The translations under genes and the position numbers were made by a program. The notes under the pieces are model-generated. The model ran no database searches and was not told the origin of the DNA. It saw nothing but the letters and a program-made list of their open reading frames with translations. This document shows, piece by piece, positions 1 through 64,000 of a stretch of DNA of 64,000 nucleotides. Origin of the DNA: Ancylomarina sp. DW003 (GTDB taxonomy: Bacteria; Bacteroidota; Bacteroidia; Bacteroidales; Marinifilaceae); assembly GCF_029029505.1 (NCBI RefSeq), contig NZ_JAKJSD010000014.1:1-64000 (forward strand). Reading direction: 5' to 3'. Each line of letters starts with the position of its first letter. Positions within the stretch are counted from its first letter, which is position 1.

Positions 1-1
1 T

Positions 2-124
2 GAAAACAGACATCCCCTGGTAAGAGCAACCCATGGCTTAGTGTATATGAAAGAAATGTCTGCCGATGAGTTTGTAGCTATGGCCCAAGATTTGGAGAAG
101 GCAGTTGAAGAAAATCCATTTTAG
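2..124 (+). CDS. C-terminal end of an unidentified protein (partial)
   Basis: The window opens inside a reading frame that runs 40 codons to a TAG at 122-124. The visible tail contains HPLVRATHGLVYM followed by an acidic amphipathic helix ending in EENPF. A strong terminator follows 22 bases later, which supports a real gene end. The fragment is too short for me to assign a family and I do not recognise it. Confidence 0.6.
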   Translation, partial: ENRHPLVRATHGLVYMKEMSADEFVAMAQDLEKAVEENPF

Positions 125-145
125 ATCCACACTCTGAAATGGAAG

Positions 146-185
146 AGGGTTGGAGGCTTTTAGGCCTTCAACCCTTTTTTTTTAT
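146..185 (+). terminator. Rho-independent terminator
   Basis: A near-perfect 12-bp stem (AGGGTTGGAGGC pairing with GCCTTCAACCCT, one G-U) is followed by a run of nine T. It closes the partial gene at the window start and overlaps the 3' end of the convergent methyltransferase gene. Confidence 0.85.
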
Positions 186-955
186 TTTTGAAATTGATGT
201 CTTCGAAACTCTGAGCATACAATAGAACATGCTACAGAAACATTTAAAGATTCTGATGTTGCTTGATCAGTAGGGAAATTTGGTATGAAAAGTTTCTTAT
301 TTACAAGCGGTTTTAGTTCTGGTGAAATACCTTTTCCCTCATTCCCCATAATAATAAAACCTTGTGTTGAAAGATCGCTTTTGTAAAGTGTTTCTCCTTC
401 AAGAAAAGTTCCATAAACAGGAAATTGTGGAGACACAAATTTTGATACTAACTTAGGTAAATCAGTATAAATTACTTTTACTCTGGCCAAAGCTCCCATG
501 GTAGCTTGTATAACTTTTGGGTTATATAAATCAACTGTATTTTTTGAACAAAAAATGTGATTTATTCCAAACCAATCAGCAATTCTAATAATTGTGCCTA
601 AGTTTCCAGGGTCTTGTACATCATCTAGTAAAATTGACAATGAAGAATTGATTTCAGTTTCCTCATAATTGGAATTAGGAATTTTAAAAACAGCAACAAC
701 ATCTGAAGGCGTTTTAAGATTACTTATTTTTTTAAGGTCAGATGCTTCACACTCAATGAATTCTATGTTTTTATCTGATTTTAAAAAATCACTTTTATCA
801 GCATGCTTAGTATGAATGATATATTTGTTTTCAAGCTCTGATTCGAGTAGATCAAAGATCAATTTATAGCCTTCAGCTACAAAAAGTAGATGCTGATCTC
901 TGAATTTCTTTTTCTGTAAACTACTTATGAGTTTGATCTGATTTTTTGAAATCAC
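182..955 (-). CDS. TrmH/SpoU-family RNA 2'-O-methyltransferase
   Basis: Predicted SPOUT methyltransferase that uses S-adenosylmethionine to methylate a ribose 2'-OH in rRNA or tRNA in the cytoplasm. At 257 aa it has the usual layout: an N-terminal substrate-binding domain (about residues 1-95) and a C-terminal knotted catalytic domain. All three SpoU motifs are visible: LLDDVQDPGNLGTIIR (about 109-124), the MGNEGKGIS loop (about 203-211) and SESLNVSVACSI near the C terminus. The exact nucleotide target cannot be read from the sequence; RlmB-like or TrmH-like are both possible. It is convergent with the partial gene at the window start and divergent from the TamL gene. Confidence 0.88.
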   Translation of the reverse strand: MISKNQIKLISSLQKKKFRDQHLLFVAEGYKLIFDLLESELENKYIIHTKHADKSDFLKSDKNIEFIECEASDLKKISNLKTPSDVVAVFKIPNSNYEETEINSSLSILLDDVQDPGNLGTIIRIADWFGINHIFCSKNTVDLYNPKVIQATMGALARVKVIYTDLPKLVSKFVSPQFPVYGTFLEGETLYKSDLSTQGFIIMGNEGKGISPELKPLVNKKLFIPNFPTDQATSESLNVSVACSIVCSEFRRHQFQK

Positions 956-974
956 AATAATTGAATTGAATTTT

Positions 975-982
975 TATCTTTG
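975..982 (+). promoter_or_regulatory. Candidate Bacteroidota -7 element upstream of tamL
   Basis: TATCTTTG matches the phylum consensus TAnnTTTG and lies 20-80 bases before the candidate TTG starts of the Omp85 gene. The nearest upstream TTTG (945-948) is spaced 26 bases away, wider than the usual 19-21, so only the -7 box is convincing. Confidence 0.4.
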
Positions 983-1002
983 AGAATACTAATCAGGCTA
1001 AA

Positions 1003-3450
1003 TTGTTGTTTAAGATAAGTATCTTTGTAACATTCGTAACTAATAACACAATACTCTACTTGAAACCTAATCAGAAATACAAAAATAGTTATTTTTTTCT
1101 ATCCATAATCTTTGCTCTGTTTATACTAATGGGAGCTGTTTCTTGTTCTACCACAAAATATGTTGGCGATAAGGAATATCTTTTAAGTAAAGTAAGTGTG
1201 AAAGTTGATGATAAAAGTATATCAACCAGTGAATTGAATCAGAATATCAAGCAAAAGCCGAATATTAAAATTTTAGGAATATGGAAATTCCATTTAGGCT
1301 TATATAATATGTCTGGGAAGAATGGAGAAAAGGGAATAAATAAATGGTTAAGAAGAATTGGAGAAGAGCCTGTTATTTACGAAGATTACCAAACACAGAG
1401 AGCTAAAACTCAATTGGGCATCTACTTAAGAAAGAAGGGCTATTACAATGCCATAATTGAAGATACCGTTGTTTTTAGAAGAAAGAAAGCAAAGCTGAGA
1501 TTTAAAATCACAGCAGGAATACCTTACCGCTATAGAAGGGTGTACGATGAAAAATCGGATTTGCCTCGTTCCTTTTTATCATCTTACCAAAATCGAAAAG
1601 AAATCAGTGATACATCGCTGATAAGGCAATATGTTGTGGCAGATTCTGCTAATAGTGATATAAAAACTGGCCAAAATGTAGATTCGGATATCTTAGGAAA
1701 AGAGCGTAGTCGAATTTCGAATTTGTTGAAGAACAAAGGTTATTTCAATTTCACAAAAGAGTATATTCATTTTATGATGGATAGTGTTGGGAAGGATCAC
1801 CAAATGGATGTTTTTGTTGGTATTAAAAAGCCTCAAAATATAAATGTTGAACGTAAATACCGCATCAGATCTATTACCGTGAATTTAGACTATAATCCGA
1901 AGCCAGTTTTGATGAATGATTCATCATATATAAACAACCTTGATACTTTGACTCATAGTAAGTGCCAATTCTTATATACTAAGAAACTCAATATTAAGCC
2001 AGATGTCATTATAAATTCTCTAGGATTTCAACCAGGTAGTCTTTATAATTTATCCGAAGTCAAATATTCTTACAAGAATTTACAAGCTTTAAATCAATAC
2101 AAATTTGTAAATATTCGATTTGAAGTTGATACTGAAGCGGAAAGTGGAGAAGAAGGTAGTTTAAATTGTTTTATACAGTTAACACCTCATAAAAAACAAG
2201 CATATACTATAGAACTTGAGGGAACAAATTCATCGGGGAATATTGGATTCGCAGGCAAATTTAATTATCAACACAGAAATCTTTTACGAGGAGCAGAAAT
2301 ACTTGATGTTCGACTTTCGAATGCAACAGAAACCGTAAAATCAAATGATAATAAAAATTTCTTTTCAAGGGAATATGGCGGTGAAATAAGCTTGAGTACA
2401 CCAAAGTTTATGTTACCATTTTTTAATGCAAACCGTTTCAAGAAAAAATATAACCCTAAAACAAGACTTTCATTAGCTTATAGTTATCAGAAACGTCCTG
2501 ATTATACGAGAACGCAAGCTGATGTTAGTTTTGGATATAATTGGAAATCATCTAAATATTTAACTCATAATTTGAATTTGGTTGAGTTAAGTTTTGTAGA
2601 TGTTAAGAACTTAAGTCCTGACTTTCTGGACAATATAAATAATTTGTATATCGCAAATTCGTTTACTGAGCATGTTATTTCAACAACCCGGTATTCAGTG
2701 ATTTATAATAATCAGAACCTGAACAAGCCCAACAACTATACCTACTTACGTTTTAGTTTCGAAACAGCAGGTAATACTTTAAAAACCTTAGATCAGTTGA
2801 TTGGTTCGAAAAAACATAATGACTATAATGATTCTGGTGAACTGGAAGGATCTTACTACGATTTCTTTGGCATTCGCTATGCACAATATGTAAAGATGGA
2901 TGTTGATTACAGATACAATTGGCATTTAAATAAAGCCAATACAATTGTAGGTCGCTTGTTCATGGGATTAGGTTATGCCTATGGAAATCTTGAAGTATTG
3001 CCATTTGAAAAGAGTTATTTTTCAGGTGGAGCAAATGGAATCCGTGCATGGCAAGTAAGATCTTTAGGTCCAGGTTCATATTCTAATGATGCAGCGACTT
3101 ATCCAAACAACACGGCCGATTTAAAATTAGAAGCAAATCTTGAATACCGTTTTAAACTGATTTGGGCTCTTGAAGGTGCTTTATTTTTAGATGCAGGTAA
3201 TATTTGGGCTGTATCATCCAGAGATAATCGTCCTGGTGCAAAATTTAATATGGATAGCTTCTATAAAGAAGTCGCATTAGGTACAGGAATTGGTGCTCGG
3301 GTCGATCTAAATTTTATTCTTTTCAGATTGGATTTGGGACTTAAATTGAGAGATCCATCATTGGTTGGAAGTAAGCGATGGATTATTGGAGATCGCACAT
3401 TCAAGTTCTCTCAATTAACCTATAATATCGGTATTGGCTATCCATTTTAA
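1003..3450 (+). CDS. tamL: TamL-type Omp85 lipoprotein (BamA/TamA family outer-membrane insertase)
   Basis: Omp85-superfamily beta-barrel protein expected in the outer membrane, where the family helps insert other barrels. An N-terminal hydrophobic segment ends in the lipobox GAVSC (Cys at about residue 48), so this looks like a lipid-anchored TamA relative, the form called TamL in Bacteroidota. POTRA-like repeats occupy roughly residues 55-400. The last 400 residues alternate beta strands and contain the barrel motif GGANGIRAW and a C-terminal strand ending in F. The whole reading frame has only TTG starts near its beginning; TTG at 1060 gives a more typical signal peptide (KPNQKYKNSYFFLSIIFALF) than TTG at 1003. 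No TamB gene is visible next to it. Confidence 0.85.
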   Translation: MLFKISIFVTFVTNNTILYLKPNQKYKNSYFFLSIIFALFILMGAVSCSTTKYVGDKEYLLSKVSVKVDDKSISTSELNQNIKQKPNIKILGIWKFHLGLYNMSGKNGEKGINKWLRRIGEEPVIYEDYQTQRAKTQLGIYLRKKGYYNAIIEDTVVFRRKKAKLRFKITAGIPYRYRRVYDEKSDLPRSFLSSYQNRKEISDTSLIRQYVVADSANSDIKTGQNVDSDILGKERSRISNLLKNKGYFNFTKEYIHFMMDSVGKDHQMDVFVGIKKPQNINVERKYRIRSITVNLDYNPKPVLMNDSSYINNLDTLTHSKCQFLYTKKLNIKPDVIINSLGFQPGSLYNLSEVKYSYKNLQALNQYKFVNIRFEVDTEAESGEEGSLNCFIQLTPHKKQAYTIELEGTNSSGNIGFAGKFNYQHRNLLRGAEILDVRLSNATETVKSNDNKNFFSREYGGEISLSTPKFMLPFFNANRFKKKYNPKTRLSLAYSYQKRPDYTRTQADVSFGYNWKSSKYLTHNLNLVELSFVDVKNLSPDFLDNINNLYIANSFTEHVISTTRYSVIYNNQNLNKPNNYTYLRFSFETAGNTLKTLDQLIGSKKHNDYNDSGELEGSYYDFFGIRYAQYVKMDVDYRYNWHLNKANTIVGRLFMGLGYAYGNLEVLPFEKSYFSGGANGIRAWQVRSLGPGSYSNDAATYPNNTADLKLEANLEYRFKLIWALEGALFLDAGNIWAVSSRDNRPGAKFNMDSFYKEVALGTGIGARVDLNFILFRLDLGLKLRDPSLVGSKRWIIGDRTFKFSQLTYNIGIGYPF

Positions 3451-3683
3451 ATTGCATTCGTTTGCGGAATTTTCTTCGTGAAAAAAGGAGGCAAAATCTA
3501 TAATTTCTTTTTAACTTCGTACTTAAATTAGGAAATTATCTAGTGAATATGACTGGATTCTCATGTTTAAGTAACCATTTAATAAATATAGATTATTGGG
3601 ATTTTTTCATGTTTCGTTCTTGAAAAATGCTAATATTCCTCTCAAGATTTTATTGAGTTAATCTTATCAAAAAACTATCACAT

Positions 3684-4760
3684 ATGAAAAAAGTATTAGA
3701 AGTAGTTAAGCCAGGTGTAATCACGGGTGATGATGTACAAAAAGTATTTCAAATTGCGAAACAAGAAGGATTCGCTCTTCCTGCCGTAAATGTTGTGAAT
3801 ACGAACTCTATCAATGCTGCTTTAGAAGCTGCACGCGAAGCTAATTCTCCTATTATTATTCAGTTCTCAAATGGTGGTGCTTCTTTTCTTTCAGGAAAAG
3901 GTATTGGAGCTAATGGCCATGATGCAGCCATTATTGGAGCTGTTGCCGGTGCTAAGTATGTTCACGCTGTTGCTGAGCATTATGGTATTCCAGTAATTCT
4001 TCATACTGACCATGCTGCTAAAAAACTATTGCCTTGGATTGACGGTTTGTTGGATGCAGGTGAAGAGTTTTTTGCTCAAACAGGAAAGCCATTGTTTAGC
4101 TCTCATATGTTAGACCTTTCTGAAGAATCATTAGAAGAGAATATCGAAACTTGTGCGAAGTACTTAGAGCGTATGGACAAAATCGGAATGACTATCGAAA
4201 TAGAGTTAGGTTGTACAGGTGGTGAAGAAGATGGTGTTGATAACACTGAAATGGACAACTCTTTATTATATACTCAGCCAGCTGATGTAGCTTTAGCATA
4301 TGAGACATTATTGAAAGTATCTCCTCGTTTCACTATTGCAGCTTCTTTTGGTAATGTACATGGTGTGTACAAGCCAGGTAACGTTGTATTAACTCCAAAA
4401 ATTCTTTTAAACTCACAAGCGTTCATTTCAGAGAAATATGCGGTTGCTGAAAATACGGTTGACTTTGTATTCCATGGTGGTTCAGGTTCTACTTTAGAAG
4501 AGATTCGTGAAGCAATTTCATACGGTGTTGTTAAGATGAACATCGATACTGATACGCAGTGGGCATGTTGGGATGGCGTACGTGAGTACGAAGCTAAGCA
4601 CCGTGATTACCTACAAGGACAAATTGGTAACCCAGATGGGGAAGAAAAACCAAACAAGAAATATTATGACCCACGTAAATGGTTACGTGAGGGGGAAATT
4701 TCAATGAAAGACCGTTTAGTTGTAGCTTTCAACGACCTAAATGCAGTTGGTCGTAACTAA
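3684..4760 (+). CDS. fbaA: Fructose-bisphosphate aldolase, class II
   Basis: Zinc-dependent aldolase that interconverts fructose-1,6-bisphosphate with dihydroxyacetone phosphate and glyceraldehyde-3-phosphate in glycolysis and gluconeogenesis. The 358-aa length equals that of E. coli FbaA (class IIA). Characteristic stretches are the metal site HTDHAAK (residues about 110-116), ELGCTGGEEDGVD, NVHGVYKPGN and FHGGSGST, followed by the phosphate/cation loop VVKMNIDTDTQWA. ATG start, about 230 bases of upstream non-coding DNA, and its own terminator, so it is monocistronic. Codon choice is that of a highly expressed gene. Confidence 0.97.
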   Translation: MKKVLEVVKPGVITGDDVQKVFQIAKQEGFALPAVNVVNTNSINAALEAAREANSPIIIQFSNGGASFLSGKGIGANGHDAAIIGAVAGAKYVHAVAEHYGIPVILHTDHAAKKLLPWIDGLLDAGEEFFAQTGKPLFSSHMLDLSEESLEENIETCAKYLERMDKIGMTIEIELGCTGGEEDGVDNTEMDNSLLYTQPADVALAYETLLKVSPRFTIAASFGNVHGVYKPGNVVLTPKILLNSQAFISEKYAVAENTVDFVFHGGSGSTLEEIREAISYGVVKMNIDTDTQWACWDGVREYEAKHRDYLQGQIGNPDGEEKPNKKYYDPRKWLREGEISMKDRLVVAFNDLNAVGRN

Positions 4761-4781
4761 TAGCAACTTATTATAGATTTT

Positions 4782-4811
4782 AAAAACCCGGATTTATTCC
4801 GGGTTTTTTTT
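4782..4811 (+). terminator. Rho-independent terminator after fbaA
   Basis: Ten-base stem AAAAACCCGG / CCGGGTTTTT with a 7-base loop and a T run. Confidence 0.9.
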
Positions 4812-4933
4812 GTGCCCTACTAATAATCATCGTTAAAATATCTTGTCAGGTTTTAAGAATTTGGTTTCTTTATAGGTGCATTACTCCTATGTGGGTAATT
4901 TGCTAATCCTAAATTGAAAGACCCAAAATCAAT

Positions 4934-6298
4934 ATGAAGTCAGATAAAACTCCCCAAGTAAGAGATGTGTTTACAAGTAGACTAGGTGTAATTGCTGCAG
5001 CTGCAGGTTCGGCAGTTGGTTTAGGTAACATCTGGAAATTTCCGTACATAACTGGAGTTTACGGAGGAGCAGCCTTTCTTTTCGTTTATCTGGGATTTAT
5101 AGCTCTCATAGGTTTGCCAATTATGCTTTCTGAGTTTATGATTGGACGTAAATCCCGTTCGAATGTATTTGGTGCATTTAAAAACCTGGCTCCGAATTCA
5201 CCTTGGAAATTGGTAGGTGTTTTGGGGGTTGCTGCGGCCGTTATGATTTTATCCTTTTATGGTGTTGTTGCAGGTTGGAGTATCGACTATATTATCAAAT
5301 CCGTTACAGATAGCTTTGCATCTAAAAGTCCGGATGAATTGGACTCTATGTTTACACAGTTTATTGAGCAACCAGGGTTACCAATTGTTTATCAATTGTC
5401 TTTTATGTTGATGACGATGGCGATTGTAATTATAGGAGTAAAAGATGGTATAGAAAAGTATGCAAAGATTTTGATGCCAATATTGATTCTTATAATTCTT
5501 GTTTTAGATGTTAGAGCGATCACATTGGATGGGGCAAAAGAAGGTTTGAATTTCTTATTTCACCCTGATTTTTCTAAGCTAACAGGAGAAGGAGTATTGA
5601 GTGCTTTGGGCCATGCTTTTTTCTCTCTAAGTTTGGGCATGGGAACCCTAATTACTTATGGCTCCTATATTGGGAATCAGAATAATTTAGCTAAAACTGC
5701 TTTGCAGGTAACTGTAGCTGATACGCTTATCGCAATTCTTGCCGGAGTTGCTATTTTTCCAGCTGTATTTGCCTTTGGTATTGAACCAAGTAGTGGGCCA
5801 GGACTCGTGTTTATAACCTTACCTAATGTGTTTCAGCAAATGCCGGGCGGGTTTTTCTTTTCAATCTTGTTTTTTCTCTTATTGACTGTAGCCGCTCTTA
5901 CTTCATCTATTTCAATACTTGAGGTTGTTGTAGCTTATTTTAGAGAGGAATTGAAGATTAAGAGAAAACTTGCAACTATATTAGCAACAGCTATGATTGC
6001 TATTGTTGGTGTATTTTGCTCTCTTTCGATGGGATTATTAAAAGAAAACACTTTGTTTGGACTAAATTTCTTTGATCTTCTTGATTGGATTTCAGCTAAT
6101 ATGTTATTGCCTCTGGGAGGTTTATTTATTTCCTTATTTATTGGTTGGTATTGGGGGCGTGAAAAAATTGAAGAGGAATTGGCTAAAGGTTCTCAATTAT
6201 CCAAAGGTATAATAACAGCCTTTATATTTGTTCTAAAATTCATTGCTCCTGGAGCTATTGCAATCGTCTTTTTGCATGGCTTAGGTCTTTTTCAATAA
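4934..6298 (+). CDS. Sodium-dependent amino-acid transporter (NSS/SNF family)
   Basis: Inner-membrane Na+-coupled symporter of the neurotransmitter:sodium symporter family (LeuT, MhsT, TnaT relatives), 454 aa with about 11-12 hydrophobic segments. The first membrane helix carries the signature GSAVGLGNIWKFPY (about residues 27-40), which includes the unwound substrate and sodium site, followed by the conserved GLPIMLSEFMIGRKSR. Bacterial members take up hydrophobic or aromatic amino acids; the exact substrate here is unknown. It stands alone between fbaA and acnB with no obvious partner. Confidence 0.93.
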   Translation: MKSDKTPQVRDVFTSRLGVIAAAAGSAVGLGNIWKFPYITGVYGGAAFLFVYLGFIALIGLPIMLSEFMIGRKSRSNVFGAFKNLAPNSPWKLVGVLGVAAAVMILSFYGVVAGWSIDYIIKSVTDSFASKSPDELDSMFTQFIEQPGLPIVYQLSFMLMTMAIVIIGVKDGIEKYAKILMPILILIILVLDVRAITLDGAKEGLNFLFHPDFSKLTGEGVLSALGHAFFSLSLGMGTLITYGSYIGNQNNLAKTALQVTVADTLIAILAGVAIFPAVFAFGIEPSSGPGLVFITLPNVFQQMPGGFFFSILFFLLLTVAALTSSISILEVVVAYFREELKIKRKLATILATAMIAIVGVFCSLSMGLLKENTLFGLNFFDLLDWISANMLLPLGGLFISLFIGWYWGREKIEEELAKGSQLSKGIITAFIFVLKFIAPGAIAIVFLHGLGLFQ

Positions 6299-6633
6299 CT
6301 GAAGTATCTTATTTAGATTCAGAGAGGCTATTTCTTTTCTTCGTATTGAAGAATATATTGTTTATTAATCCTCTTTGTTTTATCTAAATTTAGGGCTGTT
6401 TGAAATATTTGAGACATTTATGTCTTAATATTTTAGAAATGGCCGTAAATATAGCATTTCCTTTGATTTAGGGTAGGGAATCTACCCATATTTCATGTCC
6501 TAAAATATGATATAAAACACATACTTTTCTGAATCGGGTAATTAGAAAAACCATATGTTTGTTACGAATAAAGGAATAATTCTTTATTCTAAATACGTAA
6601 GTTACTTTTAGAACATAATCGTATCACAAACCA
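6299..6633 (+). other. Non-coding region upstream of acnB with candidate promoter
   Basis: 335 bases without a gene. It holds a small inverted repeat, GGGTAG with CTACCC (about 6472-6486), and a good -7 promoter box TATGTTTG at 6554-6561, about 72 bases before the acnB start. A matching -33 TTTG at ideal spacing is not evident. Otherwise AT-rich with nothing recognisable. Confidence 0.45.
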
Positions 6634-9186
6634 ATGATTGACGCATACTTAAAACACGAAGCAGCCCGCGCTACCAAAGGTATCCCGGCTTTGCCATTGA
6701 ATGCAGAACAGACTGCAGAACTTTGCGAACTATTGCAAAATCCTATCCAAGGGAAAGAGGATTTTCTATTGCATTTATTCAAAGAAAGAATCGCTCCCGG
6801 AGTTGATGATTCAACAAAAGTAAAAGCTGAATTCTTAGGAAAGCTTTTAAAAGACGAATTGAGTTCACCAATCATCACAAAATCTGAAGCTATCAAGGTT
6901 TTGGGTACTATGATGGGTGGTTACAATGTAACCGTTTTGGTTGAGGCTTTAAAAGACGAGGCTTTAGCTGAAGAGGCTGCAGAGGCTCTTAAAGGAATAA
7001 TCCTTGTTTACGATGCATTCGAAACTGTTGCAGAACTTTCTAAAGACAATGCTGCTGCTAAGAGTGTGATTGAATCTTGGGCAAATGCTGAGTGGTTTAC
7101 TACTCGCGAAGAATTGCCTGAAGAAATCAAGCTTAAAGTTTATAAAGTAGAAGGTGAAATCAATACTGATGATTTCTCTCCTGCATCTCAGGCGTTTACT
7201 CGTCCTGATATTCCATTGCACGCTCTAGCTATGGGTGCTGGTCGTTTCGAAGATGGTATCGAAACTATTGCTGGATGGAGAAAAGAAGGTCACAAAGTTG
7301 CTTTTGTAGGTGACGTTGTAGGAACCGGATCTTCTCGTAAATCTGCTGCCAACTCATTACTATGGCATATTGGTGAGGATATTCCATGTGTACCAAACAA
7401 GCGTACAGCTGGTGTGGTAATTGGTGGTGCTATCGCTCCAATTTTCTATAACACAACTCAGGATTCAGGTGGATTACCAATCACAACTGATGTTTCTGTT
7501 TTAAATACAGGTGATGAAATCATCATCAACAATGTAAAAGGTGAGATTACTCGCAATGGCGAAGTGGTTTGTACTTATTCTTTAGCTCCTGATACATTAA
7601 CTGACGAGTACCGTGCAGGTGGTCGTATTCCATTGATTATCGGTAAAGCATTAACTGAGAAGTCTCGTGCTGCATTAGGAATGCCTGCTGCTGATATTTT
7701 TACTGTTGCGAATAACCCACAGCCAAAGGCTAATCAGGGTTATACAATGGCTCAAAAAATGGTAGGTAAAGCTTGTGGTGTTGAAGGTGTATTGCCAGGA
7801 ACATCATGTGCTCCAAAAATGACAACTGTTGGATCCCAGGATACGACTGGTCCTATGACTCGTGATGAGATTAAAGAGTTGGCATGTTTGAAGTTCGAAG
7901 CGCCAATGTTCATGCAGTCTTTCTGTCATACTGCAGCTTATCCAAAAGCTACAGATGTGGCAATGCATAAGTCTATGCCTAAGTTCATGTCTGAGCGTAA
8001 AGGTGTACCATTGAAGCAAGGTGATGGTGTTATTCACTCATGGTTGAACCGTTTATTGGTTCCTGATACTGTTGGTACAGGTGGTGACTCTCATACTCGT
8101 TTCCCATTGGGTATTTCATTCCCGGCAGGTTCTGGTTTAGTTGCTTTCGCAGGTGCTCTTGGTTTCATGCCATTGGATATGCCAGAATCAGTATTAATCA
8201 AATTTAAAGGTAAGCTTAACCCAGGTATCACTTTACGTGATGTGGTAAATGCGATTCCATATTTTGCAATTCAGAACGGACAGTTAACTGTTCCTAAGAA
8301 AAACAAAATCAATATTTTCAACGGTAAGATTATCGAGATGGAAGGTCTTGAGGATATTACAGTTGAGCAGGCTTTCGAATTAACTGATGCGACTGCTGAG
8401 CGTTCTGCTGCTGCTGGTTGTATCAAGTTATCAGATGAGAGAGTAATTGAGTATGTGAAGTCTAACGTTGCCTTGATGGAATCAATGATCAAGATGGGTT
8501 ACGATGATGCTCAAACTATTCAGAACCGTATCGATGCTTGTAACGAGTGGTTGGCTAACCCAGTATTGCTTTCAAGAGATGAGAATGCTGAATATGCTGA
8601 GACTATCGAGATTGATCTTTCTGCAATTACTGAGCCTATCCTTTGTTGTCCAAATGATCCGGATGACGTGAAATTACTTTCTGATGTTCAGAATACTGAG
8701 ATTCAGGATGTATTTATCGGATCTTGTATGACAAACATTGGTCACTTCCGTGCTTGTGAGAAAGTTTGGAGTGGTTTAACACCATCTGATAAGGTAAGAA
8801 CATATATGGCACCTCCAACTCGTATGGATGCAGCTGTATTGAAAGAAGAGGCTACTTTCTCTACTTTCTCTCAGTTAGGTGTTCGTATCGAGACGCCTGG
8901 ATGTTCACTATGTATGGGTAACCAACTTCGTGTACCGGATAAGGTAAATGTTTATTCTACTTCAACTCGTAATTTCAACAACCGTATGGGTACAGGTGCT
9001 CAGGTTTGGTTGGGATCTGCAGAGCTAGGAGCTATTGTTTCTGTTTTAGGTAAATTACCTACTCCAGCCGAGTATATGGAAATTTACAATGAGAAAATTG
9101 CTGCTCACGAAGAGGAAGTATACAAATACATGCAGTTCGACGAAATGGATATGGAGGATGCTCTATATCAACGTCGCGACCTGTAA
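6634..9186 (+). CDS. acnB: Aconitate hydratase B (bifunctional aconitase / 2-methylisocitrate dehydratase)
   Basis: TCA-cycle enzyme isomerising citrate and isocitrate through an Fe-S cluster. The 850-aa length and domain order fit AcnB: N-terminal HEAT-like helical domain (about 1-160), then the mobile 'swivel' domain containing GDVVGTGSSRKSAANSLLWH (about 227-246), then the catalytic domains with GTGGDSHTRFP, GSCMTNIGHF and GCSLCMGNQ. The last two supply the three cluster cysteines. Expected to act in the cytoplasm. It is followed by two hairpins, so transcription probably ends here. Confidence 0.96.
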   Translation: MIDAYLKHEAARATKGIPALPLNAEQTAELCELLQNPIQGKEDFLLHLFKERIAPGVDDSTKVKAEFLGKLLKDELSSPIITKSEAIKVLGTMMGGYNVTVLVEALKDEALAEEAAEALKGIILVYDAFETVAELSKDNAAAKSVIESWANAEWFTTREELPEEIKLKVYKVEGEINTDDFSPASQAFTRPDIPLHALAMGAGRFEDGIETIAGWRKEGHKVAFVGDVVGTGSSRKSAANSLLWHIGEDIPCVPNKRTAGVVIGGAIAPIFYNTTQDSGGLPITTDVSVLNTGDEIIINNVKGEITRNGEVVCTYSLAPDTLTDEYRAGGRIPLIIGKALTEKSRAALGMPAADIFTVANNPQPKANQGYTMAQKMVGKACGVEGVLPGTSCAPKMTTVGSQDTTGPMTRDEIKELACLKFEAPMFMQSFCHTAAYPKATDVAMHKSMPKFMSERKGVPLKQGDGVIHSWLNRLLVPDTVGTGGDSHTRFPLGISFPAGSGLVAFAGALGFMPLDMPESVLIKFKGKLNPGITLRDVVNAIPYFAIQNGQLTVPKKNKINIFNGKIIEMEGLEDITVEQAFELTDATAERSAAAGCIKLSDERVIEYVKSNVALMESMIKMGYDDAQTIQNRIDACNEWLANPVLLSRDENAEYAETIEIDLSAITEPILCCPNDPDDVKLLSDVQNTEIQDVFIGSCMTNIGHFRACEKVWSGLTPSDKVRTYMAPPTRMDAAVLKEEATFSTFSQLGVRIETPGCSLCMGNQLRVPDKVNVYSTSTRNFNNRMGTGAQVWLGSAELGAIVSVLGKLPTPAEYMEIYNEKIAAHEEEVYKYMQFDEMDMEDALYQRRDL

Positions 9187-9193
9187 TTTATAT

Positions 9194-9236
9194 TGATCCG
9201 ATCAATCATTTTAATTGAAGTGTATTGATCGGATCA
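9194..9236. repeat. Perfect 13-bp inverted repeat after acnB
   Basis: TGATCCGATCAAT (9194-9206) and ATTGATCGGATCA (9224-9236) are exact reverse complements with a 17-base loop, followed by CTTTT. It could fold as an RNA hairpin protecting the acnB 3' end, or act as a first terminator ahead of the stronger one at 9278. Confidence 0.8.
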
Positions 9237-9277
9237 CTTTTGAGCTTTAAGATTGGACAACCTTAAAGTTTCAACCC

Positions 9278-9307
9278 AAAGCCGAAGATTTATTCTTCGG
9301 CTTTTTT
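9278..9307 (+). terminator. Rho-independent terminator after acnB
   Basis: Stem AAAGCCGAAGA / TCTTCGGCTTT with a 5-base loop and T run. The A-rich left flank means it could also work for the convergent LuxR-type gene at 9333-10094. Confidence 0.88.
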
Positions 9308-9332
9308 ATTGGAACCAGATTGTCTCCAAATG

Positions 9333-10094
9333 TTAGACGATCTTATTTATTGTTGCAATATAAACAGCTTCCATAGCACTTTTTACATGTAATTTTTTGA
9401 TGATGTTCCGTTTATGAAACTTAATGGTTTCTTCTGAAATAAATAGTTTTTGAGACATTTCACAAGCTGAATTTCCTTTTATCATTAACTGTAATACATC
9501 TTTTTCTCTTCTTGAGAGGTGATTAATCTTTGTTGGTTTAAACTGCTTTCTTGTGCAGTCGTAATCATACCTTTCATCTTTATCCTGGAAAGTGATAAAA
9601 GTATTTCCTGGTTTTTCAGCAACAGATAAAGATACTAAGCAAAGAGCAAACCAAATATTACCTGTTTCAGTTAAAATTAGTGGTGTCAGTTTGTGGTTAA
9701 CTAGTATTTCACTTCCCGTATCTTTTCTTGTTAATCTAAAATCATATGAGATTGAAGCTTTGTCTCTTCTTTTAGTAGGTAAGTTATAAAAGAACTCAAA
9801 ACCTTTTTCATTCAACTCTAAAAGCATATCTAAATCATTCGAAGGAACTACCTCGTCGTAGAACTCATAACCCATTTTAAGAACTTCTTCTTGTTCATAT
9901 CCCGATAAAAATAAAGGGTCATCAGAGACATATAAAAATTCTTGCTTATTATAGTCAATAATGTAAAAGCCGAGGTTTATCAATTTTGAAACCGCTCGTA
10001 ATGCCATTATATATTGCTTGATCAGTTCGTAATTGTCATCTCCCAAATAACCATCTTTCCTTATTGGATCAAAAAATTTTTCTATTGCTATCAT
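9333..10094 (-). CDS. PAS-like sensor, LuxR-type transcriptional regulator
   Basis: 253 aa. Residues about 35-165 look like a PAS-fold ligand-sensing domain (GFYIIDYNKQEFLYVSDD start, then DFRLTRKDTGSEILVNHKLTPL and a final strand). The C-terminal 60 residues form a LuxR/GerE helix-turn-helix with LSRREKDVLQLMIKGNSA and SEETIKFHKRNIIKKLHV. No response-regulator receiver and no classical AHL-binding domain are visible. It is transcribed divergently from the GNAT gene at 10223, and the 128-bp space between them contains a 20-bp dyad (10148-10167) almost midway between the two start codons. That position suggests it controls itself and the GNAT-ThiF pair. Role inferred; ligand unknown. Confidence 0.85.
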   Translation of the reverse strand: MIAIEKFFDPIRKDGYLGDDNYELIKQYIMALRAVSKLINLGFYIIDYNKQEFLYVSDDPLFLSGYEQEEVLKMGYEFYDEVVPSNDLDMLLELNEKGFEFFYNLPTKRRDKASISYDFRLTRKDTGSEILVNHKLTPLILTETGNIWFALCLVSLSVAEKPGNTFITFQDKDERYDYDCTRKQFKPTKINHLSRREKDVLQLMIKGNSACEMSQKLFISEETIKFHKRNIIKKLHVKSAMEAVYIATINKIV

Positions 10095-10147
10095 ATCCTT
10101 CCTTTTTTGATTTTAATAACCTAATTATTTATACTGTCAACTATTAA

Positions 10148-10167
10148 AACTACACTTTTGAGGAGTT
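10148..10167. promoter_or_regulatory. 20-bp lux-box-like dyad, copy 1
   Basis: AACTACACTTTTGAGGAGTT, symmetric at 6 of 10 base pairs and identical at 16 of 20 positions to the better dyad at 11728-11747. It lies 53 bases from the LuxR-type start and 55 from the GNAT start. LuxR-family regulators typically bind 18-20 bp dyads, so this is a candidate operator for the divergent promoters. Confidence 0.5.
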
Positions 10168-10222
10168 GTATGCAAGGCGGAGAACATCAATATTAGAGAT
10201 GAACTAAAAATTTATAATCGAT

Positions 10223-10894
10223 ATGGATATTCTCTTAAATGACTTTCAAAATTTTTCGCTGTGGCTGATATCCCAAGAGTACTTACACGAGGTAAGTCGC
10301 TTTATTTTGCGGATTAATCATCAGGTGCATTTAAATTCAAATATTATTAATTATTCAGATCTGGTTAGAACTAAAAAAATGGATTTGGAAAGTTTCCCGA
10401 CTTCTTTTTTTTACGCTATAAAGAATCGAAAGAACGAAATTGTAGGGACGATAAAGGCTCAAAAATGGGATGGGAATTGTAAGCTTCCAATTGAGGATGA
10501 TTTTGAAATAAAAGTTGATGATGTATTAAATGAATTAAATTATAAGCCAAATGAAGTATGGCATATTGGAAGGTTTGCTATTGATCAGCAAAAAATAAAA
10601 ACGGATCCATTTTTAAGAAAAAATAGAGTCACCATATTAAAGTTATTAATGGCTAACGCCTTGCAACATATTTATGCTGAACGAACAAATATTCTTATTG
10701 CTGAATGTGATAAAAAGCTGTTTGACAAGCTACAGTTAATGGAAATCTATTCATCCCAAATTGGAGATTCGAAATATTATTTAGGATCAGAAACAGTACC
10801 AATGTTTAATACAGCTATAGGAGTAAAAAGGTTTGTAGAACAGAATAATGCATTGTGCTACCCTTACAGTCAGGAGGGCTTATATTCAGCCTAA
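10223..10894 (+). CDS. LuxI/FeeM-like GNAT acyl-transferase (candidate signal synthase)
   Basis: 223 aa, not a standard N-acetyltransferase. The central part resembles the autoinducer-synthase / N-acyl amino acid synthase branch of the GNAT fold: FFYAIKNRKNEIVGTIKA (about 62-79), a short LPIEDDFEI segment and EVWHIGRFAID (111-121). The last segment corresponds to the conserved W-E-x-S-R-F strand of LuxI-type enzymes, with His in place of Glu. Such enzymes join an acyl group from acyl-ACP or acyl-CoA to an amino compound to make a diffusible molecule. It sits 96 bases upstream of a ThiF-like gene on the same strand and is divergent from a LuxR-type regulator. The product cannot be read from the sequence; an ordinary GNAT acting on a protein or metabolite remains possible. 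Confidence 0.65.
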   Translation: MDILLNDFQNFSLWLISQEYLHEVSRFILRINHQVHLNSNIINYSDLVRTKKMDLESFPTSFFYAIKNRKNEIVGTIKAQKWDGNCKLPIEDDFEIKVDDVLNELNYKPNEVWHIGRFAIDQQKIKTDPFLRKNRVTILKLLMANALQHIYAERTNILIAECDKKLFDKLQLMEIYSSQIGDSKYYLGSETVPMFNTAIGVKRFVEQNNALCYPYSQEGLYSA

Positions 10895-10990
10895 ATTAAC
10901 AATTTGTCAAAACTAAACTAAGATGAAAGCTAATCTCATAGTTGATTGTATGAATTAGACTATTCATGATGTTTATAAATCTATCATATC

Positions 10991-11725
10991 ATGTATCAAA
11001 GAAATCGTATTTACATATCACCTGAGGAACAAGAGAAAATTAAGAATACAAGAATCCTTATTGCTGGAGCTGGTTTGGGAAGTAATATTGCAGAATGTGC
11101 TTTACGTTTGGGCTTCGAAAAAATTAGTATTTGTGATATGGATAATGTTGAACATTCTAACCTAAATCGTCAAAATTATACCTCAGTTGATATAGAAAAC
11201 TCAAAAGTTGAAAGCTTATTTTCCAGACTTAAATCTATCAATCCCAATGCAGAAATTCATTATCACAATGTTTTTTTGACAGAGAACAATTGTAGTGAAT
11301 ATATTGAGAATATTGACATAGCAATTAATACAATTGATTTTACATCTAATGCTCCATTCATTTTTGATGAGATATGTCTGAAGAATGGTATTCCCATATT
11401 GCACCCGTTTAATTTTGGTTGGGCAGGATGTGTATTTGTAATTAATAAATGGAGTGAAAGCTTAAACAGTATTGTTCAAAATGATATACAACCAGAGGTG
11501 AGTATTGTGGAGCATATTATTCAAAATTGTAAATCGGATGTTAATTTACTTTGGTTACGTGATGTTTTACAGACTTTTAAACAGGAAAAAGGAGAAAGTT
11601 CACCACCTCAATTAGCACCTGCATCTTGGATTACAGCAGGAATTTGTGCTAATCTTCTGTTCAAGCTCGCAAACAATAAACCGACAAAAATTTTTCCGAA
11701 CTTTTATCTTCTGACAGCTAATTAG
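10991..11725 (+). CDS. ThiF/MoeB/E1-like adenylyltransferase
   Basis: 244 aa, cytoplasmic. It has the E1-type Rossmann ATP site GAGLGSN (26-32), the canonical DNVEHSNLNRQ block (51-61) and the following Lys (about 72) that contacts ATP. Family members adenylate a C-terminal carboxylate, usually of a ubiquitin-like carrier, or of a small peptide or amino acid. No paired Cys-x-x-Cys zinc motif and no ubiquitin-like protein are visible nearby, so it is not a routine thiamine or molybdopterin gene. It follows the GNAT gene at 96 bases on the same strand and probably shares its transcript. The last residues contain PPQLAPASWITAGICANLL, typical of the family's C-terminal helix. The likely role is activation of a carboxylate in the product made by the pair (inference). 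Confidence 0.8.
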   Translation: MYQRNRIYISPEEQEKIKNTRILIAGAGLGSNIAECALRLGFEKISICDMDNVEHSNLNRQNYTSVDIENSKVESLFSRLKSINPNAEIHYHNVFLTENNCSEYIENIDIAINTIDFTSNAPFIFDEICLKNGIPILHPFNFGWAGCVFVINKWSESLNSIVQNDIQPEVSIVEHIIQNCKSDVNLLWLRDVLQTFKQEKGESSPPQLAPASWITAGICANLLFKLANNKPTKIFPNFYLLTAN

Positions 11726-11727
11726 AA

Positions 11728-11747
11728 AACTACACTTAAGGGTAGTT
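11728..11747. promoter_or_regulatory. 20-bp lux-box-like dyad, copy 2
   Basis: AACTACACTTAAGGGTAGTT is symmetric at 9 of 10 base pairs and starts 3 bases after the ThiF-like stop codon. It matches the dyad in the luxR-GNAT intergenic region at 16 of 20 positions, including the whole left half. Candidate operator for whatever is transcribed from about 11790 on. Confidence 0.55.
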
Positions 11748-11905
11748 GTTCTAAATCATAATCGAGCTTAATTTTGGAAGTAACAGAAGTCACTCTAAGA
11801 GTTGAAATATTCATCTAATGGTTTTTTGTATGTAGTTGTAAATGAAATCGTTTTAAAGTATTAAAGATGAGTGAAATGAATTCAAGAATGATTATGTTGT
11901 TCAAG

Positions 11906-11939
11906 AGAAAAGGCTGTTCTGTAAAGAATAGTCTTTTCT
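11906..11939 (+). terminator. 15-bp hairpin, probable terminator
   Basis: AGAAAAGGCTGTTCT pairs with AGAATAGTCTTTTCT (two G-U pairs) around a GTAA loop, ending in a T-rich tail. No annotated gene ends just before it, since the ThiF-like gene stops 180 bases earlier. It may therefore close a short transcript that begins downstream of the dyad at 11728. A 32-codon frame (11867-11965) crosses the hairpin and is doubtful. Confidence 0.6.
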
Positions 11940-12007
11940 ATTTAAAGGTGATAATAAACAATTGAAAATCGATTATCGCATGTGCCAATTAGTAAATCTA
12001 TTTAAAT

Positions 12008-12664
12008 ATGATAAAGCAGAGTGGAGTAGTTGAAGATTTTATAGATAGTACAAAAATGCTTCTTGAGGAGAGTGTTAGAAATCTTAAAATAAAAAGTTCT
12101 GTACGTTTAATGGGGTATAATGAGATAAAGCTTAGCGAAGCTAAATCTTTACTTTTAATATTGGAAGAATTACATAATGATATAAAGAAGAAGAGTTTAT
12201 ATAACTATCATGAGAAAGATGATTTTTTGAAAATATATGAGCTTACAAATCAGAATTATTTAGATCTAATAACTATATCTAAAATAGCGTTTAAAAAAGA
12301 TATCTACGTTCAGCAAATTCTAAAGCTCAATTTAATTCGTAAAAAAAGCTTTAGTGGATGGTTTGCTCAAGCTTTAGAGTTCTGTAGCATTTTAATTTCA
12401 AACCCCAGTTATATCATAAAGCTTGAAGAATTTGGTCAAAGATTAAATGATATACACCAATTGAAGACAGAAATTATAGAAACTAAAAAAAAATATGAAG
12501 AGTATAAGAATGAATTAGAGGATACCCAGCAAAATCTTCAAATGCGAGATGAGATTTTAGATTTACTAGACGAATGGGTACATGATTACCGAAAGATTGT
12601 AAGAATAGCTTTGAAAAATAAACCTGAACTGTTGCCCACCTTGAGATTAATTAAGGAATGTTAA
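12008..12664 (+). CDS. Hypothetical helical/coiled-coil protein
   Basis: 218 aa, unrecognised. No signal peptide or membrane segment. Composition is rich in Lys, Glu, Leu and Ile, and it appears almost wholly alpha-helical. A clear coiled coil runs at about residues 145-185 (heptad-like LNDIHQLKTEIIETKKKYEE), followed by a short C-terminal helix with LLDEWVHDYRKIVRIALK. It lies downstream of the GNAT-ThiF pair on the same strand, separated by 282 bases that contain a dyad and a terminator-like hairpin, so it is probably a separate transcript. It could be an effector of that unit or unrelated. Confidence 0.6.
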   Translation: MIKQSGVVEDFIDSTKMLLEESVRNLKIKSSVRLMGYNEIKLSEAKSLLLILEELHNDIKKKSLYNYHEKDDFLKIYELTNQNYLDLITISKIAFKKDIYVQQILKLNLIRKKSFSGWFAQALEFCSILISNPSYIIKLEEFGQRLNDIHQLKTEIIETKKKYEEYKNELEDTQQNLQMRDEILDLLDEWVHDYRKIVRIALKNKPELLPTLRLIKEC

Positions 12665-12719
12665 CCTGAATATTGATATTATTTATCAACTTTGTCAGGA
12701 ATCAATTTATCAATTAAAC

Positions 12720-13508
12720 ATGCAAGAATTCAATTCAATTAGCATTCTATCCTGTGGATGGTTAGGAGAATCTCTCTCTTTAAATTTGTTGGGAAAAGGT
12801 TTCAAAGTAAAAGGAGCTACAACTAATCTTGATAAGAAAGAACGCCTGCTCAAGCATGGAATTGAAGCTTATCAGCTGAGATTTGAGGATTTGAATGAAG
12901 ATATGAAGTCCTTTTTGAATTCAGATATACTGGTTCTGAATTTAACGATCAAGGATATCGAACTCTATAGACAATTCTTGCCAGTGCTTGAAAAATCTCC
13001 TATTAAAAAATTGATTTTGGTTAGCTCAACGGGCGTTTATAAGAATTCAGCAAAACCTGTTGATGAAAACTCTGACTTAAGTGAATCTCCATGGGTAGAA
13101 ATTGAGAATTTGTTGAAAGATAATGCCAATTATCAAACGACTGTTTTAAGGTTTTCAGGCTTATTTGGAGGTAATCGTAAACCTGGCAACTTTCTATCAG
13201 GTAAGAAAGTAAAAAATGCTGATGCGCCTGTGAATCTTATTCATCGCGATGATTGTATTAAAATTATCAATGAAATTATTGTCCAGAATATGTGGAATGA
13301 GGTTTTCAGTTGTACTGCTGACACACATCCATCAAAGAAAGAGTTTTATTCGAAAGCAGCTGATGTAATTGGGGTTGAACGTCCAATATTTGATGAGGAG
13401 GAGGGAAGCCATTCTTCGTTTAAACTCATCACAAACGATAAGCTTAAAAGAAGATTGAATTATGAGTTTATTCATCCTGATTTGATGAAAGCTTTGGAAC
13501 TACTTTAA
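12720..13508 (+). CDS. NAD(P)-binding SDR-type epimerase/oxidoreductase (YeeZ-like)
   Basis: 262 aa with an N-terminal Rossmann nucleotide-binding stretch ILSCGWLGESLSLNLLGKG (about 8-26). Then come the strand-and-loop LVSSTGVYKNS and a VLRFSGLFGGNRKPG segment, typical of the extended SDR branch that includes E. coli YeeZ. The usual catalytic Tyr-x-x-x-Lys is not evident, so the reaction is unknown. Its 3' end overlaps the convergent methyltransferase gene by 9 bases. ATG start at a normal distance after the upstream hypothetical gene. Confidence 0.75.
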   Translation: MQEFNSISILSCGWLGESLSLNLLGKGFKVKGATTNLDKKERLLKHGIEAYQLRFEDLNEDMKSFLNSDILVLNLTIKDIELYRQFLPVLEKSPIKKLILVSSTGVYKNSAKPVDENSDLSESPWVEIENLLKDNANYQTTVLRFSGLFGGNRKPGNFLSGKKVKNADAPVNLIHRDDCIKIINEIIVQNMWNEVFSCTADTHPSKKEFYSKAADVIGVERPIFDEEEGSHSSFKLITNDKLKRRLNYEFIHPDLMKALELL

Positions 13509-14372
13509 TGGTTTTTGAGCGATCAGGCCAATCCAGGGACTTTCATCTTTATATGGCTTCCCACATAGATCACTCCAAAAATCCTTAAGCTTGAATTGGT
13601 GTTGTCTTATCATTTCTTTGGCACGTTTAAGAGAAAAATAATGCTTCCATATGTGATAAGTCTGCATTTTACCATCATTCATAATAAGAGTGTATTTTTC
13701 TAAGCGAACTTGTTCTTTCTTATACTTGATGTGCTCATGAAGGAGTAAATGCTCTTCTTCCTTCCAAAAACCTTCTTCCTGGCTGATGTACCAAGTTTGA
13801 TTTTCGTGTCCTTTTTTAAAATATTGTTTTGTGAATAGATCTGATATCAAGTAGCCTCCTGGTTTAAGAGCCTTTCTAACTTTCTTTAATAGTAAATCTC
13901 TTTCTTGATGAGAAAGAACACATAAATCGCCATATATTAGTGTGATTACATCAAATTCGTTCGTGTAATCTATATCTAAATAGTTTTGGCAGATATATTC
14001 AATATCGTATTGAGAAGCCTTAGCTTCTTCCTTTGCATAATCTATAGAATTCTGAGAAAAATCAATTCCGGTTACATTGAATCCCTGGCCGTGAAAATGT
14101 TCGCTGTATAATCCTGGTCCGCAACCCAAATCGAGTAATCGGGCTCCTTTGGGTAGATTCATATATTCCGATAACCATAGAACAGATTTGATTACGGTTT
14201 CATATTTTCTTGAACCTTCATCGCTTTCATCATCCAAATGAGCGTAAAGAATATGCTCGGATATATATGGATCTTGCCAAAAGTTGACTTCATCCTTGGT
14301 GAAAAGCTTTGGCTTTTTGGTAATATTTTCCAATTGGGAAAAATCAAGTTTCCCATTATTTATTAGGTTCAT
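13500..14372 (-). CDS. Class I SAM-dependent methyltransferase
   Basis: 290 aa. The SAM-binding motif LLDLGCGPGLYSEHF (about 100-114) is followed by the acidic strand GIDFSQNSIDYAKEEA and the post-motif VITLIYGDLCVL. A C-terminal beta region (about 195-290) is typical of Methyltransf_25 type enzymes. The small-molecule substrate cannot be deduced. Its 3' end overlaps the convergent SDR gene by 9 bases. It lies 28 bases after the MgtC-family gene on the same strand and may be co-transcribed with it. Confidence 0.85.
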   Translation of the reverse strand: MNLINNGKLDFSQLENITKKPKLFTKDEVNFWQDPYISEHILYAHLDDESDEGSRKYETVIKSVLWLSEYMNLPKGARLLDLGCGPGLYSEHFHGQGFNVTGIDFSQNSIDYAKEEAKASQYDIEYICQNYLDIDYTNEFDVITLIYGDLCVLSHQERDLLLKKVRKALKPGGYLISDLFTKQYFKKGHENQTWYISQEEGFWKEEEHLLLHEHIKYKKEQVRLEKYTLIMNDGKMQTYHIWKHYFSLKRAKEMIRQHQFKLKDFWSDLCGKPYKDESPWIGLIAQKPLK

Positions 14373-14400
14373 ATAGTTTATGTAAGTGTCGTTTTAAAAC

Positions 14401-15111
14401 TTAAACAATCTGGTGCAGTTTGACTTTCTGAACACCTTCAATTTGTCCAATCTCTTCGGAAAGCGTGTTTATTTTTACCTTTTCTTTAATTTGAATAACA
14501 AAGTAAAGACTGGTACGTTTTTCATCGAATGATTGTTCTATATCTATGGTTCGAACATTAACTTTATTCTTTTTCAGAAGAGCCAAAATAGGATCGGTTT
14601 TAAGTTCGAAACCAGTTGCAGAATAGACACGTAGGTGTTTGATGAATTTAGCCGGGAATATCCATTTCTCAAATATGTCTAGAAAGAAAAGTGCAAAAAG
14701 GAGTATTCCTGTAGCAATAGCTGTAGCCCAATACATGCCTGCACCAATGGCTAAACCAATAGCTGCAATTACCCATATTGAAGCTGCAGTAGTCAAACCT
14801 TTTACATTGAAACCAAATTTCATAATTGCTCCGGCTCCCAAAAATCCAATTCCGGAAACGACTTGTGCGGCAAGACGACCCGGATCAGCAGGTTGATATT
14901 GATTAAATGTTTGAGGAATGTAAATAGAAAGAAGCATAATGAGAGTTGCTCCCATACTAATAAGAATATGGGTACGTAAACCTGCTGGCTGCTTATGGTA
15001 TTCGCGCTCAATACCCACAATAGCACTTACAGCAAGACTTAGTAGCATTCTAAAAGCTACCGTTCCTGTTGTAATACTCTTCTCATTTATGATTTCTTCG
15101 ATTAATGTCAT
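14401..15111 (-). CDS. MgtC/SapB family membrane protein
   Basis: 236 aa with four to five membrane helices in the first 150 residues and the family signature GIEREYHKQPAGLRTHILISMG (about residues 34-54), then GIGFLGAGAIMKFG and GLTTAASIWVIAAIGLAIGAG. The cytoplasmic C-terminal domain (about 160-236) has an ACT-like alternation. MgtC proteins are linked to growth at low magnesium and to regulation of membrane ATPases. No Mg2+-type leader or P-type ATPase gene is adjacent. Confidence 0.9.
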   Translation of the reverse strand: MTLIEEIINEKSITTGTVAFRMLLSLAVSAIVGIEREYHKQPAGLRTHILISMGATLIMLLSIYIPQTFNQYQPADPGRLAAQVVSGIGFLGAGAIMKFGFNVKGLTTAASIWVIAAIGLAIGAGMYWATAIATGILLFALFFLDIFEKWIFPAKFIKHLRVYSATGFELKTDPILALLKKNKVNVRTIDIEQSFDEKRTSLYFVIQIKEKVKINTLSEEIGQIEGVQKVKLHQIV

Positions 15112-15205
15112 ATAGCCTTATTTAGTTCGCAAAAATAGAAATTAAGGTGAAAAGAATAGAATAAGGTGTATGGGAATAAACTTATATCTTATAATTATTA
15201 TTCAA

Positions 15206-16621
15206 TTACTCATTTCCAGCTTTCATAACATAGACCTGTCCGGTTTCGTAACGAAGAACAAGAACTTGAGTTCCTTTATTTATAAAGCCATCTTCCGATT
15301 TTGCATCGTAAATCTCATCATCAATAATAACTTTACCCGATGGACGAAGATCGGTTCCACAAAAACCTTTTTGCCCTACCAGTGATTTTGGACTCATATC
15401 TACACCAATATAGCCTTCTTCGATTTTACCTTCAGCCTTAAGAGCCAATCTACCAAGAAAGCCACTACCTGCAAACAGTCGTTTACTTAAATTAATAGAA
15501 ATAATGACGGAAGCGAGCATAGAAAAGGTGACCAGAAGTATGGCGCCTAAAAGTGCCTTAACATGTCGAGGTTCAAAGTCGAAGTTGACATTGTCAATCA
15601 AACTTAAACTTAAGCCTGAAATAATAAATACAATACCAGAAACGCCAGCTACTCCAAAGCCGGGAATTACAAATATTTCAACTCCGAGTAAGGCGACTCC
15701 CACAATAAAAAGGATAATTTCCCAATTGGCAGCAAGACCGTCTAAGTAGAGCGGTGAGAAATAAAGAACGGCTGCTATTATCGAAGCTATCAAAGGAAAT
15801 CCAATTCCTGGTGATTGCAATTCAAAATAGATGCCACCAATTAGAATCATGATGAGTAACCCTTGTAGCATGGGGTTTAGCATGAAATCAATTAATTTCT
15901 CAATACCAGAGGGTTCATATTTCTTAATCACATAGTCTTCTACTTTCAATTCCTTTAAAACTTCTTCAACTGAGTTCGCAATGCCTTCGCAATAGCCATT
16001 TTTAATCGCTTCGTTTGGAGTGAAAGTCAGAACTTTACCTGTGTCAATAACGTTTTCAATATAAGTGCGGGGATCTACCATTGCTTCTGCTATAAGTGGA
16101 TCTCTCTTCCATTTTACAATTGTGTCACCATTCTGAATCAAAGTGTCTTTCCCATGTGATTCTGCTGTGGCTCGCATAGTCGATCGCATATACGATTGAT
16201 ACTTGTCAGGCATGGCTTCACCCGTTTGGTTCACAACAGTAGCAGCACCTATATTTGCTCCGGTTCGCATATAAATGCCATCGCAAGCAATTGAAATAAG
16301 TGCCCCAGCTGATGCAGCATTATTATCGATATAGACATAAACAGGTTTTTCACTATTCAAAATAGCAGTTCTAATGGAATCTGCATGAACGACCATACCA
16401 CCATAGGTATTCATATGAATCAGGAATATATCTGCGTTCCATTCTTCAGCTTCTTCGAAAGCATCTTTAGTTTGTCGCCAAACAGGAGGTCCGATATCTT
16501 GTTTTATATCAAATTTGTAAACCTTGATTTTTGATGTATCCAAACTATCATTAGCTTCTTGCGAAATTGAAACGAAAGGAATGATTAGAATAAGAAATAA
16601 ATAAAGTAATCGATTTTTCAT
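15206..16621 (-). CDS. NfeD-family membrane serine protease (ClpP-class, long form)
   Basis: 471 aa. An N-terminal signal sequence ends near the SIS-QEA region (residue about 20). A ClpP/crotonase-fold protease domain follows, with HMNTYGGMVVHADSIR and NNAASAGALISIACDGIYM; the Ser in the second block is the expected nucleophile. Four or so membrane helices at about 240-380 lead to a C-terminal OB-fold NfeD domain (about 400-471). The family works with flotillin/stomatin-type proteins in membrane quality control; no stomatin gene is adjacent here. It is divergent from the MFS transporter gene at 16846. Confidence 0.9.
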   Translation of the reverse strand: MKNRLLYLFLILIIPFVSISQEANDSLDTSKIKVYKFDIKQDIGPPVWRQTKDAFEEAEEWNADIFLIHMNTYGGMVVHADSIRTAILNSEKPVYVYIDNNAASAGALISIACDGIYMRTGANIGAATVVNQTGEAMPDKYQSYMRSTMRATAESHGKDTLIQNGDTIVKWKRDPLIAEAMVDPRTYIENVIDTGKVLTFTPNEAIKNGYCEGIANSVEEVLKELKVEDYVIKKYEPSGIEKLIDFMLNPMLQGLLIMILIGGIYFELQSPGIGFPLIASIIAAVLYFSPLYLDGLAANWEIILFIVGVALLGVEIFVIPGFGVAGVSGIVFIISGLSLSLIDNVNFDFEPRHVKALLGAILLVTFSMLASVIISINLSKRLFAGSGFLGRLALKAEGKIEEGYIGVDMSPKSLVGQKGFCGTDLRPSGKVIIDDEIYDAKSEDGFINKGTQVLVLRYETGQVYVMKAGNE

Positions 16622-16845
16622 ATTTAAAGTAGTATTGGATTCTGTTAGAGTATTATAAATTAAAGATAATAAATACGCTTAATTCATGTGTTTAATTGAC
16701 TTAAAACTTCAAGATATATTTGTTGACTAATAAAATTTGGAAAATGAATGCAGCTCAATCTCATTTAAACAGACAAGTCAAAATTTAATTTGTATTTTCG
16801 GAGCTGATTATAATTTGACCTACATAGAAACGACAAAAAACTAAT

Positions 16846-18204
16846 ATGGAAAACTTAAAAAGAACCCTACGTGATAATGCATGGATTCGTTGGGGAATGC
16901 TACTAATGGTTGGCTTTGTTTTAGCAGCTAATTATTACTTCTATGATGCACTATCACCCTTGAAATCGAAACTTACTGAAGAATTTGGTTTCTCATCAAC
17001 TGATTTCGGTCTTTTTGTATCAGTTTATTCTATTCCTAATGTATTCTTTTTAATGGCCGTATTGGGAGGTGTTATTCTTGATAAGTTGGGAATTCGTCGA
17101 ACAGGTTTTATGTTTGTTTCTTTTATGGCTTTTGGATCATTGGTCACTGCCTATGGTGCAAGTGAAATGTATTCCAATGGTGGTTGGGGATATGAATTTA
17201 TGTCTTCGTTTATGCCATCCTATTCTCCTGAATTAAAAATGATGCTTTTAGGGCGTTTCTTATTTGGATTGGGTGCTGAAACTAGTATTGTTGTCATCTC
17301 CAAAATTATAGTGAAATGGTTTAAAGGGAAAGAGCTAGCATTAGCCTTTGGTGTAAAACTTGGATTGGCTCGTACAGGTTCATTCTTAGCATTCAATCTA
17401 TCTCCAGTATTGATTGAATCACCAGCTGGTTGGACCACTGCAATTTGGTTTGCGGCTTTCTTTGTGACTTCTTCCTTATTGGTATTCATGATTTATATGA
17501 TGCTGGACTTAAAACTTGACAGACAAAGCCAGCAAGGTGGTGGCATGGCAAAAAGTGATCCATTTAGATTATCTGATCTGAAAAAATTGATCATGAACCC
17601 TTCATTCATGTATGTAACATTATTGTGTTTGACTTTCTACTCTGCTGTTTTTCCTTTCCTATCTTTTTCTGCAGATTTCTTCTTAAACAAGTTTGATTTA
17701 AGTGTGAAAGAGTCAGGCTTTATTTCATCTATGTTACCTGTTGGAACTATGATCTTTACACCTCTTTTTGGTTTTGTAGTCGATAAATACGGACGAGCTG
17801 CTTCTTTGATGATATACGGATCTTTAATCTTAGTTTTAGTGCATACTTGTTTTGCTTTCACAAGTATCAATCCATATGTTTTGATGGTGATTTTAGGCGT
17901 TGCTTTTTCACTCGTACCAGCATCAATGTGGCCATCAGTTGCTAAAATTGTAGATGAGAAACGAATTGGTTCAGCTTATGGTTTCATGTTCTCAATTCAA
18001 AACATCGGACTATGGATTTTCCCTATTCTTGCGGGTTTGGTTTTAGATAAAACAAATGCTGAAGGGGCTGAGAGTTTGGATTATACTTTTACGATGATCA
18101 TGTTTGCAGCATTAGGGATTTTAGGTCTTTTCTTCGCAATTTTATTGAAGCGTGAAGATAAGGTTTCAGGTTATGGACTTGAATTACCTTCAAATGCAAA
18201 ATAA
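16846..18204 (+). CDS. Major facilitator superfamily transporter
   Basis: 452 aa with twelve predicted membrane helices, inner membrane. The MFS loop between helices 2 and 3 is visible as GGVILDKLGIRRTG (about 75-88), and the mirrored repeat in the second half is FGFVVDKYGRAASLM. A charged central loop (LDRQSQQGGGMAKSD) separates the halves. Substrate unknown; the pattern fits bacterial sugar or organic anion carriers. The sequence TATTTTCG shortly upstream (about 16792-16799) is a near match to the phylum -7 promoter box. Confidence 0.88.
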   Translation: MENLKRTLRDNAWIRWGMLLMVGFVLAANYYFYDALSPLKSKLTEEFGFSSTDFGLFVSVYSIPNVFFLMAVLGGVILDKLGIRRTGFMFVSFMAFGSLVTAYGASEMYSNGGWGYEFMSSFMPSYSPELKMMLLGRFLFGLGAETSIVVISKIIVKWFKGKELALAFGVKLGLARTGSFLAFNLSPVLIESPAGWTTAIWFAAFFVTSSLLVFMIYMMLDLKLDRQSQQGGGMAKSDPFRLSDLKKLIMNPSFMYVTLLCLTFYSAVFPFLSFSADFFLNKFDLSVKESGFISSMLPVGTMIFTPLFGFVVDKYGRAASLMIYGSLILVLVHTCFAFTSINPYVLMVILGVAFSLVPASMWPSVAKIVDEKRIGSAYGFMFSIQNIGLWIFPILAGLVLDKTNAEGAESLDYTFTMIMFAALGILGLFFAILLKREDKVSGYGLELPSNAK

Positions 18205-18230
18205 GATTCTTGAATAAAAATTAAACTTAT

Positions 18231-18290
18231 AAAAGCACAAATTCACGATGGAGATTTATGAATCCAACTCGTGTTTTTGTGCTTCACTTT
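18231..18290 (+). terminator. Long hairpin after the MFS gene
   Basis: A 16-bp stem with two mismatches: AAGCACAAATTCACGA pairs with TCGTGTTTTTGTGCTT across a 20-base loop, followed by CACTTTT. Likely terminator. Confidence 0.65.
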
Positions 18291-18305
18291 TAGAATCAGA
18301 ATAAG

Positions 18306-18782
18306 ATGAGTAAGCAAGGTCAAAATAAAGGCATAGATCTGGAATGGAAAGTTCTCAAATTTGAAGAATTTACGCTTGATGAATTGTATGATTTAATGCA
18401 ATTACGATCTCAAGTTTTTGTTGTTGAGCAAGATTGTGTTTACCTCGATCAAGACGGAAAAGACAAAAAGGCTTTGCATGTATTAGGTTTTAAGGGAACT
18501 AAGATTTGTGCCTATGCTCGTTTGTTCGATAAGGGTGAATATTTTGATGCTTGTAGTATTGGACGCGTGATTGTTGCAGAAGATGAGCGTCAATTTGCTT
18601 ACGGACATAAGCTAATGAAGGTATCGATAAATGCTATAAACGAAAAGTATGGTGAGGATACGATTAAAATATCAGCACAAAAATATTTGAAGAAATTCTA
18701 CGAATCTCATGGTTTTGTTCAAAAAGGAGAGGAGTATCTTGAAGATGATATACCTCATATCGGTATGATCAAAGAGAATTAG
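18306..18782 (+). CDS. ElaA-like GNAT N-acetyltransferase
   Basis: 158 aa, single GNAT domain of the ElaA type: LYDLMQLRSQVFVVEQ near the start (about 27-42), then LDQDGKDKKALHVLG, and the acetyl-CoA strand SIGRVIVAEDERQFAYGHKL (about 87-106) followed by HGFVQKGEEYLEDDIPHIGM. Substrate unknown. It has its own start 100 bases after the MFS gene, beyond a terminator-like hairpin. Confidence 0.88.
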   Translation: MSKQGQNKGIDLEWKVLKFEEFTLDELYDLMQLRSQVFVVEQDCVYLDQDGKDKKALHVLGFKGTKICAYARLFDKGEYFDACSIGRVIVAEDERQFAYGHKLMKVSINAINEKYGEDTIKISAQKYLKKFYESHGFVQKGEEYLEDDIPHIGMIKEN

Positions 18783-19209
18783 AACGATGGAGTATTAAAA
18801 GCTTAACCGCTAAGATCACAGAGTTTATTTATAATTCTTCTATTCTTTGCGCCCTTTGCGTTTAGCTTGGCGGCTTTGCGTTAAAGTTTGATTATCCTTA
18901 ATTCGAAATAGGATATTAGTCAGTTTTTCAATTAGAAAAAAATCATAACTTTACAGAGTTAATAAAAGTCTGTTAAAATGATGACTAATACCGTAATACA
19001 AAAGCCTTCCTATAAAGGTCTCTATGAATGTTGGATTTGCTGATCCCGCAGAGATTGCTATTACCTAACTTTTGCAGGTAATAACCGACCATATCCTATC
19101 TGGTCGAATAATTTATTCACACTTTATTAATTGAAGACGAAGACCAAGGCATACCTTAATGGGAGAATTGCAACTTGTTGTGTTTTCGTATTCATAAGTT
19201 TGAAATATA
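18783..19209 (+). other. Non-coding region with a dispersed repeat and a structured leader before the glycyl radical activase
   Basis: 427 bases. The first part (about 18804-18887) carries GC-richer phrases ending in CTTTGCGTTAAA, which recur at 32741-32793 and belong to a dispersed repeat. The second part holds two clean hairpins: TATTACCT/AGGTAATA (19059-19083) and CGACCA/TGGTCG (19086-19106). They are preceded by a possible longer pairing of GTCTCT (about 19018) with AGAGAT (about 19050). It ends about 100 bases before the activase start and may be a 5' regulatory RNA; I cannot match it to a known riboswitch. Confidence 0.45.
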
Positions 19210-20004
19210 ATGCGAGCAATTGTATTTGATATTAAGCGCTATGCAGTGCACGATGGCCCTGGAATTCGCACATCTATATTCTTTAAGGGCTGTCCTTTGC
19301 GATGTGTATGGTGCCATAATCCTGAGTCCTACAAGGCAGGCATAGAAAGTATTTGCCGTAGTAACCGTATGGGAAATGTTGACGTTGCTGATGAAACTGA
19401 AATCGGTAAAACTTACAGTTTAGGAGAACTAATTTCTGAAATAGAAAACGATCAACTCTTTTTCGATGAATCGGGTGGTGGTGTGACTTTTAGTGGAGGA
19501 GAACCTCTTATGCATATCGATTTTCTCGAAGCCATATTAAAGGCTTGTAAGGAAAGAGAAATTCATACAGCTTTGGATACGACTGCTTATGCACCCAAGG
19601 ATAAAATAGATCGTATAATTAACCATGTCGACCTGTTCCTTTTTGATCTAAAGCATATGATTGACAAGGATCATATCTCTCACACTGGAGTATCTAATAA
19701 ATCGATACTTGAGAATTTGAAGTATTTGGCTGATAAAGGAAGGGAAATCATCATTCGTTTTCCAATGATTCCTGATTTTAATGATTCGGAAGAGAATATC
19801 AATTTAATGCTCGACTTTCTAAACCAACTGCCGAAGAAACCAGCCTTTCATATTTTACCCTATCACAGAACGGGACAAGATAAGTTCCGACGTTTCGGAA
19901 TTGAAAACTCCATGCCTGATATACCTTCTATGAAAGAGGAGGATACAGAATGGGTGCAGAATCTTTTCAGAGAGTCAGGTTATAAGGTAAATGTGGGAGG
20001 TTAA
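19210..20004 (+). CDS. Glycyl radical enzyme activating enzyme (radical SAM)
   Basis: 264-aa radical SAM activase that installs the glycyl radical on the adjacent enzyme, using a [4Fe-4S] cluster and S-adenosylmethionine under anaerobic conditions. The cluster motif is C28-x3-C32-x2-C35 (GCPLRCVWC). The SAM-contacting stretch is VTFSGGEPLMH (about 93-103). It is a short form, like pyruvate formate-lyase activase, and lacks the eight-cysteine ferredoxin insert found in many activases of this group. ATG start; 41 bases before the glycyl radical enzyme gene and clearly in the same operon. Confidence 0.93.
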   Translation: MRAIVFDIKRYAVHDGPGIRTSIFFKGCPLRCVWCHNPESYKAGIESICRSNRMGNVDVADETEIGKTYSLGELISEIENDQLFFDESGGGVTFSGGEPLMHIDFLEAILKACKEREIHTALDTTAYAPKDKIDRIINHVDLFLFDLKHMIDKDHISHTGVSNKSILENLKYLADKGREIIIRFPMIPDFNDSEENINLMLDFLNQLPKKPAFHILPYHRTGQDKFRRFGIENSMPDIPSMKEEDTEWVQNLFRESGYKVNVGG

Positions 20005-20045
20005 ACAATTGATAATTATGAATTATTAATTCTTAAGAAAAAAAC

Positions 20046-22409
20046 ATGAACAACAGAATAAAACATCTCAGAGAACAAAGTTTAAACGCCATTAACTGTA
20101 TATCGCCTGAGCGCGCTCTGTTAATGACTGAATTTTATAAATCAGATGAGGCACAAATGGTTTCTACACCAGTGAAACGTGCTCTGTCTTTCAAACACTT
20201 TTTTGCCAACAAAAAGATCTGTATCAACCCTAATGAATTGATTGTTGGTGAACGCGGACCTGCACCTAAAGCCTGTCCAACTTATCCGGAGATATGTATT
20301 CACTCTTTAGGTGATCTTCAGATTTTGAATGAAAGAGAGAAGGTTTCTTTTAAAGTAGATGAGGAAACATTTAAAATTTACGAGGAAAGTATTATTCCTT
20401 TCTGGACTGGGAAAACCAATCGAGATAAGCTAATTGGCAATATGACACCAGAATGGTTGAATGCCTATGAAGCGGGGATTTTTACTGAATTTCAGGAGCA
20501 ACGCGCACCAGGACATACTGTTTTAGGCAAGAAAATGTTCCAAAGAGGCTTTCTTGATGTCAAGCAAGATATTGTAAAAGCGATCGAAACTTTAGATTTC
20601 CTAAATGATAATGAAGCTTACGACAAGCAAGAAGAGTTGAAAGCTATGGCTATTGTTTGCGATGGTATTATTCATTTTGCCGAACGTCATGCTGATGAAC
20701 TTGAAAATCTAGCTAAGGCAGAATCTAATTCTGAAAGAAAAGTTGAGTTGGAGGAAATGGCTAAGGTTTGTCGTCGTGTACCAGCTCATGCACCAGAAAC
20801 CATGCACGAGGCTTTACAGCATTACTGGTTTATTCATCTGGGTGTTATCTCAGAACTGAATCCTTGGGATTCATTCAACCCAGGTAGACTGGATCAGCAT
20901 CTGCTACCTTTTTACGAGAAAGAAGTAAAGACGGGTAAGCTTGCTGAAGAGAGTATGTACGAATTACTTCATGCTTTCTGGATTAAATTTAATAACCACC
21001 CAGCGCCACCTAAAATGGGTGTTACGGCTAAGGAAAGTAACACATACACAGATTTCTGCTTAATTAATGTTGGAGGTTTGAAAGAAGATGGATCTGATGC
21101 GGTGAACGAAATGTCTTATGTTATTCTGAATGTGATAGAAGAGATGCGTTTGTTGCAGCCTAGTTCTATGGTTCAATTGAGCAAGAAAAACCCGGATCGT
21201 TTTATCAAGCGGGCACTTCGCATTGTAAAAACAGGTTTTGGTCAGCCTTCTATTTTCAATACCGATGCGGTTATTCAAGAGATGCTTCGTCAAGGGAAAA
21301 GCATCGAAGATGCACGAAATGGTGGATGTTCAGGCTGTGTTGAAACGGGAGCCTTTGGTACCGAGAATTACAGTTTAAGTGGCTATTTCAACTTGGCTAA
21401 AATTCTTGAAGTTACCATGAACAATGGTGTTGATCCTCGTAAGGGAAAACAAATTGGACTGCAAACAGGCGAATTGTCGAGTTTTAATTCTTACGAAGAA
21501 CTATTTGCGGCTTGGCAAAAGCAAGTGCAACACTTTGCTAATATTAAACTTAGAGGAAACAATGTGATTGAACGTTTGTATGCGACTTACCTTCCTGTGC
21601 CATTCCTATCTGTTTTAGTTGACGACTGTATCAGCAAAGGAAGAGATTATAATGCAGGCGGTGCGCGCTACAATACATCCTATGTTCAAGGTGTTGGCTT
21701 AGGTAGTTTGAGCGATATGTTGGCTTCGATCAAATACAATGTATTCGATAAGGAAAAAGTGAGTCTTGATGATTTGAAAAAGGCTATGGATGCTAATTTC
21801 AATGGATACGATCAGTTGAGAAGTGACTTGATCTATAAAACCCCTAAATATGGTAACGACGATGATTATGCTGATGATTTAGCTATCGATATTTTTGAAA
21901 CATTCTACGAAGCAGTTAATGGCAGACCAACCGCAAAAGGTGGGGTTTTCCGTATTAATATGTTGCCAACGACTTGTCATGTGTATTTTGGAAATATAAT
22001 GGCTGCAACGCCTGATGGACGTTTGGCTGAGATGCCATTGTCCGAAGGCATTTCACCTTACCAAGGAGCCGATACAAAAGGACCTACTGCCGTTGTGAAA
22101 TCAGCAGCAAAAATCGATCACCTTCGTACTGGTGGTACCTTGTTGAATCAGAAGTTCAGTCCTCAATTTATGGAAGATGAAGCGGGAATCACGCAAGTGA
22201 TGAATTTGGTGCGTTCTTATTTCCGTATGGATGGGCATCACATTCAATTTAATGTGGTTAATGCGGATACACTTCGCGATGCACAAAAGAATCCTGAGTC
22301 TTATAAAGATTTAATTGTTCGTGTTGCAGGATACAGCGATTATTTCAATGATTTGGGTGAAGATCTTCAGAATGAAATCATCCGTAGAAATGAACATACA
22401 GAATTTTAA
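20046..22409 (+). CDS. hypD: Glycyl radical enzyme, probable trans-4-hydroxy-L-proline dehydratase
   Basis: 787 aa. The active-site Cys431 and Glu433 lie in GGCSGCVETG, the Cys-x-Glu pattern of dehydratases and lyases, whereas pyruvate formate-lyase has adjacent cysteines. The radical glycine is Gly762 in RVAGYSDYF, near the C terminus. Length and motif pattern fit HypD, which dehydrates 4-hydroxyproline to pyrroline-5-carboxylate. I cannot exclude a related dehydratase from memory of the motifs alone. Strictly anaerobic enzyme; its activase is directly upstream and dipeptidyl peptidase IV lies 113 bases downstream. No pyrroline-5-carboxylate reductase (proC) gene is in the window. Confidence 0.8.
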   Translation: MNNRIKHLREQSLNAINCISPERALLMTEFYKSDEAQMVSTPVKRALSFKHFFANKKICINPNELIVGERGPAPKACPTYPEICIHSLGDLQILNEREKVSFKVDEETFKIYEESIIPFWTGKTNRDKLIGNMTPEWLNAYEAGIFTEFQEQRAPGHTVLGKKMFQRGFLDVKQDIVKAIETLDFLNDNEAYDKQEELKAMAIVCDGIIHFAERHADELENLAKAESNSERKVELEEMAKVCRRVPAHAPETMHEALQHYWFIHLGVISELNPWDSFNPGRLDQHLLPFYEKEVKTGKLAEESMYELLHAFWIKFNNHPAPPKMGVTAKESNTYTDFCLINVGGLKEDGSDAVNEMSYVILNVIEEMRLLQPSSMVQLSKKNPDRFIKRALRIVKTGFGQPSIFNTDAVIQEMLRQGKSIEDARNGGCSGCVETGAFGTENYSLSGYFNLAKILEVTMNNGVDPRKGKQIGLQTGELSSFNSYEELFAAWQKQVQHFANIKLRGNNVIERLYATYLPVPFLSVLVDDCISKGRDYNAGGARYNTSYVQGVGLGSLSDMLASIKYNVFDKEKVSLDDLKKAMDANFNGYDQLRSDLIYKTPKYGNDDDYADDLAIDIFETFYEAVNGRPTAKGGVFRINMLPTTCHVYFGNIMAATPDGRLAEMPLSEGISPYQGADTKGPTAVVKSAAKIDHLRTGGTLLNQKFSPQFMEDEAGITQVMNLVRSYFRMDGHHIQFNVVNADTLRDAQKNPESYKDLIVRVAGYSDYFNDLGEDLQNEIIRRNEHTEF

Positions 22410-22522
22410 ACATCAAATAGTTAATTGTTAGTTTTATGAATAGTTGAGCAGCTTTATTGTAAGCGGTTCAACTATTTTAACTTACGACTTAAACCTTTAA
22501 CCTTATCACTTTAACCTTGTAT

Positions 22523-24709
22523 ATGAAACGTTTACTATTAATTCCTCTTTTATTAATTGCTTGTCTCGTAGGAGCACAAAATGGCAATAAGGCTTTTACG
22601 CTTGAAGATGTTACCTTAAATGGAACTTTTAATGCCAAATCGGTTTATGGCTTACGATCGATGAACGATGGTTTACATTATACTATCCTGAAAGATGGGA
22701 AACGCGTTGAAAAATATGCGTATGCCACAGGAAAGTTAATCGAGGTTTTATTCGATCTTGATGAAGCCCAAACGGCAAGCATTAAGAGAATCGATAGCTA
22801 TCAGTTCTCGTCAGACGAACAGAAGTTATTATTGGCAAGTAATCGACTTGATATTTATCGTCATTCTTATTCAGCAGAATTCTATGTTTACGATAGAAAA
22901 GCAAACAAGCTAGAAGCTCTTTCAACAGGGCGTCAACAGTTGGCTGATTTTTCTCCTGCGGGCGATCAAATCTGTTTCTTTCGCAACAACAATCTTTTTA
23001 TCAAAGATTTGAAAACAAGTGATGAGAAACAATTCACTTTTGATGGGAAATACAATCATATCATTAATGGTGCACCAGATTGGGTCTACGAAGAAGAGTT
23101 CTCTTTTTGGAAAGGCTTTCAGTGGTCACCTGATGGTAAACGAATTGCATTTATGCGTTTCGATGAATCTCGTGTAAAGCAGTTTAATATGACTGTTTTT
23201 AAGGGAACTTACCCTGAGAAAAAGGCGAATACTCTTTATCCGGAGAACTATACGTTTAAGTACCCAAAAGCAGGAGAAGATAACTCAATTGTGAGCATCC
23301 ATGTTTATGATTTAGAATCGGAGAAAACACAAACCATGAATGTGGGTGAGGAAACCGATCAGTACATTCCGAGAATTAAATGGACTCGTAATCCTGAGGT
23401 TTTAAGCATGGTTCGTATGAATCGTCATCAGAACCATTATGAACTTTTATTCGCCAATGTAAATACGGGTGATACTGAGCTAATTTATGAAGAGAAAAAT
23501 AAGGCTTGGATTGATGTAAACGATGATTTGACTTTTACTGAAGATGGTAAATCGATAATACTAACTTCTGAGAAATCAGGCTACAATCATATTTACTTAT
23601 ATGGTATAGATGGTAAATTTAAGCGTCAAATTACCAAGGGTGATTGGGAAGTGACTCAGTTTTTAGGTTACGATGAAGCTAAAAAGTTATTCTACTATCA
23701 GGCAGCAGCTGTATCACCTTTGCAGCGCGAGATTTATGCTGTGGATATTAAGGGAAAACGAAGCAAGAAAATGAGTGCGGATATGGGAACAAACTCGGCA
23801 GTTTTCTCAAAAGGATTCAAATACTATATCAATTATTTCTCGAATACCAAGACACCAACTTTGGTAACCTTACACAATGCAAAAGGTAAGCAAATTCGTG
23901 TACTCGAAGATAATGCAGCTTTGAAGAAAAAAATGAAAGATTACACTTTGCCTCAGCGTGAGTTCTTTTCTTTCAAAACTTCAGAAGATGTGGAGTTGAA
24001 TGCTTTCATGATTAAACCAACCGACTTTGATGCGTCAAAGAACTATCCGGCTTTATTAACATTCTATGGTGGACCAGGATCACAACGAGTTTTAGATCGT
24101 TACCGTTTTGAGTGGTTTGAGTATTTGGCACAAGAAGGGTTCGTAGTGGTTTGTGTTGATAATAGAGGAACAGGAGCACGTGGCGAAGCTTTTAAAAAGT
24201 GTACCTATATGCAGGTACAAAACCTCGAAGCTATCGATTTGATTGAGACAGGCAAATATATGGCTGGTTTGGATTATATCGATGGATCGAAAATTGGTGT
24301 TTACGGCTGGAGCTTTGGAGGTCAAATGTCTTCACTGTGTATGTTCCGTGGTGCCGATGTCTTTTCAGCAGGAATCGCTGTAGCTCCCGTAACGACTTAC
24401 CGTTATTACGACAGTATTTATTCGGAGCGTTACCTACGTACACCACAGGAGAATCCTGAAGGATACGATAAGTATGCTCCAATTACTTTTGCCGATCAAC
24501 TAAAGGGGAAGTTTCTTTTGATTCATGGTACTTCTGACGATAATGTTCACATGCAGAACAGCCTTGAGTTAGCTGAAGAATTGGTTCAGAACAATAAGAA
24601 ATTCCAAATGCATATGTATACCAACCGTAATCATGGTATTTATGGTGGCAAAACCCGCCTGCATCTTTTTGGAATGATGACTGACTTCTTAAATGAGAAT
24701 TTGAAGTAA
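22523..24709 (+). CDS. Dipeptidyl peptidase IV (S9B serine peptidase)
   Basis: 728 aa from the ATG at 22523; an in-frame TTG two codons earlier is less likely. A signal peptide (to about residue 20, LLLIACLVGA) implies periplasmic location. An eight-bladed propeller (DPPIV_N) fills about 60-470 and an alpha/beta hydrolase domain follows. The nucleophile is in GWSFGG, the acid in GTSDDNVH and the base in NRNHGIYGG. The substrate-anchoring double Glu is in WVYEEEFSF. The enzyme removes X-Pro (and X-Ala, X-Hyp) dipeptides from peptide N termini. Being next to a hydroxyproline dehydratase is consistent with feeding on proline-rich peptides (inference). Confidence 0.95.
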   Translation: MKRLLLIPLLLIACLVGAQNGNKAFTLEDVTLNGTFNAKSVYGLRSMNDGLHYTILKDGKRVEKYAYATGKLIEVLFDLDEAQTASIKRIDSYQFSSDEQKLLLASNRLDIYRHSYSAEFYVYDRKANKLEALSTGRQQLADFSPAGDQICFFRNNNLFIKDLKTSDEKQFTFDGKYNHIINGAPDWVYEEEFSFWKGFQWSPDGKRIAFMRFDESRVKQFNMTVFKGTYPEKKANTLYPENYTFKYPKAGEDNSIVSIHVYDLESEKTQTMNVGEETDQYIPRIKWTRNPEVLSMVRMNRHQNHYELLFANVNTGDTELIYEEKNKAWIDVNDDLTFTEDGKSIILTSEKSGYNHIYLYGIDGKFKRQITKGDWEVTQFLGYDEAKKLFYYQAAAVSPLQREIYAVDIKGKRSKKMSADMGTNSAVFSKGFKYYINYFSNTKTPTLVTLHNAKGKQIRVLEDNAALKKKMKDYTLPQREFFSFKTSEDVELNAFMIKPTDFDASKNYPALLTFYGGPGSQRVLDRYRFEWFEYLAQEGFVVVCVDNRGTGARGEAFKKCTYMQVQNLEAIDLIETGKYMAGLDYIDGSKIGVYGWSFGGQMSSLCMFRGADVFSAGIAVAPVTTYRYYDSIYSERYLRTPQENPEGYDKYAPITFADQLKGKFLLIHGTSDDNVHMQNSLELAEELVQNNKKFQMHMYTNRNHGIYGGKTRLHLFGMMTDFLNENLK

Positions 24710-24733
24710 AACGATATTTCTTAATTATATTTT

Positions 24734-24770
24734 AAAAGAGCCAACAGAATTTAATTTTGTTGGCTTTTTT
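24734..24770 (+). terminator. Rho-independent terminator after dipeptidyl peptidase IV
   Basis: AAAGAGCCAACAGAATT pairs with AATTTTGTTGGCTTTTTT around a 2-3 base loop; T run. Confidence 0.9.
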
Positions 24771-24828
24771 CCGTTTAATAGGAAAGGAGTTTTCCCAGAT
24801 GGCTTTACTTTAAAATACTTTTGCTTTC

Positions 24829-24887
24829 CGCAATTTTTTGCGATGCCTTTCGCAAAAAGTTGCATACACTATCGCAAATTGTTGCGA
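24829..24887. promoter_or_regulatory. Three phased CGCAA/TTGCG inverted repeats
   Basis: CGCAATTTTTTGCG (24829-24842), CGCAAAAAGTTGC (24851-24863) and TCGCAAATTGTTGCGA (24872-24887) are three short dyads with centres about 22 bases apart, two helical turns. This looks like a tandem operator or a protein-binding array. The rest of the 586-base gap (24710-25295) has the dipeptidyl peptidase terminator at one end, AT-rich DNA, and an AAAGTAC/GTACTTT dyad at 25243-25259. A 72-codon frame running through the array starts at TTG and does not look coding. Confidence 0.45.
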
Positions 24888-25295
24888 TAAGTATAACTCA
24901 AATGCTTCATAAGCATGCACAAAATAAGTTTAAACTTAAACTGTTTTATGTGTGTGAGCATCTGAGGAATATAAATGACTTGGCTTTTTTATGTTTGAAA
25001 TTATTTGGAAGGATTCTAATGATTTATTTTACAAAATAAGAATTGTTGTTTGGCAGGAATAATTAATTTTAGACTTGTATTATTGAAATAAGAGAGCATC
25101 GTGCTGATTAAAAATATCTTTTCTCAATTTTGCGATGAAAAAGAAAACATCTCTTGCAAAAATAAAAAGTCCTTTAGTTACAACTTTAAAGGATAAGTGA
25201 TTGGATAACAGTAGGATATGGAGCGTAATGTATAAGTAATATAAAGTACATAGTACTTTACACATACGTTGTAGTGCATTTACTAAGACCAAGAC

Positions 25296-26111
25296 ATGAA
25301 CAAACCTGAAAATACAGACAGAATAAAAGAAATTTATGATGGACTTTCTAAAATTGACGAAAATGGAAAGAAAAGTCGTACTGGAAGATTTGTAGTATCT
25401 GCATTAAGCAGTATACCTTGGGTTGGTGGAGTTATCGCTGCAAGTTCAGCCTTACATGGAGAAAAAGAACAAGGTAAAGTTAACGCCTTGCAAAAGTTAT
25501 GGCTTGAAGAGCATCATCGGAAAATTGAAGAATTGGCATTTGCCATTCATGAAATAACTGAAAAGCTAAATCAAACAGGTACGGAAAACGACGAAAGACT
25601 CTCAAATGAAGACTATTTAGGCTTAGTCAGAAAAGGGTTTAAGGAATGGGATAACTCAGAAACTCAAGAAAAAAAGCAATATATTCAAAGACTACTGACA
25701 AATGCAGGTGCAACAACATTGACCACTGATGATTTAATAAGACTTTTTATCGATTGGATAAGTATGTATCATGAAACTCACTTTATGGTAATTAAAGAAG
25801 TCTACAAGAATAAAGGAATAACAAGAGGTCAAATATGGCAGAATTTAAATGCCACTCAACCGCGTGAAGATTCTGTTGAAGCAGATTTGTTTAAACTATT
25901 AATTCGTGATTTGAGCATGGGTGGAATAATAAGACAACATCGCGAAACTGATTATTGGGGGAATTACGTAAAAAAGCCTACAAAGAGATCTAAATCTGGA
26001 GTACTAAAGTCAGCATTCGATAATGAAGAACAATATGAATTAACAGAATTGGGGAGTCAATTTGTACACTATACAATGGAGAATGTTGTTACTCAAATAG
26101 AAAATATATAA
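25296..26111 (+). CDS. Hypothetical cassette protein with glycine/serine-rich hydrophobic segment
   Basis: 271 aa, unrecognised. A hydrophobic stretch at about residues 30-51 (FVVSALSSIPWVGGVIAASS) could enter a membrane; the rest is charged. A helical linker (about 60-95) leads to a second helical region with FIDWISMYHETHFMVIKEVY (about 149-168). The C-terminal third resembles a winged-helix-like fold (TRGQIWQNL, ELTELGSQFVHY). It starts 18 bases after the left R'-like end of the cassette, as integron cassette genes do, and is followed after 16 bases by a zinc-ribbon gene. A membrane-acting effector is one possibility; nothing proves it. Confidence 0.7.
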   Translation: MNKPENTDRIKEIYDGLSKIDENGKKSRTGRFVVSALSSIPWVGGVIAASSALHGEKEQGKVNALQKLWLEEHHRKIEELAFAIHEITEKLNQTGTENDERLSNEDYLGLVRKGFKEWDNSETQEKKQYIQRLLTNAGATTLTTDDLIRLFIDWISMYHETHFMVIKEVYKNKGITRGQIWQNLNATQPREDSVEADLFKLLIRDLSMGGIIRQHRETDYWGNYVKKPTKRSKSGVLKSAFDNEEQYELTELGSQFVHYTMENVVTQIENI

Positions 26112-26127
26112 ACTTAAAATATCAACT

Positions 26128-26619
26128 ATGGCACTAATAAATTGTCTTGAATGTAAGAAAGAAATAAGCGATTCAGTAAAATCATGTCCTCATTGTGGTT
26201 TTTCCATAAATAAAAAGAAAAGTAATTGGCTTACTTGGACTCTTGGAGTTATTGCGATAATAATGGCTGTAATCTACTATAACATTAGCACCAATGTTAG
26301 TAATAACAGCTATAAAAGTGAAAATTATAAATCATATACAAGCTTAACAGTCGATGTATCTGTTGAAAATGTAAGGATTTCAAAAGATCACAATAATGCA
26401 TGGGCTGTAAAAGGTGCAATTAGAAATAATACAACTCATTCAATTAAGGGAGCTGTCAAAATTAAGTTTATAAATAGTAAAGGGGATATTGTTCATACTA
26501 ATCGGGCATATGTAAATGATGGTGATTCTTTTGAATCAGGTCAAGCTGCTAATTTTGAGTATTTTGTTTCTCCAGAAACATTTGACGATGTTGTTGATTT
26601 TAAAATTGAATTTTATTAA
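26128..26619 (+). CDS. Zinc-ribbon membrane protein with FxLYD-like domain
   Basis: 163 aa. It starts with a zinc ribbon, Cys7-x2-Cys10 and Cys20-x2-Cys23 (CLEC and CPHC), then one membrane helix (about 36-54, WLTWTLGVIAIIMAVIYY). An outside beta-rich domain (about 70-163) carries the phrases AVKGAIRNNT and GAVKIKFINSKGDIV, typical of FxLYD/DUF-type domains. The stop codon is 4 bases before the attC R'' motif, so the gene ends the first cassette. The upstream hypothetical gene is 16 bases away and probably co-transcribed. Function unknown. Confidence 0.75.
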   Translation: MALINCLECKKEISDSVKSCPHCGFSINKKKSNWLTWTLGVIAIIMAVIYYNISTNVSNNSYKSENYKSYTSLTVDVSVENVRISKDHNNAWAVKGAIRNNTTHSIKGAVKIKFINSKGDIVHTNRAYVNDGDSFESGQAANFEYFVSPETFDDVVDFKIEFY

Positions 26620-26623
26620 AAAC

Positions 26624-26759
26624 GCACTACAACACGCGCTCATAGTTAATTGCCGGTTCGGCTGTTAAATCAAGGCTTGTAGCCCGCTTTAAGCTTGTTG
26701 TGGCTTGAAAGGGAAGAAGCCCGCAATCGGCAACATAACCATAGCGCCATCCGTTAGGC
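26624..26759 (+). repeat. attC-like recombination site 1
   Basis: 136 bases from R'' GCACTACAAC to R' GTTAGGC. Inside, GCGCTCATAGTTAATTGCCG (26636-26655) pairs imperfectly with CGGCAACATAACCATAGCGC (26728-26747), giving a long bulged stem with extrahelical bases as in attC single-strand folds. The middle holds repeated AAGCCCGC-like phrases. The R'' and R' of this site are not complementary to each other, which is expected when neighbouring cassettes carry different core sequences. Confidence 0.55.
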
Positions 26760-26805
26760 ATCATTTATTAGAAGTAGATATATAGATTAAAATTATCAGT
26801 TTATT

Positions 26806-27486
26806 ATGACTAAAGTAAGCCTCAGTTGGTTGAATTTAAAACCAAACCAGGACATTTATGGTAATCAGGAATACTATTCTGAGTATATAATACGAATCAG
26901 AGAAACATTCGATGAATTTGCTCATATTCCAGATACTGTTTTTGAACAATGGCTTTGGGCACATCATAATAACTATGAAACCTTAAGAAATTATGCCTGG
27001 ATTAATTATGAAGAAGTTGAATTTGTTCTCAGTAATTGGACAAATGAACAATTGTCAAGTATAAATGTAATTAATGAATATACCGATTACGTAAAGGGTA
27101 GAGCTAGATGTACTGAAATAAAAGATTTCTGTTGTATTGAAGACGACTTAAATAGCTGGATGAATAATGGAACATGGCGGACGCCACCAATAATTTTAGA
27201 TGTTTCCTCAATTGAAGAAGAAATTCCTACTTGGAGCGAAATTAAATCTCCGTTCCAATTAGTTGAAGGGCATTCTCGGGTAGGTTATTTAAAATCTATG
27301 ATTATTCTAGAAAAACTCGGAAAGGTGAAAGTAGCTTCTAATCATCCGGTATATATCATGAAAATTAAACAACCGCAGGAAGATATTTTAGGTCATCAAG
27401 AAAGCACTACCATTCAACTTGCTAATATTTCTTTAACAGCTGAAGAAGTAAAAAGAATTTCAGACGAATTAGAAAAAGAATTTTAA
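26806..27486 (+). CDS. Hypothetical cassette protein with ParB/sulfiredoxin-like signature
   Basis: 226 aa, cytoplasmic. The phrase PIILDVSSIEEE followed by FQLVEGHSRVGYLKSM (about 152-167) is the pattern of ParB/Srx-fold domains, in which an E-G-x-x-R loop binds nucleotide. The N-terminal half is helical with several Trp residues (QWLWAHHNNYETLRNYAW). Proteins of this type occur often in integron cassettes. It starts 52 bases after the attC R' end and stops 5 bases before the next R''-like motif, so it fills its cassette. No partner genes; role unknown. Confidence 0.7.
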   Translation: MTKVSLSWLNLKPNQDIYGNQEYYSEYIIRIRETFDEFAHIPDTVFEQWLWAHHNNYETLRNYAWINYEEVEFVLSNWTNEQLSSINVINEYTDYVKGRARCTEIKDFCCIEDDLNSWMNNGTWRTPPIILDVSSIEEEIPTWSEIKSPFQLVEGHSRVGYLKSMIILEKLGKVKVASNHPVYIMKIKQPQEDILGHQESTTIQLANISLTAEEVKRISDELEKEF

Positions 27487-27491
27487 AAACA

Positions 27492-27592
27492 ATGTCTAAC
27501 AAAAGTAACCGTTGCACAACTTAAGAATTAAAGAAAAACATATAGCATGATAATGTAACAAAAACTATAAACATAAGCGGTTTTGATAAGGC
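27492..27592 (+). repeat. Possible attC-like site 2
   Basis: Begins with the clear R'' motif ATGTCTAAC (27492-27500), complementary to the GTTAGGCAT that starts the cassette. An inner pair AACCG (27507-27511) / CGGTT (27578-27582) could be L''/L'. The right R' is degenerate (GATAAGGC at about 27585-27592), so this end is uncertain. A separate hairpin AGCGGTTTTG / CAAGACCGCT lies across 27576-27630. Confidence 0.35.
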
Positions 27593-27661
27593 AGCAGTTG
27601 TAAAGCGCCCACAAATTTTAGCAAGACCGCTCAACTTCTTCAATTAAATAAAATTAATCTC

Positions 27662-28204
27662 ATGAAAATAAAATATGTCTTAATTGTTTTTTGTGTAATG
27701 TTTGCTTTATCTAGCAAAAGCCAACAAGCAGAAGAAAAGTACACTCAAGTTTCAATTGACAAGCTTGTAAACAATGGGAATCAATTTGAAAATAAGCGTG
27801 TAGAGATTATTGGTCTGGTTGATCATTTGTGTGGTGTCGATGGACATAAAATGAAGTTAAAGGCGGCTAGTGGTGCTGTACTTAAAGTTGTGCCTAATAA
27901 TCTTACAGATTGTTTCGATGCTAAACTAAAAAAACAACTTGTTTGTGTAAAGGGTGTTGTTGATGTCATTCGAATTGAAAAGGCATATATAGATGAGATG
28001 GAAGAGGAAGGAACCTTACTTTGTCATATCGATCATAGTCCTTGCAAAGATAAGGCTTGGGTAAATAATAAAATTGAATCTGGGAAAGATGTTGAAATTG
28101 TAAAACAAGACATTGCCAAGCTGAGAAAACAAATGAAAGAGAGTGGGAAAGAGTATGTGAATTATATATGTATTCGAGCAGACAGTGTAAATATACTTGA
28201 GTAA
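27662..28204 (+). CDS. Exported hypothetical protein with OB-fold-like domain
   Basis: 180 aa with a signal peptide (MKIKYVLIVFCVMFALSSKSQ) and no lipobox. The core (about 30-125) has the run RVEIIGLVDHLCGVDGHKMKLK, LKVVPNN, LVCVKGVVDVIRIEKAYIDEME, the strand pattern of an OB-fold nucleic-acid or metal-binding domain of the NirD/YgiW sort. It contains six Cys (CGV, DCF, LVC, LLCH, PCK, YIC), which may bind metal or form disulfides. Likely periplasmic. It follows the putative cassette array and has no downstream R''-like motif, so I treat it as chromosomal. Function unknown. Confidence 0.65.
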   Translation: MKIKYVLIVFCVMFALSSKSQQAEEKYTQVSIDKLVNNGNQFENKRVEIIGLVDHLCGVDGHKMKLKAASGAVLKVVPNNLTDCFDAKLKKQLVCVKGVVDVIRIEKAYIDEMEEEGTLLCHIDHSPCKDKAWVNNKIESGKDVEIVKQDIAKLRKQMKESGKEYVNYICIRADSVNILE

Positions 28205-28548
28205 GTTTTTTTTATTCTAAAAGGAATTTTCAAGTTTGAAAGAAATGATATCAATGTTTAATGTTATTAATTTTCAAGTTGAAATGAACAGTGAGTATGA
28301 TATTAATTAAGAATTCTTTTAAAAATAAGAAAGCCTATAAATACTGAGTGTTCTGATTCTTATTTAGAATATAAAGTCTCGGTTAAAGTCGGTTTGGGAA
28401 TCGTAGAATTTGGAAATAAAAGATTTTATCACATATATTTGTCGCATAGATTTGTCAACGTAATCAGATCGAAAGAGAGATTGTAAAGGTTCGTTGACAA
28501 GATTAAAACAATAGGATTTCAATTAGAAATCCAAAAATAAAAAACAAT
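28205..28548 (+). other. Non-coding region with ilv operon promoter and 5' hairpin
   Basis: After about 200 bases of AT-rich DNA without features comes the ilv promoter (28409-28441). A long hairpin TTGTCAACG (28452-28460) / CGTTGACAA (28492-28500) follows in the 5' untranslated RNA, and then the first leader peptide. Confidence 0.6.
28409..28441 (+). promoter_or_regulatory. Bacteroidota-type promoter for the ilv operon
   Basis: TTTG at 28409-28412 and TATATTTG at 28434-28441 are separated by 21 bases, matching the phylum consensus TTTG-N19-21-TAnnTTTG. Transcription should start near 28448, giving a leader of about 460 bases before ilvD. Confidence 0.75.
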
Positions 28549-28632
28549 ATGCAATTGACATCAGTCATTATTATTAACGTCATTATTCGCGTCCTAATTG
28601 GACACGAATCGAGGTTGAGCATATTGGATTAA
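28549..28632 (+). CDS. ilv operon leader peptide 1 (27 aa)
   Basis: ATG at 28549, TAA at 28630. 14 of 27 residues are Ile, Val or Leu, with the run SVIIINVIIRVLI. A 9-bp hairpin (28586-28608) overlaps its 3' half and a strong terminator follows at 28658. This is the classical layout of ribosome-mediated attenuation: stalling at Ile/Val/Leu codons when charged tRNA is scarce would prevent terminator formation. No downstream product role is expected. Confidence 0.75.
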   Translation: MQLTSVIIINVIIRVLIGHESRLSILD

Positions 28633-28657
28633 ACGAAACAAGTTTTACAAAATATTC

Positions 28658-28690
28658 AAAGCCTCTTCCGAAACGAAGAGGCTTTTTTTT
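28658..28690 (+). terminator. Attenuator terminator 1 of the ilv operon
   Basis: Stem AAAGCCTCTTC / GAAGAGGCTTT, small CGAAAC-type loop, run of eight T. Lies 25 bases after leader peptide 1 and well inside the transcript leading to ilvD. Confidence 0.88.
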
Positions 28691-28703
28691 AGATCAGATT
28701 ATT

Positions 28704-28793
28704 ATGGTATCAGTTAAGCTAGTCATTATCGTCATTATTATTAACATCGTCATTATTAGAATGAGGATGAGGGAAGGCATGCACACACAATAA
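28704..28793 (+). CDS. ilv operon leader peptide 2 (29 aa)
   Basis: ATG at 28704, TAA at 28791. Residues 2-18 are almost all Val, Ile and Leu (VSVKLVIIVIIINIVII), 14 branched-chain residues in 29. It shares the 15-base phrase GTCATTATTATTAAC with leader 1, which suggests duplication. A second terminator follows at 28816. Confidence 0.75.
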   Translation: MVSVKLVIIVIIINIVIIRMRMREGMHTQ

Positions 28794-28815
28794 TTCGAAC
28801 TAACGAAATTATGAG

Positions 28816-28847
28816 CGCTCTTCCCGAAACGGAAGAGCGTTTTTTTT
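28816..28847 (+). terminator. Attenuator terminator 2 of the ilv operon
   Basis: Nine-bp stem CGCTCTTCC / GGAAGAGCG with loop CGAAAC and eight T, 65 bases before the ilvD ATG. A second conditional terminator in series with the one at 28658. Confidence 0.88.
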
Positions 28848-28911
28848 GCTCCAGTTTTTACAAGCAACTATCAAGATAAAAAGAAAAAACAACCATAAAA
28901 TATTAACCAAA

Positions 28912-30747
28912 ATGTATAAAAATCAATTACGCAGCAGCCAAACCACAGAAGGCCGAATGATGGCAGGAGCCAGAAGCCTATGGCGTGCTAATGGCATGAA
29001 AGAAGACATGTTCGGAAAGCCAGTGATTGCTATTGTAAATTCATTCTCCCAGTTTGTTCCAGGTCATGCACACTTGCAAAACGTTGGACAAATGGTGAAA
29101 AAAGAGATAGAGAAATCGGGCTATTTTGCTGCAGAATTCAATACCATTGCCATTGACGATGGTATCGCAATGGGACACGATGGGATGCTTTACTCGTTGC
29201 CATCTCGTGAGGTAATTGCAGATAGTGTGGAGTATGTATGCAACGCACACAAGGTTGATGCGATGATTTGCATTTCGAATTGTGACAAGATTACACCGGG
29301 GATGATGATGGCAGCGATGCGATTGAATATCCCTACGGTTTTTGTATCAGGTGGACCAATGGAGGCTGGTGAATCGAAAGGTGAAAAGCTTGACCTGGTT
29401 GATGCCATGGTAAAAGCTGGTGATGATAGCATAAGCGATGAGCGTCTTCAGGAGATTGAAGAATCGGCTTGCCCGACTTGTGGATCTTGTTCGGGAATGT
29501 TCACAGCTAACTCAATGAATTGCTTGAACGAAGCTTTGGGTTTAGCCTTACCAGGAAATGGAACTTTATTAGCCACTCACAGGTTGCGTAAGGATTTGTT
29601 CATGGATGCTGCCGATTGTATCGTGAAGATAACAGATGCTTATTACAAGCAGGGCGATGCTTCAGTTTTACCAAGATCGGTTGCTACTCTCGATGCTTTC
29701 AAAAATGCCATGACATTGGATATCGCAATGGGAGGTTCAACCAATACAGTACTTCACCTTTTAGCTATTGCACACGAAGCTGAGCTAGATTTCACGATGA
29801 AAGATATGGATGAGCTATCGCGAAAAACGCCTAACCTATGCAAAGTAGCACCAAATTCAGCTGACTATTATATCGAAGATGTAAACCGTGCAGGAGGTAT
29901 CATGAGCATATTGGCTGAGTTAGCTAAGGGTGGACTTTTAAATACTGAAGTTGGTCGGGTTGATCAGAAAAGTTTGAAGCAAGCACTTAAAGAATACGAC
30001 TTGACTTCTGAAAGTTTGACCGAAAAGGCAAGAGAAATGTTTCACTCAGCACCAGGTCGTGATGGACGTAATTTGACTTTTGCTTCACAAAATACACTGT
30101 ACAAGGAAGTAGACGCTGATAGAGAAAAAGGTTGTATTCGAAACATGGCAAATGCTTACACCCAGGATGGTGGTTTGGCAGTTCTCTTTGGAAATATTGC
30201 TCCTGACGGTTGCGTTGTAAAAACAGCTGGGGTAGCCGAAGAGGTTTTCAACTTCAAAGGGAAAGCTAAAGTTTATCATTCTCAGCGCGATGCTTGCGAA
30301 GCGATTCTAACGAAACAAGTGAATGTTGGTGATGTGGTTGTTATCAAGTTCGAAGGTCCATCAGGAGGACCGGGAATGCAGGAGATGCTTTATCCAACCT
30401 CTTACCTGAAAGCCATGGGATTGGGAGCCAAATGTGCATTGATTACCGATGGTCGATTTTCAGGAGGAACTTCAGGTTTATCTATTGGCCATGTGTCGCC
30501 AGAAGCTTCAGCAGGAGGGGCCATCGCATTGATTAAAGAAGGAGATGAAATAGAAATTAGCATACCAAATCGAAGTCTGAATATTTGCATATCGGATAAT
30601 GAGTTGGAAGCGAGAAGAAAAGAAGAAGAAGCCTTCGGCGAGAAAGCTTTTACACCGAGAGGACGTGGAAGAGAGGTTTCGAAAGCCTTACAAGCCTATT
30701 CAAAACTGGTTTCCTCAGCAGATAAAGGAGCTGTTCGTCAATTATGA
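28912..30747 (+). CDS. ilvD: Dihydroxy-acid dehydratase
   Basis: Fe-S enzyme that dehydrates 2,3-dihydroxy-isovalerate and -methylvalerate in valine, leucine and isoleucine synthesis. 611 aa from the ATG at 28912; a longer frame begins inside the T run of attenuator 2 and is wrong. Cluster cysteines are visible in SNCDKITPG and [18 protein letters not shown], and the C-terminal GRFSGGTSG and VSPEA motifs are intact. First gene of the ilv operon, behind two attenuators. Confidence 0.97.
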
Positions 30748-30936
30748 ATTACGAATTTATAATTACGAATTACGAATTAACCTGTCAGCGTGTGACGATC
30801 CCGAAGCATCGGGATTCCTGACAGAGTTAAAAAGAATAATTGCAAATCAAAAGTCTCCCTTTTCAGGGGAGATGTCCGAAGGACAGAGGGGTGTTTCTTT
30901 TAATCATTGGAAACCTCTTTACTAAAATATAAGAAG
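30748..30936 (+). repeat. Spacer between ilvD and ilvB with nested palindromes and a dispersed repeat
   Basis: CTGTCAG (30782-30788) and CTGACAG (30818-30824) flank a perfect ATCCCGA/TCGGGAT hairpin (30798-30815). The following segment 30852-30896 (AGTCTCCCTTTTCAGGGGAG...AGGGGTGT) recurs at 36274-36316. Just before lie overlapping AATTACGAATT direct repeats. These look like dispersed intergenic repeats of this genome, not genes. Confidence 0.7.
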
Positions 30937-32673
30937 ATGGAAGCAGCAACAAAAACTCAAAATACAGATACCATGTGTAAGAACGCAGAACATTTATCAG
31001 GAGCAGAGATATTGGTTCGAAGCTTAATTGAGGAACAAGTAGATAGCATATTCGGATATACTGGTGGTGCAATTATGCCAGTTTATGATGCCTTATACGA
31101 TCATCAAGATAAGTTAATGCATTACCAGGCTCGTCACGAGCAAGGGGCAACTCATGCGGCTCAAGCTTATGCACGAATTAGTAAGAAGCCAGGTGTTTGT
31201 TTCACAACTTCGGGTCCTGGAGCAACAAATGTACTAACCGGATTGGCTGATGCTTACCTCGATTCAACCCCACTTGTAATTATTACGGGACAGGTTGCCA
31301 GTGGCTTTCTAGGATCGGATGCTTTTCAGGAAACGAACATGATTGGTTTGTCAATGCCAGTCACTAAATGGAATTTCCAAGTAACCAAAGTTGAAGAGAT
31401 TGCGGAGGTTATGGCAAAGGCATTTTATATCGCTCGTTCAGGTCGTCCAGGACCAGTATTGATTGATATCACAAAAGATGCTCAGATTGCTACGACTGAT
31501 TACAAGTATAAGAAATGCGAGACTGTTCGTTCATATCAGCCAATGCCGGAATTGGACATGAGTCAAGTTGAAGCAGCAGCAGCATTGATCAATGGGGCGA
31601 AGAAACCTTTATTACTTGCTGGTCAGGGAATCCTTTTATCAGGAGCTGAGAAAGAGTTGATGGAATTTGTTGAGAAAACTCAGACTCCAGTAGCGTGTAC
31701 ACTTTTAGGTTTATCATGTTTCCCAACTGACCACCCACTTTATACAGGTATGTTAGGGATGCATGGAAATTATGGTCCAAATATGAATACCAATGAATGT
31801 GATGTTTTGATTGCAGTGGGTATGCGTTTTGATGATAGAGTAACAGGTAATACTGCTAAATACGCTAAGCAAGCGAAGATTATTCATATCGATATAGATC
31901 GATCAGAGCATAACAAAAATATAAAAGTTGATGTGCCCTTATTAGCTGACGCTAAACAGGCATTAAGAGAATTGAATAAGTTAGTAAGTGGTACTGAGAA
32001 ACATGAATGGATGAAATCATTCAAAGATTATTACCAATTAGAATTTGATAAGGTAATAAAGAAACAAGCCTATTCTGATAATGAGAAAATTAATATGGCG
32101 GAAGTAATTCGAACTGTTTCTGAGCAAACGAATGGAGAAGCTGTTTTGTGCTCAGATGTAGGACAGAATCAAATGGCTACAGCGCGATACTATGGATTCA
32201 AAAAGCCAAATACTCAGATTACTTCTGGTGGTTTGGGAACTATGGGATTTGCTTTGCCAGCAGCTATTGGTGCTCAAATTGGAGATAAAGATGCTAAGGT
32301 TGTATCCATATCTGGAGATGGTGGTTTTCAAATGACATTGCAAGAATTGGCTATGATTAGACAATACAACTTGCCTGTTAAAACCATTGTATTGAACAAC
32401 TCATTTTTGGGTATGGTAAGACAATGGCAAGATCTATTCTTCGAGCAGCGCTTTTCATGTACTAAACTAGATAATCCAGATTTTGTAAAGATTGTTGAAG
32501 GTTACGGTATACAAGCAAAAAGAGTAAGTAAGCGTGAAGATTTGGATGATGCTATCAAAGAAATGTTGGAGTCACCAAATGCATACTTCCTAGAAGTTGT
32601 TGTAGAAACAGAATCGAACGTATTGCCAATGATAGCTCCGGGAGCAGCTGTCTCGGAAATGAGACTTGAGTGA
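30937..32673 (+). CDS. ilvB: Acetolactate synthase, large (catalytic) subunit
   Basis: Thiamine diphosphate enzyme making acetolactate and acetohydroxybutyrate. 578 aa from the ATG at 30937 (MEAATKTQ); an upstream in-frame TTG lies in repeat DNA. N-terminal PYR domain with GGAIMPVYDAL and the catalytic Glu in RHEQGATHAAQAYAR. Central FAD-type domain, then the C-terminal TPP-binding motif GDGGFQMTLQELAMIRQYNL through NNSFLGMVRQW. The small subunit is encoded 164 bases downstream. Same transcript as ilvD. Confidence 0.96.
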   Translation: MEAATKTQNTDTMCKNAEHLSGAEILVRSLIEEQVDSIFGYTGGAIMPVYDALYDHQDKLMHYQARHEQGATHAAQAYARISKKPGVCFTTSGPGATNVLTGLADAYLDSTPLVIITGQVASGFLGSDAFQETNMIGLSMPVTKWNFQVTKVEEIAEVMAKAFYIARSGRPGPVLIDITKDAQIATTDYKYKKCETVRSYQPMPELDMSQVEAAAALINGAKKPLLLAGQGILLSGAEKELMEFVEKTQTPVACTLLGLSCFPTDHPLYTGMLGMHGNYGPNMNTNECDVLIAVGMRFDDRVTGNTAKYAKQAKIIHIDIDRSEHNKNIKVDVPLLADAKQALRELNKLVSGTEKHEWMKSFKDYYQLEFDKVIKKQAYSDNEKINMAEVIRTVSEQTNGEAVLCSDVGQNQMATARYYGFKKPNTQITSGGLGTMGFALPAAIGAQIGDKDAKVVSISGDGGFQMTLQELAMIRQYNLPVKTIVLNNSFLGMVRQWQDLFFEQRFSCTKLDNPDFVKIVEGYGIQAKRVSKREDLDDAIKEMLESPNAYFLEVVVETESNVLPMIAPGAAVSEMRLE

Positions 32674-32740
32674 GGTTAAAGGATAAAGTCTAAAAGTCCA
32701 AAGGTCAAAATGTTAAAGAGTTGTATGGTGGTTTTATCAG

Positions 32741-32793
32741 TAATAAACTCTTAGCGAGCTTTGCGAATAACCTTAGCGCTCTTTGCGTTAAAA
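32741..32793. repeat. Dispersed CTTTGCG-type repeat between ilvB and ilvN
   Basis: The phrases CTTAGCGAGCTTTGCG and CTTAGCGCTCTTTGCGTTAA resemble the segment at about 18804-18887. They are alternating copies of a short GC-rich unit in AT-rich surroundings, typical of intergenic repeats in this phylum. Confidence 0.55.
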
Positions 32794-32837
32794 TATTTTA
32801 AGGTGAAATGTAGAATAGAAGTTAAAAATCTAAAAAG

Positions 32838-33359
32838 ATGAAAGAATATACAATAACAGTTTTTTCGGAGAACAATATAGGTCTACTGAATGAGGTAACC
32901 ATCGTTTTCTCAAGACGAAAAATCAATATAGAGAGTTTAACTGTTTCGGAATCAGAAGTAAAAGGTGTCTCTCGATATACGATTGTAGCCTATATGGATG
33001 AGAGTAAGGTTGAGAATGTGGTGCTACAAATTGAAAAGATTATTGGTGTTTTCAAAGCCCTCTATTTCGAAGCAGAAGAAATTGTTCATCAAGAAGTGGC
33101 TTTGTTTAAGATTGCTAACTCAACTAAGTTGAATGGGAATTTGGAATCTTTAGTCAGAAATAATGGGGCTAAAATTCTAACTGTAAGCCCTGATTTTCTT
33201 GTAATCGAGAGAGTAGGATATAAGGCTGAAAATCAAGAACTGTTTCATGAGTTAGAGCAGTATGGTGTTTTACAGTTTGCACGATCGGGTCGTGTAGCTG
33301 TTTCGACATTACAGAAAGACTTTACAACCTATCTAAAAGAATTGGCAGAGGCAAGCTAA
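32838..33359 (+). CDS. ilvN: Acetolactate synthase, small (regulatory) subunit
   Basis: 173 aa. An N-terminal ACT domain (YTITVFSENNIGLLNEVTIVFSRRKINIESL, residues 3-33 region) binds valine for feedback inhibition. The C-terminal half (about 80-173) matches the family's second domain, with ILTVSPDFLVIERVG and FARSGRVAVS. It pairs with IlvB in the cytoplasm. ATG start; in the ilv operon between ilvB and ilvC. Confidence 0.94.
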   Translation: MKEYTITVFSENNIGLLNEVTIVFSRRKINIESLTVSESEVKGVSRYTIVAYMDESKVENVVLQIEKIIGVFKALYFEAEEIVHQEVALFKIANSTKLNGNLESLVRNNGAKILTVSPDFLVIERVGYKAENQELFHELEQYGVLQFARSGRVAVSTLQKDFTTYLKELAEAS

Positions 33360-33523
33360 ATATTAAATTATGATTTCTGAATTAGGAATGAATAATATAG
33401 TTGAAGCTTAACGGATTGAACAAAAGAAAAAAAATAATTATTAAAATAGAATAGGACGAAAGAAGAATGAGCTGGGTTTTCCCAAATCACAGATCTAAAA
33501 TCCTAAATCACAAATTAAAAAAG

Positions 33524-34570
33524 ATGGCAACAATAAATTTTGGTGGAACAGAAGAACAAGTAGTAACACGTGAAGAATTTTCATTGGAAAAAGCACGTGA
33601 GGTAATGAAAGACGAAACCATTGCTGTAATTGGTTATGGTGTACAAGGTCCAGGTCAGTCACTAAACCTAAAAGATAATGGTTTTAACGTAATTGTTGGA
33701 CAGCGTAAAAATTCTAAAACATGGGATAAGGCTGTAGCCGATGGTTGGACACCAGGTAAAGATCTTTTCGAGATTGAAGAAGCTTTAGATAGAGCTACTG
33801 TTATCCAATACTTATTGTCAGATGCTGGTCAGATAGCTGTTTGGCCAACTGTTCAGAAATATTTGAAGCCAGGCAAGGCACTATATTTCTCGCACGGTTT
33901 TGGTATCACTTATAAGGAAAGAACTGGTATTGTTCCTCCAGCTGATGTTGATGTAATCCTTGTTGCTCCTAAGGGATCTGGAACAAGTTTACGTCGTATG
34001 TTCCTTGAGGGACGTGGATTGAATTCATCATACGCTATCTTCCAGGATGCAACAGGTCGTGCTTTCGATCGTGTAGTTGCTTTGGGAATCGGTGTAGGAT
34101 CAGGATATCTTTTTGAAACAACTTTCAAGCGTGAGGTATATTCTGATCTTACTGGCGAGCGTGGAACATTGATGGGATGTATCCAAGGAATTTTTGCAGC
34201 TCAGTACGATGTATTGCGTGCTAATGGTCACTCACCATCTGAAGCTTTTAATGAGACTGTTGAGGAATTGACTCAGAGTTTGATGCCTCTTGTAGCAGAG
34301 AACGGTATGGACTGGATGTATGCAAATACGTCTACAACTGCACAGCGTGGTGCTCTTGATTGGTGGAAGCCTTTCCGTGATGCGACTAAGCCAGTTTTCG
34401 AAAAACTATACAAAAACGTAGCAGCAGGTGAGGAAGCTCAACGTTCTATCGACTCTAACTCTCAGGATGATTATCGAGTGAAATTAGATGCTGAATTGGA
34501 AGAATTACGCGAAAGCGAAATGTGGCAAGCTGGAACTGCGGTTCGTAAGCTTCGTCCGGAAAATAACTAG
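33524..34570 (+). CDS. ilvC: Ketol-acid reductoisomerase
   Basis: NADPH- and Mg2+-dependent enzyme converting acetolactate to dihydroxy-isovalerate. 348 aa from the ATG at 33524 (MATINFGG), the normal length; the frame extends 19 codons upstream without support. The Rossmann motif is AVIGYGVQGPGQSLNLKDNG, and the SHGFGI and PKGSGTSLR loops are present. Two catalytic domain segments contain the metal-binding Asp/Glu (DLTGERGTLMG) and ANTSTTAQRGALDW. Confidence 0.96.
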   Translation: MATINFGGTEEQVVTREEFSLEKAREVMKDETIAVIGYGVQGPGQSLNLKDNGFNVIVGQRKNSKTWDKAVADGWTPGKDLFEIEEALDRATVIQYLLSDAGQIAVWPTVQKYLKPGKALYFSHGFGITYKERTGIVPPADVDVILVAPKGSGTSLRRMFLEGRGLNSSYAIFQDATGRAFDRVVALGIGVGSGYLFETTFKREVYSDLTGERGTLMGCIQGIFAAQYDVLRANGHSPSEAFNETVEELTQSLMPLVAENGMDWMYANTSTTAQRGALDWWKPFRDATKPVFEKLYKNVAAGEEAQRSIDSNSQDDYRVKLDAELEELRESEMWQAGTAVRKLRPENN

Positions 34571-34712
34571 AGAGTGAATTCTAGTTGTGATGTGTGAATA
34601 TACGTTTGCACAATTGTTAATTTGCAATCAACTATTAGTGCTCTGAACTCATTTGGGGTACTAATAGTTACCATGTAAACAGCTATTGTTTATATAAAAG
34701 AATGTAGCATAT

Positions 34713-36014
34713 ATGATTCTAAATTCTTTGAACTTAAAAAGGGAAACCGTGTCAGAAAATAAGAAAGAATATTATCCGAAAATGTCGGAGATAGTCAAGG
34801 CAAATCAAAAAGTACAGGATGTGGCTGTTGCTACACCTCTGCTTAAGAATCTTAATTTATCTAAACGTTACCAGTCAAATATTCATCTTAAGAGGGAAGA
34901 TTTGCAATTGGTGCGTTCTTATAAGATTAGAGGAGCCTTTAATAAAATATCAAGTCTGACTAAGGAAAACCTGGCAAAGGGAATTGTATGTGCTAGTGCT
35001 GGAAATCATGCTCAAGGAGTGGCATACTCTTGCCAAAAACTGAAGTGTTTCGGAAGTATTTATATGCCAGAAACAACACCACGTCAGAAAATTAAACAAG
35101 TAAAAATGTTTGGTGGTGAGTTTGTTGAAGTTTTCCTTACCGGAGATACTTTCGATGATGCTTCATCTAAAGCCATTGCTGATGCCAAAGAATCAGGAAA
35201 AACCTTTATTCATCCATTTGACGATCCAAAAACGATAGAAGGACAGGGTACGATTGGTTTAGAAATATTGCAACAATATAGCGAGCCGATTGACTATTTA
35301 GTTCTGCCTATTGGTGGAGGTGGACTAGCTTCAGGAGTAGGAGCTTGGTTTAAAGAATTTAGTCCGAATACTAAGATTATTGGTGTAGAGCCAGAAGGTG
35401 CTCCATCTATGAAATTGGCTTTGGATAATAAGTGTAATCTGGCTCTTGAAAATATTGATCGTTTTGTTGATGGTGCCGCTGTTCAAAAGGTTGGTGATTA
35501 CACATGGAAGGTTTGTGAAAAGGTTTTAGATGATATTTTAGTTGTACCAGAAGGCTTAATCTGCTCAACCATATTGCGTTTATATAACGAAGATGCAATA
35601 GTAGCTGAACCTGCTGGTGTGATGTCTATTGCTGCTTTGGAATTGATGAGTGATAAGCTAGAGGGTAAAAACGTGGTTTGTGTTCTAAGTGGCAGCAACA
35701 ACGATATTACCCGAATGGAAGAAATAAAAGAGCGAAGTCTTCTATATGAAGGCTTGAAGCACTATTTCATAGTTCGTTTTCCACAAAGATCAGGAGCTCT
35801 TAAAGAATTTGTGACCGATGTACTTGATACAGGAGATGATATAACCCATTTCGAATATTATAAGAAAAGTAGTCGTGAGAAAGGACCTGCTGTAATTGGT
35901 ATAGAAGTTCAGAAATCAGAAGGACTAAAACGATTAAAAGAAAGAATGAAAGATCGAAATTTCATCTTTGAATACCTTAATGATAAGACTGATTTGTTTC
36001 AGTTCATCGTTTAA
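34713..36014 (+). CDS. ilvA: Threonine dehydratase, biosynthetic
   Basis: PLP enzyme that deaminates threonine to 2-oxobutanoate, the first isoleucine-specific step. 433 aa. The PLP lysine is in VRSYKIRGAFNK (about 70-81), the phosphate loop is GGGGLASG and the ring-nitrogen contact lies in LSGSNND. A single C-terminal ACT-like domain (about 350-433, HYFIVRFPQRSGALKEFV) would bind isoleucine for feedback control. Start chosen at ATG 34713; ATG 34782 (MSEIVKANQK) is a reasonable alternative that removes 23 poorly conserved residues. Last gene of the ilv block, ended by a terminator. Confidence 0.94.
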   Translation: MILNSLNLKRETVSENKKEYYPKMSEIVKANQKVQDVAVATPLLKNLNLSKRYQSNIHLKREDLQLVRSYKIRGAFNKISSLTKENLAKGIVCASAGNHAQGVAYSCQKLKCFGSIYMPETTPRQKIKQVKMFGGEFVEVFLTGDTFDDASSKAIADAKESGKTFIHPFDDPKTIEGQGTIGLEILQQYSEPIDYLVLPIGGGGLASGVGAWFKEFSPNTKIIGVEPEGAPSMKLALDNKCNLALENIDRFVDGAAVQKVGDYTWKVCEKVLDDILVVPEGLICSTILRLYNEDAIVAEPAGVMSIAALELMSDKLEGKNVVCVLSGSNNDITRMEEIKERSLLYEGLKHYFIVRFPQRSGALKEFVTDVLDTGDDITHFEYYKKSSREKGPAVIGIEVQKSEGLKRLKERMKDRNFIFEYLNDKTDLFQFIV

Positions 36015-36570
36015 CTATTAACCAACAGTTAAAATCTAGAAAACAGGAAATTGCTTTAATGGTGACTTCCTGTTTTTTTTGCTCAAGCCGCATGGCTCTT
36101 ACTTTTTGCTTAGATCAAAAAGTAAGCAAAAAATCAAGTCAGTCTGATCCTTGTATACTCTTTGTGGTTTAAACTGTAGCACGCCTCACGGCAGACTGAC
36201 GGAGCACGCTCGATGCATATTGGAAATTATTATTTATTGAAATTAAGTTTTAATACTTAGTTGGATATTTACTAGTCTCCCTTTTCAGGGGAGATCCCGG
36301 CAGGGAGAGGGGTGTTTTGTGAAGATTGTTTTTTTTGTGAACTGTTTTGAGAAAAACACTCTTGGATAACCCATGATATGTTAGTTGTTGGGTGTGTTGT
36401 ATTTTATTGAATTTGAATTTGTTGTATTGTTCTTGAAAATAGAAAATATGATTTGGAGATCGTAGTTTGTAAAGATTAATTGTTTTTACTCAGTATTAAT
36501 TGTTTTTAGGTTTGTTCAGCAATTGAGAAGATATCTTGATTCGAATGTATCACAGTAAAGGAAGAATGTC
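36015..36570 (+). other. Long non-coding region between ilvA and the leu leader
   Basis: 556 bases. Contents in order: ilvA terminator (36041-36080); inverted repeat CTTACTTTTTG/CAAAAAGTAAG (36098-36126); a GTCAGTCTG/CAGACTGAC pair (36138-36146 and 36192-36200), both typical of phylum-wide intergenic repeats; second copy of the AGTCTCCC repeat (36274-36316). AT-rich DNA follows with a -7-like box TAGGTTTG (36507-36514) that may start the leu transcript; no -33 box at ideal spacing. Confidence 0.6.
36041..36080 (+). terminator. Rho-independent terminator after ilvA
   Basis: AAACAGGAA / TTCCTGTTT stem, 17-base loop with some internal pairing, T run. Confidence 0.85.
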
Positions 36571-36660
36571 ATGAATACGAATACGATTCTTATTGGTTTA
36601 ATTCTCACACTCGAGCTCTTACTTCAGAAGGTTGATAGGGAAGACTGTGCTATAATTTGA
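36571..36660 (+). CDS. leu operon leader peptide (29 aa)
   Basis: ATG at 36571, TGA at 36658. Seven Leu (three of them CTC codons, uncommon in neighbouring genes) and several Ile lie in the first 18 codons (ILIGLILTLELLL). A terminator follows 24 bases later and leuA starts 98 bases after the stop. This fits leucine-controlled attenuation by ribosome stalling. Confidence 0.72.
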   Translation: MNTNTILIGLILTLELLLQKVDREDCAII

Positions 36661-36684
36661 ATCAATATGAATGATCATTATACG

Positions 36685-36714
36685 AAGTTCTTCCAATGAG
36701 GAAGGACTTTTTTT
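36685..36714 (+). terminator. Attenuator terminator of the leu operon
   Basis: AAGTTCTTCC pairs with GGAAGGACTT (one T-G) around AATGA, followed by T6. It lies between the Leu-rich leader and leuA. Confidence 0.82.
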
Positions 36715-36758
36715 ATGCTGTTAACTGAATAAAAACTTAACCACAAATATTAAAAAAG

Positions 36759-38252
36759 ATGAGTGATAGAATATTTATTTTCGACACGACTTTGCGCGAT
36801 GGGGAACAAGTTCCAGGTTGCCAATTGAATACCATTGAGAAAATTGAAGTCGCTAGAACACTTGAAGCTTTGGGAGTTGATGTGATTGAAGCAGGTTTTC
36901 CTGTTTCTAGTCCAGGAGACTTCCAGTCAGTTGTAGAGATTGCGAAAGCTGTAAGTAATCCAACAGTCTGTGCTTTGACCAGAGCAGTAGAAAAAGATAT
37001 TGATGTTGCCGCTGAAGCTTTGAAGTTTGCTAAAAGAGGACGTATTCATACAGGAATTGGAACATCACCATATCATATCTTTAATAAATTGAATTCTAAT
37101 CATGATGAAATTATAGAAAGAGCCGTTAGAGCTGTAAAATATGCAAAACGCTACGTTGAGGATGTTGAGTTCTATTGCGAAGATGCAGGGCGTTCGGATA
37201 ATGCGTATTTGGCCAGAGTTGTTGAGGCTGTGATTAAAGCCGGAGCAACAGTAATTAATATTCCGGATACGACAGGTTATTGTTTGCCAAGTGAATATGG
37301 AGAAAAGATCAATTACCTGATGGAGAATGTATCGAATGTACACAAAGCAATTCTGTCAACTCACTGTCATAACGATTTGGGTATGGCAACAGCTAACTCA
37401 TTAAGTGGTATTGCGAATGGAGCACGTCAGGTTGAAGTAACCCTGAATGGTATTGGCGAGCGTGCCGGAAATACATCCCTGGAGGAAGTTGTGATGGCTG
37501 TAAAAACGCACCATGATTTGCCATTTCATACCGAAATTAATTCCAAAGGTATTTACGAAGCCAGTCGTTTGGTATCTTCATTGATGAATATGCCCGTACA
37601 GGCCAATAAGGCTATTGTAGGACGTAATGCATTTGCTCACTCATCGGGTATTCATCAGGATGGTGTATTGAAGAATCGTGAGAATTACGAGATTATCGAT
37701 CCAGCTGATGTGGGTATCAAAGAATCTGCTATCATTTTGTCGGCAAGAAGTGGACGTGCTGCTTTGAATCATCATCTTGAAGAGATGGGCTATAAGTTGA
37801 ATAAGGAAGAGTTGGATGATGCCTACACTCGTTTCCTGGTGATGGCTGATGAAAGAAAGAATGTGAATGAGAACGATTTGTCTGAGTTGATGGGCGATCA
37901 TGAATCTGAAACCAAATCTGTTGAGTTGGAGTTGCTACAAGTGGTAGCCGGTAAATCGACTATTCCTATGGCGACTGTTCATCTTAAAATTAGAGGTGAA
38001 TCTTGTGCAGCAACTGCAGAAGGTAACGGGCCAATTGATGCTTGTTTTAACGCGGTAAAGAAATTGATTAAGCAGCAATTTTCCTTGGAGGAGTTCCTTG
38101 TTCAAGCTTTGACTCGTGGTAGTGATGACCTTGGTAAAGTTCACGTTCAGCTGGAGCATAAAGGTAAAATGTACTATGGATTCGGTGCTAATATTGATAT
38201 TGTTACAGCTTCAGTAGAAGCATTGGTTGATGCCTTGGCTAAAGTCGTGTAA
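36759..38252 (+). CDS. leuA: 2-Isopropylmalate synthase
   Basis: First committed step of leucine synthesis, condensing acetyl-CoA with 2-oxoisovalerate. 497 aa. The TIM-barrel catalytic domain starts with [16 protein letters not shown] (about 6-21), where Arg-Asp bind substrate and metal, and carries the second metal site [30 protein letters not shown] and the HSSGIHQDG loop follow. The C-terminal LeuA regulatory domain (about 385-497) binds leucine. Heads leuA-leuC-leuD-leuB behind a Leu leader. Confidence 0.95.
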
Positions 38253-38389
38253 GAGAAAAGGTCTAAAGGTTCCGATGATAATTATTAGAGGAGAAGATAT
38301 TTTGACTTTTAAGACTTTCCGACTATTTGACTTTATATATTTATTACAAACTCAGGAATTCGAAGATTGAATTCACAAAATATACAACA

Positions 38390-39790
38390 TTGAAAGCAAC
38401 AACATTATTTGATAAGGTCTGGGACGCACATGTGGTAGAGCATGTTGAAGGTGGTCCTGATATCGTATATATCGACAAACATTTGATTCATGAGGTAACA
38501 AGTCCTCAGGCTTTTTCAGGACTTGAGGCGAGAGGCTTAAAAGTCTTTAGACCAGAAAGAACGATTGCAACACCTGATCACAACGTGCCAACAGTGAATC
38601 AGCATTTGCCAATATCCGATGAACAATCACGTACGCAGGTGGAAACTTTGAAAGCCAATTGCGAGAAGAATAAGATTGAGATGTATGGTTTGAATCACCC
38701 AAACAATGGAATTGTGCATGTTGTAGGGCCAGAACAAGGCCACACGCAACCAGGAATGACAATGGTTTGTGGTGATAGTCATACTTCGACACATGGAGCA
38801 TTTGGTGCGGTTGCTTTCGGAATTGGAACATCGGAAGTTGAGATGGTGTTTGCAACGCAATGTATTATGCAATCTAAGCCTATGAAAATGAGAATTACGG
38901 TTGATGGCGAGCTTAGTAAAGGTGTTTCGGCAAAGGACTTGACGCTTTATGTGATTGCACAACTGGGAACAGGAGGAGCTACAGGCTATTTCGTTGAATA
39001 TGCTGGTTCAGCTGTTCGCTCTTTGACTATGGAAGGCAGAATGACCGTTTGTAATATGAGTATCGAGATGGGTGCTCGTGGGGGTATGATTGCTCCAGAT
39101 GAGACGACTTTTGAATATATGAAAGGTAGAACTCATGCACCTAAGGGTGAGGCATGGGAAGAGAAACTAGCATATTGGAAAACGCTGAAGTCAGATGATG
39201 GTGCTGAGTTTGATAAGGAATATAGTTTTAAGGCTGAAGATATTGAACCTATGATTACCTACGGAACGAATCCAGGTATGGGAATGGGAATTACTCAAAG
39301 TATTCCTGCTGAAGCTGATATTCCGGTTTCAGAACTTCCATCTATAAAACAGTCATTGGCTTATATGGATTATCAGTTGGGAAGCCAGATTCTTGGTAAG
39401 AAGGTTGACTATGTTTTTTTAGGTTCTTGTACCAATGGTAGAATTGAAGATATCCGAGCATTTGCTTCTTTAGTGAAAGGACATAAAAAGGTAGATGCAA
39501 TTACAGCATGGATTGTACCTGGTTCCAAAAAGGTAGAGAAACAAGCAATTGAAGAAGGACTAGTAGAGGTATTAGAAGCATCAGGTTTTGAATTAAGACA
39601 ACCTGGTTGTTCTGCTTGTTTAGCTATGAATGAAGATAAAGTACCAGCTGGTAAATACAGTGTATCGACATCTAACAGAAATTTTGAAGGTAGACAAGGC
39701 CCAGGATCTCGTACTTTATTGGCGAGTCCTCTTACAGCTGCAGCAGCCGCAATTACGGGAGTTGTAACCGATCCAAGGGATTTCTTGTAA
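38390..39790 (+). CDS. leuC: 3-Isopropylmalate dehydratase, large subunit
   Basis: Aconitase-family Fe-S enzyme that isomerises 2- to 3-isopropylmalate together with LeuD. I place the start at TTG 38390 ([15 protein letters not shown]), giving 466 aa, the standard LeuC length and N terminus. The longer upstream frame has no family match. Cluster ligands are seen in [12 protein letters not shown] and [11 protein letters not shown]; substrate-binding [13 protein letters not shown] is intact. A TTG start is unusual among its neighbours. Confidence 0.92.
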
Positions 39791-39828
39791 TACTGATAAG
39801 TTTTCAATTACCTATTAAAATTAACATC

Positions 39829-40407
39829 ATGTCCGTAGATAAATTTACATTATTAAAAACATCATGTGTGCCACTTCCCAACGAGAATGTGGATACTGAT
39901 CAAATTATACCTGCTCGTTTTCTTAAAGCAACTAGCCGTGAAGGATTCGGGGAGAACCTATTTCGTGACTGGCGTTTCTCATCATCTGGAGAGCCAATTA
40001 AAGATTTCGTATTAAATCAAGCTGAGTATTCTGGGAAGGTTCTTGTAGCTGGAAAGAATTTTGGTTCAGGTTCATCAAGAGAGCATGCTGCATGGGCCAT
40101 TCATGATTATGGTTTCAAAGTAGTTGTCAGTAGTTTCTTTGCTGATATTTTTAGAAACAATGCTTTGAACAATGGTGTTTTGCCAATCCAAGTTTCTGCA
40201 GATTTCTTGAGTAGTCTATTCAACGCAATTGAAAAAGACAATGCTCAAAAAGTAATTGTCGATCTTGAAAAACAAGAATTGACTTATAATAATGAATCTT
40301 GCAGTTTTGAAATCAATCCTTATAAAAAAGATTGCCTTTTAAATGGTTTTGATGATATCGATTATCTGATAAACAAAAAGGAGAAGATACAAGACTTTGA
40401 AAAGTAA
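39829..40407 (+). CDS. leuD: 3-Isopropylmalate dehydratase, small subunit
   Basis: 192 aa, swivel-domain partner of LeuC. It opens with [20 protein letters not shown] (residues about 14-33) and has the substrate loop [16 protein letters not shown] (about 75-90). ATG start 38 bases after leuC, so coupled expression is expected. Normal length for the family. Confidence 0.95.
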
Positions 40408-40487
40408 AACTTTCTGATCGGAGTCGTAGTAGACTTTTACAAATTCACATATCAACACATTATCAAATCAATAAATCAACAACAAAT

Positions 40488-41564
40488 ATGTCACATAAAA
40501 TTGCAGTATTAGCCGGTGATGGAATCGGTCCGGAAATCGTTGCACAGGCTCGTAAAGTCATCGATGCTGTAGCAGAAAAATTCAATCATCAATTTGATTA
40601 TACCGAGGCTTTGATTGGGGCTTCAGCTATTGATGCTGTCGGAAATCCTTATCCGGATGAAACGCACGAGCTTTGTATGAATTCAGATGCTGTTTTGTTT
40701 GGAGCTATTGGAGATCCAAAATATGATAATGATCCGAATGCAAAGGTGCGTCCGGAGCAAGGCTTATTGAAAATGCGTCAGAAGCTAGGCTTATACGCAA
40801 ACCTTCGCCCATTAGAGCCCTTTAAGTCACTATTGCACAAGTCACCACTGAAAACTGAATTGCTTGAAGGTGTTGACTTTTTGTGTATTCGTGAGTTGAC
40901 TGGTGGTATTTATTTTGGACGTCCTCAAGGAAGATCAGAGGATGGGAATACAGCATTCGACTCATGTGTTTATACAAAGGAAGAAGTTGAACGTATTGTA
41001 CGTTTAGGTTTCGAATTTGCAGGAAAGCGTAGAAAAAAGCTGACTGTAGTCGATAAGGCAAATGTTTTGGCAACCTCACGTTTGTGGCGAGAAATTGCTC
41101 AGAAAATGGAGCCTGAATATCCAGAAATTGAGGTTGAATACATGTTTGTTGATAATGCCGCCATGCAGATTATCACTTGGCCTAAACGTTTCGATGTGAT
41201 GGTTACAGAGAATATGTTTGGTGATATCTTGACCGATGAGGCAAGTGTTATTTCTGGTTCATTGGGTATGTTGCCATCAGCTTCAATAGGTGTGCACACT
41301 TCGGTATTCGAACCAATTCACGGCTCATATCCACAGGTTGCAGGACAAAATATAGCGAATCCATGTGCAACCGTTCTTTCAGCCGCTATGATGTTGGATC
41401 ATGCTTTTGGAATGAAAAAAGAAGCAGAATTGATTCGTACGGCAGTAGAAAAATCGATAGATGAAAATGTAGTCACCGAAGATTTGGCTGAAGGAGGGAA
41501 AGCTTATTCCACTTCGGAAGTTGGAGACTGGTTGGCTGACTTTGTAAAGAAATATAGTTTGTAG
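40488..41564 (+). CDS. leuB: 3-Isopropylmalate dehydrogenase
   Basis: NAD+- and Mg2+-dependent oxidative decarboxylase giving 2-oxoisocaproate, the last leu-specific step before transamination. 358 aa. Key stretches: [14 protein letters not shown] (about 10-23), the substrate arginines in [11 protein letters not shown] and [48 protein letters not shown] and [17 protein letters not shown]. Last gene of the leu operon; a terminator follows. Confidence 0.96.
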
Positions 41565-41611
41565 TTAATCTTGTTAAGAGGGTGTGGTTACCCTTGCTTA
41601 CAAGATGAGTT

Positions 41612-41645
41612 AAAATGCTCAGGGATTATTCTCTGAGCATTTTTT
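41612..41645 (+). terminator. Rho-independent terminator after leuB
   Basis: AAAATGCTCAG / CTGAGCATTTT stem, 10-base loop, T run. Also A-rich on its left, so it may serve the convergent outer-membrane gene. Confidence 0.88.
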
Positions 41646-41679
41646 ATATAACGACCTTAAAAGTAAATGCTATACAATT

Positions 41680-42309
41680 TTAGATACGATATGCTATGGA
41701 TAGTAGTACAGAAGAACTGCTGATACCGTATTTGAAATTGGAATGCTCAGTTGTTTGCTTGTCATAACTTTCACCAATAGATGTTTTACCAAAAGTGTGA
41801 CTAATGTATGGCATTAATTCTATCCCTAAAACTAAATGTTCTTTTATAATGTAGTTTAAACCGAAAACTAAATTTAAACCAGGGGTGAAAAAATTACTTT
41901 TTGTTTGTTCGTAACCATTACTGTTGTTGTAATATGAACTGTATGATGCGTTTTGAACAGCACTTTTAGAATAATTGTAATTGAAGGAAAAGTCTGCTCC
42001 AAATCGATATTCCAAATCATCAGAAATCATTTTTCTAGTTTCTTTTCCAAAACTAACACCAATTCCAAAATTACTAGTGTTTATATCATCATCACGTTCA
42101 AAATCTTTATTTTCACTGTTCCCAGATAAAAAAACAGTGTTGAATCTCCAAAAAGTCTGGTTCTTACCAAATTTATAACTAAAGCCAAACTCATCTAAAT
42201 TTCTAAATGTAAGTCCAAATTCCTTCTTTGAAGTTGTTTCTTCTTTTTCTTGTGAAACAGCAATAATGGAGATTGTAATTGCGATTATTAGAGTTAAAAT
42301 TTTCTTCAT
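41680..42309 (-). CDS. Small outer-membrane beta-barrel protein, paralogue A
   Basis: 209 aa with a signal peptide (KKILTLIIAITISIIAVSQ) and then alternating beta strands, probably an eight-stranded outer-membrane barrel. The mature part begins FGLTFRNLDEFGFSYKFGK and ends SSSVLLSIAYRI, with the aromatic C-terminal strand expected for barrel insertion. It is a clear paralogue of the two genes at 44215 and 44844: the same start, GVSFGKETRK block, LVFGLNYIIKEHLVLG block and C terminus. Function unknown. Between it and the other copies lies a DUF6377 regulator on the opposite strand. Confidence 0.78.
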   Translation of the reverse strand: MKKILTLIIAITISIIAVSQEKEETTSKKEFGLTFRNLDEFGFSYKFGKNQTFWRFNTVFLSGNSENKDFERDDDINTSNFGIGVSFGKETRKMISDDLEYRFGADFSFNYNYSKSAVQNASYSSYYNNSNGYEQTKSNFFTPGLNLVFGLNYIIKEHLVLGIELMPYISHTFGKTSIGESYDKQTTEHSNFKYGISSSSVLLSIAYRI

Positions 42310-42539
42310 GATATAAAATAAATTATTTGTTTTACGGTGCCAAAAATAACAATATTATTGTATTGGTTAATAAAAATAAAGTTTATTAAGGCGTTTTATA
42401 ATAATCTAAATGAAATACATTTCAAATAGTTAGCCATGAATTTAACAGTGAGTTTTTATTGATTGCACATAAGTTTTTTTTCAATTCCAAATTAGATTAC
42501 TTTTATATCTTCCTCAATTCATCTTTATATTGACTAAAT

Positions 42540-44123
42540 ATGCTAAGAGTATTTTTTTCACTAGTACTTTCTTTATTTATTCTATGTCAGGTTAGCAATG
42601 CTCAATCTGGTTGGCAGGAGCAATTGGATCAAAACATATCGAAACGTGATGAAATAGATGCTGCAAAAAAAGAAACGATTGGAATTCTCCTAAACGATTT
42701 TCAATCTGTAAGAGAAGAAAAGAATACTGATAAAGAATTTGCTGCACTAATGCAGATGGTTAAGGCTTACGAGTATTTTGTTTACGATTCAGCCTTTAAA
42801 TATGGTCAAGCTGCCAACCGATTGGCTTATCGATTGAAGGATAAGGCAAAAATTGCGGAATCGAAATCGAAGTTAAGTTTGATAATGCTACTTAAGGGCT
42901 TGTATACTTCGTCTATTGATACCTTAAAAACTGTTGAATATGAATTTTTATCTAAGGAAAAGAGAAAGGAATTTTATAGTACTGCCTACCGGGCATATTA
43001 TGATTTGTCGGGCTATTCCAGAGATAAACACTATAGCGAAGCTTACAAGAAATTAGGGAATTTCTACAGTCAGAAACTGATTAATGAATTTGAAGAGCCA
43101 TCTTTTGAGAAGCTATTAGGCCTTGCCTTGCAAAGTATGGTGAATGGCAAACTACATCAGGCTGAAGACTATTATCTTGATTTACTGAATAGATTTAAAC
43201 TAAATGATCATGAAACAGCAATCGTAACATCGGGCCTGGGTTTTATATATTCCGATAGAGGGGATACAGAAAAGGCAAAAGAATATTTGATGCAAGCTAG
43301 TATTGCTGATATAAAATCTGCAACAAAGGAAACCACGGCTTGTCGTTCTTTGGCAGAACTGTTTTATAGAGAGGGCGAAATTGATAAAGCATATCAGTAC
43401 ATTCTTTTGGCTAAGGCCGATGCAGACTTTTATGGTTCAGAACAACGTAAATTTGAAATTTCATACACCTTGCCTTTAATTGAATCAGCTCGTTTCCAGA
43501 AAGAGAATAAACAGAAAAAGATGATAACGATTATCAGTTTGTTGGTGCTGGCTTTTTCATTGGTTATTCTTCGTCAGCTACAAAAGTTGAGGCAAGCACG
43601 AAAGGAAATTGAAAATAGTAATGAGAATTTAACTCGTGTAAATGAATTACTCAGAGAAGCCAGTCAGATTAAAGAAGAGTATATTGGCTATTATTTCAAC
43701 TTTAGTTCGCAATACATCGATAAGTTAGAAGATTTTAAAAAGAGTATTTCCCGACAAATGATCACTAAATCTTACGATAATATTGAACAGGAATTAAAGA
43801 AATACAATTCCAAGAAAGAACGGAAACGTTTATTTGAGGATTTCGATAGAATTTTTCTGAAACTGTTTCCAGATTTTGTGGAGAAGTTTAATCAGCTTTT
43901 TGATGAAAAGGATAGAATACATTTAAAAGATGATTTATCTCTAAATACGGACCTGAGAATTTTTGCACTGATTCGAATAGGTGTTGCAGATAGTGAGAAG
44001 ATTGCCGGTATTCTCAACCTTTCGGTTAATACCATCTACACCTATAAAACCAAGATCCGTAATCGCTCTATTTTTCCTAACGAAGAGTTTGATTTAAAGG
44101 TGATGGCGATTAAATCGGTTTAA
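42540..44123 (+). CDS. DUF6377 TPR sensor/regulator
   Basis: 527 aa, one-protein regulator common in Bacteroidota. Signal peptide (to about residue 21), a periplasmic helical TPR-like region (about 25-320), one membrane helix (about 328-346, TIISLLVLAFSLVILRQ), a coiled coil, then a cytoplasmic domain with EEYIGYYFNFSSQYIDKLEDF and a C-terminal LuxR-like helix-turn-helix (RIGVADSEKIAGILNLSVNTIYTYKTKIRNRS, about 480-511). It would couple an outside signal to transcription. Placed among three paralogous outer-membrane barrel genes, which are plausible targets (inference). Confidence 0.85.
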   Translation: MLRVFFSLVLSLFILCQVSNAQSGWQEQLDQNISKRDEIDAAKKETIGILLNDFQSVREEKNTDKEFAALMQMVKAYEYFVYDSAFKYGQAANRLAYRLKDKAKIAESKSKLSLIMLLKGLYTSSIDTLKTVEYEFLSKEKRKEFYSTAYRAYYDLSGYSRDKHYSEAYKKLGNFYSQKLINEFEEPSFEKLLGLALQSMVNGKLHQAEDYYLDLLNRFKLNDHETAIVTSGLGFIYSDRGDTEKAKEYLMQASIADIKSATKETTACRSLAELFYREGEIDKAYQYILLAKADADFYGSEQRKFEISYTLPLIESARFQKENKQKKMITIISLLVLAFSLVILRQLQKLRQARKEIENSNENLTRVNELLREASQIKEEYIGYYFNFSSQYIDKLEDFKKSISRQMITKSYDNIEQELKKYNSKKERKRLFEDFDRIFLKLFPDFVEKFNQLFDEKDRIHLKDDLSLNTDLRIFALIRIGVADSEKIAGILNLSVNTIYTYKTKIRNRSIFPNEEFDLKVMAIKSV

Positions 44124-44148
44124 TAAGATACCTATTTTCAAATAAGGA

Positions 44149-44188
44149 AAATGCCCAAATAGCTTATAAAGATATTTGGGCATTATTT
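44149..44188. terminator. Bidirectional terminator
   Basis: AAATGCCCAAATA pairs with TATTTGGGCATT with A/T tracts on both sides, between the convergent DUF6377 gene and barrel paralogue B. Confidence 0.85.
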
Positions 44189-44214
44189 CTATTTAAAATA
44201 TTTAAATCTCATAA

Positions 44215-44817
44215 TTAGAACTGGTATGCTAGAGACAATAAGACAGAAGAACTGTCAAAACCATATCTAATATCGGAATGATCTACTTTATTACTATACT
44301 CTTGAATCGCTCTTTCTTCTGATATTTGTCCAAATGTATACCTGAGATAAGGCATAATTTCTGCACCTATAATTAAATGATCCCCAATTATATAATTTAA
44401 GCCAAACACTAAATTAATTCCAGGTGTAAATAAGTTCTCTTTTCTTTTTCTTGGATCAGTGGTAGATCCATTGTTTTCTTTTAAGTGATCATATCTAAAT
44501 GATAAATCAAAGCCATATCTGTATTCAAAATTTTGTGCAATCGGTTTTCGATATTCTTTTCCAGCACTAAAACCTAATCCAAAATTATTAGAATCTCTAT
44601 CTTCAGATTCTTTGTCGGAACTTCTATCTTCATTCATTCCTAACATTGAAACTGCGTTGAATCTCCATAATGATTGTTCTGTACCAACTTTATAACTGAA
44701 GCCAAATTGATCTAAATTTCTAAAAGTAAGACCAATCTCTTTTATTTTAGCTTTTTCTTGAGCCATTATAAATGTTGATAATGTAAGTGCAATTAAAGTA
44801 ATGATTACCTTTTTCAT
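44215..44817 (-). CDS. Small outer-membrane beta-barrel protein, paralogue B
   Basis: 200 aa with a signal peptide (KKVIITLIALTLSTFIMAQ). The mature chain contains IGLTFRNLDQFGFSYKVGT, LGFSAGKEYRKPIAQNFEYRYG and LVFGLNYIIGDHLIIGAEIMPY, ending SSVLLSLAYQF. It is closest to paralogue C next door (KIGTKQSLWRFNAVSISG versus KVGTEQSLWRFNAVSMLG), pointing to a recent tandem duplication. Lies 26 bases from paralogue C on the same strand, so the two are probably co-transcribed. Function unknown. Confidence 0.78.
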   Translation of the reverse strand: MKKVIITLIALTLSTFIMAQEKAKIKEIGLTFRNLDQFGFSYKVGTEQSLWRFNAVSMLGMNEDRSSDKESEDRDSNNFGLGFSAGKEYRKPIAQNFEYRYGFDLSFRYDHLKENNGSTTDPRKRKENLFTPGINLVFGLNYIIGDHLIIGAEIMPYLRYTFGQISEERAIQEYSNKVDHSDIRYGFDSSSVLLSLAYQF

Positions 44818-44843
44818 ATCCTAAAATTATTTTAGATGAGAAT

Positions 44844-45452
44844 TTAAAAGCGATAAGCCAAGGATAATAAGACTGAAGAACTGTCAAGACCATAGCTGAA
44901 GTTAGTATGATCAGTCGTTTCTTTATTATTATCTTCGCCAGTTCTTGTTCTGCCTATCGTATAGTTAATAAAAGGCATAATTTCTGCCCCAAATACAAAG
45001 TGCTCATTCACAATGTAATTTAAACCTAAAACCATATTAACACCTGGCGTGTAAAAATCTGTTTTTACTTCTGTATCTATATAAGAAGAGTTGTAGTATG
45101 TTGGCTGAGTTCTTTTTGAATGATTATAATTGAAGGAAAAATCAAATCCAAATCGGTATTCTAAGTTTTTTGCAATTGGTTTTCTAGATTCTTTTCCAAC
45201 ACTTAAACCAACTCCAAAATGATTAGAATCTCTATCACCTCCTGAGAAATCTTTATTTTCCTTATTCCCTGAAATGGAAACGGCATTAAATCTCCATAAA
45301 GACTGTTTTGTTCCGATTTTGTAGCTAAATCCGAAATTATCCAAATTTCTGAATGTTAGACCAGCTTCTCTTATCTGCTCTGTTTTTTTTTCTTGTCCAA
45401 TTGCAAGTGTTGAAATTGCTAGTGCGATTAGAAGAATAAATGTTTTTTTCAT
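44844..45452 (-). CDS. Small outer-membrane beta-barrel protein, paralogue C
   Basis: 202 aa with a signal peptide (KKTFILLIALAISTLAIGQ). Same barrel plan as paralogues A and B: AGLTFRNLDNFGFSYKIGT, GLSVGKESRKPIAKNLEYRFG, MVLGLNYIVNEHFVFGAEIMP, C terminus SSVLLSLAYRF. First gene of the B-C pair in the direction of transcription. The middle loop (DTEVKTDFYTPGVN region) differs most between copies, as expected of surface loops. Confidence 0.78.
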   Translation of the reverse strand: MKKTFILLIALAISTLAIGQEKKTEQIREAGLTFRNLDNFGFSYKIGTKQSLWRFNAVSISGNKENKDFSGGDRDSNHFGVGLSVGKESRKPIAKNLEYRFGFDFSFNYNHSKRTQPTYYNSSYIDTEVKTDFYTPGVNMVLGLNYIVNEHFVFGAEIMPFINYTIGRTRTGEDNNKETTDHTNFSYGLDSSSVLLSLAYRF

Positions 45453-45811
45453 TTTGTAAATATTTTATTGATAATTATTTGACGTTTCAAATAACAAAAC
45501 TTATGCCATTGATAAGTATTTAATATTTTTATTATGATGCAGTGCTTTTGTGATATATAAGATGTTTTACTAATGGTTTGAATAATTGAATGAGTAGAAT
45601 CAACTCTAAATCATCTATTTTTACGACATAATATATTTGTATCTAATCTATATTTATGAAACTGATATTTAATGTTAATCGTCATGTTTATAGGCTGTTG
45701 TGTTGTCTTGTTGCTGTGGTTTATCTATATGTTAGTTTATATTTTAGTTATTGGTAAGTGAATACTCTTATTTTGATAATCGAAAGACAATTAAAATCAA
45801 ACTACAAATTC
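45453..45811. other. Non-coding divergent region
   Basis: 359 bases of AT-rich DNA between barrel paralogue C (minus) and the GH97 gene (plus). It must hold both promoters, but I see no clean TAnnTTTG box with correct spacing and no repeat. Confidence 0.4.
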
Positions 45812-47890
45812 ATGAATATTAAAAGACGATTATTAGCCTTTATGCTTTTGGCAACAGCCTTGGTTTCTTGTAATGGTAATATGCAAGAACAAGAACTTAA
45901 ATCTCCTGATGGTAAAATTGCAATAACGATTAATATTGAAAATGATCAGCCTGCTTATCATGTTAACTTTAATGGAAAATCAGTTATAAAGTCATCAACT
46001 TTGGGTTTTGATTTTACCAATATGCCTGCCATTAAAGCGGGATGGGAAATTGTATCAGTAAAGCAAACCAATAATAACTCTAAATGGGAAATGCCTTGGG
46101 GGGAAAAGCGTGTAGTTGAAGATAACTTTAACCAACTAATCGTGGCTTTAGTTGAAAAACAAGCACCCAATAGAAAAATGAATTTGGTGTTTAAAGCTTA
46201 TAATGATGGAATAGGTTTTAGATATGAGTTCCCTGAGCAAGAAGCAATGAAAGAGCTTTTGATTGCTGAGGAAAACACCGAATTTAATTTAACCGGAGAT
46301 CATAAGGTATGGTGGATTCCGGGAGATTGGGATATTTATGAGCATCTTTATCATACAACCAAGTTTTCTGAGATTGATGCGACGAAGTTGCGGGGACATG
46401 CTAGTCTGGCTCAAACTTCAATTCCTAATAATGCCGTAAATACACCGGTAAGTATGAAAACTGAAGAGGGGATTTACCTAAGTTTTCATGAGGCCAATCT
46501 GACGGATTATTCAGGTATGACACTTAAAGTGGATACAACGAATATGAAAATGGTTTCAACTTTGGTGGGATCTGAAAGGACAAAATATAAGGTGAAGCGT
46601 TCTTTGCCATTTCATACGCCTTGGAGAACAATCCAAATTGCTGAGAAAGCGGGTGATCTAATTCAATCAGATTTAATCGTAAATCTAAATGAACCCAATA
46701 AGATTGGTGATGTTTCGTATTTCAAACCAATGAAGTATGTAGGTATTTGGTGGGATATGCATTTGGGTACCAAGACATGGGATAAGGCAAGTGGTAAACA
46801 TGGGGCAACCACAGAGTATGCTAAAGAGCTGATCGACTTTGCATCGGAAAATAATATTGGTGGAATATTGGTGGAAGGATGGAATACAGGTTGGGAACAC
46901 TGGATTGGTTTTGAAGATCGTGAGGGCGTATTCGATTTTGTAACAGCTTACGATGATTATAATTTACCAGAAGTGGTTCGTTACGGAAAAGAAAAAGGTG
47001 TTGAGTTGATTATGCATCATGAAACTTCAGCAGCACCACGTACATACGACCAACAATTGGATACAGCTTACCATCTGATGAATAAGTTGGGGATTCATTC
47101 AGTGAAGACCGGCTATGTGGGGAAGTTAATTCCTAAAGGAGAATATCATCACGGACAATGGATGGTAAACCATTATCGCCGAGCTTTGGAAATGGGTGCA
47201 AAGTATAAAGTTGCAATAAATGCTCACGAACCGATAAAGGCAACAGGTTTGCGTCGTACTTACCCGAATGCAATTTCCCGTGAAGGCTTGCGCGGACAAG
47301 AATTTAATGCATGGTCGAGCGATGGAGGAAATCCAGCAGAACATCTGCCGATAGTAGCTTTCACTCGTATGTTAGCAGGACCTATTGATTATACGCCTGG
47401 TGTTTTCAATATTAAACTAAAGCCTCATAAAGCCAATAACCAAGTGAATACAACTTTGGCTCATCAACTGGCCTTATATGTGGTATTGAATTCTCCAATT
47501 CAAATGGTTCCCGATTTAATAGAGAATTATAAAGGACATCCTGCTTTTCAGTTTATCCGAGATGTTGTGGTTAATTGGGAACAAACAAAAGTTCTAAATG
47601 GTGAGATTGGTGACTTTGTAACAATTGCCCGTCAGGACAGAGCTTCAGATAATTGGTTTGTGGGAGCTATTAGTGATGAGAATGCCAGAGATATGAGTAT
47701 TAAATTTGATTTTCTTCCGGAAGGAAAGAAATATCAAGCTATTCTTTATTTAGATGGTGAGAAAGCACATTGGGATAAGAATCCAACCGATTATAAAATT
47801 GAAAAGAAAACTGTAGATATAAATTCAATACTTGACTTGCATCTTGCAGCAGGTGGAGGTGCAGCAATCTCTTTAATTGAAATTAAGTAA
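45812..47890 (+). CDS. Glycoside hydrolase family 97 lipoprotein (SusB-like alpha-glycosidase)
   Basis: 692 aa from ATG 45812, which gives a proper lipoprotein signal (MNIKRRLLAFMLLATALVSC). GH97_N beta-sandwich (about 25-280) with SPDGKIAITINIEN, a (beta/alpha)8 barrel (about 285-600) with YVGIWWDMHLGTKTW and INAHEPIKATGLRRTYPNA, then a C-terminal GH97_C sheet. The segment SVKTGYVGK has Gly rather than Asp where retaining members carry their nucleophile, so an inverting SusB-type alpha-glucosidase is more likely (from memory of the family, moderate certainty). No SusC/SusD pair is adjacent. Confidence 0.93.
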   Translation: MNIKRRLLAFMLLATALVSCNGNMQEQELKSPDGKIAITINIENDQPAYHVNFNGKSVIKSSTLGFDFTNMPAIKAGWEIVSVKQTNNNSKWEMPWGEKRVVEDNFNQLIVALVEKQAPNRKMNLVFKAYNDGIGFRYEFPEQEAMKELLIAEENTEFNLTGDHKVWWIPGDWDIYEHLYHTTKFSEIDATKLRGHASLAQTSIPNNAVNTPVSMKTEEGIYLSFHEANLTDYSGMTLKVDTTNMKMVSTLVGSERTKYKVKRSLPFHTPWRTIQIAEKAGDLIQSDLIVNLNEPNKIGDVSYFKPMKYVGIWWDMHLGTKTWDKASGKHGATTEYAKELIDFASENNIGGILVEGWNTGWEHWIGFEDREGVFDFVTAYDDYNLPEVVRYGKEKGVELIMHHETSAAPRTYDQQLDTAYHLMNKLGIHSVKTGYVGKLIPKGEYHHGQWMVNHYRRALEMGAKYKVAINAHEPIKATGLRRTYPNAISREGLRGQEFNAWSSDGGNPAEHLPIVAFTRMLAGPIDYTPGVFNIKLKPHKANNQVNTTLAHQLALYVVLNSPIQMVPDLIENYKGHPAFQFIRDVVVNWEQTKVLNGEIGDFVTIARQDRASDNWFVGAISDENARDMSIKFDFLPEGKKYQAILYLDGEKAHWDKNPTDYKIEKKTVDINSILDLHLAAGGGAAISLIEIK

Positions 47891-47918
47891 TAGACCTTTA
47901 AAAACTCGTTCGTTTTTT

Positions 47919-47955
47919 ATCCCAACAGTATGTCATGTGCTGTTGGGATTTTTTT
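47919..47955 (+). terminator. Rho-independent terminator after GH97
   Basis: ATCCCAACAG / CTGTTGGGAT stem, 11-base loop, seven T. Confidence 0.9.
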
Positions 47956-47959
47956 GTAT

Positions 47960-47989
47960 AAAAAACGCCTCCGATTTCTCGAAGGCGTT
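47960..47989 (-). terminator. Terminator of the flavodiiron gene
   Basis: On the minus strand, AACGCCTTCGA pairs with TCGGAGGCGTT (one mismatch) and is followed by six T. Directly abuts the GH97 terminator. Confidence 0.85.
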
Positions 47990-48014
47990 AGTTCTATATT
48001 TAAGCAGTAATTGC

Positions 48015-49223
48015 TTACTGATTCTCGCTATATAATTCTTTCAAACGATTCGCCATGCTTTCAGCAATAACTTCGCATTGGTCGTAGTCTTTATTAGCAG
48101 GAGCGCAAAGTGCTTCAGCAGGATCAGCAACAACTTCCCACTTAATTGCTTCAGCAAATTTGTTTAGTGTGCGAACACCACCGCCACCCCAGGCTTTCGA
48201 TCCGAAAAGAGCCAATACGTGGTTTTTAACTGCCATGTTTTGTAACTCATGAACAAGAGTTTCCATAGCTGGGAAAAGACCTCCATTATAAGCACATGAT
48301 CCTAAAATAACACCACGGAAACGGAAAATATCGTTAATGATATAAGAAGGATGTGTTTTTGAAGCATCGTGAATTCTGATCTTTTTGATGCCACGCTTAA
48401 CCAATTGGCGAGCAATATTGTCAGCCATCTTTTCTGTATTTCCATACATCGAAGAGAAAACAATTACAACACCTTCGTCAGTTTCATACTTACTCCACTT
48501 GTCATATTTTGCAATAATTTCAGCAATATGTGTTCTCCAGATAGGACCGTGAGTTGCACAAATCATTTTAATATCCAGACCACCTAATTTCTTAAGCGCT
48601 TGCTGTGTTGGGCTACCATATTTTCCTACAATATTTGAGTAGTAACGGCTGATTTCTTCTTCAAGATATTCTAGATCTAACTCATCATCGAAAATACTAC
48701 CATCTAAAGTACCAAAAGCACCAAAAGCATCACCCGAGAACAAAATTCCTTTTGTTGATTCGAATGTTACCATAGTTTCTGGCCAGTGCAACATTGGAAC
48801 CATTGCAAAGTTCAGCTTGTGCTCACCTAAATCGATAGAGTCACCTTCTTTAACCTCTAATAAGTTTTGAGAGATGCCATAAAAACCTTTCAACATTGGG
48901 AATGTTTTCTTGTTCCCAACAATTTGCATGTTTGGATAGCGCTCTGTTAATGATCGAATAGATCCTGAATGATCAGGTTCCATATGATTCACAATTAAAT
49001 AGTCAGCCTGACGTCCGTCTAATACCGCTTCGATATTATCAAGATATTCATCCATAGCTCCTTTTTCAACGGTATCAACAATTGCTATTTTTTCGTCAAC
49101 AATTACATATGAATTGTATGCGACTCCCTTTGGAATAGGCCAGTAATTTTCGAAAAGATGAGTTCTTCTATCGTTACATCCGACCCAATAAATTTTATCG
49201 CTAATGTTAACTCTGTTGTGCAT
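48015..49223 (-). CDS. A-type flavodiiron protein (FprA/Rbo-type O2/NO reductase)
   Basis: 402 aa from the ATG at 49223 (MHNRVNIS); a longer frame adds 20 unsupported residues. The metallo-beta-lactamase-like domain carries the di-iron ligands in NHMEPDHSG (about 78-86), the HWPET region, GDAFGAFG and CATHGPIWR. A flavodoxin domain (about 255-400) has the FMN loop SSMYGNTEKMA and GSCAYNGG. Such enzymes reduce O2 or NO to water or N2O and protect anaerobes; electrons usually come from rubredoxin. A Crp/Fnr-type regulator gene is 256 bases upstream on the same strand. Confidence 0.95.
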   Translation of the reverse strand: MHNRVNISDKIYWVGCNDRRTHLFENYWPIPKGVAYNSYVIVDEKIAIVDTVEKGAMDEYLDNIEAVLDGRQADYLIVNHMEPDHSGSIRSLTERYPNMQIVGNKKTFPMLKGFYGISQNLLEVKEGDSIDLGEHKLNFAMVPMLHWPETMVTFESTKGILFSGDAFGAFGTLDGSIFDDELDLEYLEEEISRYYSNIVGKYGSPTQQALKKLGGLDIKMICATHGPIWRTHIAEIIAKYDKWSKYETDEGVVIVFSSMYGNTEKMADNIARQLVKRGIKKIRIHDASKTHPSYIINDIFRFRGVILGSCAYNGGLFPAMETLVHELQNMAVKNHVLALFGSKAWGGGGVRTLNKFAEAIKWEVVADPAEALCAPANKDYDQCEVIAESMANRLKELYSENQ

Positions 49224-49478
49224 GCTTAAAGATTTATATGTTTTGAATATTGTTATTCTTTCTGTTGTGAAACAGCGCTTCAAATCATTATTAAATGACC
49301 CTATAATTCACACTTTGTTTCAGAGCACAAAAGTAATATTATTTTTTTTCCTGAAAAGGATAAAAATGTCTTTTATCAAATCGAAAATGAATTGAAAGGT
49401 TTGTATTTGCTTGTTTTTCAGTTTCTGAAGAAAGTTATGCCTGTAGTCTTATCTTATTTATAAGCTGAATGAATTAGG

Positions 49479-50150
49479 CTATTGTTGCATCAGTCGAAGT
49501 AAAGCTGGGCGATTGAGGATTTTTATTTCTCTCCGATTGATTTCTATCATACCTTCTTGCTCCATTTCTTTGAGACTACGAGCAAATGAAGGACGAGTTA
49601 CGCCAAAGAATTGTGCCATTTCAGCCTGTGACTTTGGAAGCTCAATTTTCTCTTTGTCGGGAGCAGCTTGTTTTAAAATGAAATTAGCAAGTTTGCCTTT
49701 TATTGTTTTAAAGCTTAAGAAAAGTAATTTCTGAGCCAAAAATTGTGATCGGTTTGATATTGAATTTAAATAATTAACCAAGAAAGTTTTATTCTCTTGA
49801 AATAATTCAATGACCGATTGCTTATCAATAAAGAAAATTTCAACATCCGCATTAGCTGTTACATTCACAGGGAACTGATTTTTCTGACCAAAAAGGAAAG
49901 CTGAAGCAATAGGGTAGGGTGCCATAATATCTTCAATTTTAATTGTTTTTCCTGATGGGTCAAGCATTTCTCCTTTCACGCTTCCTTTTAGAACAATCAT
50001 AAGGTTTTCGCATCTGTCTTCGCGAAAGGCAACCATATCACCTTTTTGATATTTTCTAATACGATATTGTATTTTTTGAAGCAAATTTTCCATTTCGTTA
50101 GCATCAATGCCTCTAAAAACGGGAGATTGTATAAGTTGTTGATTAAGCAT
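49479..50150 (-). CDS. Crp/Fnr family transcriptional regulator
   Basis: 223 aa. Cyclic-nucleotide-binding-like beta-roll (about 10-120; KYQKGDMVAFREDRCENLMIVLKGSVKGEM), a long dimer helix, and a C-terminal winged helix with LPKSQAEMAQFFGVTRPSFARSLKEMEQEGMIEI (about 168-201). No N-terminal four-Cys Fe-S motif of the Fnr type is present. Its place next to a flavodiiron protein suggests control of oxygen or nitrosative defence, as in other anaerobes (inference). Confidence 0.9.
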   Translation of the reverse strand: MLNQQLIQSPVFRGIDANEMENLLQKIQYRIRKYQKGDMVAFREDRCENLMIVLKGSVKGEMLDPSGKTIKIEDIMAPYPIASAFLFGQKNQFPVNVTANADVEIFFIDKQSVIELFQENKTFLVNYLNSISNRSQFLAQKLLFLSFKTIKGKLANFILKQAAPDKEKIELPKSQAEMAQFFGVTRPSFARSLKEMEQEGMIEINRREIKILNRPALLRLMQQ

Positions 50151-50212
50151 TTTTTTTGTCTAAAATTCAAGACTAAGATATCTTTAATTTTCTATACGCC
50201 ATAGATAAGATT

Positions 50213-50244
50213 AAAAAAAGCGATTCATTTGTATGAATCGCTTT
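50213..50244 (-). terminator. Terminator of the M64 peptidase gene
   Basis: AAAGCGATTCAT / ATGAATCGCTTT, perfect 12-bp stem with a 4-base loop; seven T on the minus strand. Confidence 0.9.
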
Positions 50245-50265
50245 GATATTTTGAAGAATATTATT

Positions 50266-51675
50266 CTAGTTCGAATATTGATCGATAATGAGTTTGATAG
50301 CACGTTGACAAGCTGGACAAAATTCATCGTGACGTGTAAACATGATACAATTGGCAGCACTTCTGTATAAGCCGGTTGCCTTATACTGCGCACCTTCGAA
50401 TGCACCAACTTCACCACTATGTTTCATGTTTGATAAAAGCTTATCATCCCACGTTCTTTTTTTGATAAAGAATTCTTCCATAACTTTCTCTTCAACTTTG
50501 GCTTTACGCATTTCTACACGTTTTTTCTGAATAGCAATACTGTGCTCATCATACTTTTCTTTTTCCCAAGGTGTTGGGATAGGTGTGCCTTCAGTTACAA
50601 TATCTTTCCACTTGATGGTTTCTGGATCAGGATTAGCTGTTACATTTAACTCCCATGGTTCCATGTGTTCTGCATCCATTTCATATGAGGTAGCAGAAGT
50701 ATAATATTCATCAGCTAAGTCAGCAAAATGATGTCCGAATTCATGAACAAATAAGTATTCCTGAAAAGCATTATTAACCGCAGCAGTAATATAAAGGTTG
50801 TAAATACCGCCTCCGCCATAAATAGAGTCATTCATTAAAATAGCAGTAAATTCGTAAGGAACAGCAGCGGCAGCATTACGAATTGTCTTGTTGTCGTAAC
50901 CTAATGCATAACGCTCAGAATCGAAAGCACCGTAAGTAACAGATAGTGCAGAACGTGTGTGAATATCCTGATGTGGGTGATTTACCCCTGAATCGGGTGA
51001 TGGCGTTTCAACTGCTCTGATTGAAAACTTGTTCTTAAAAGAAGCATATGGCTCTGTGTTTAAAAGAACCTCTGCGAATCGTTGAGCATCCTTTTTGAAT
51101 TTGCCCATATCTTCTTTGGCGTAACCTTCACCAAGAACCACAATATCAACTTGTTTCTCAGGTTTTCCGTTTACAACAATATCAATCGTATTATAATGAT
51201 CTTTAACTGGACTAATAAATGCTCGGTGGTGTTTTGGATTTACTTTGTATGTCCAAACAGGATCGAAGCCATTCTTGATATTACGTTTTGAAATAGTGAC
51301 ATTAACCTCAGCTTTGGGCCATGGAAAACGAAGTGATTCGTGGAAACTAGCCCATTCTTTATCAGCTTCAGGAGTTGTTTCCCATTCGCCGTAAATACTT
51401 GCAAATCCACGTGAATATAGTAGTTCGCCAGATTTTGCATCTTTCACTTCGAAAAAATACTTTCCTAATTTAAGTTCATCAATCAAGACTGTTTTACTAC
51501 CTGCCCATTCGCCATCGTTCACCATTTGATCGAATGCAAAATGTTCTTCTCCTGAATTTCCAACATGATTGTAGTCCAATCGCATGGTTGCTGAAGTAAA
51601 ATAATCAGCATATTGTGCCTTTGCAAAAAGCGAAATGCCCACAAGCATTAAGGCAAATACAAAAAATCTTTTCAT
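50266..51675 (-). CDS. Secreted M64-family zinc metallopeptidase (IgA peptidase M64 type)
   Basis: 469 aa with a signal peptide (MKRFFVFALMLVGISLFAKA). An N-terminal beta-sandwich (about 25-160) is followed by the catalytic domain, with KQVDIVVLGEGYAKEDM and the extended zinc motif HEFGHHFADLADEY (about 315-328), where two His and the later Asp bind zinc and Glu acts as base. The end contains FCPACQRAIKLII. The family is named for cleavage of immunoglobulin A by one member; most members in environmental Bacteroidota have unknown targets. Confidence 0.92.
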   Translation of the reverse strand: MKRFFVFALMLVGISLFAKAQYADYFTSATMRLDYNHVGNSGEEHFAFDQMVNDGEWAGSKTVLIDELKLGKYFFEVKDAKSGELLYSRGFASIYGEWETTPEADKEWASFHESLRFPWPKAEVNVTISKRNIKNGFDPVWTYKVNPKHHRAFISPVKDHYNTIDIVVNGKPEKQVDIVVLGEGYAKEDMGKFKKDAQRFAEVLLNTEPYASFKNKFSIRAVETPSPDSGVNHPHQDIHTRSALSVTYGAFDSERYALGYDNKTIRNAAAAVPYEFTAILMNDSIYGGGGIYNLYITAAVNNAFQEYLFVHEFGHHFADLADEYYTSATSYEMDAEHMEPWELNVTANPDPETIKWKDIVTEGTPIPTPWEKEKYDEHSIAIQKKRVEMRKAKVEEKVMEEFFIKKRTWDDKLLSNMKHSGEVGAFEGAQYKATGLYRSAANCIMFTRHDEFCPACQRAIKLIIDQYSN

Positions 51676-51944
51676 AGTATTTGAGTTTTTCTAGGTGTTT
51701 GTTTAGAGCCACAAGATAAGGAATATCTCGGTTTGGAAATATGCTTAATGTCATAAACTCATTCGTTTCAAATGTCAATCGAATATGGAATAAAGAGTGG
51801 TAAAATGATATTTTGTAAAATTATGATGGATATTTTTAAGGATATCTTAATTTTGTGCGAATAACAAAATCTTCTCTTCTATATGTATTTGAAGATTTAG
51901 ATAAATTGATCTTTAGATTGACAAAGTAAAAGCCACATTCACAA

Positions 51945-52697
51945 ATGAATATTATTTTATTTCCTTTCAAACTAATTTATAAAATATACTTCTTGCTATA
52001 TTTTGTATTGACTTTAGTTTTATTTTATCCATTATTTAAATTTTTCTTGTCAAAGAAAGAGCGGTTTCCAACAGCTTTTAAAATCATAAGAGTTTACTCA
52101 AGAGTTTGGCTCTGGGGATCAGGAATTTATTTAAGAGTTAAAGGGAAAGAGAATATTTTGAGGGATCAACCATTCCTAATTTGCTCTAATCACAGTTCAT
52201 TTCTCGATCCTGCTCCTTTGTATGCAATTTTCGATCAGCACTTTGTATTTACAGGTAAAAAGGAAATTGAAAAATGGCCTCTTTTCCATATCTTTTATAC
52301 TTCAGGTATGAATATATTGGTTGATAGACACAACAGACTAGGAGCTTTAAAGAGTTTTAAAGCTATGGTGGATGTAGTAAAAGAAGGTCACCCTTTAGTA
52401 ATTTTGCCAGAAGGAACTATTCCATCGCATGCACCAAAATTAGGAGAGTTTAAGTCAGGAGCAGTTTCTATAGCAATTCAAATGGGAATTCCTATAATAC
52501 CAGTTACTCAAACTACCAATTGGAGAAGACTTCAGCGTGCTAGTTTGTTTAAGGGGAATGCTTGCCCTGGTGTTGCCGAGGTGGTTATACATCCTCCGAT
52601 ATCTACCGAAGGGTATACTAAGAAAGACGCTGACGCTTTACAAGCTAAACTCCATGAGGTTATTAATCAGCCTTTACATGAGAAATATGGTGTTTAG
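51945..52697 (+). CDS. 1-acyl-glycerol-3-phosphate acyltransferase (PlsC family)
   Basis: 250 aa membrane-associated acyltransferase of phospholipid synthesis. One or two N-terminal membrane segments (about 1-35) precede the catalytic motif NHSSFLDP (His and Asp, about 82-89), the glycerol-phosphate-binding LPEGTIPSH (about 150-158) and a final IPIIPV. The pattern FPEGT is here LPEGT. An acyltransferase using another lipid acceptor is possible. Monocistronic with its own terminator. Confidence 0.88.
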   Translation: MNIILFPFKLIYKIYFLLYFVLTLVLFYPLFKFFLSKKERFPTAFKIIRVYSRVWLWGSGIYLRVKGKENILRDQPFLICSNHSSFLDPAPLYAIFDQHFVFTGKKEIEKWPLFHIFYTSGMNILVDRHNRLGALKSFKAMVDVVKEGHPLVILPEGTIPSHAPKLGEFKSGAVSIAIQMGIPIIPVTQTTNWRRLQRASLFKGNACPGVAEVVIHPPISTEGYTKKDADALQAKLHEVINQPLHEKYGV

Positions 52698-52731
52698 TAT
52701 AATCTAAATCTTAATAGAAGGTCAAATAAAC

Positions 52732-52775
52732 AAGGCTTGCTATAAAGTGGAAACTTTAAGGCAAGCCTTTTTATT
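52732..52775 (+). terminator. Rho-independent terminator after the PlsC-type gene
   Basis: AAGGCTTGC / GCAAGCCTT outer stem with an inner AAAGT/ACTTT pair; T-rich tail. Confidence 0.85.
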
Positions 52776-52791
52776 TTTTAACAGGATTTGT

Positions 52792-53256
52792 TTAATCCTG
52801 ATTAACTTTTATAAGGTGAATGTCGAATATCAGTACAGAACCACCAGGTATTCCATTTTGAGTGAATGAGCCATATGCCAGATGTGATGGAATTAATAGT
52901 TTCCCTTTACCGCCTTCCTTAAAGTAAGTAATGCCTTCAGTCCATCCTGGTATTACTTTTTGTAAACTAGTTGTATAACCTTCTGATTGATCAAAAGGTG
53001 TATTGCTGTTTGTAAAATAGCCTTTATAAGCAACTGTAACATTAGAGCTTGCTGTAGGTTGCTCTCCAGTTCCTTGTTCTTCAATCACATAATATAATCC
53101 AGACGCACTTTTTTCGGCATCTAAATCATTATCTTCGATATATTGCTTTATTTCAGCTTCATTTTCGGCTGTGTAATCTATTATTCTTTCTTCTGGTACG
53201 TCTGAGTCACATGATGCGAAAAGTGCAATTATTAAAATAAGTAATGTATACTTCAT
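52792..53256 (-). CDS. FKBP-type peptidyl-prolyl isomerase lipoprotein
   Basis: 154 aa. Lipoprotein signal (KYTLLILIIALFASC, lipidated Cys16). A short helical linker (about 25-50) precedes a single FKBP domain (about 53-152) with VTVAYKGYF, PFDQSEGY and the active-site segment KVIPGWTEGI, plus IPSHLAYGS. Predicted to help protein folding at the membrane or in the periplasm. It overlaps no neighbour and stands alone. Confidence 0.92.
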   Translation of the reverse strand: MKYTLLILIIALFASCDSDVPEERIIDYTAENEAEIKQYIEDNDLDAEKSASGLYYVIEEQGTGEQPTASSNVTVAYKGYFTNSNTPFDQSEGYTTSLQKVIPGWTEGITYFKEGGKGKLLIPSHLAYGSFTQNGIPGGSVLIFDIHLIKVNQD

Positions 53257-53618
53257 TAGTTTGATATTTAGTGAGCTATCTCTAAAGCTCGTTTATTTTG
53301 AGATAGAGCAAATATAATAAAATATTGATGTGATTATTTAGGAGAGAAAAATAGATTGGGAGGGTGAGATCTTACATACTTAACTAAAAAGGAATAATTT
53401 TCGACTGTTAAATTCAATTCTCTTTGTGATCAAAAGAAACGAATAACATGCTTGATTTTAAATTAACTAAACGTATTTAGCCAATATAAAGTTCCACCCA
53501 ATTTTTTACTAAGAGTAAATTGGGTGAAATACCATATTCTGATTTATTTAGACGTGAACTTAATTATTCTAACTTTCCTTTTTTATAAGTTCAATTAATA
53601 TATAATAAAACCAAAAAA
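53257..53618. other. Non-coding region with a long inverted repeat
   Basis: 362 bases, AT-rich, no gene. At 53495-53526 CACCCAATTTTTTACT pairs with AGTAAATTGGGTG (13 bp with a 3-base bulge). Neither strand has a T run after it, so it is not a standard terminator. Confidence 0.5.
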
Positions 53619-53801
53619 CTAATGAGCTATGCTTTTTTCGAGTTTCATCAATAAATCATAAACAATAGATGTCCCTTGTGTTGAATCAAGAAGAGAATCA
53701 GGAGTTACATTACCAATATGCTCATTCTCGGTTTCAATCCATTCTATAAACTTAGCTTTGGTTCCAAAAATAGAAATGCCTTTTTCTATGAGTTCTTTCA
53801 T
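53619..53801 (-). CDS. Orphan MbcA/ParS/Xre antitoxin C-terminal domain protein
   Basis: 60 aa. The whole protein matches the toxin-binding end of Xre/ParS/MbcA antitoxins (DUF2384): GISIFGTKAKFIEWIETEN then a conserved TPDSLLDSTQGTSIVYDLL segment (about 33-51). The N-terminal helix-turn-helix domain that full antitoxins (about 130-150 aa) carry is missing, and no RES-domain toxin gene lies on either side. It may be a remnant or a stand-alone small regulator. ATG start, gene-poor AT-rich surroundings. Confidence 0.65.
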   Translation of the reverse strand: MKELIEKGISIFGTKAKFIEWIETENEHIGNVTPDSLLDSTQGTSIVYDLLMKLEKSIAH

Positions 53802-54503
53802 CTGAATATAATTTTGGTTTATTATTCTTAATTAAATATGCTTTGAAAGGATTCTAAGCCTTCATATCAAGTAAAAGATTATACTCATCTTTTAAAGATT
53901 GAATTTGTTAAATGGCTTTATGAATATTTCGATTTTAGGCAGAATTGACCTTTATGATACCAATTTTCTTGTCCGTACTATATTACGAAAATTCTAGCAA
54001 AAATAAATGTTAAATTATCAGAATATTCTTCAAAGTAAAGTCTTATTTAGTTAAAGATAATTTTAATTCTTATCTAATTAGAGTTCAGCTGTAATTATTG
54101 ATTATATTGGTTGTTTAGAATCTTTCTAAACATTTGATTTTGAAGATGAATCTGATCTTTATTAACAGTATAAAATGTTTGTGAATTTTTTATTGGTATC
54201 TAAACATTCAATAGTTACTGAAGTTTTAGGTTAAAACACCTTAACAATATGGCATTGAAATCAATCAGGTTAATTCGTTAGTTTGTCCAGCAAGATATAA
54301 TATTCATCAAATGGGGGTAAAATATATTATTCAAATTTAAATAAAAGGGCATAAATTTAATAATCCAAAGCTACTAGAACTCACATGTGATTATGAAATG
54401 ATACTATTAAGATATAGATATCTTAATTCATAATACGATCCTATAATCCTCTCACCCTCCTAAAGGAGCTTTTGTTGATTTTACTTTTTTTTCAGAATTT
54501 TTG
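53802..54503. other. Long AT-rich non-coding region
   Basis: About 700 bases upstream of both the small antitoxin-like gene (minus) and the LuxR-type gene (plus). No reading frame of interest and no repeat that I can see. A short CTCC-TAAA-GGAG dyad (about 54456-54467) sits 40 bases before the LuxR-type start and could be an operator or a ribosome-site sequestering hairpin. Confidence 0.4.
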
Positions 54504-54506
54504 ATG

Positions 54507-55196
54507 ATGAGGCGAAGAAAAGAGAAGTACTGGGAAACAGATTCAGAAAAGAATATCACCAAATCTGGGATGTCAATTAAATCTTATTTTACAGGAAATA
54601 TCAAAGTTGATTTTGATGCAACTTACTTTAAAGTTGATGCAAGTAGTTTAAATTTTATTTATGCTAGTAAAAAGTGTAAAGAAATATTGAACCTGAATTC
54701 TGTTTTGATTGATAAGTGTAATTTCTTTGAATATTTAATAGAGAATATTCATGAAAATGATCTTTCTAAAATTGAAACATACTTGTCTTTAGTTCAGCAA
54801 GAAAAAGATTTTACTTTTTCAGAACTAATTAAACTGAGAGGTCGTAATGGTTTATGGAAGGATATCTATTTGAATATTGTGGTTGGAACCCGATATCCGA
54901 GTAATTTTCCAGAGCAACTTTGGGCTTGTGTAATTGACTTAACTGAGCAGTTTAATAGTAGGCAGGAAAATAAAAAGAGTTCTAATTCTGAGTTAGAATT
55001 GATTTCAACATTATCTAAACGAGAGAAAGAGATTACAAAACTTATTGTTCGAGGTTATACAGATAAGGAAATAGGAATAGCCTTAAATATCAGTTATTAT
55101 ACTGCTGATACTCATAGAAAGAATATCATTAATAAATTAAAAGTGAAAAATACCGCTTGTCTTGCTTTTATGGCAGGCAAAATTGGAATCTTCTAA
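54507..55196 (+). CDS. PAS-like LuxR-type regulator at the head of the exopolysaccharide locus
   Basis: About 229 aa from ATG 54507 (MRRRKEKYW); ATG 54504 and TTG 54501 are in frame directly before it. A PAS-like sensing domain (about 30-150) contains LNFIYASKKCKEILNLNS and the phrase LWKDIYLNIVVGTRYP. The C-terminal LuxR/GerE domain (about 168-229) has LSKREKEITKLIVRGYTDKE and SYYTADTHRKNIINKLKVKN. Domain plan like the LuxR-type gene at 9333-10094. Upstream of UpxY and in the same direction, so it probably controls the exopolysaccharide genes. Confidence 0.82.
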   Translation: MRRRKEKYWETDSEKNITKSGMSIKSYFTGNIKVDFDATYFKVDASSLNFIYASKKCKEILNLNSVLIDKCNFFEYLIENIHENDLSKIETYLSLVQQEKDFTFSELIKLRGRNGLWKDIYLNIVVGTRYPSNFPEQLWACVIDLTEQFNSRQENKKSSNSELELISTLSKREKEITKLIVRGYTDKEIGIALNISYYTADTHRKNIINKLKVKNTACLAFMAGKIGIF

Positions 55197-55565
55197 ATTA
55201 GCTTAAACTTGCTAATCTTCCGACCGATCATCTTATTTAGACTAAATTAAGATGGAAATCCTCTGCGGAAACATATGTGTTTCCAATTTTACAAACAAAT
55301 ATATTGTTCGATTTAAAGTGCGATTATAAATAAGGCATTTTAGGGCAATTGTATTCAAAATACCGTTTTTCGGGTATTGAACTTTTTTGTTAGGTACAAT
55401 AATTTTATTCGTTCAAGCTTAAATTTCGTATTAGAGAAATTTAAGAAGTGACTACAAGTAGGTCTTATTTTCAGAGAAAATGGGACTGAAAGAGCGAAGC
55501 TGTGTCAAGCCATTAAGAAATGGTACTATCTCTAAATTATTTTCAAGATTATTTTAATTATTAAT
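55197..55565 (+). other. Leader region upstream of the UpxY gene
   Basis: 369 bases. Near its start is an 18-base hairpin or dyad, GGAAACA-TATG-TGTTTCC (55267-55284). The rest is AT-rich. UpxY-type antiterminators act on the long leader of their own locus, so this region is where such recruitment would happen; I do not recognise a specific binding element. Confidence 0.4.
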
Positions 55566-56120
55566 TTGAACGCTTTGAAAATACTCAAACGAAATTATAA
55601 GTGGTACGCTATATATACTCGATCAAGATCGGAAAAAAAGTTATATACTGAACTTTTAGAAAAAGGTGTTGAATGTTATTTGCCCCTTAAGAAAGAGATG
55701 CGAGTTTGGAGCGATCGAAAAAAATGGGTTGAAAGTCCGTTGTTTACTTCCTATGTTTTTGTTAGAGTAAGTGAACGTGAATACTACGATGCGATAAGTT
55801 CTACTTGGGCTGTTCGATATGTTTGTTTTGGTGGGGTTGCTGTACCTATTCCTGATTCTCAAATTGAATCGTTAAAACTTTTTCTTGAGGATACGAAACG
55901 AAATGTTGAGTTAACTCCAAGAAGCTTGAGAAAGGGGGATCACTTAGAAGTTACAATTGGGCCCTTAAAGGGAGTTAGAGGAGAACTGTTGCAATTACGA
56001 GGCAAGAATCGCATAGTACTTCGATTTGTTAGTTTAGGTTGTTGTGTACATGCCGATATTTCTATGGAAGAAGTGAAGCGTCTGTCAGTTCCAATTGATT
56101 TAAAGTACATCGAAAGTTAA
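55566..56120 (+). CDS. UpxY/NusG-like transcription antiterminator
   Basis: 184 aa NusG paralogue that binds RNA polymerase and lets it read through long polysaccharide operons. An NGN domain (about 10-105) begins WYAIYTRSRSEKKLYTELLEKG and contains ECYLPLKKEMRVWSDRKKWV. A KOW domain (about 128-165) has KGDHLEVTIGPLKGVRGEL. Only TTG starts are available (55566 or the one three codons later, giving KILKRNYKWYAIY). It is the first gene of the exopolysaccharide locus, the standard position in Bacteroidota. Confidence 0.92.
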   Translation: MNALKILKRNYKWYAIYTRSRSEKKLYTELLEKGVECYLPLKKEMRVWSDRKKWVESPLFTSYVFVRVSEREYYDAISSTWAVRYVCFGGVAVPIPDSQIESLKLFLEDTKRNVELTPRSLRKGDHLEVTIGPLKGVRGELLQLRGKNRIVLRFVSLGCCVHADISMEEVKRLSVPIDLKYIES

Positions 56121-56355
56121 TTTGATTTTTTTTGTTTTTAAAAGAAAACAAAGCTGGAACAAGCCTTGTTCCACTATGGATCATACTTGGATAAAGCCAA
56201 AGGTGATAAAAGGAGATTAAAGTTATAATCAAAAGAACCTATCGAATAAAATAGAAACTCACCATCTACTATTTCTCTTACCTGAAGAATAAATCTTCAT
56301 GAATTTTGTGGCTCAATTTGAGCTTGTTTGATTTTACTTATATGTAGATACAACG

Positions 56356-56964
56356 ATGGCAAGTATAAAAGATAAATTATTGTCAGGGCTTGTAGGACCT
56401 GTGATCATTTCTCATCGCTATGGTAAAACTTATATTCGAAGCAAACCTAGCAAAGTGAAAAATCCTCGAACACCTGGACAGATAAATCAGCGTGGTAAAT
56501 TTAAGGCAGCAACACAGTTTGTTAGTCGTAATCTAGATACATTGATACGACCTTATTGGAATCCAGAGGGAAGAAGAAACTCTATGAGTGGTCAGAATTT
56601 GTTTTGCAAGCTCAATACTCATGCTTTTAATTCTGATGGGGATCCTGATATTACTAAGTTGAAGTTTACAACGGGAAATTTGGGAGAGATAAACAACTTG
56701 AGGTTAGAGATGGTTGACGAAACCATTATTCGTTTTATCTGGGATAATAATTCTCGAGATAAAAAAACCAGTGAAACTAATCAATTCAAAATGTTCGGAA
56801 TGAATTTAGATCTTGTAGTTCACGAATTACCTTGTGATGTAACAAGGAAACATGAATTCTTTTTACTGGATTTGAAGCAGTATACTTTTTCATATTTATT
56901 CTGTTTCTTTTGGAACCCTAGCTTGCAATTAGCATCGAAAAGTGAATGGATTGATTGTACCTAA
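56356..56964 (+). CDS. DUF6266 family protein
   Basis: 202 aa. The first 60 residues match the DUF6266 pattern, GLVGPVIISHRYGKTYIRSKPSKV then NPRTPGQINQRGKFKAA. The middle is beta-rich; the end (LLDLKQYTFSYLFCFFWN) is hydrophobic. Function of the family is unknown. It lies 235 bases after UpxY, reads in the same direction, and is an unusual passenger in an exopolysaccharide locus. Confidence 0.78.
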   Translation: MASIKDKLLSGLVGPVIISHRYGKTYIRSKPSKVKNPRTPGQINQRGKFKAATQFVSRNLDTLIRPYWNPEGRRNSMSGQNLFCKLNTHAFNSDGDPDITKLKFTTGNLGEINNLRLEMVDETIIRFIWDNNSRDKKTSETNQFKMFGMNLDLVVHELPCDVTRKHEFFLLDLKQYTFSYLFCFFWNPSLQLASKSEWIDCT

Positions 56965-57034
56965 AATGAAAGTAAGTTTTGATCAAAAACGATGAGAGAG
57001 ATAAATGATATCAAACTATTAACGGATACTTACC

Positions 57035-57406
57035 ATGGAGAAAAATTCATATATAGAAGAAATAAATAAGTTAGTTGAGGTTGGAAATTACATTTATAAA
57101 CAATTAGGACATGGATGTAAGGAAAGTATTTATAAAGAAGTTCTGGAATTGGAATTGGAATTAAGGAACATTCCGTATACACGAACAAAATTTGAGAGTC
57201 ATAAAAGATTTACTGGAAAAGAAAAATTCCTGTGTTTTGATAAAATATTCGTGGGCTTAGATACTCATTCATTTTTGTCAGAGGAACAAGAAAATACGTT
57301 TATGAATAGTTTGAGAGATGTCAAGGCTCCGATTGGAGTATTGTTCAACTTTGGATATAAAAATATGCAGTATATAAAAGTTGGTGGACAATGTGTTTTG
57401 CAATAA
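57035..57406 (+). CDS. GxxExxY family protein
   Basis: 123 aa small protein with the defining motif GCKESIY (about 28-34) preceded by LGH, then the strand IPYTRTKFESHKRF and the C-terminal PIGVLFNFGYKNMQYIKV. The family has a PD-(D/E)xK-like fold and is of unknown role; such genes are frequent early in Bacteroidota exopolysaccharide loci after UpxY, as here. Confidence 0.85.
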   Translation: MEKNSYIEEINKLVEVGNYIYKQLGHGCKESIYKEVLELELELRNIPYTRTKFESHKRFTGKEKFLCFDKIFVGLDTHSFLSEEQENTFMNSLRDVKAPIGVLFNFGYKNMQYIKVGGQCVLQ

Positions 57407-57451
57407 ATTTTAAAACTAAAAATTTGACTGTTTTATTTAAATAGAAAAGAT

Positions 57452-57739
57452 ATGAAAGAAATTCAAGACGTGAAGATGAAAATTCTTCAATACATTCTGG
57501 AAGCGACTTCTTCAATTGAAAATGACATTAAGGATAATACTTTACTTTTTGATGAAGGCTTGTTTGATTCAATGGGCTTATTATTTCTTATTGATTTTAT
57601 AAGAGATGAGTTTAAAGTTGAAACTAAGGATGATGAATTAGTTGTTGAAAATTTTTCTTCGATAAATAGCATTGCAGCTTTTATCCTAAATAAACTTGAA
57701 TTAAAAGAGCCTAAAAAAATGATCATTATACATAAATAA
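57452..57739 (+). CDS. Acyl carrier protein-like protein
   Basis: 95 aa phosphopantetheine carrier. The attachment Ser is in GLFDSMGLLFLIDFI (about residues 37-51), preceded by the acidic TLLFDE and followed by the helix pattern EFKVET-DDELV-ENFSSINSIAAFI. It ends 1 base before the asparagine synthase-like gene, so the two are translationally linked. It would carry an acyl or aminoacyl group made by the adenylate ligase encoded downstream (inference). Confidence 0.88.
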   Translation: MKEIQDVKMKILQYILEATSSIENDIKDNTLLFDEGLFDSMGLLFLIDFIRDEFKVETKDDELVVENFSSINSIAAFILNKLELKEPKKMIIIHK

Positions 57740-57740
57740 T

Positions 57741-59696
57741 ATGTGCGGTATAGCTGGCTTTTATCCATGTTTCGAAAGGGAAAAATCTGTGAAAGTTTTA
57801 AGGAGTATGTTGACTCGTATAAAACACAGAGGTCCAGATCAAAGTGGTATTCTATTAACCAATAACATTGGTTTAGGGAGTGTTCGTTTAAGTATCTTAG
57901 ATCTTGATAATGGACGCATGCCCTTGTCTAACGAAGATGATTCTAAATGGATTGTTTTTAATGGAGAGATATTTAATCATCTTGAATTAAGAAAGGATCT
58001 TGAAACGAAAGGGCATATTTTTAAAACGACAACTGATACTGAAGTTGTTTTGCATTTGTATGAAGAATATGGGGTTGATTCATTGAGTAAGTTAAATGGA
58101 CAGTTTGCTATTGCAATATGGGATACATTAAAGAAAGAGTTATTCCTTGCAAGAGATAGAGTTGGAATAAGACCTTTATTCTATTCAAAAGTAAATGATG
58201 GACTTGTGTTCGCTTCAGAAATGAAAGCGTTATTTGAACATCCAAAGATTGAAGCTCAAATTTCATCTTTGGCTTTAGCACAAATTTTTACTTTTTGGAC
58301 AACATTATCACCACAAACAATTTTTAAGGGAATTTTAGAGGTTCAACCCGGTCATTATATTTTGGCAAATTCAAAAGAGATCGTTGAGAAGAAATATTGG
58401 GAATTGCCTCTTTGTAAACAAAATGAATATCGAAATATAACTATGAACGAAGCAGTCGAAGAATTTCGCGAGCTTTTTTCAGATGCTGTTAAGATAAGAT
58501 TGCGGGCAGATGTTCCGGTTGGAGCTTACTTGAGTGGAGGTCTTGATTCTAGTATCACAACTTCATTTATCAAAAAAAATAAACAAGAACGCTTACAAAC
58601 ATTTTCTTTAGGATTCACCGATAAGGAATTTGATGAATCTGATTTTCAAAATGAGGCTGTTGAATATTTTCAAACAAATCACAATAGTATAACGTGTGAG
58701 GACAATGATATAGCAAATATATTTTCGAATATTATTTGGCATTTAGAAACACCTATATTAAGAAGTTCACCGTCTCCAATGGCTATGTTGTCTAATTTGG
58801 TTAGAAAGAATGATATAAAAGTTGTAATAACAGGAGAAGGTGCTGATGAATTATTGGGAGGATACAACATTTTTAAGGAAGCTTTAATTAGACAATTTTG
58901 GGCTAAAGACCCTAAATCCAAATTTCGCCCTTTATTATTGAAGCGATTATATCCCTATATGTCACAATTGAATGGAACACGACCTTTAAATCTATTTTTC
59001 TCTTACAAACTAACCGAAACAGATTCATTTTTGTACTCTCATTTATTAAGATGGAACAACACATCCCGAATTAAAAAATATCTTTCTGATGATATAAAGA
59101 ATGAGTTAAATGGTTACAAACCTATTGATGACTTAGAAAAAAAAATAGGCGATAAATTTAAGGATGTTGATTTACTGTTGCGAGCACAATGGCTCGAAAT
59201 TAATTTGTTTATGTCAGGTTATTTATTGTCATCTCAAGGAGATAGAATGGCAATGGCAAATTCAGTAGAAGGCAGATATCCATTTTTAGACCATCGGGTG
59301 ATTGAATTTTGTATGAAACTACCTTCGGATTATAAAATTAAGTTCTTGAATGAAAAAGTGTTACTAAAAAAAATGATGGTGGGGGAATTACCAAAAACAA
59401 TTCTAAACAGACCTAAGCAAGCTTATAGATCTCCAACTATAAATAATTTGAATTCAGCTTACATCAAAAATATGATATCGGAAAAATCAATAACATCAAC
59501 AGGTATTTTTAATTACGAAATGGTTAAAAAGCTTGCATGCAAATTGGAATCCAATAATAATATATCGGAAGTAGATAAAATGGCTTATATGGGAATTTTA
59601 TCAACTCAAATTTTAGATGATTTATTTGTTAAAAAACATAGAATCGATTTAAAAGAATCTGATTTGATTGATTGTAAATTAACCCTATTGAATTAA
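57741..59696 (+). CDS. Asparagine synthase-like glutamine amidotransferase
   Basis: 651 aa. It begins MCGIAGF, so Cys2 is the glutaminase nucleophile of the class II amidotransferase domain (about 1-200). The synthetase domain has the pyrophosphate loop LSGGLDSS (about 262-269), TGEGADELLGGY and FPFLDHRVIE-like HRV segment. Enzymes of this type adenylate a carboxylate and convert it to an amide with ammonia from glutamine. In a carrier-protein/polysaccharide setting the acceptor may be a sugar acid or carrier-bound acid rather than aspartate (inference). Confidence 0.9.
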   Translation: MCGIAGFYPCFEREKSVKVLRSMLTRIKHRGPDQSGILLTNNIGLGSVRLSILDLDNGRMPLSNEDDSKWIVFNGEIFNHLELRKDLETKGHIFKTTTDTEVVLHLYEEYGVDSLSKLNGQFAIAIWDTLKKELFLARDRVGIRPLFYSKVNDGLVFASEMKALFEHPKIEAQISSLALAQIFTFWTTLSPQTIFKGILEVQPGHYILANSKEIVEKKYWELPLCKQNEYRNITMNEAVEEFRELFSDAVKIRLRADVPVGAYLSGGLDSSITTSFIKKNKQERLQTFSLGFTDKEFDESDFQNEAVEYFQTNHNSITCEDNDIANIFSNIIWHLETPILRSSPSPMAMLSNLVRKNDIKVVITGEGADELLGGYNIFKEALIRQFWAKDPKSKFRPLLLKRLYPYMSQLNGTRPLNLFFSYKLTETDSFLYSHLLRWNNTSRIKKYLSDDIKNELNGYKPIDDLEKKIGDKFKDVDLLLRAQWLEINLFMSGYLLSSQGDRMAMANSVEGRYPFLDHRVIEFCMKLPSDYKIKFLNEKVLLKKMMVGELPKTILNRPKQAYRSPTINNLNSAYIKNMISEKSITSTGIFNYEMVKKLACKLESNNNISEVDKMAYMGILSTQILDDLFVKKHRIDLKESDLIDCKLTLLN

Positions 59697-59707
59697 AAAA
59701 TCTTAAT

Positions 59708-60685
59708 ATGGAAGAGAGAACTAAATCATTTTCAAAAGAAATATTAAAACTCGAAAATATAGAATTGGTTTGCGATGAAATTTGCCAAAAGCTTCGGTTA
59801 AATATTAAAACAGAACTAAAACGTAGAGGAGCAATTGTAGGTATTAGTGGTGGTATTGATTCATCTGTTGTTCTCGCTCTTGCTACTCGTGCCTTGGGTA
59901 AAGAGAATGTAGTTGGAATTTTGTTGCCAGAAAGGGATTCAAGTCCTGATAGTTTGATGCTTGCACAGAAATTAGCTCATAAATTTGGCGTTAAAACTTT
60001 TGTTGAAGACATTTCTCAAGCTCTTGAAGGATTTGGTTGTTATAAACGCAGAGATGAGGCAGTAACCAATGTTTTTCCAGATTTTGATCCTATACAGGAT
60101 AAAGCGAAGATCGAAATTAAACAAACGATTTCTCAAAATATACCGAATGTATTTTCATTGACTATTGTTAAACCCAATGGGACTCATATCAGTAGATTAT
60201 TGCCTTCCAAAGAATACTTGCAAATTGTAGCATCTACGAATTTTAAGCAACGTAGCAGAATGTCAATGTTGTACTATTATGCTGAAAGTCTTCATTATTC
60301 TGTTGTAGGTACACCTAATAAACATGAGGTTGAGCAAGGTTTTTTTGTAAAGTATGGCGATGGTGGAGCGGATGTTATGCCAATAGGACATCTTTATAAA
60401 ACACAGGTATACCAACTAGCAGAACATTTAGGAGTTCCTCAAGAAATTATTGATCGAACACCAACAACTGATACATATAGTGCAGAGCAAACTCAGGAAG
60501 AATTCTTTTACCAAATGCCATTTTATGAGATGGATCTTTTATGGTATGCGTGGGAGAATGATTATCAGATAGATGAAGTTGCTATGGTCTTAAATAAAGA
60601 GACGAGTGAAATTCAGAATATCTTCAAAAATTTTGAAAGAAAGAAGAAAACAACAGAATACCTTCGATTACCTCCTATTTTCTAA
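59708..60685 (+). CDS. NAD synthase-like ATP pyrophosphatase
   Basis: 325 aa, ammonia-type (no glutaminase domain). N-type PP-loop IVGISGGIDSSVVLALA (about 43-59), then VVGTPNKHEVEQGFFVKYGDGGADVMPIGHLYKTQV (about 198-233) as in NadE. The segment TPTTDTYSAEQTQEEFFYQ differs from canonical NadE, and the protein is about 50 residues longer. Its position, 12 bases after an amidotransferase and 33 before an adenylate ligase, suggests a dedicated amide or amine-transfer step in this pathway rather than cofactor synthesis. Confidence 0.8.
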   Translation: MEERTKSFSKEILKLENIELVCDEICQKLRLNIKTELKRRGAIVGISGGIDSSVVLALATRALGKENVVGILLPERDSSPDSLMLAQKLAHKFGVKTFVEDISQALEGFGCYKRRDEAVTNVFPDFDPIQDKAKIEIKQTISQNIPNVFSLTIVKPNGTHISRLLPSKEYLQIVASTNFKQRSRMSMLYYYAESLHYSVVGTPNKHEVEQGFFVKYGDGGADVMPIGHLYKTQVYQLAEHLGVPQEIIDRTPTTDTYSAEQTQEEFFYQMPFYEMDLLWYAWENDYQIDEVAMVLNKETSEIQNIFKNFERKKKTTEYLRLPPIF

Positions 60686-60717
60686 TTTGATTAATTATTA
60701 AGCAATAGTGAATTAGT

Positions 60718-62193
60718 ATGAATGTAGTTGATTACCTATTTTTAGAATCGGAGTGCCTCGATAAGGATTTTGTTATCGGGCCTAATGAAACGATAACTTA
60801 TAAACAGGTTTATAAGGATAGTATGATGCTTGCCAGCTATTTAAAAAATCTGGTAGGTGAGAAAGAAGGTATACTATTAGCCTGTGAGAATTCTATTTTT
60901 TCTATAGTAGCGTATTTGGCTATAATTAAATCTGGTAACTTTTGTATTCCTATTGATCCATTAATTGAGCAAGGTAATTTTGAATATATAGTCAAAACAA
61001 CTAAAAGTAAATGTCTTGTCTTTTCGAATAAATTTACCAAAACAATATCTAAATCGATAGATCACCAGATTAATGAAAATGAATTTCACGATATCATAAA
61101 GAATCCAGATCTAGGGATTGCTGGTTTTTCAGATGAATTTGATTCCAATAGGATAGCGGAAATTCTATATACATCAGGATCAACGGGTAAACCTAAGGGG
61201 GTAGTTATCAGCCATAAGAATATTATCGCAAATACAAATTCAATAATTGGTTATCTGAAATTAAATTCAGATGATATTATGGGAGTTGTTTTGCCCTTTT
61301 ATTACTGTTATGGTTTATCATTATTACATACGCACTTAAAAGTTGGAGCTTCTTTAGTTCTGATTAATAATTTCATCTTTTTGCCTACGGTAATAAATAA
61401 TATTAAGAATTATAAATGTACTGGTTTTGCTGGAGTTCCTAGCCATTTCCAAATTTTATTGAAGAAGTCAGAATCTTTCAAGAACACCAATTTTCCTCAC
61501 TTAAGGTATGTTACTCAAGCAGGAGGAAAACTTCATAATAATTTTATAGAGGAGTTTATTAATATTTTTCCAAGTATTGAATTTTTTGTGATGTATGGTC
61601 AAACAGAAGCCACTGCGCGCTTATCGTATTTGCCTCCTGAGAAGCTAAAAGAAAAGATTGGATCTATAGGGAAACCAATACCTGATGTTTTTTTGAAAGT
61701 ATTAAATGAGTCTTGTGAATCTGTAGAAACAGGTGGACTTGGAGAAATAGTAGCAAAGGGCGATAATATAATGCTTGGTTATTACGAGGATGAAGAAGCA
61801 ACAAAAGCCGTTTTAAAAAATGGATGGTTGTATACAGGTGATATTGGCTGGATTGATGAGGATGGTTATATTTTTTTAGAGAGCAGAAAAAAAGAAATTA
61901 TAAAAGTTGGCGGTAAACGAGTAAGTCCAAAAGAAATTGAAGAGGTTATTGTTTCCGTAAATGAAGTTGTAGACTGTACAATTACTGGCTTTCATGATGA
62001 TTTGTTAGGCGAGGCTATTAAAGCAAGTGTCGTTTTAGTAGATGACTGCGAAGAAAAACAAATCAAAAAGCAAATTTTAGAAGAGTGTTATAAAAAGCTT
62101 CAAATCTATAAGGTTCCACAACTAATATGTTTTGAAGAAAAGATACAAGTTAGTTCTTCAGGAAAAAAAATAAAACCTCATTCAATAATATAA
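60718..62193 (+). CDS. AMP-dependent acyl/aminoacyl ligase (ANL superfamily)
   Basis: 491 aa adenylating enzyme. The P-loop is ILYTSGSTGKPKGVVISHKN (about 151-170). Other ANL motifs: VMYGQTEAT (about 296-304), GWLYTGDIGWIDEDGYIFL (about 369-387) and the C-terminal Lys in SSGKKIKPHSI. It activates a carboxylic or amino acid with ATP, most likely for loading onto the carrier protein encoded upstream. No thiolation domain of its own. Substrate not predictable from the sequence. Confidence 0.9.
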   Translation: MNVVDYLFLESECLDKDFVIGPNETITYKQVYKDSMMLASYLKNLVGEKEGILLACENSIFSIVAYLAIIKSGNFCIPIDPLIEQGNFEYIVKTTKSKCLVFSNKFTKTISKSIDHQINENEFHDIIKNPDLGIAGFSDEFDSNRIAEILYTSGSTGKPKGVVISHKNIIANTNSIIGYLKLNSDDIMGVVLPFYYCYGLSLLHTHLKVGASLVLINNFIFLPTVINNIKNYKCTGFAGVPSHFQILLKKSESFKNTNFPHLRYVTQAGGKLHNNFIEEFINIFPSIEFFVMYGQTEATARLSYLPPEKLKEKIGSIGKPIPDVFLKVLNESCESVETGGLGEIVAKGDNIMLGYYEDEEATKAVLKNGWLYTGDIGWIDEDGYIFLESRKKEIIKVGGKRVSPKEIEEVIVSVNEVVDCTITGFHDDLLGEAIKASVVLVDDCEEKQIKKQILEECYKKLQIYKVPQLICFEEKIQVSSSGKKIKPHSII

Positions 62194-62255
62194 ATTAGGT
62201 GTAAACTTAAAAGATTATTGAATAAGGTAAAACTATAAAATCAAACTATACACAT

Positions 62256-63035
62256 ATGAGATTTAATAAATTGATTATTTTTCTTCTCATGCTTTCAGTT
62301 GTTTCATGTATACCTCAGAAGAAAACAATTTACATGAGAGATGTAAGCGGGAAAAAAGAGTATATAAACCTATATACAAAAGCTATTGAAGTTACTGAAG
62401 CATATACTATTCTGAGGGGGGATTATATTTACATTAGAGTTTTAACTCCTGACGAAGCTGTTGCTAGTCTTTATAATCTTAATGTTGGTCAGATGAATAT
62501 GAATGGCACGGGAGACCCAAGTAGTTTAAGATTTCAGAGTTATCAGGTTGGTGATGAAGGTTCGATTGATTTCCCATATGTTGGAGAGGTTAAAGTTACT
62601 GGGTTGACTGTAAAGGAAGTGAAAGCAAAGATGCAAGATATTCTTAAAAAACATATCGATACTTTTACGCTTCAGGTTCAATTGACCAATACACAGTTCA
62701 CCGTATTGGGAGAAGTGAATAATCCTGGTCAGTATAATATGAGTAAGGATCAGATTACTGTTTTCGAAGCAATATCGCAAGCTGGAGATTTAACCATCTA
62801 TGGAAAGAGAAAAAAAGTGAGAATTGTGAGGCCTTCTAATGAGGGAACAAAAACAATTACTGTAGATCTGACAGATTTAAATCTTATTGATAGCCAGAAT
62901 TATTTTATCCAGCCTAATGACTTGATATATGTAGAACCAATTAAAGCCCAGATGTTTGGGTTTGGTGAAACATTCTCTTTGAGTTTAATCACAAGTTTAA
63001 TAAGCTTTTTCTTACTAGCTAATTCATTAAGATAG
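62256..63035 (+). CDS. Polysaccharide export outer-membrane lipoprotein (Wza-like)
   Basis: 259 aa. Lipobox VVSC (lipidated Cys at about 18) after a short signal. Poly_export domain (about 50-130) with ILRGDYIYIRVLTPDEAV, then an SLBB domain beginning FTVLGEVNNPGQYNMSKDQ (about 149-167), and a final hydrophobic helix (about 240-258). It forms the outer-membrane exit channel together with the Wzc-like protein encoded next. Starts the export part of the locus. Confidence 0.93.
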   Translation: MRFNKLIIFLLMLSVVSCIPQKKTIYMRDVSGKKEYINLYTKAIEVTEAYTILRGDYIYIRVLTPDEAVASLYNLNVGQMNMNGTGDPSSLRFQSYQVGDEGSIDFPYVGEVKVTGLTVKEVKAKMQDILKKHIDTFTLQVQLTNTQFTVLGEVNNPGQYNMSKDQITVFEAISQAGDLTIYGKRKKVRIVRPSNEGTKTITVDLTDLNLIDSQNYFIQPNDLIYVEPIKAQMFGFGETFSLSLITSLISFFLLANSLR

Positions 63036-63113
63036 TAAGTTCTAATTTTCTCGATAAGCTTATATTTTATTTCAAATCCATTTTATTAATCCTCATATTT
63101 ATAAACTAAGATT

Positions 63114-64000
63114 ATGTATCATTCCAATAATAACACTTCTCATATAAATGATGATATATTCAGTCTTGAAAATGAATATAAAACAGATAAGCCTGATGTT
63201 CTGAAATGGTTTTATTTATTCCTGAGTAAGTGGTATTGGTTTGTTATATTTATTTTTCTGGGTTTATCGGTGGCTTATTTTGTAAATAGGTATACGACTC
63301 CGGTTTATAAAGTAGATGCGACAGTTCTCATAAAAAGCGAAAATCAAACAAATATGCCGGAAGATTTGGCTATGATGAGTGGGTTTTCTACACCTGAGAT
63401 GCAAAACTTTCAGAATCAAACAATTCTATTAAAAACGGAATCTCTGATTCTTAAGACGTTAGAGCAGCTTGATTTTAATGTGAGTTACTATTCAAAAGAT
63501 AAGTTGAATACTAATGAAAGTAATTCTTTAAAAATTATTCAGACTCTTAATCAAGCTTTCTTCTCAAAAGGAAAATACAGAGAAGAAGAATTGTATTTAA
63601 ATAAGCCATTCCAGGTTATAATAGATAAAACTCATGTTCAACCCATTGGTCTTAAATTCTATCTCGAAAGAAAAAGTGATGGAAAACTACATATAGTTGC
63701 TAAAGGAGAGAATATTATTCTTCATGATTTCTTGAATAAACAAGATATTGGAAACTTATTATCTTTTGAAGTTGATGAACCTGTAGAAATAGGGAAGAGA
63801 ATTGTTAGTGAGCATTATTCATTCACGATTATTTCGGAGTACATCAATTTAGATGAAGAGTTAAGCAATAATGATATTTATTTCTTCATTCGTAATAATA
63901 GACGAATGGTTAATGAGTTTAAAGATATAGAAGTTTCATTTGCTGCCCAGGGGGCATCTATTGCGAATATGTCAACAAAGGGAACTTGTCTCCAGAAAAC
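63114..64000 (+). CDS. Wzc-like polysaccharide co-polymerase / tyrosine kinase (partial, 3' end outside window)
   Basis: 295 codons are visible from ATG 63114 with no stop. N-terminal cytoplasmic tail, first membrane helix at about 38-58 (WYWFVIFIFLGLSVAYF), then the Wzz domain (YTTPVYKVDATVLIKSENQ) and a long periplasmic region with NQTILLKTESLILKTLEQL. The second membrane helix and any Walker A/Tyr-rich kinase tail lie beyond the window edge, so kinase activity cannot be confirmed here. Adjacent to the Wza-like gene, as expected. Confidence 0.9.
   Translation, partial: MYHSNNNTSHINDDIFSLENEYKTDKPDVLKWFYLFLSKWYWFVIFIFLGLSVAYFVNRYTTPVYKVDATVLIKSENQTNMPEDLAMMSGFSTPEMQNFQNQTILLKTESLILKTLEQLDFNVSYYSKDKLNTNESNSLKIIQTLNQAFFSKGKYREEELYLNKPFQVIIDKTHVQPIGLKFYLERKSDGKLHIVAKGENIILHDFLNKQDIGNLLSFEVDEPVEIGKRIVSEHYSFTIISEYINLDEELSNNDIYFFIRNNRRMVNEFKDIEVSFAAQGASIANMSTKGTCLQK

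Follow-up and report, generated by a model that had tools for sequence, protein, structure and literature searches.

What function unites a LuxR-type regulator gene, a GNAT-fold enzyme gene and a ThiF/E1-type enzyme gene that lie side by side in the 64-kb stretch of Ancylomarina DNA analysed here (the window)? The first-pass annotation had read them as a candidate signalling unit, proposing a small product and its sensing from knowledge of the protein families. The trio does look like a chemical cell-to-cell signalling system of Bacteroidota for which our literature search found no description. To the reading as a self-activating autoinducer circuit made of the regulator and the two enzymes we give a probability of about 0.65.

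Architecture and conservation of the locus

The gene order is confirmed. The regulator gene lies on the reverse strand and both enzyme genes on the forward strand; the LuxR and GNAT genes are divergent across a gap of 128 bp and the ThiF gene follows on the GNAT strand. The motifs read earlier (EVWHIGRFAID in the GNAT protein, GAGLGSN and DNVEHSNLNRQ in the ThiF protein) are all present. The original span of 9333–12664 has to be shortened, as the PQLLE gene (12008–12664) does not belong to the unit: the G003 locus lacks it, and in genomes outside Ancylomarina none of the genes around the trio clusters with it.

The trio is kept beyond the genus Ancylomarina, and its genes adjoin in other Bacteroidota families. 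Our sample comprises 46 GNAT genes from 44 genomes, three weak matches having been dropped before counting (G127, a 620-aa protein; G166; G320). Divergence from the same LuxR family is seen for 44 of the 46 GNAT genes, and the same ThiF subfamily is found in 43 of the 44 GNAT genomes, at a position within the locus which varies by family. Among the 197 genomes of one family sample (f30), GNAT is present in 23, ThiF in 24 and both in 22; the exceptions are one genome with GNAT only, at a contig end, and two with ThiF only. Partial sets occur as well. Two loci (L043 and L108) hold GNAT and ThiF without LuxR, two genomes (G875 and G877) hold ThiF and LuxR while a search for GNAT found none, and 35 genomes are LuxR-only. 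An empty site was not demonstrable in G001, where acn is missing from the 16-kb stretch around the epimerase gene.

The three proteins

The regulator (9333–10094, reverse strand, 253 aa) is 81–89% identical to its counterparts in three other Ancylomarina genomes and 35–42% identical to 40 relatives from other families. It combines a possible PAS-like N-terminus with a C-terminal GerE DNA-binding domain (E 3.5e-18), and the latter is found in all 44 trio LuxR proteins. Its earlier description as a PAS-LuxR protein thus stands for the LuxR/GerE part and is weak for the PAS part: the profile search found no PAS domain in the window protein at E ≤ 1, and weak matches among the 44 trio LuxR proteins (to PAS_3 in four, to PAS_9 in one). 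The autoinducer-binding domain PF03472 is matched by 0 of 44 trio regulators at E ≤ 0.01, and no ligand pocket was identified in the LuxR N-terminus.

The GNAT-fold protein (10223–10894, forward strand, 223 aa) is a predicted N-acyltransferase. The motifs HIGRFA, AECD.KL and YLGSET.P are conserved across the 46 sequences. The protein had been likened to autoinducer synthases of both the LuxI and the FeeM type. LuxI membership is ruled out, since PF00765 is matched neither by the window protein at E ≤ 1 nor by any of the 46 members at E ≤ 0.01. The other half of the comparison holds at the level of the group: the FeeM model is matched by 27 of 46 relatives and the PEP-CTERM exosortase-associated acyltransferase model by 33 of 46 (E ≤ 0.01), and these two are the sole recurrent family matches. 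The protein therefore resembles FeeM/exosortase acyltransferases rather than LuxI, as judged by profile comparison in which the window protein itself falls below both curated cut-offs (15.4 of 27 bits for FeeM, 20.8 of 112 for the exosortase type). Unlike these enzymes, the trio GNAT is paired with ThiF and LuxR.

The third protein (10991–11725, forward strand, 244 aa) is a ThiF/E1-type adenylating enzyme (PF00899, E 3.3e-37) and a candidate cyclase. Residues G26, G28, G30, D49, D51, R60, K72 and D116, which we take to be the nucleotide-binding residues, are conserved in 43–44 of 44 sequences. The superfamily model is the only level which the window protein reaches; all curated equivalogs score short of their cut-offs (PRK08644, 109.5 of 159 bits; adenyl_thiF, 93.5 of 275; moeB, 56.6 of 377). 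The PDB entries 9egb, 9egc and 9egd fall into the same subfamily (E 2.7e-87) and share 50% identity with the window protein and as much as 71% with its relatives; our literature search found no paper naming them.

These assignments bear on a plain explanation, namely that an ordinary acetyltransferase and a MoeB/TcdA-like housekeeping enzyme lie beside a LuxR gene by chance. The failure of the window GNAT to reach any curated cut-off and of the ThiF protein to reach any equivalog would agree with it. So would a Foldseek search that returned mostly ordinary acetyltransferases (dopamine, polyamine and others), with FeeM (2g0b_C) at rank 5; the search used a poor GNAT model, the AlphaFold models having been built from 3-sequence alignments with mean pLDDT of 51 and 45, too weak for fold claims. 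In the profile comparison, however, no ordinary acetyltransferase model is matched by the 46 GNAT relatives at E ≤ 0.01. Other ThiF-type proteins occur separately in the same genomes (E ≥ 1e-18), and the co-occurrence in 43 of 44 genomes, across families, together with the operators common to the trio genes already contradicts a chance arrangement, which we regard as barely tenable.

Operators and promoter geometry

The 20-bp dyad noted earlier in the divergent promoter (AACTACACTTTTGAGGAGTT, 10148–10167) represents one instance of a conserved operator, CTACAC-N4-GTGTAG. Its own symmetry does not carry this claim: 6 of 10 paired positions match, which is unremarkable, and we rejected symmetry as stand-alone evidence as a second 20-mer in the same gap scores equally. 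What lifts the dyad above chance is its recurrence in the window, in Ancylomarina genomes and upstream of the same gene elsewhere. Operator 1 spans 10148–10169 (core CTACACTTTTGAGGAG, 10150–10165). Operator 2 (11728–11749; core CTACACTTAAGGGTAG, 11730–11745) lies directly 3′ of the thiF stop codon and had been overlooked by the earlier reading.

The window holds 3 operator matches against 0.07 expected; they represent two places, one of which counts on both strands, and these two sites supplied the pattern. The same two places are occupied in all four trio-bearing Ancylomarina genomes and none in one genome without the trio, in a scan which allowed one mismatch and whose reversed control gave one or two hits in 4 of 5 genomes. 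With at least 10 of 12 positions matching, the operator precedes 42 of 44 trio LuxR genes, among them genes of other families, and all 18 retrieved LuxR genes that have no synthase beside them; for these 62 LuxR genes the reversed pattern gave 0 of 62 and shuffles less than 1%. It also occurs in 43 of 44 LuxR/GNAT gaps. The consensus was drawn from the loci later counted, and the weight of these figures rests on the shuffled and reversed controls.

Exact dyads occur at 62 sites, spread over 27 of the 44 trio genomes, and at none in 29 trio-negative genomes, compared with 6 and 3 sites for the reversed control pattern. Within the trio locus itself, an exact dyad is present in only 25 of these 44 genomes, the sites of G002 and G696 lying elsewhere. 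No distant regulon emerges, since 8 exact sites lie outside the trio loci, a number close to the 6 sites of the reversed control. The trio-negative genomes were picked for GNAT absence. This control cannot separate a dyad that accompanies LuxR from one that accompanies the synthase because 14 of its 15 f30 genomes also lack this LuxR (G833 has it). The LuxR-only loci, which keep the operator, point to a dyad that goes with LuxR.

A Bacteroidota-type −7 box, TAATTTTG (11769–11776, forward strand), accompanies operator 2 at a distance of 31 bp from its centre. This spacing is 31 in all four Ancylomarina genomes; three carry the full TAnnTTTG and the fourth differs in the last letter. No TAnnTTTG is present within 90 bp on either side of operator 1. 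Across the loci, 68 of 169 dyads have a TAnnTTTG whose first letter lies 30–31 bp from their centre, against none for the reversed motif. This peak persists in a set reduced to 27 loci whose LuxR proteins share less than 75% identity, where it covers 28 of 69 dyads and 20 of 27 loci. Where dyads stand in tandem, 38 of 49 pairs have a spacing of 38 bp. Operators precede ThiF by 35–52 bp (one by 86) in 23 loci, and in 20 loci they stand at the GNAT end, facing the next gene.

The fixed spacing of 30–31 bp fits an activator geometry. The sign of regulation is not readable from sequence, and some LuxR-type regulators act as repressors. The trio protein might accordingly sit ligand-free on its operators and be released by the product, or act either way. 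Against such repression, the operator centre keeps its activator-like distance from the −7 box, and tandem operators are placed 38 bp further upstream, not over the box. We consider repression quite improbable.

Local outputs

Operator 2 would drive a small transcript of about 160 nt (predicted at 11784–11945, forward strand, from a deduced start point), ending in a conserved hairpin which resembles an intrinsic terminator (arms 11906–11919 and 11926–11939, forward strand). Its fold has 30 consensus pairs over four sequences, 5 of them with a pair-keeping double change; one sequence cannot form some of the first hairpin's pairs. Rfam gave 0 matches up to E 1, and a reading by eye found no small ORF common to all four aligned sequences. 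In the window, this putative small RNA is the only further operator-driven output seen besides the circuit genes.

Elsewhere the output gene varies while trio and operators persist. Natural-product genes (NHLP leader peptides, LanB/LanC, NRPS, C39-ABC) lie near 17 of 48 fetched loci, which include two ThiF-only contigs of G302, and near 1 of 18 synthase-less LuxR loci, a comparison biased toward the trio loci as the profiles were built from these and C39 was found by a text motif. This proximity is compatible with a local biosynthesis module: GNAT and ThiF would build or tailor a metabolite (an N-acyl amino acid, an oxazolone or a modified RiPP) and LuxR would sense an unrelated cue such as redox, light or stress. 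ThiF-like enzymes act in RiPP pathways, as the accessible part of PMC12250964 describes. The physiological role of bacterial N-acyl oxazolones is given as unsolved in the available portion of PMC12856293, which also notes their resemblance to acyl-homoserine lactones. However, 31 of the 48 loci, that of the window included, show no natural-product hallmark in the stretch examined. A signal fits better than a fixed product because hallmarks are mostly absent, outputs change, and the operator is retained at LuxR genes without synthase neighbours. A module without signalling is in our view unlikely.

Relation to known systems

In the LuxI/LuxR acyl-homoserine lactone quorum-sensing systems of Pseudomonadota, a synthase gene lies beside a GerE-type regulator gene, the operator is a dyad of 16–20 bp, synthase-less regulators occur and linkage to natural-product genes is found. 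The trio is similar in that a GNAT-fold acyl synthase adjoins a GerE-type regulator (44 of 46 loci divergent), a conserved dyad sits at the activator position, some related genomes carry the regulator without the synthase, and natural-product genes lie near a part of the loci. It differs in the lack of PF00765 in 46 GNATs and of PF03472 in 44 regulators, in the extra ThiF enzyme, in the operator CTACAC-N4-GTGTAG with its Bacteroidota −7 box, and in its Bacteroidota hosts. Going by their accessible portions, luxR-linked clusters are the topic of PMC5872303 and LuxR solos that of PMC10134790.

The closest chemistry known is that of oxazolone synthesis by OxzAB, TyzACB and TrzAS. In the parts of PMC10404671 and PMC12856293 available, models of TyzA and OxzA resemble FeeM and AHL synthases, and a ThiF homologue uses ATP to cyclise an N-acyl amino acid; the accessible part of PMC12479983 presents clusters for N-acyl tyrosine that include a ThiF gene. 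The trio shares a FeeM-like N-acyltransferase (at group level) and a linked ThiF protein, here a candidate cyclase. The descriptions available give these pathways a flavin-dependent oxidase, either as a protein of its own or fused to ThiF; in contrast, no such oxidase (nitroreductase) is found among the five scanned genes of the window (9333–13508). Conversely, the available parts of both descriptions mention no LuxR-type partner or operator (PMC10404671; PMC12856293). Our literature search found no title or abstract describing the trio; its mostly open-access coverage makes this weak evidence of absence.

The proposed circuit

By analogy with these pathways, GNAT would acylate an amino acid or a similar amine. 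ThiF would then adenylate the acyl product at its free carboxylate and cyclise it to an oxazolone, lactone or lactam. This compound may bind the LuxR-type protein, the probable occupant of CTACAC-N4-GTGTAG, centred about 41 bp before the transcription start. Once bound, the regulator would switch on transcription of the two synthase genes, of its own gene and of local output genes, which in many genomes may include nearby natural-product genes. Ligand sensing, activation rather than repression and a function between cells are what we infer for this circuit.

The earlier observation holds and its signalling interpretation is strengthened. That interpretation is supported because the GNAT group matches no ordinary acetyltransferase model at E ≤ 0.01, the trio genes also adjoin one another in other families and the dyads recur there upstream of the same LuxR gene. 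A bolder version, to which we give even chances, is a quorum sensing type of Bacteroidota: a FeeM-like enzyme and an E1/ThiF enzyme would form the synthase, a cyclised N-acyl amino acid (for example an oxazolone) the autoinducer, and a LuxR protein without the classical autoinducer-binding domain the receptor, with synthase-less regulators listening in and natural-product clusters as a frequent output.

A GNAT and ThiF pair under an operator shared with LuxR would tie oxazolone-like chemistry to gene control. For LuxR-only strains, eavesdropping is suggested. In Flavobacteriia, the circuit may offer a way into RiPP and NRPS clusters that are possibly silent.

Gene arrangement and conservation

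The window carries a LuxR-type regulator gene (9333–10094, minus strand; Pfam GerE, 3.5e-18) divergent from a GNAT-like acyltransferase gene (10223–10894, plus strand; weak Pfam FeeM match, 0.017; NCBIfam exosort_acyl, 2e-4), which is followed by a ThiF/E1-like gene (10991–11725, plus strand; PF00899, 3.3e-37). Gene coordinates and Pfam matches confirm this arrangement, first read from the sequence alone. A PQLLE-family gene (12008–12664; family match) adjoins the trio in three of the four trio-bearing Ancylomarina genomes. The span given in the first-pass annotation takes in this gene, but membership does not stand, as the gene is missing from the locus of the fourth, G003.

Related GNAT genes were found in 4 of 58 relatives (82% identity to the window GNAT in G004, of the same genus), 14 of 395 genomes of a phylum sample at E≤0.01 (11 strong; three weak matches were dropped before counting), 12 of 397 in family f31, taken for Flavobacteriaceae, and 23 of 197 in family f30. 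After overlap removal, 46 GNAT genes from 44 genomes were kept. LuxR is divergent to GNAT at 44 of the 46 loci, and ThiF of the same subfamily is present in 43 of the 44 genomes; the trio, whose co-occurrence in Bacteroidota had been proposed for a search, recurs in other families. ThiF lies inside the fetched stretch at 42 of 46 loci, about 11.5 kb from the GNAT locus in G985 and G961, and on contigs other than that of GNAT in G302; it was not found in G959, where the contig stops about 0.45 kb past LuxR. In five GNAT-negative genomes all ThiF-type proteins are more distant (best E 3.5e-17). ThiF follows GNAT in Ancylomarina; elsewhere it mostly lies beyond LuxR as seen from GNAT, and often touches or overlaps the end of that gene. 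Diverged GNAT-ThiF pairs occupy the two loci without LuxR, L043 and L108, and may form a second subtype; their ThiF proteins are 40–41% identical to the PDB chain.

Among the f30 genomes, 24 of 197 carry ThiF: 22 with GNAT, plus G875 and G877, in which ThiF and LuxR were seen and GNAT was not found. These two loci (L175, L176) perhaps reflect natural loss of the acyltransferase and, if the loss is real, could be used to test how ThiF and LuxR behave without it. A Riemerella anatipestifer plasmid record (Weeksellaceae) holds a ThiF-LuxR pair arranged as in G877; this similarity points to Weeksellaceae as the identity of f30. The pair in this record (NZ_CP081938.1) is flanked by chromosomal-looking mnmG, aroQ, gldH and ybeY; its plasmid label is perhaps an assembly or labelling matter.

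A conserved operator

The first-pass annotation proposed a 20-bp dyad in the divergent promoter as operator. Taken alone, this site (operator 1, 10148–10169) is only weakly symmetric, but it recurs in relatives: 43 of 44 LuxR/GNAT gaps match CTACAC-N4-GTGTAG at ≥10 of 12 positions, often twice. The motif occurs at one further place in the window, operator 2 (11728–11749), two bases past the thiF stop and absent from the earlier reading; 0.07 matches are expected by chance, for a pattern drawn from these same two sites. With at most one mismatch, both places are found in the four trio-bearing Ancylomarina genomes and neither in the one that lacks the trio. G002 and G003 each have two extra places, about the level of the reversed control (up to two per genome); strong copies lie away from the trio at L020 (G002:C4:3265) and L017 (G003:C24:11099). 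Distant sites are no commoner than the reversed control.

Exact dyads number 62 in 27 of 44 trio genomes versus none in 29 trio-negative genomes (reversed pattern: 6 and 3). Within trio loci lie 54 of them, from 25 genomes; the remaining eight are not above the reversed control, and the degenerate Ancylomarina sites fall outside the 54. At 42 of 44 trio loci, the top-scoring site upstream of LuxR reaches ≥10 of 12 positions (reversed, 0/44; shuffles, 0.9%; other genes of the loci, 28/442), so the dyads sought in related genomes are present. Of 136 mapped sites, with categories counted by hand, 65 fall between LuxR and GNAT. Another 24 precede ThiF in 23 loci, at 35–52 bp from its start apart from one at 86 bp. 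The end of GNAT accounts for 34, in 20 loci; 18 of these are no more than 95 bp from the following gene, the rest up to 521 bp. Four lie behind ThiF in Ancylomarina and nine elsewhere. The distribution implies control by a single regulator, most likely the trio LuxR protein, of gnat, thiF, the regulator's own gene and often the gene after GNAT. A single regulon with this operator is almost certain.

Promoter geometry and a predicted transcript

The Bacteroidota −7 box has the consensus TAnnTTTG. Of 169 dyads, 61 have this box beginning 30 bp from their centre and 7 at 31 bp (together 68). A further 38 matches at 68 bp reflect the 38-bp spacing of tandem dyads (38 of 49 tandem pairs). Remaining offsets have 0–4 each, apart from a count of 24 at offset 5, at which the box runs into the end of the dyad. 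The reversed motif gives none at 30–31 and a single peak beside the dyad (offset 7, 16). In a thinned set (27 loci, LuxR <75% identical), the box stands at 30–31 for 28 of 69 dyads, in 20 loci. Such spacing puts the operators about 41 bp before the inferred transcription start, a class-II activator-like position.

Operator 1 of the window has no TAnnTTTG within 90 bp on either side. Operator 2 has TAATTTTG at 31 bp from its centre, with the same offset in three other Ancylomarina genomes (one with a last-letter mismatch). Downstream, a transcript of ~160 nt is predicted (11784–11945). It would form two hairpins, of which the second, at its end, resembles a terminator and is conserved with paired changes in four Ancylomarina genomes. 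The transcript has no Rfam match and may serve the circuit as a regulatory RNA output.

Enzyme and regulator families

The GNAT had been read as LuxI/FeeM-like. The FeeM half is supported at group level: at E≤0.01, 27 of 46 GNATs match the FeeM model (best 6.4e-11) and 33 the exosortase-associated acyltransferase model. None matches a LuxI or acetyltransferase family at this threshold, and sequence search found no solved relative (best E 0.24). ThiF belongs to the subfamily of PDB 9egb/9egc/9egd (up to 71% identity among the window's relatives) and keeps G26, G28, G30, D49, D51, R60, K72 and D116 in 43–44 of 44 sequences. A literature search found no paper on these entries; they are a sign that the subfamily is already studied by others. 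For the regulator, called PAS-LuxR at first, GerE is found in all 44 trio proteins and PAS_3 in only four; the closest solved protein is 3clo.

Loci without synthase and neighbouring genes

At E≤1e-30, LuxR occurs in 60 of 197 f30 genomes; 25 of these also carry GNAT or ThiF, and the other 35 lack both. We fetched 18 LuxR loci lacking an adjacent GNAT or ThiF: 16 come from LuxR-only genomes, and the other two are second copies, one each in G877 and G961. Within 400 bp, every one of the 18 carries an operator match at ≥10 of 12 positions, and 15 reach 12/12. These loci resemble LuxR solos.

The gene following GNAT differs between loci. Of 48 fetched loci, 17 have natural-product genes nearby, versus 1 of 18 synthase-less LuxR loci, a comparison biased by profiles built from trio loci and by a smaller control (234 versus 847 kb). 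These genes comprise NHLP leader peptides (7 loci), LanB/LanC (5), NRPS (4) and C39-type ABC genes (8, identified by text motif). NHLP-type leader-peptide genes adjoin LuxR/GNAT at L106, L110, L113, L117, L131, L132 and L134, most with a C39-type ABC exporter.

A candidate signalling unit

In OxzAB, TyzACB and TrzAS (PMC10404671; PMC12856293), an amino acid is first acylated by an N-acyltransferase, and a ThiF homologue then cyclises the product to an oxazolone in an ATP-dependent step. The window GNAT and ThiF would fit these roles, the first acylating an amino acid and the second cyclising the acylated product, but the flavin oxidase of those pathways was not found among the five window genes scanned (9333–13508). 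Because the pair fits the two steps without this oxidase, a saturated oxazolone, lactone or lactam would be a plausible product. That the signal is a cyclised N-acyl amino acid is an even bet.

No description of the trio was found in the open-access literature, although one may exist elsewhere. Conservation and operator data support and sharpen its interpretation as a signalling unit with its own operator, and we put autoinducer signalling by the trio at a probability of roughly 65%. By LuxI and autoinducer-binding-domain tests the trio is not a member of the LuxI/LuxR systems, yet it would work in a similar manner.
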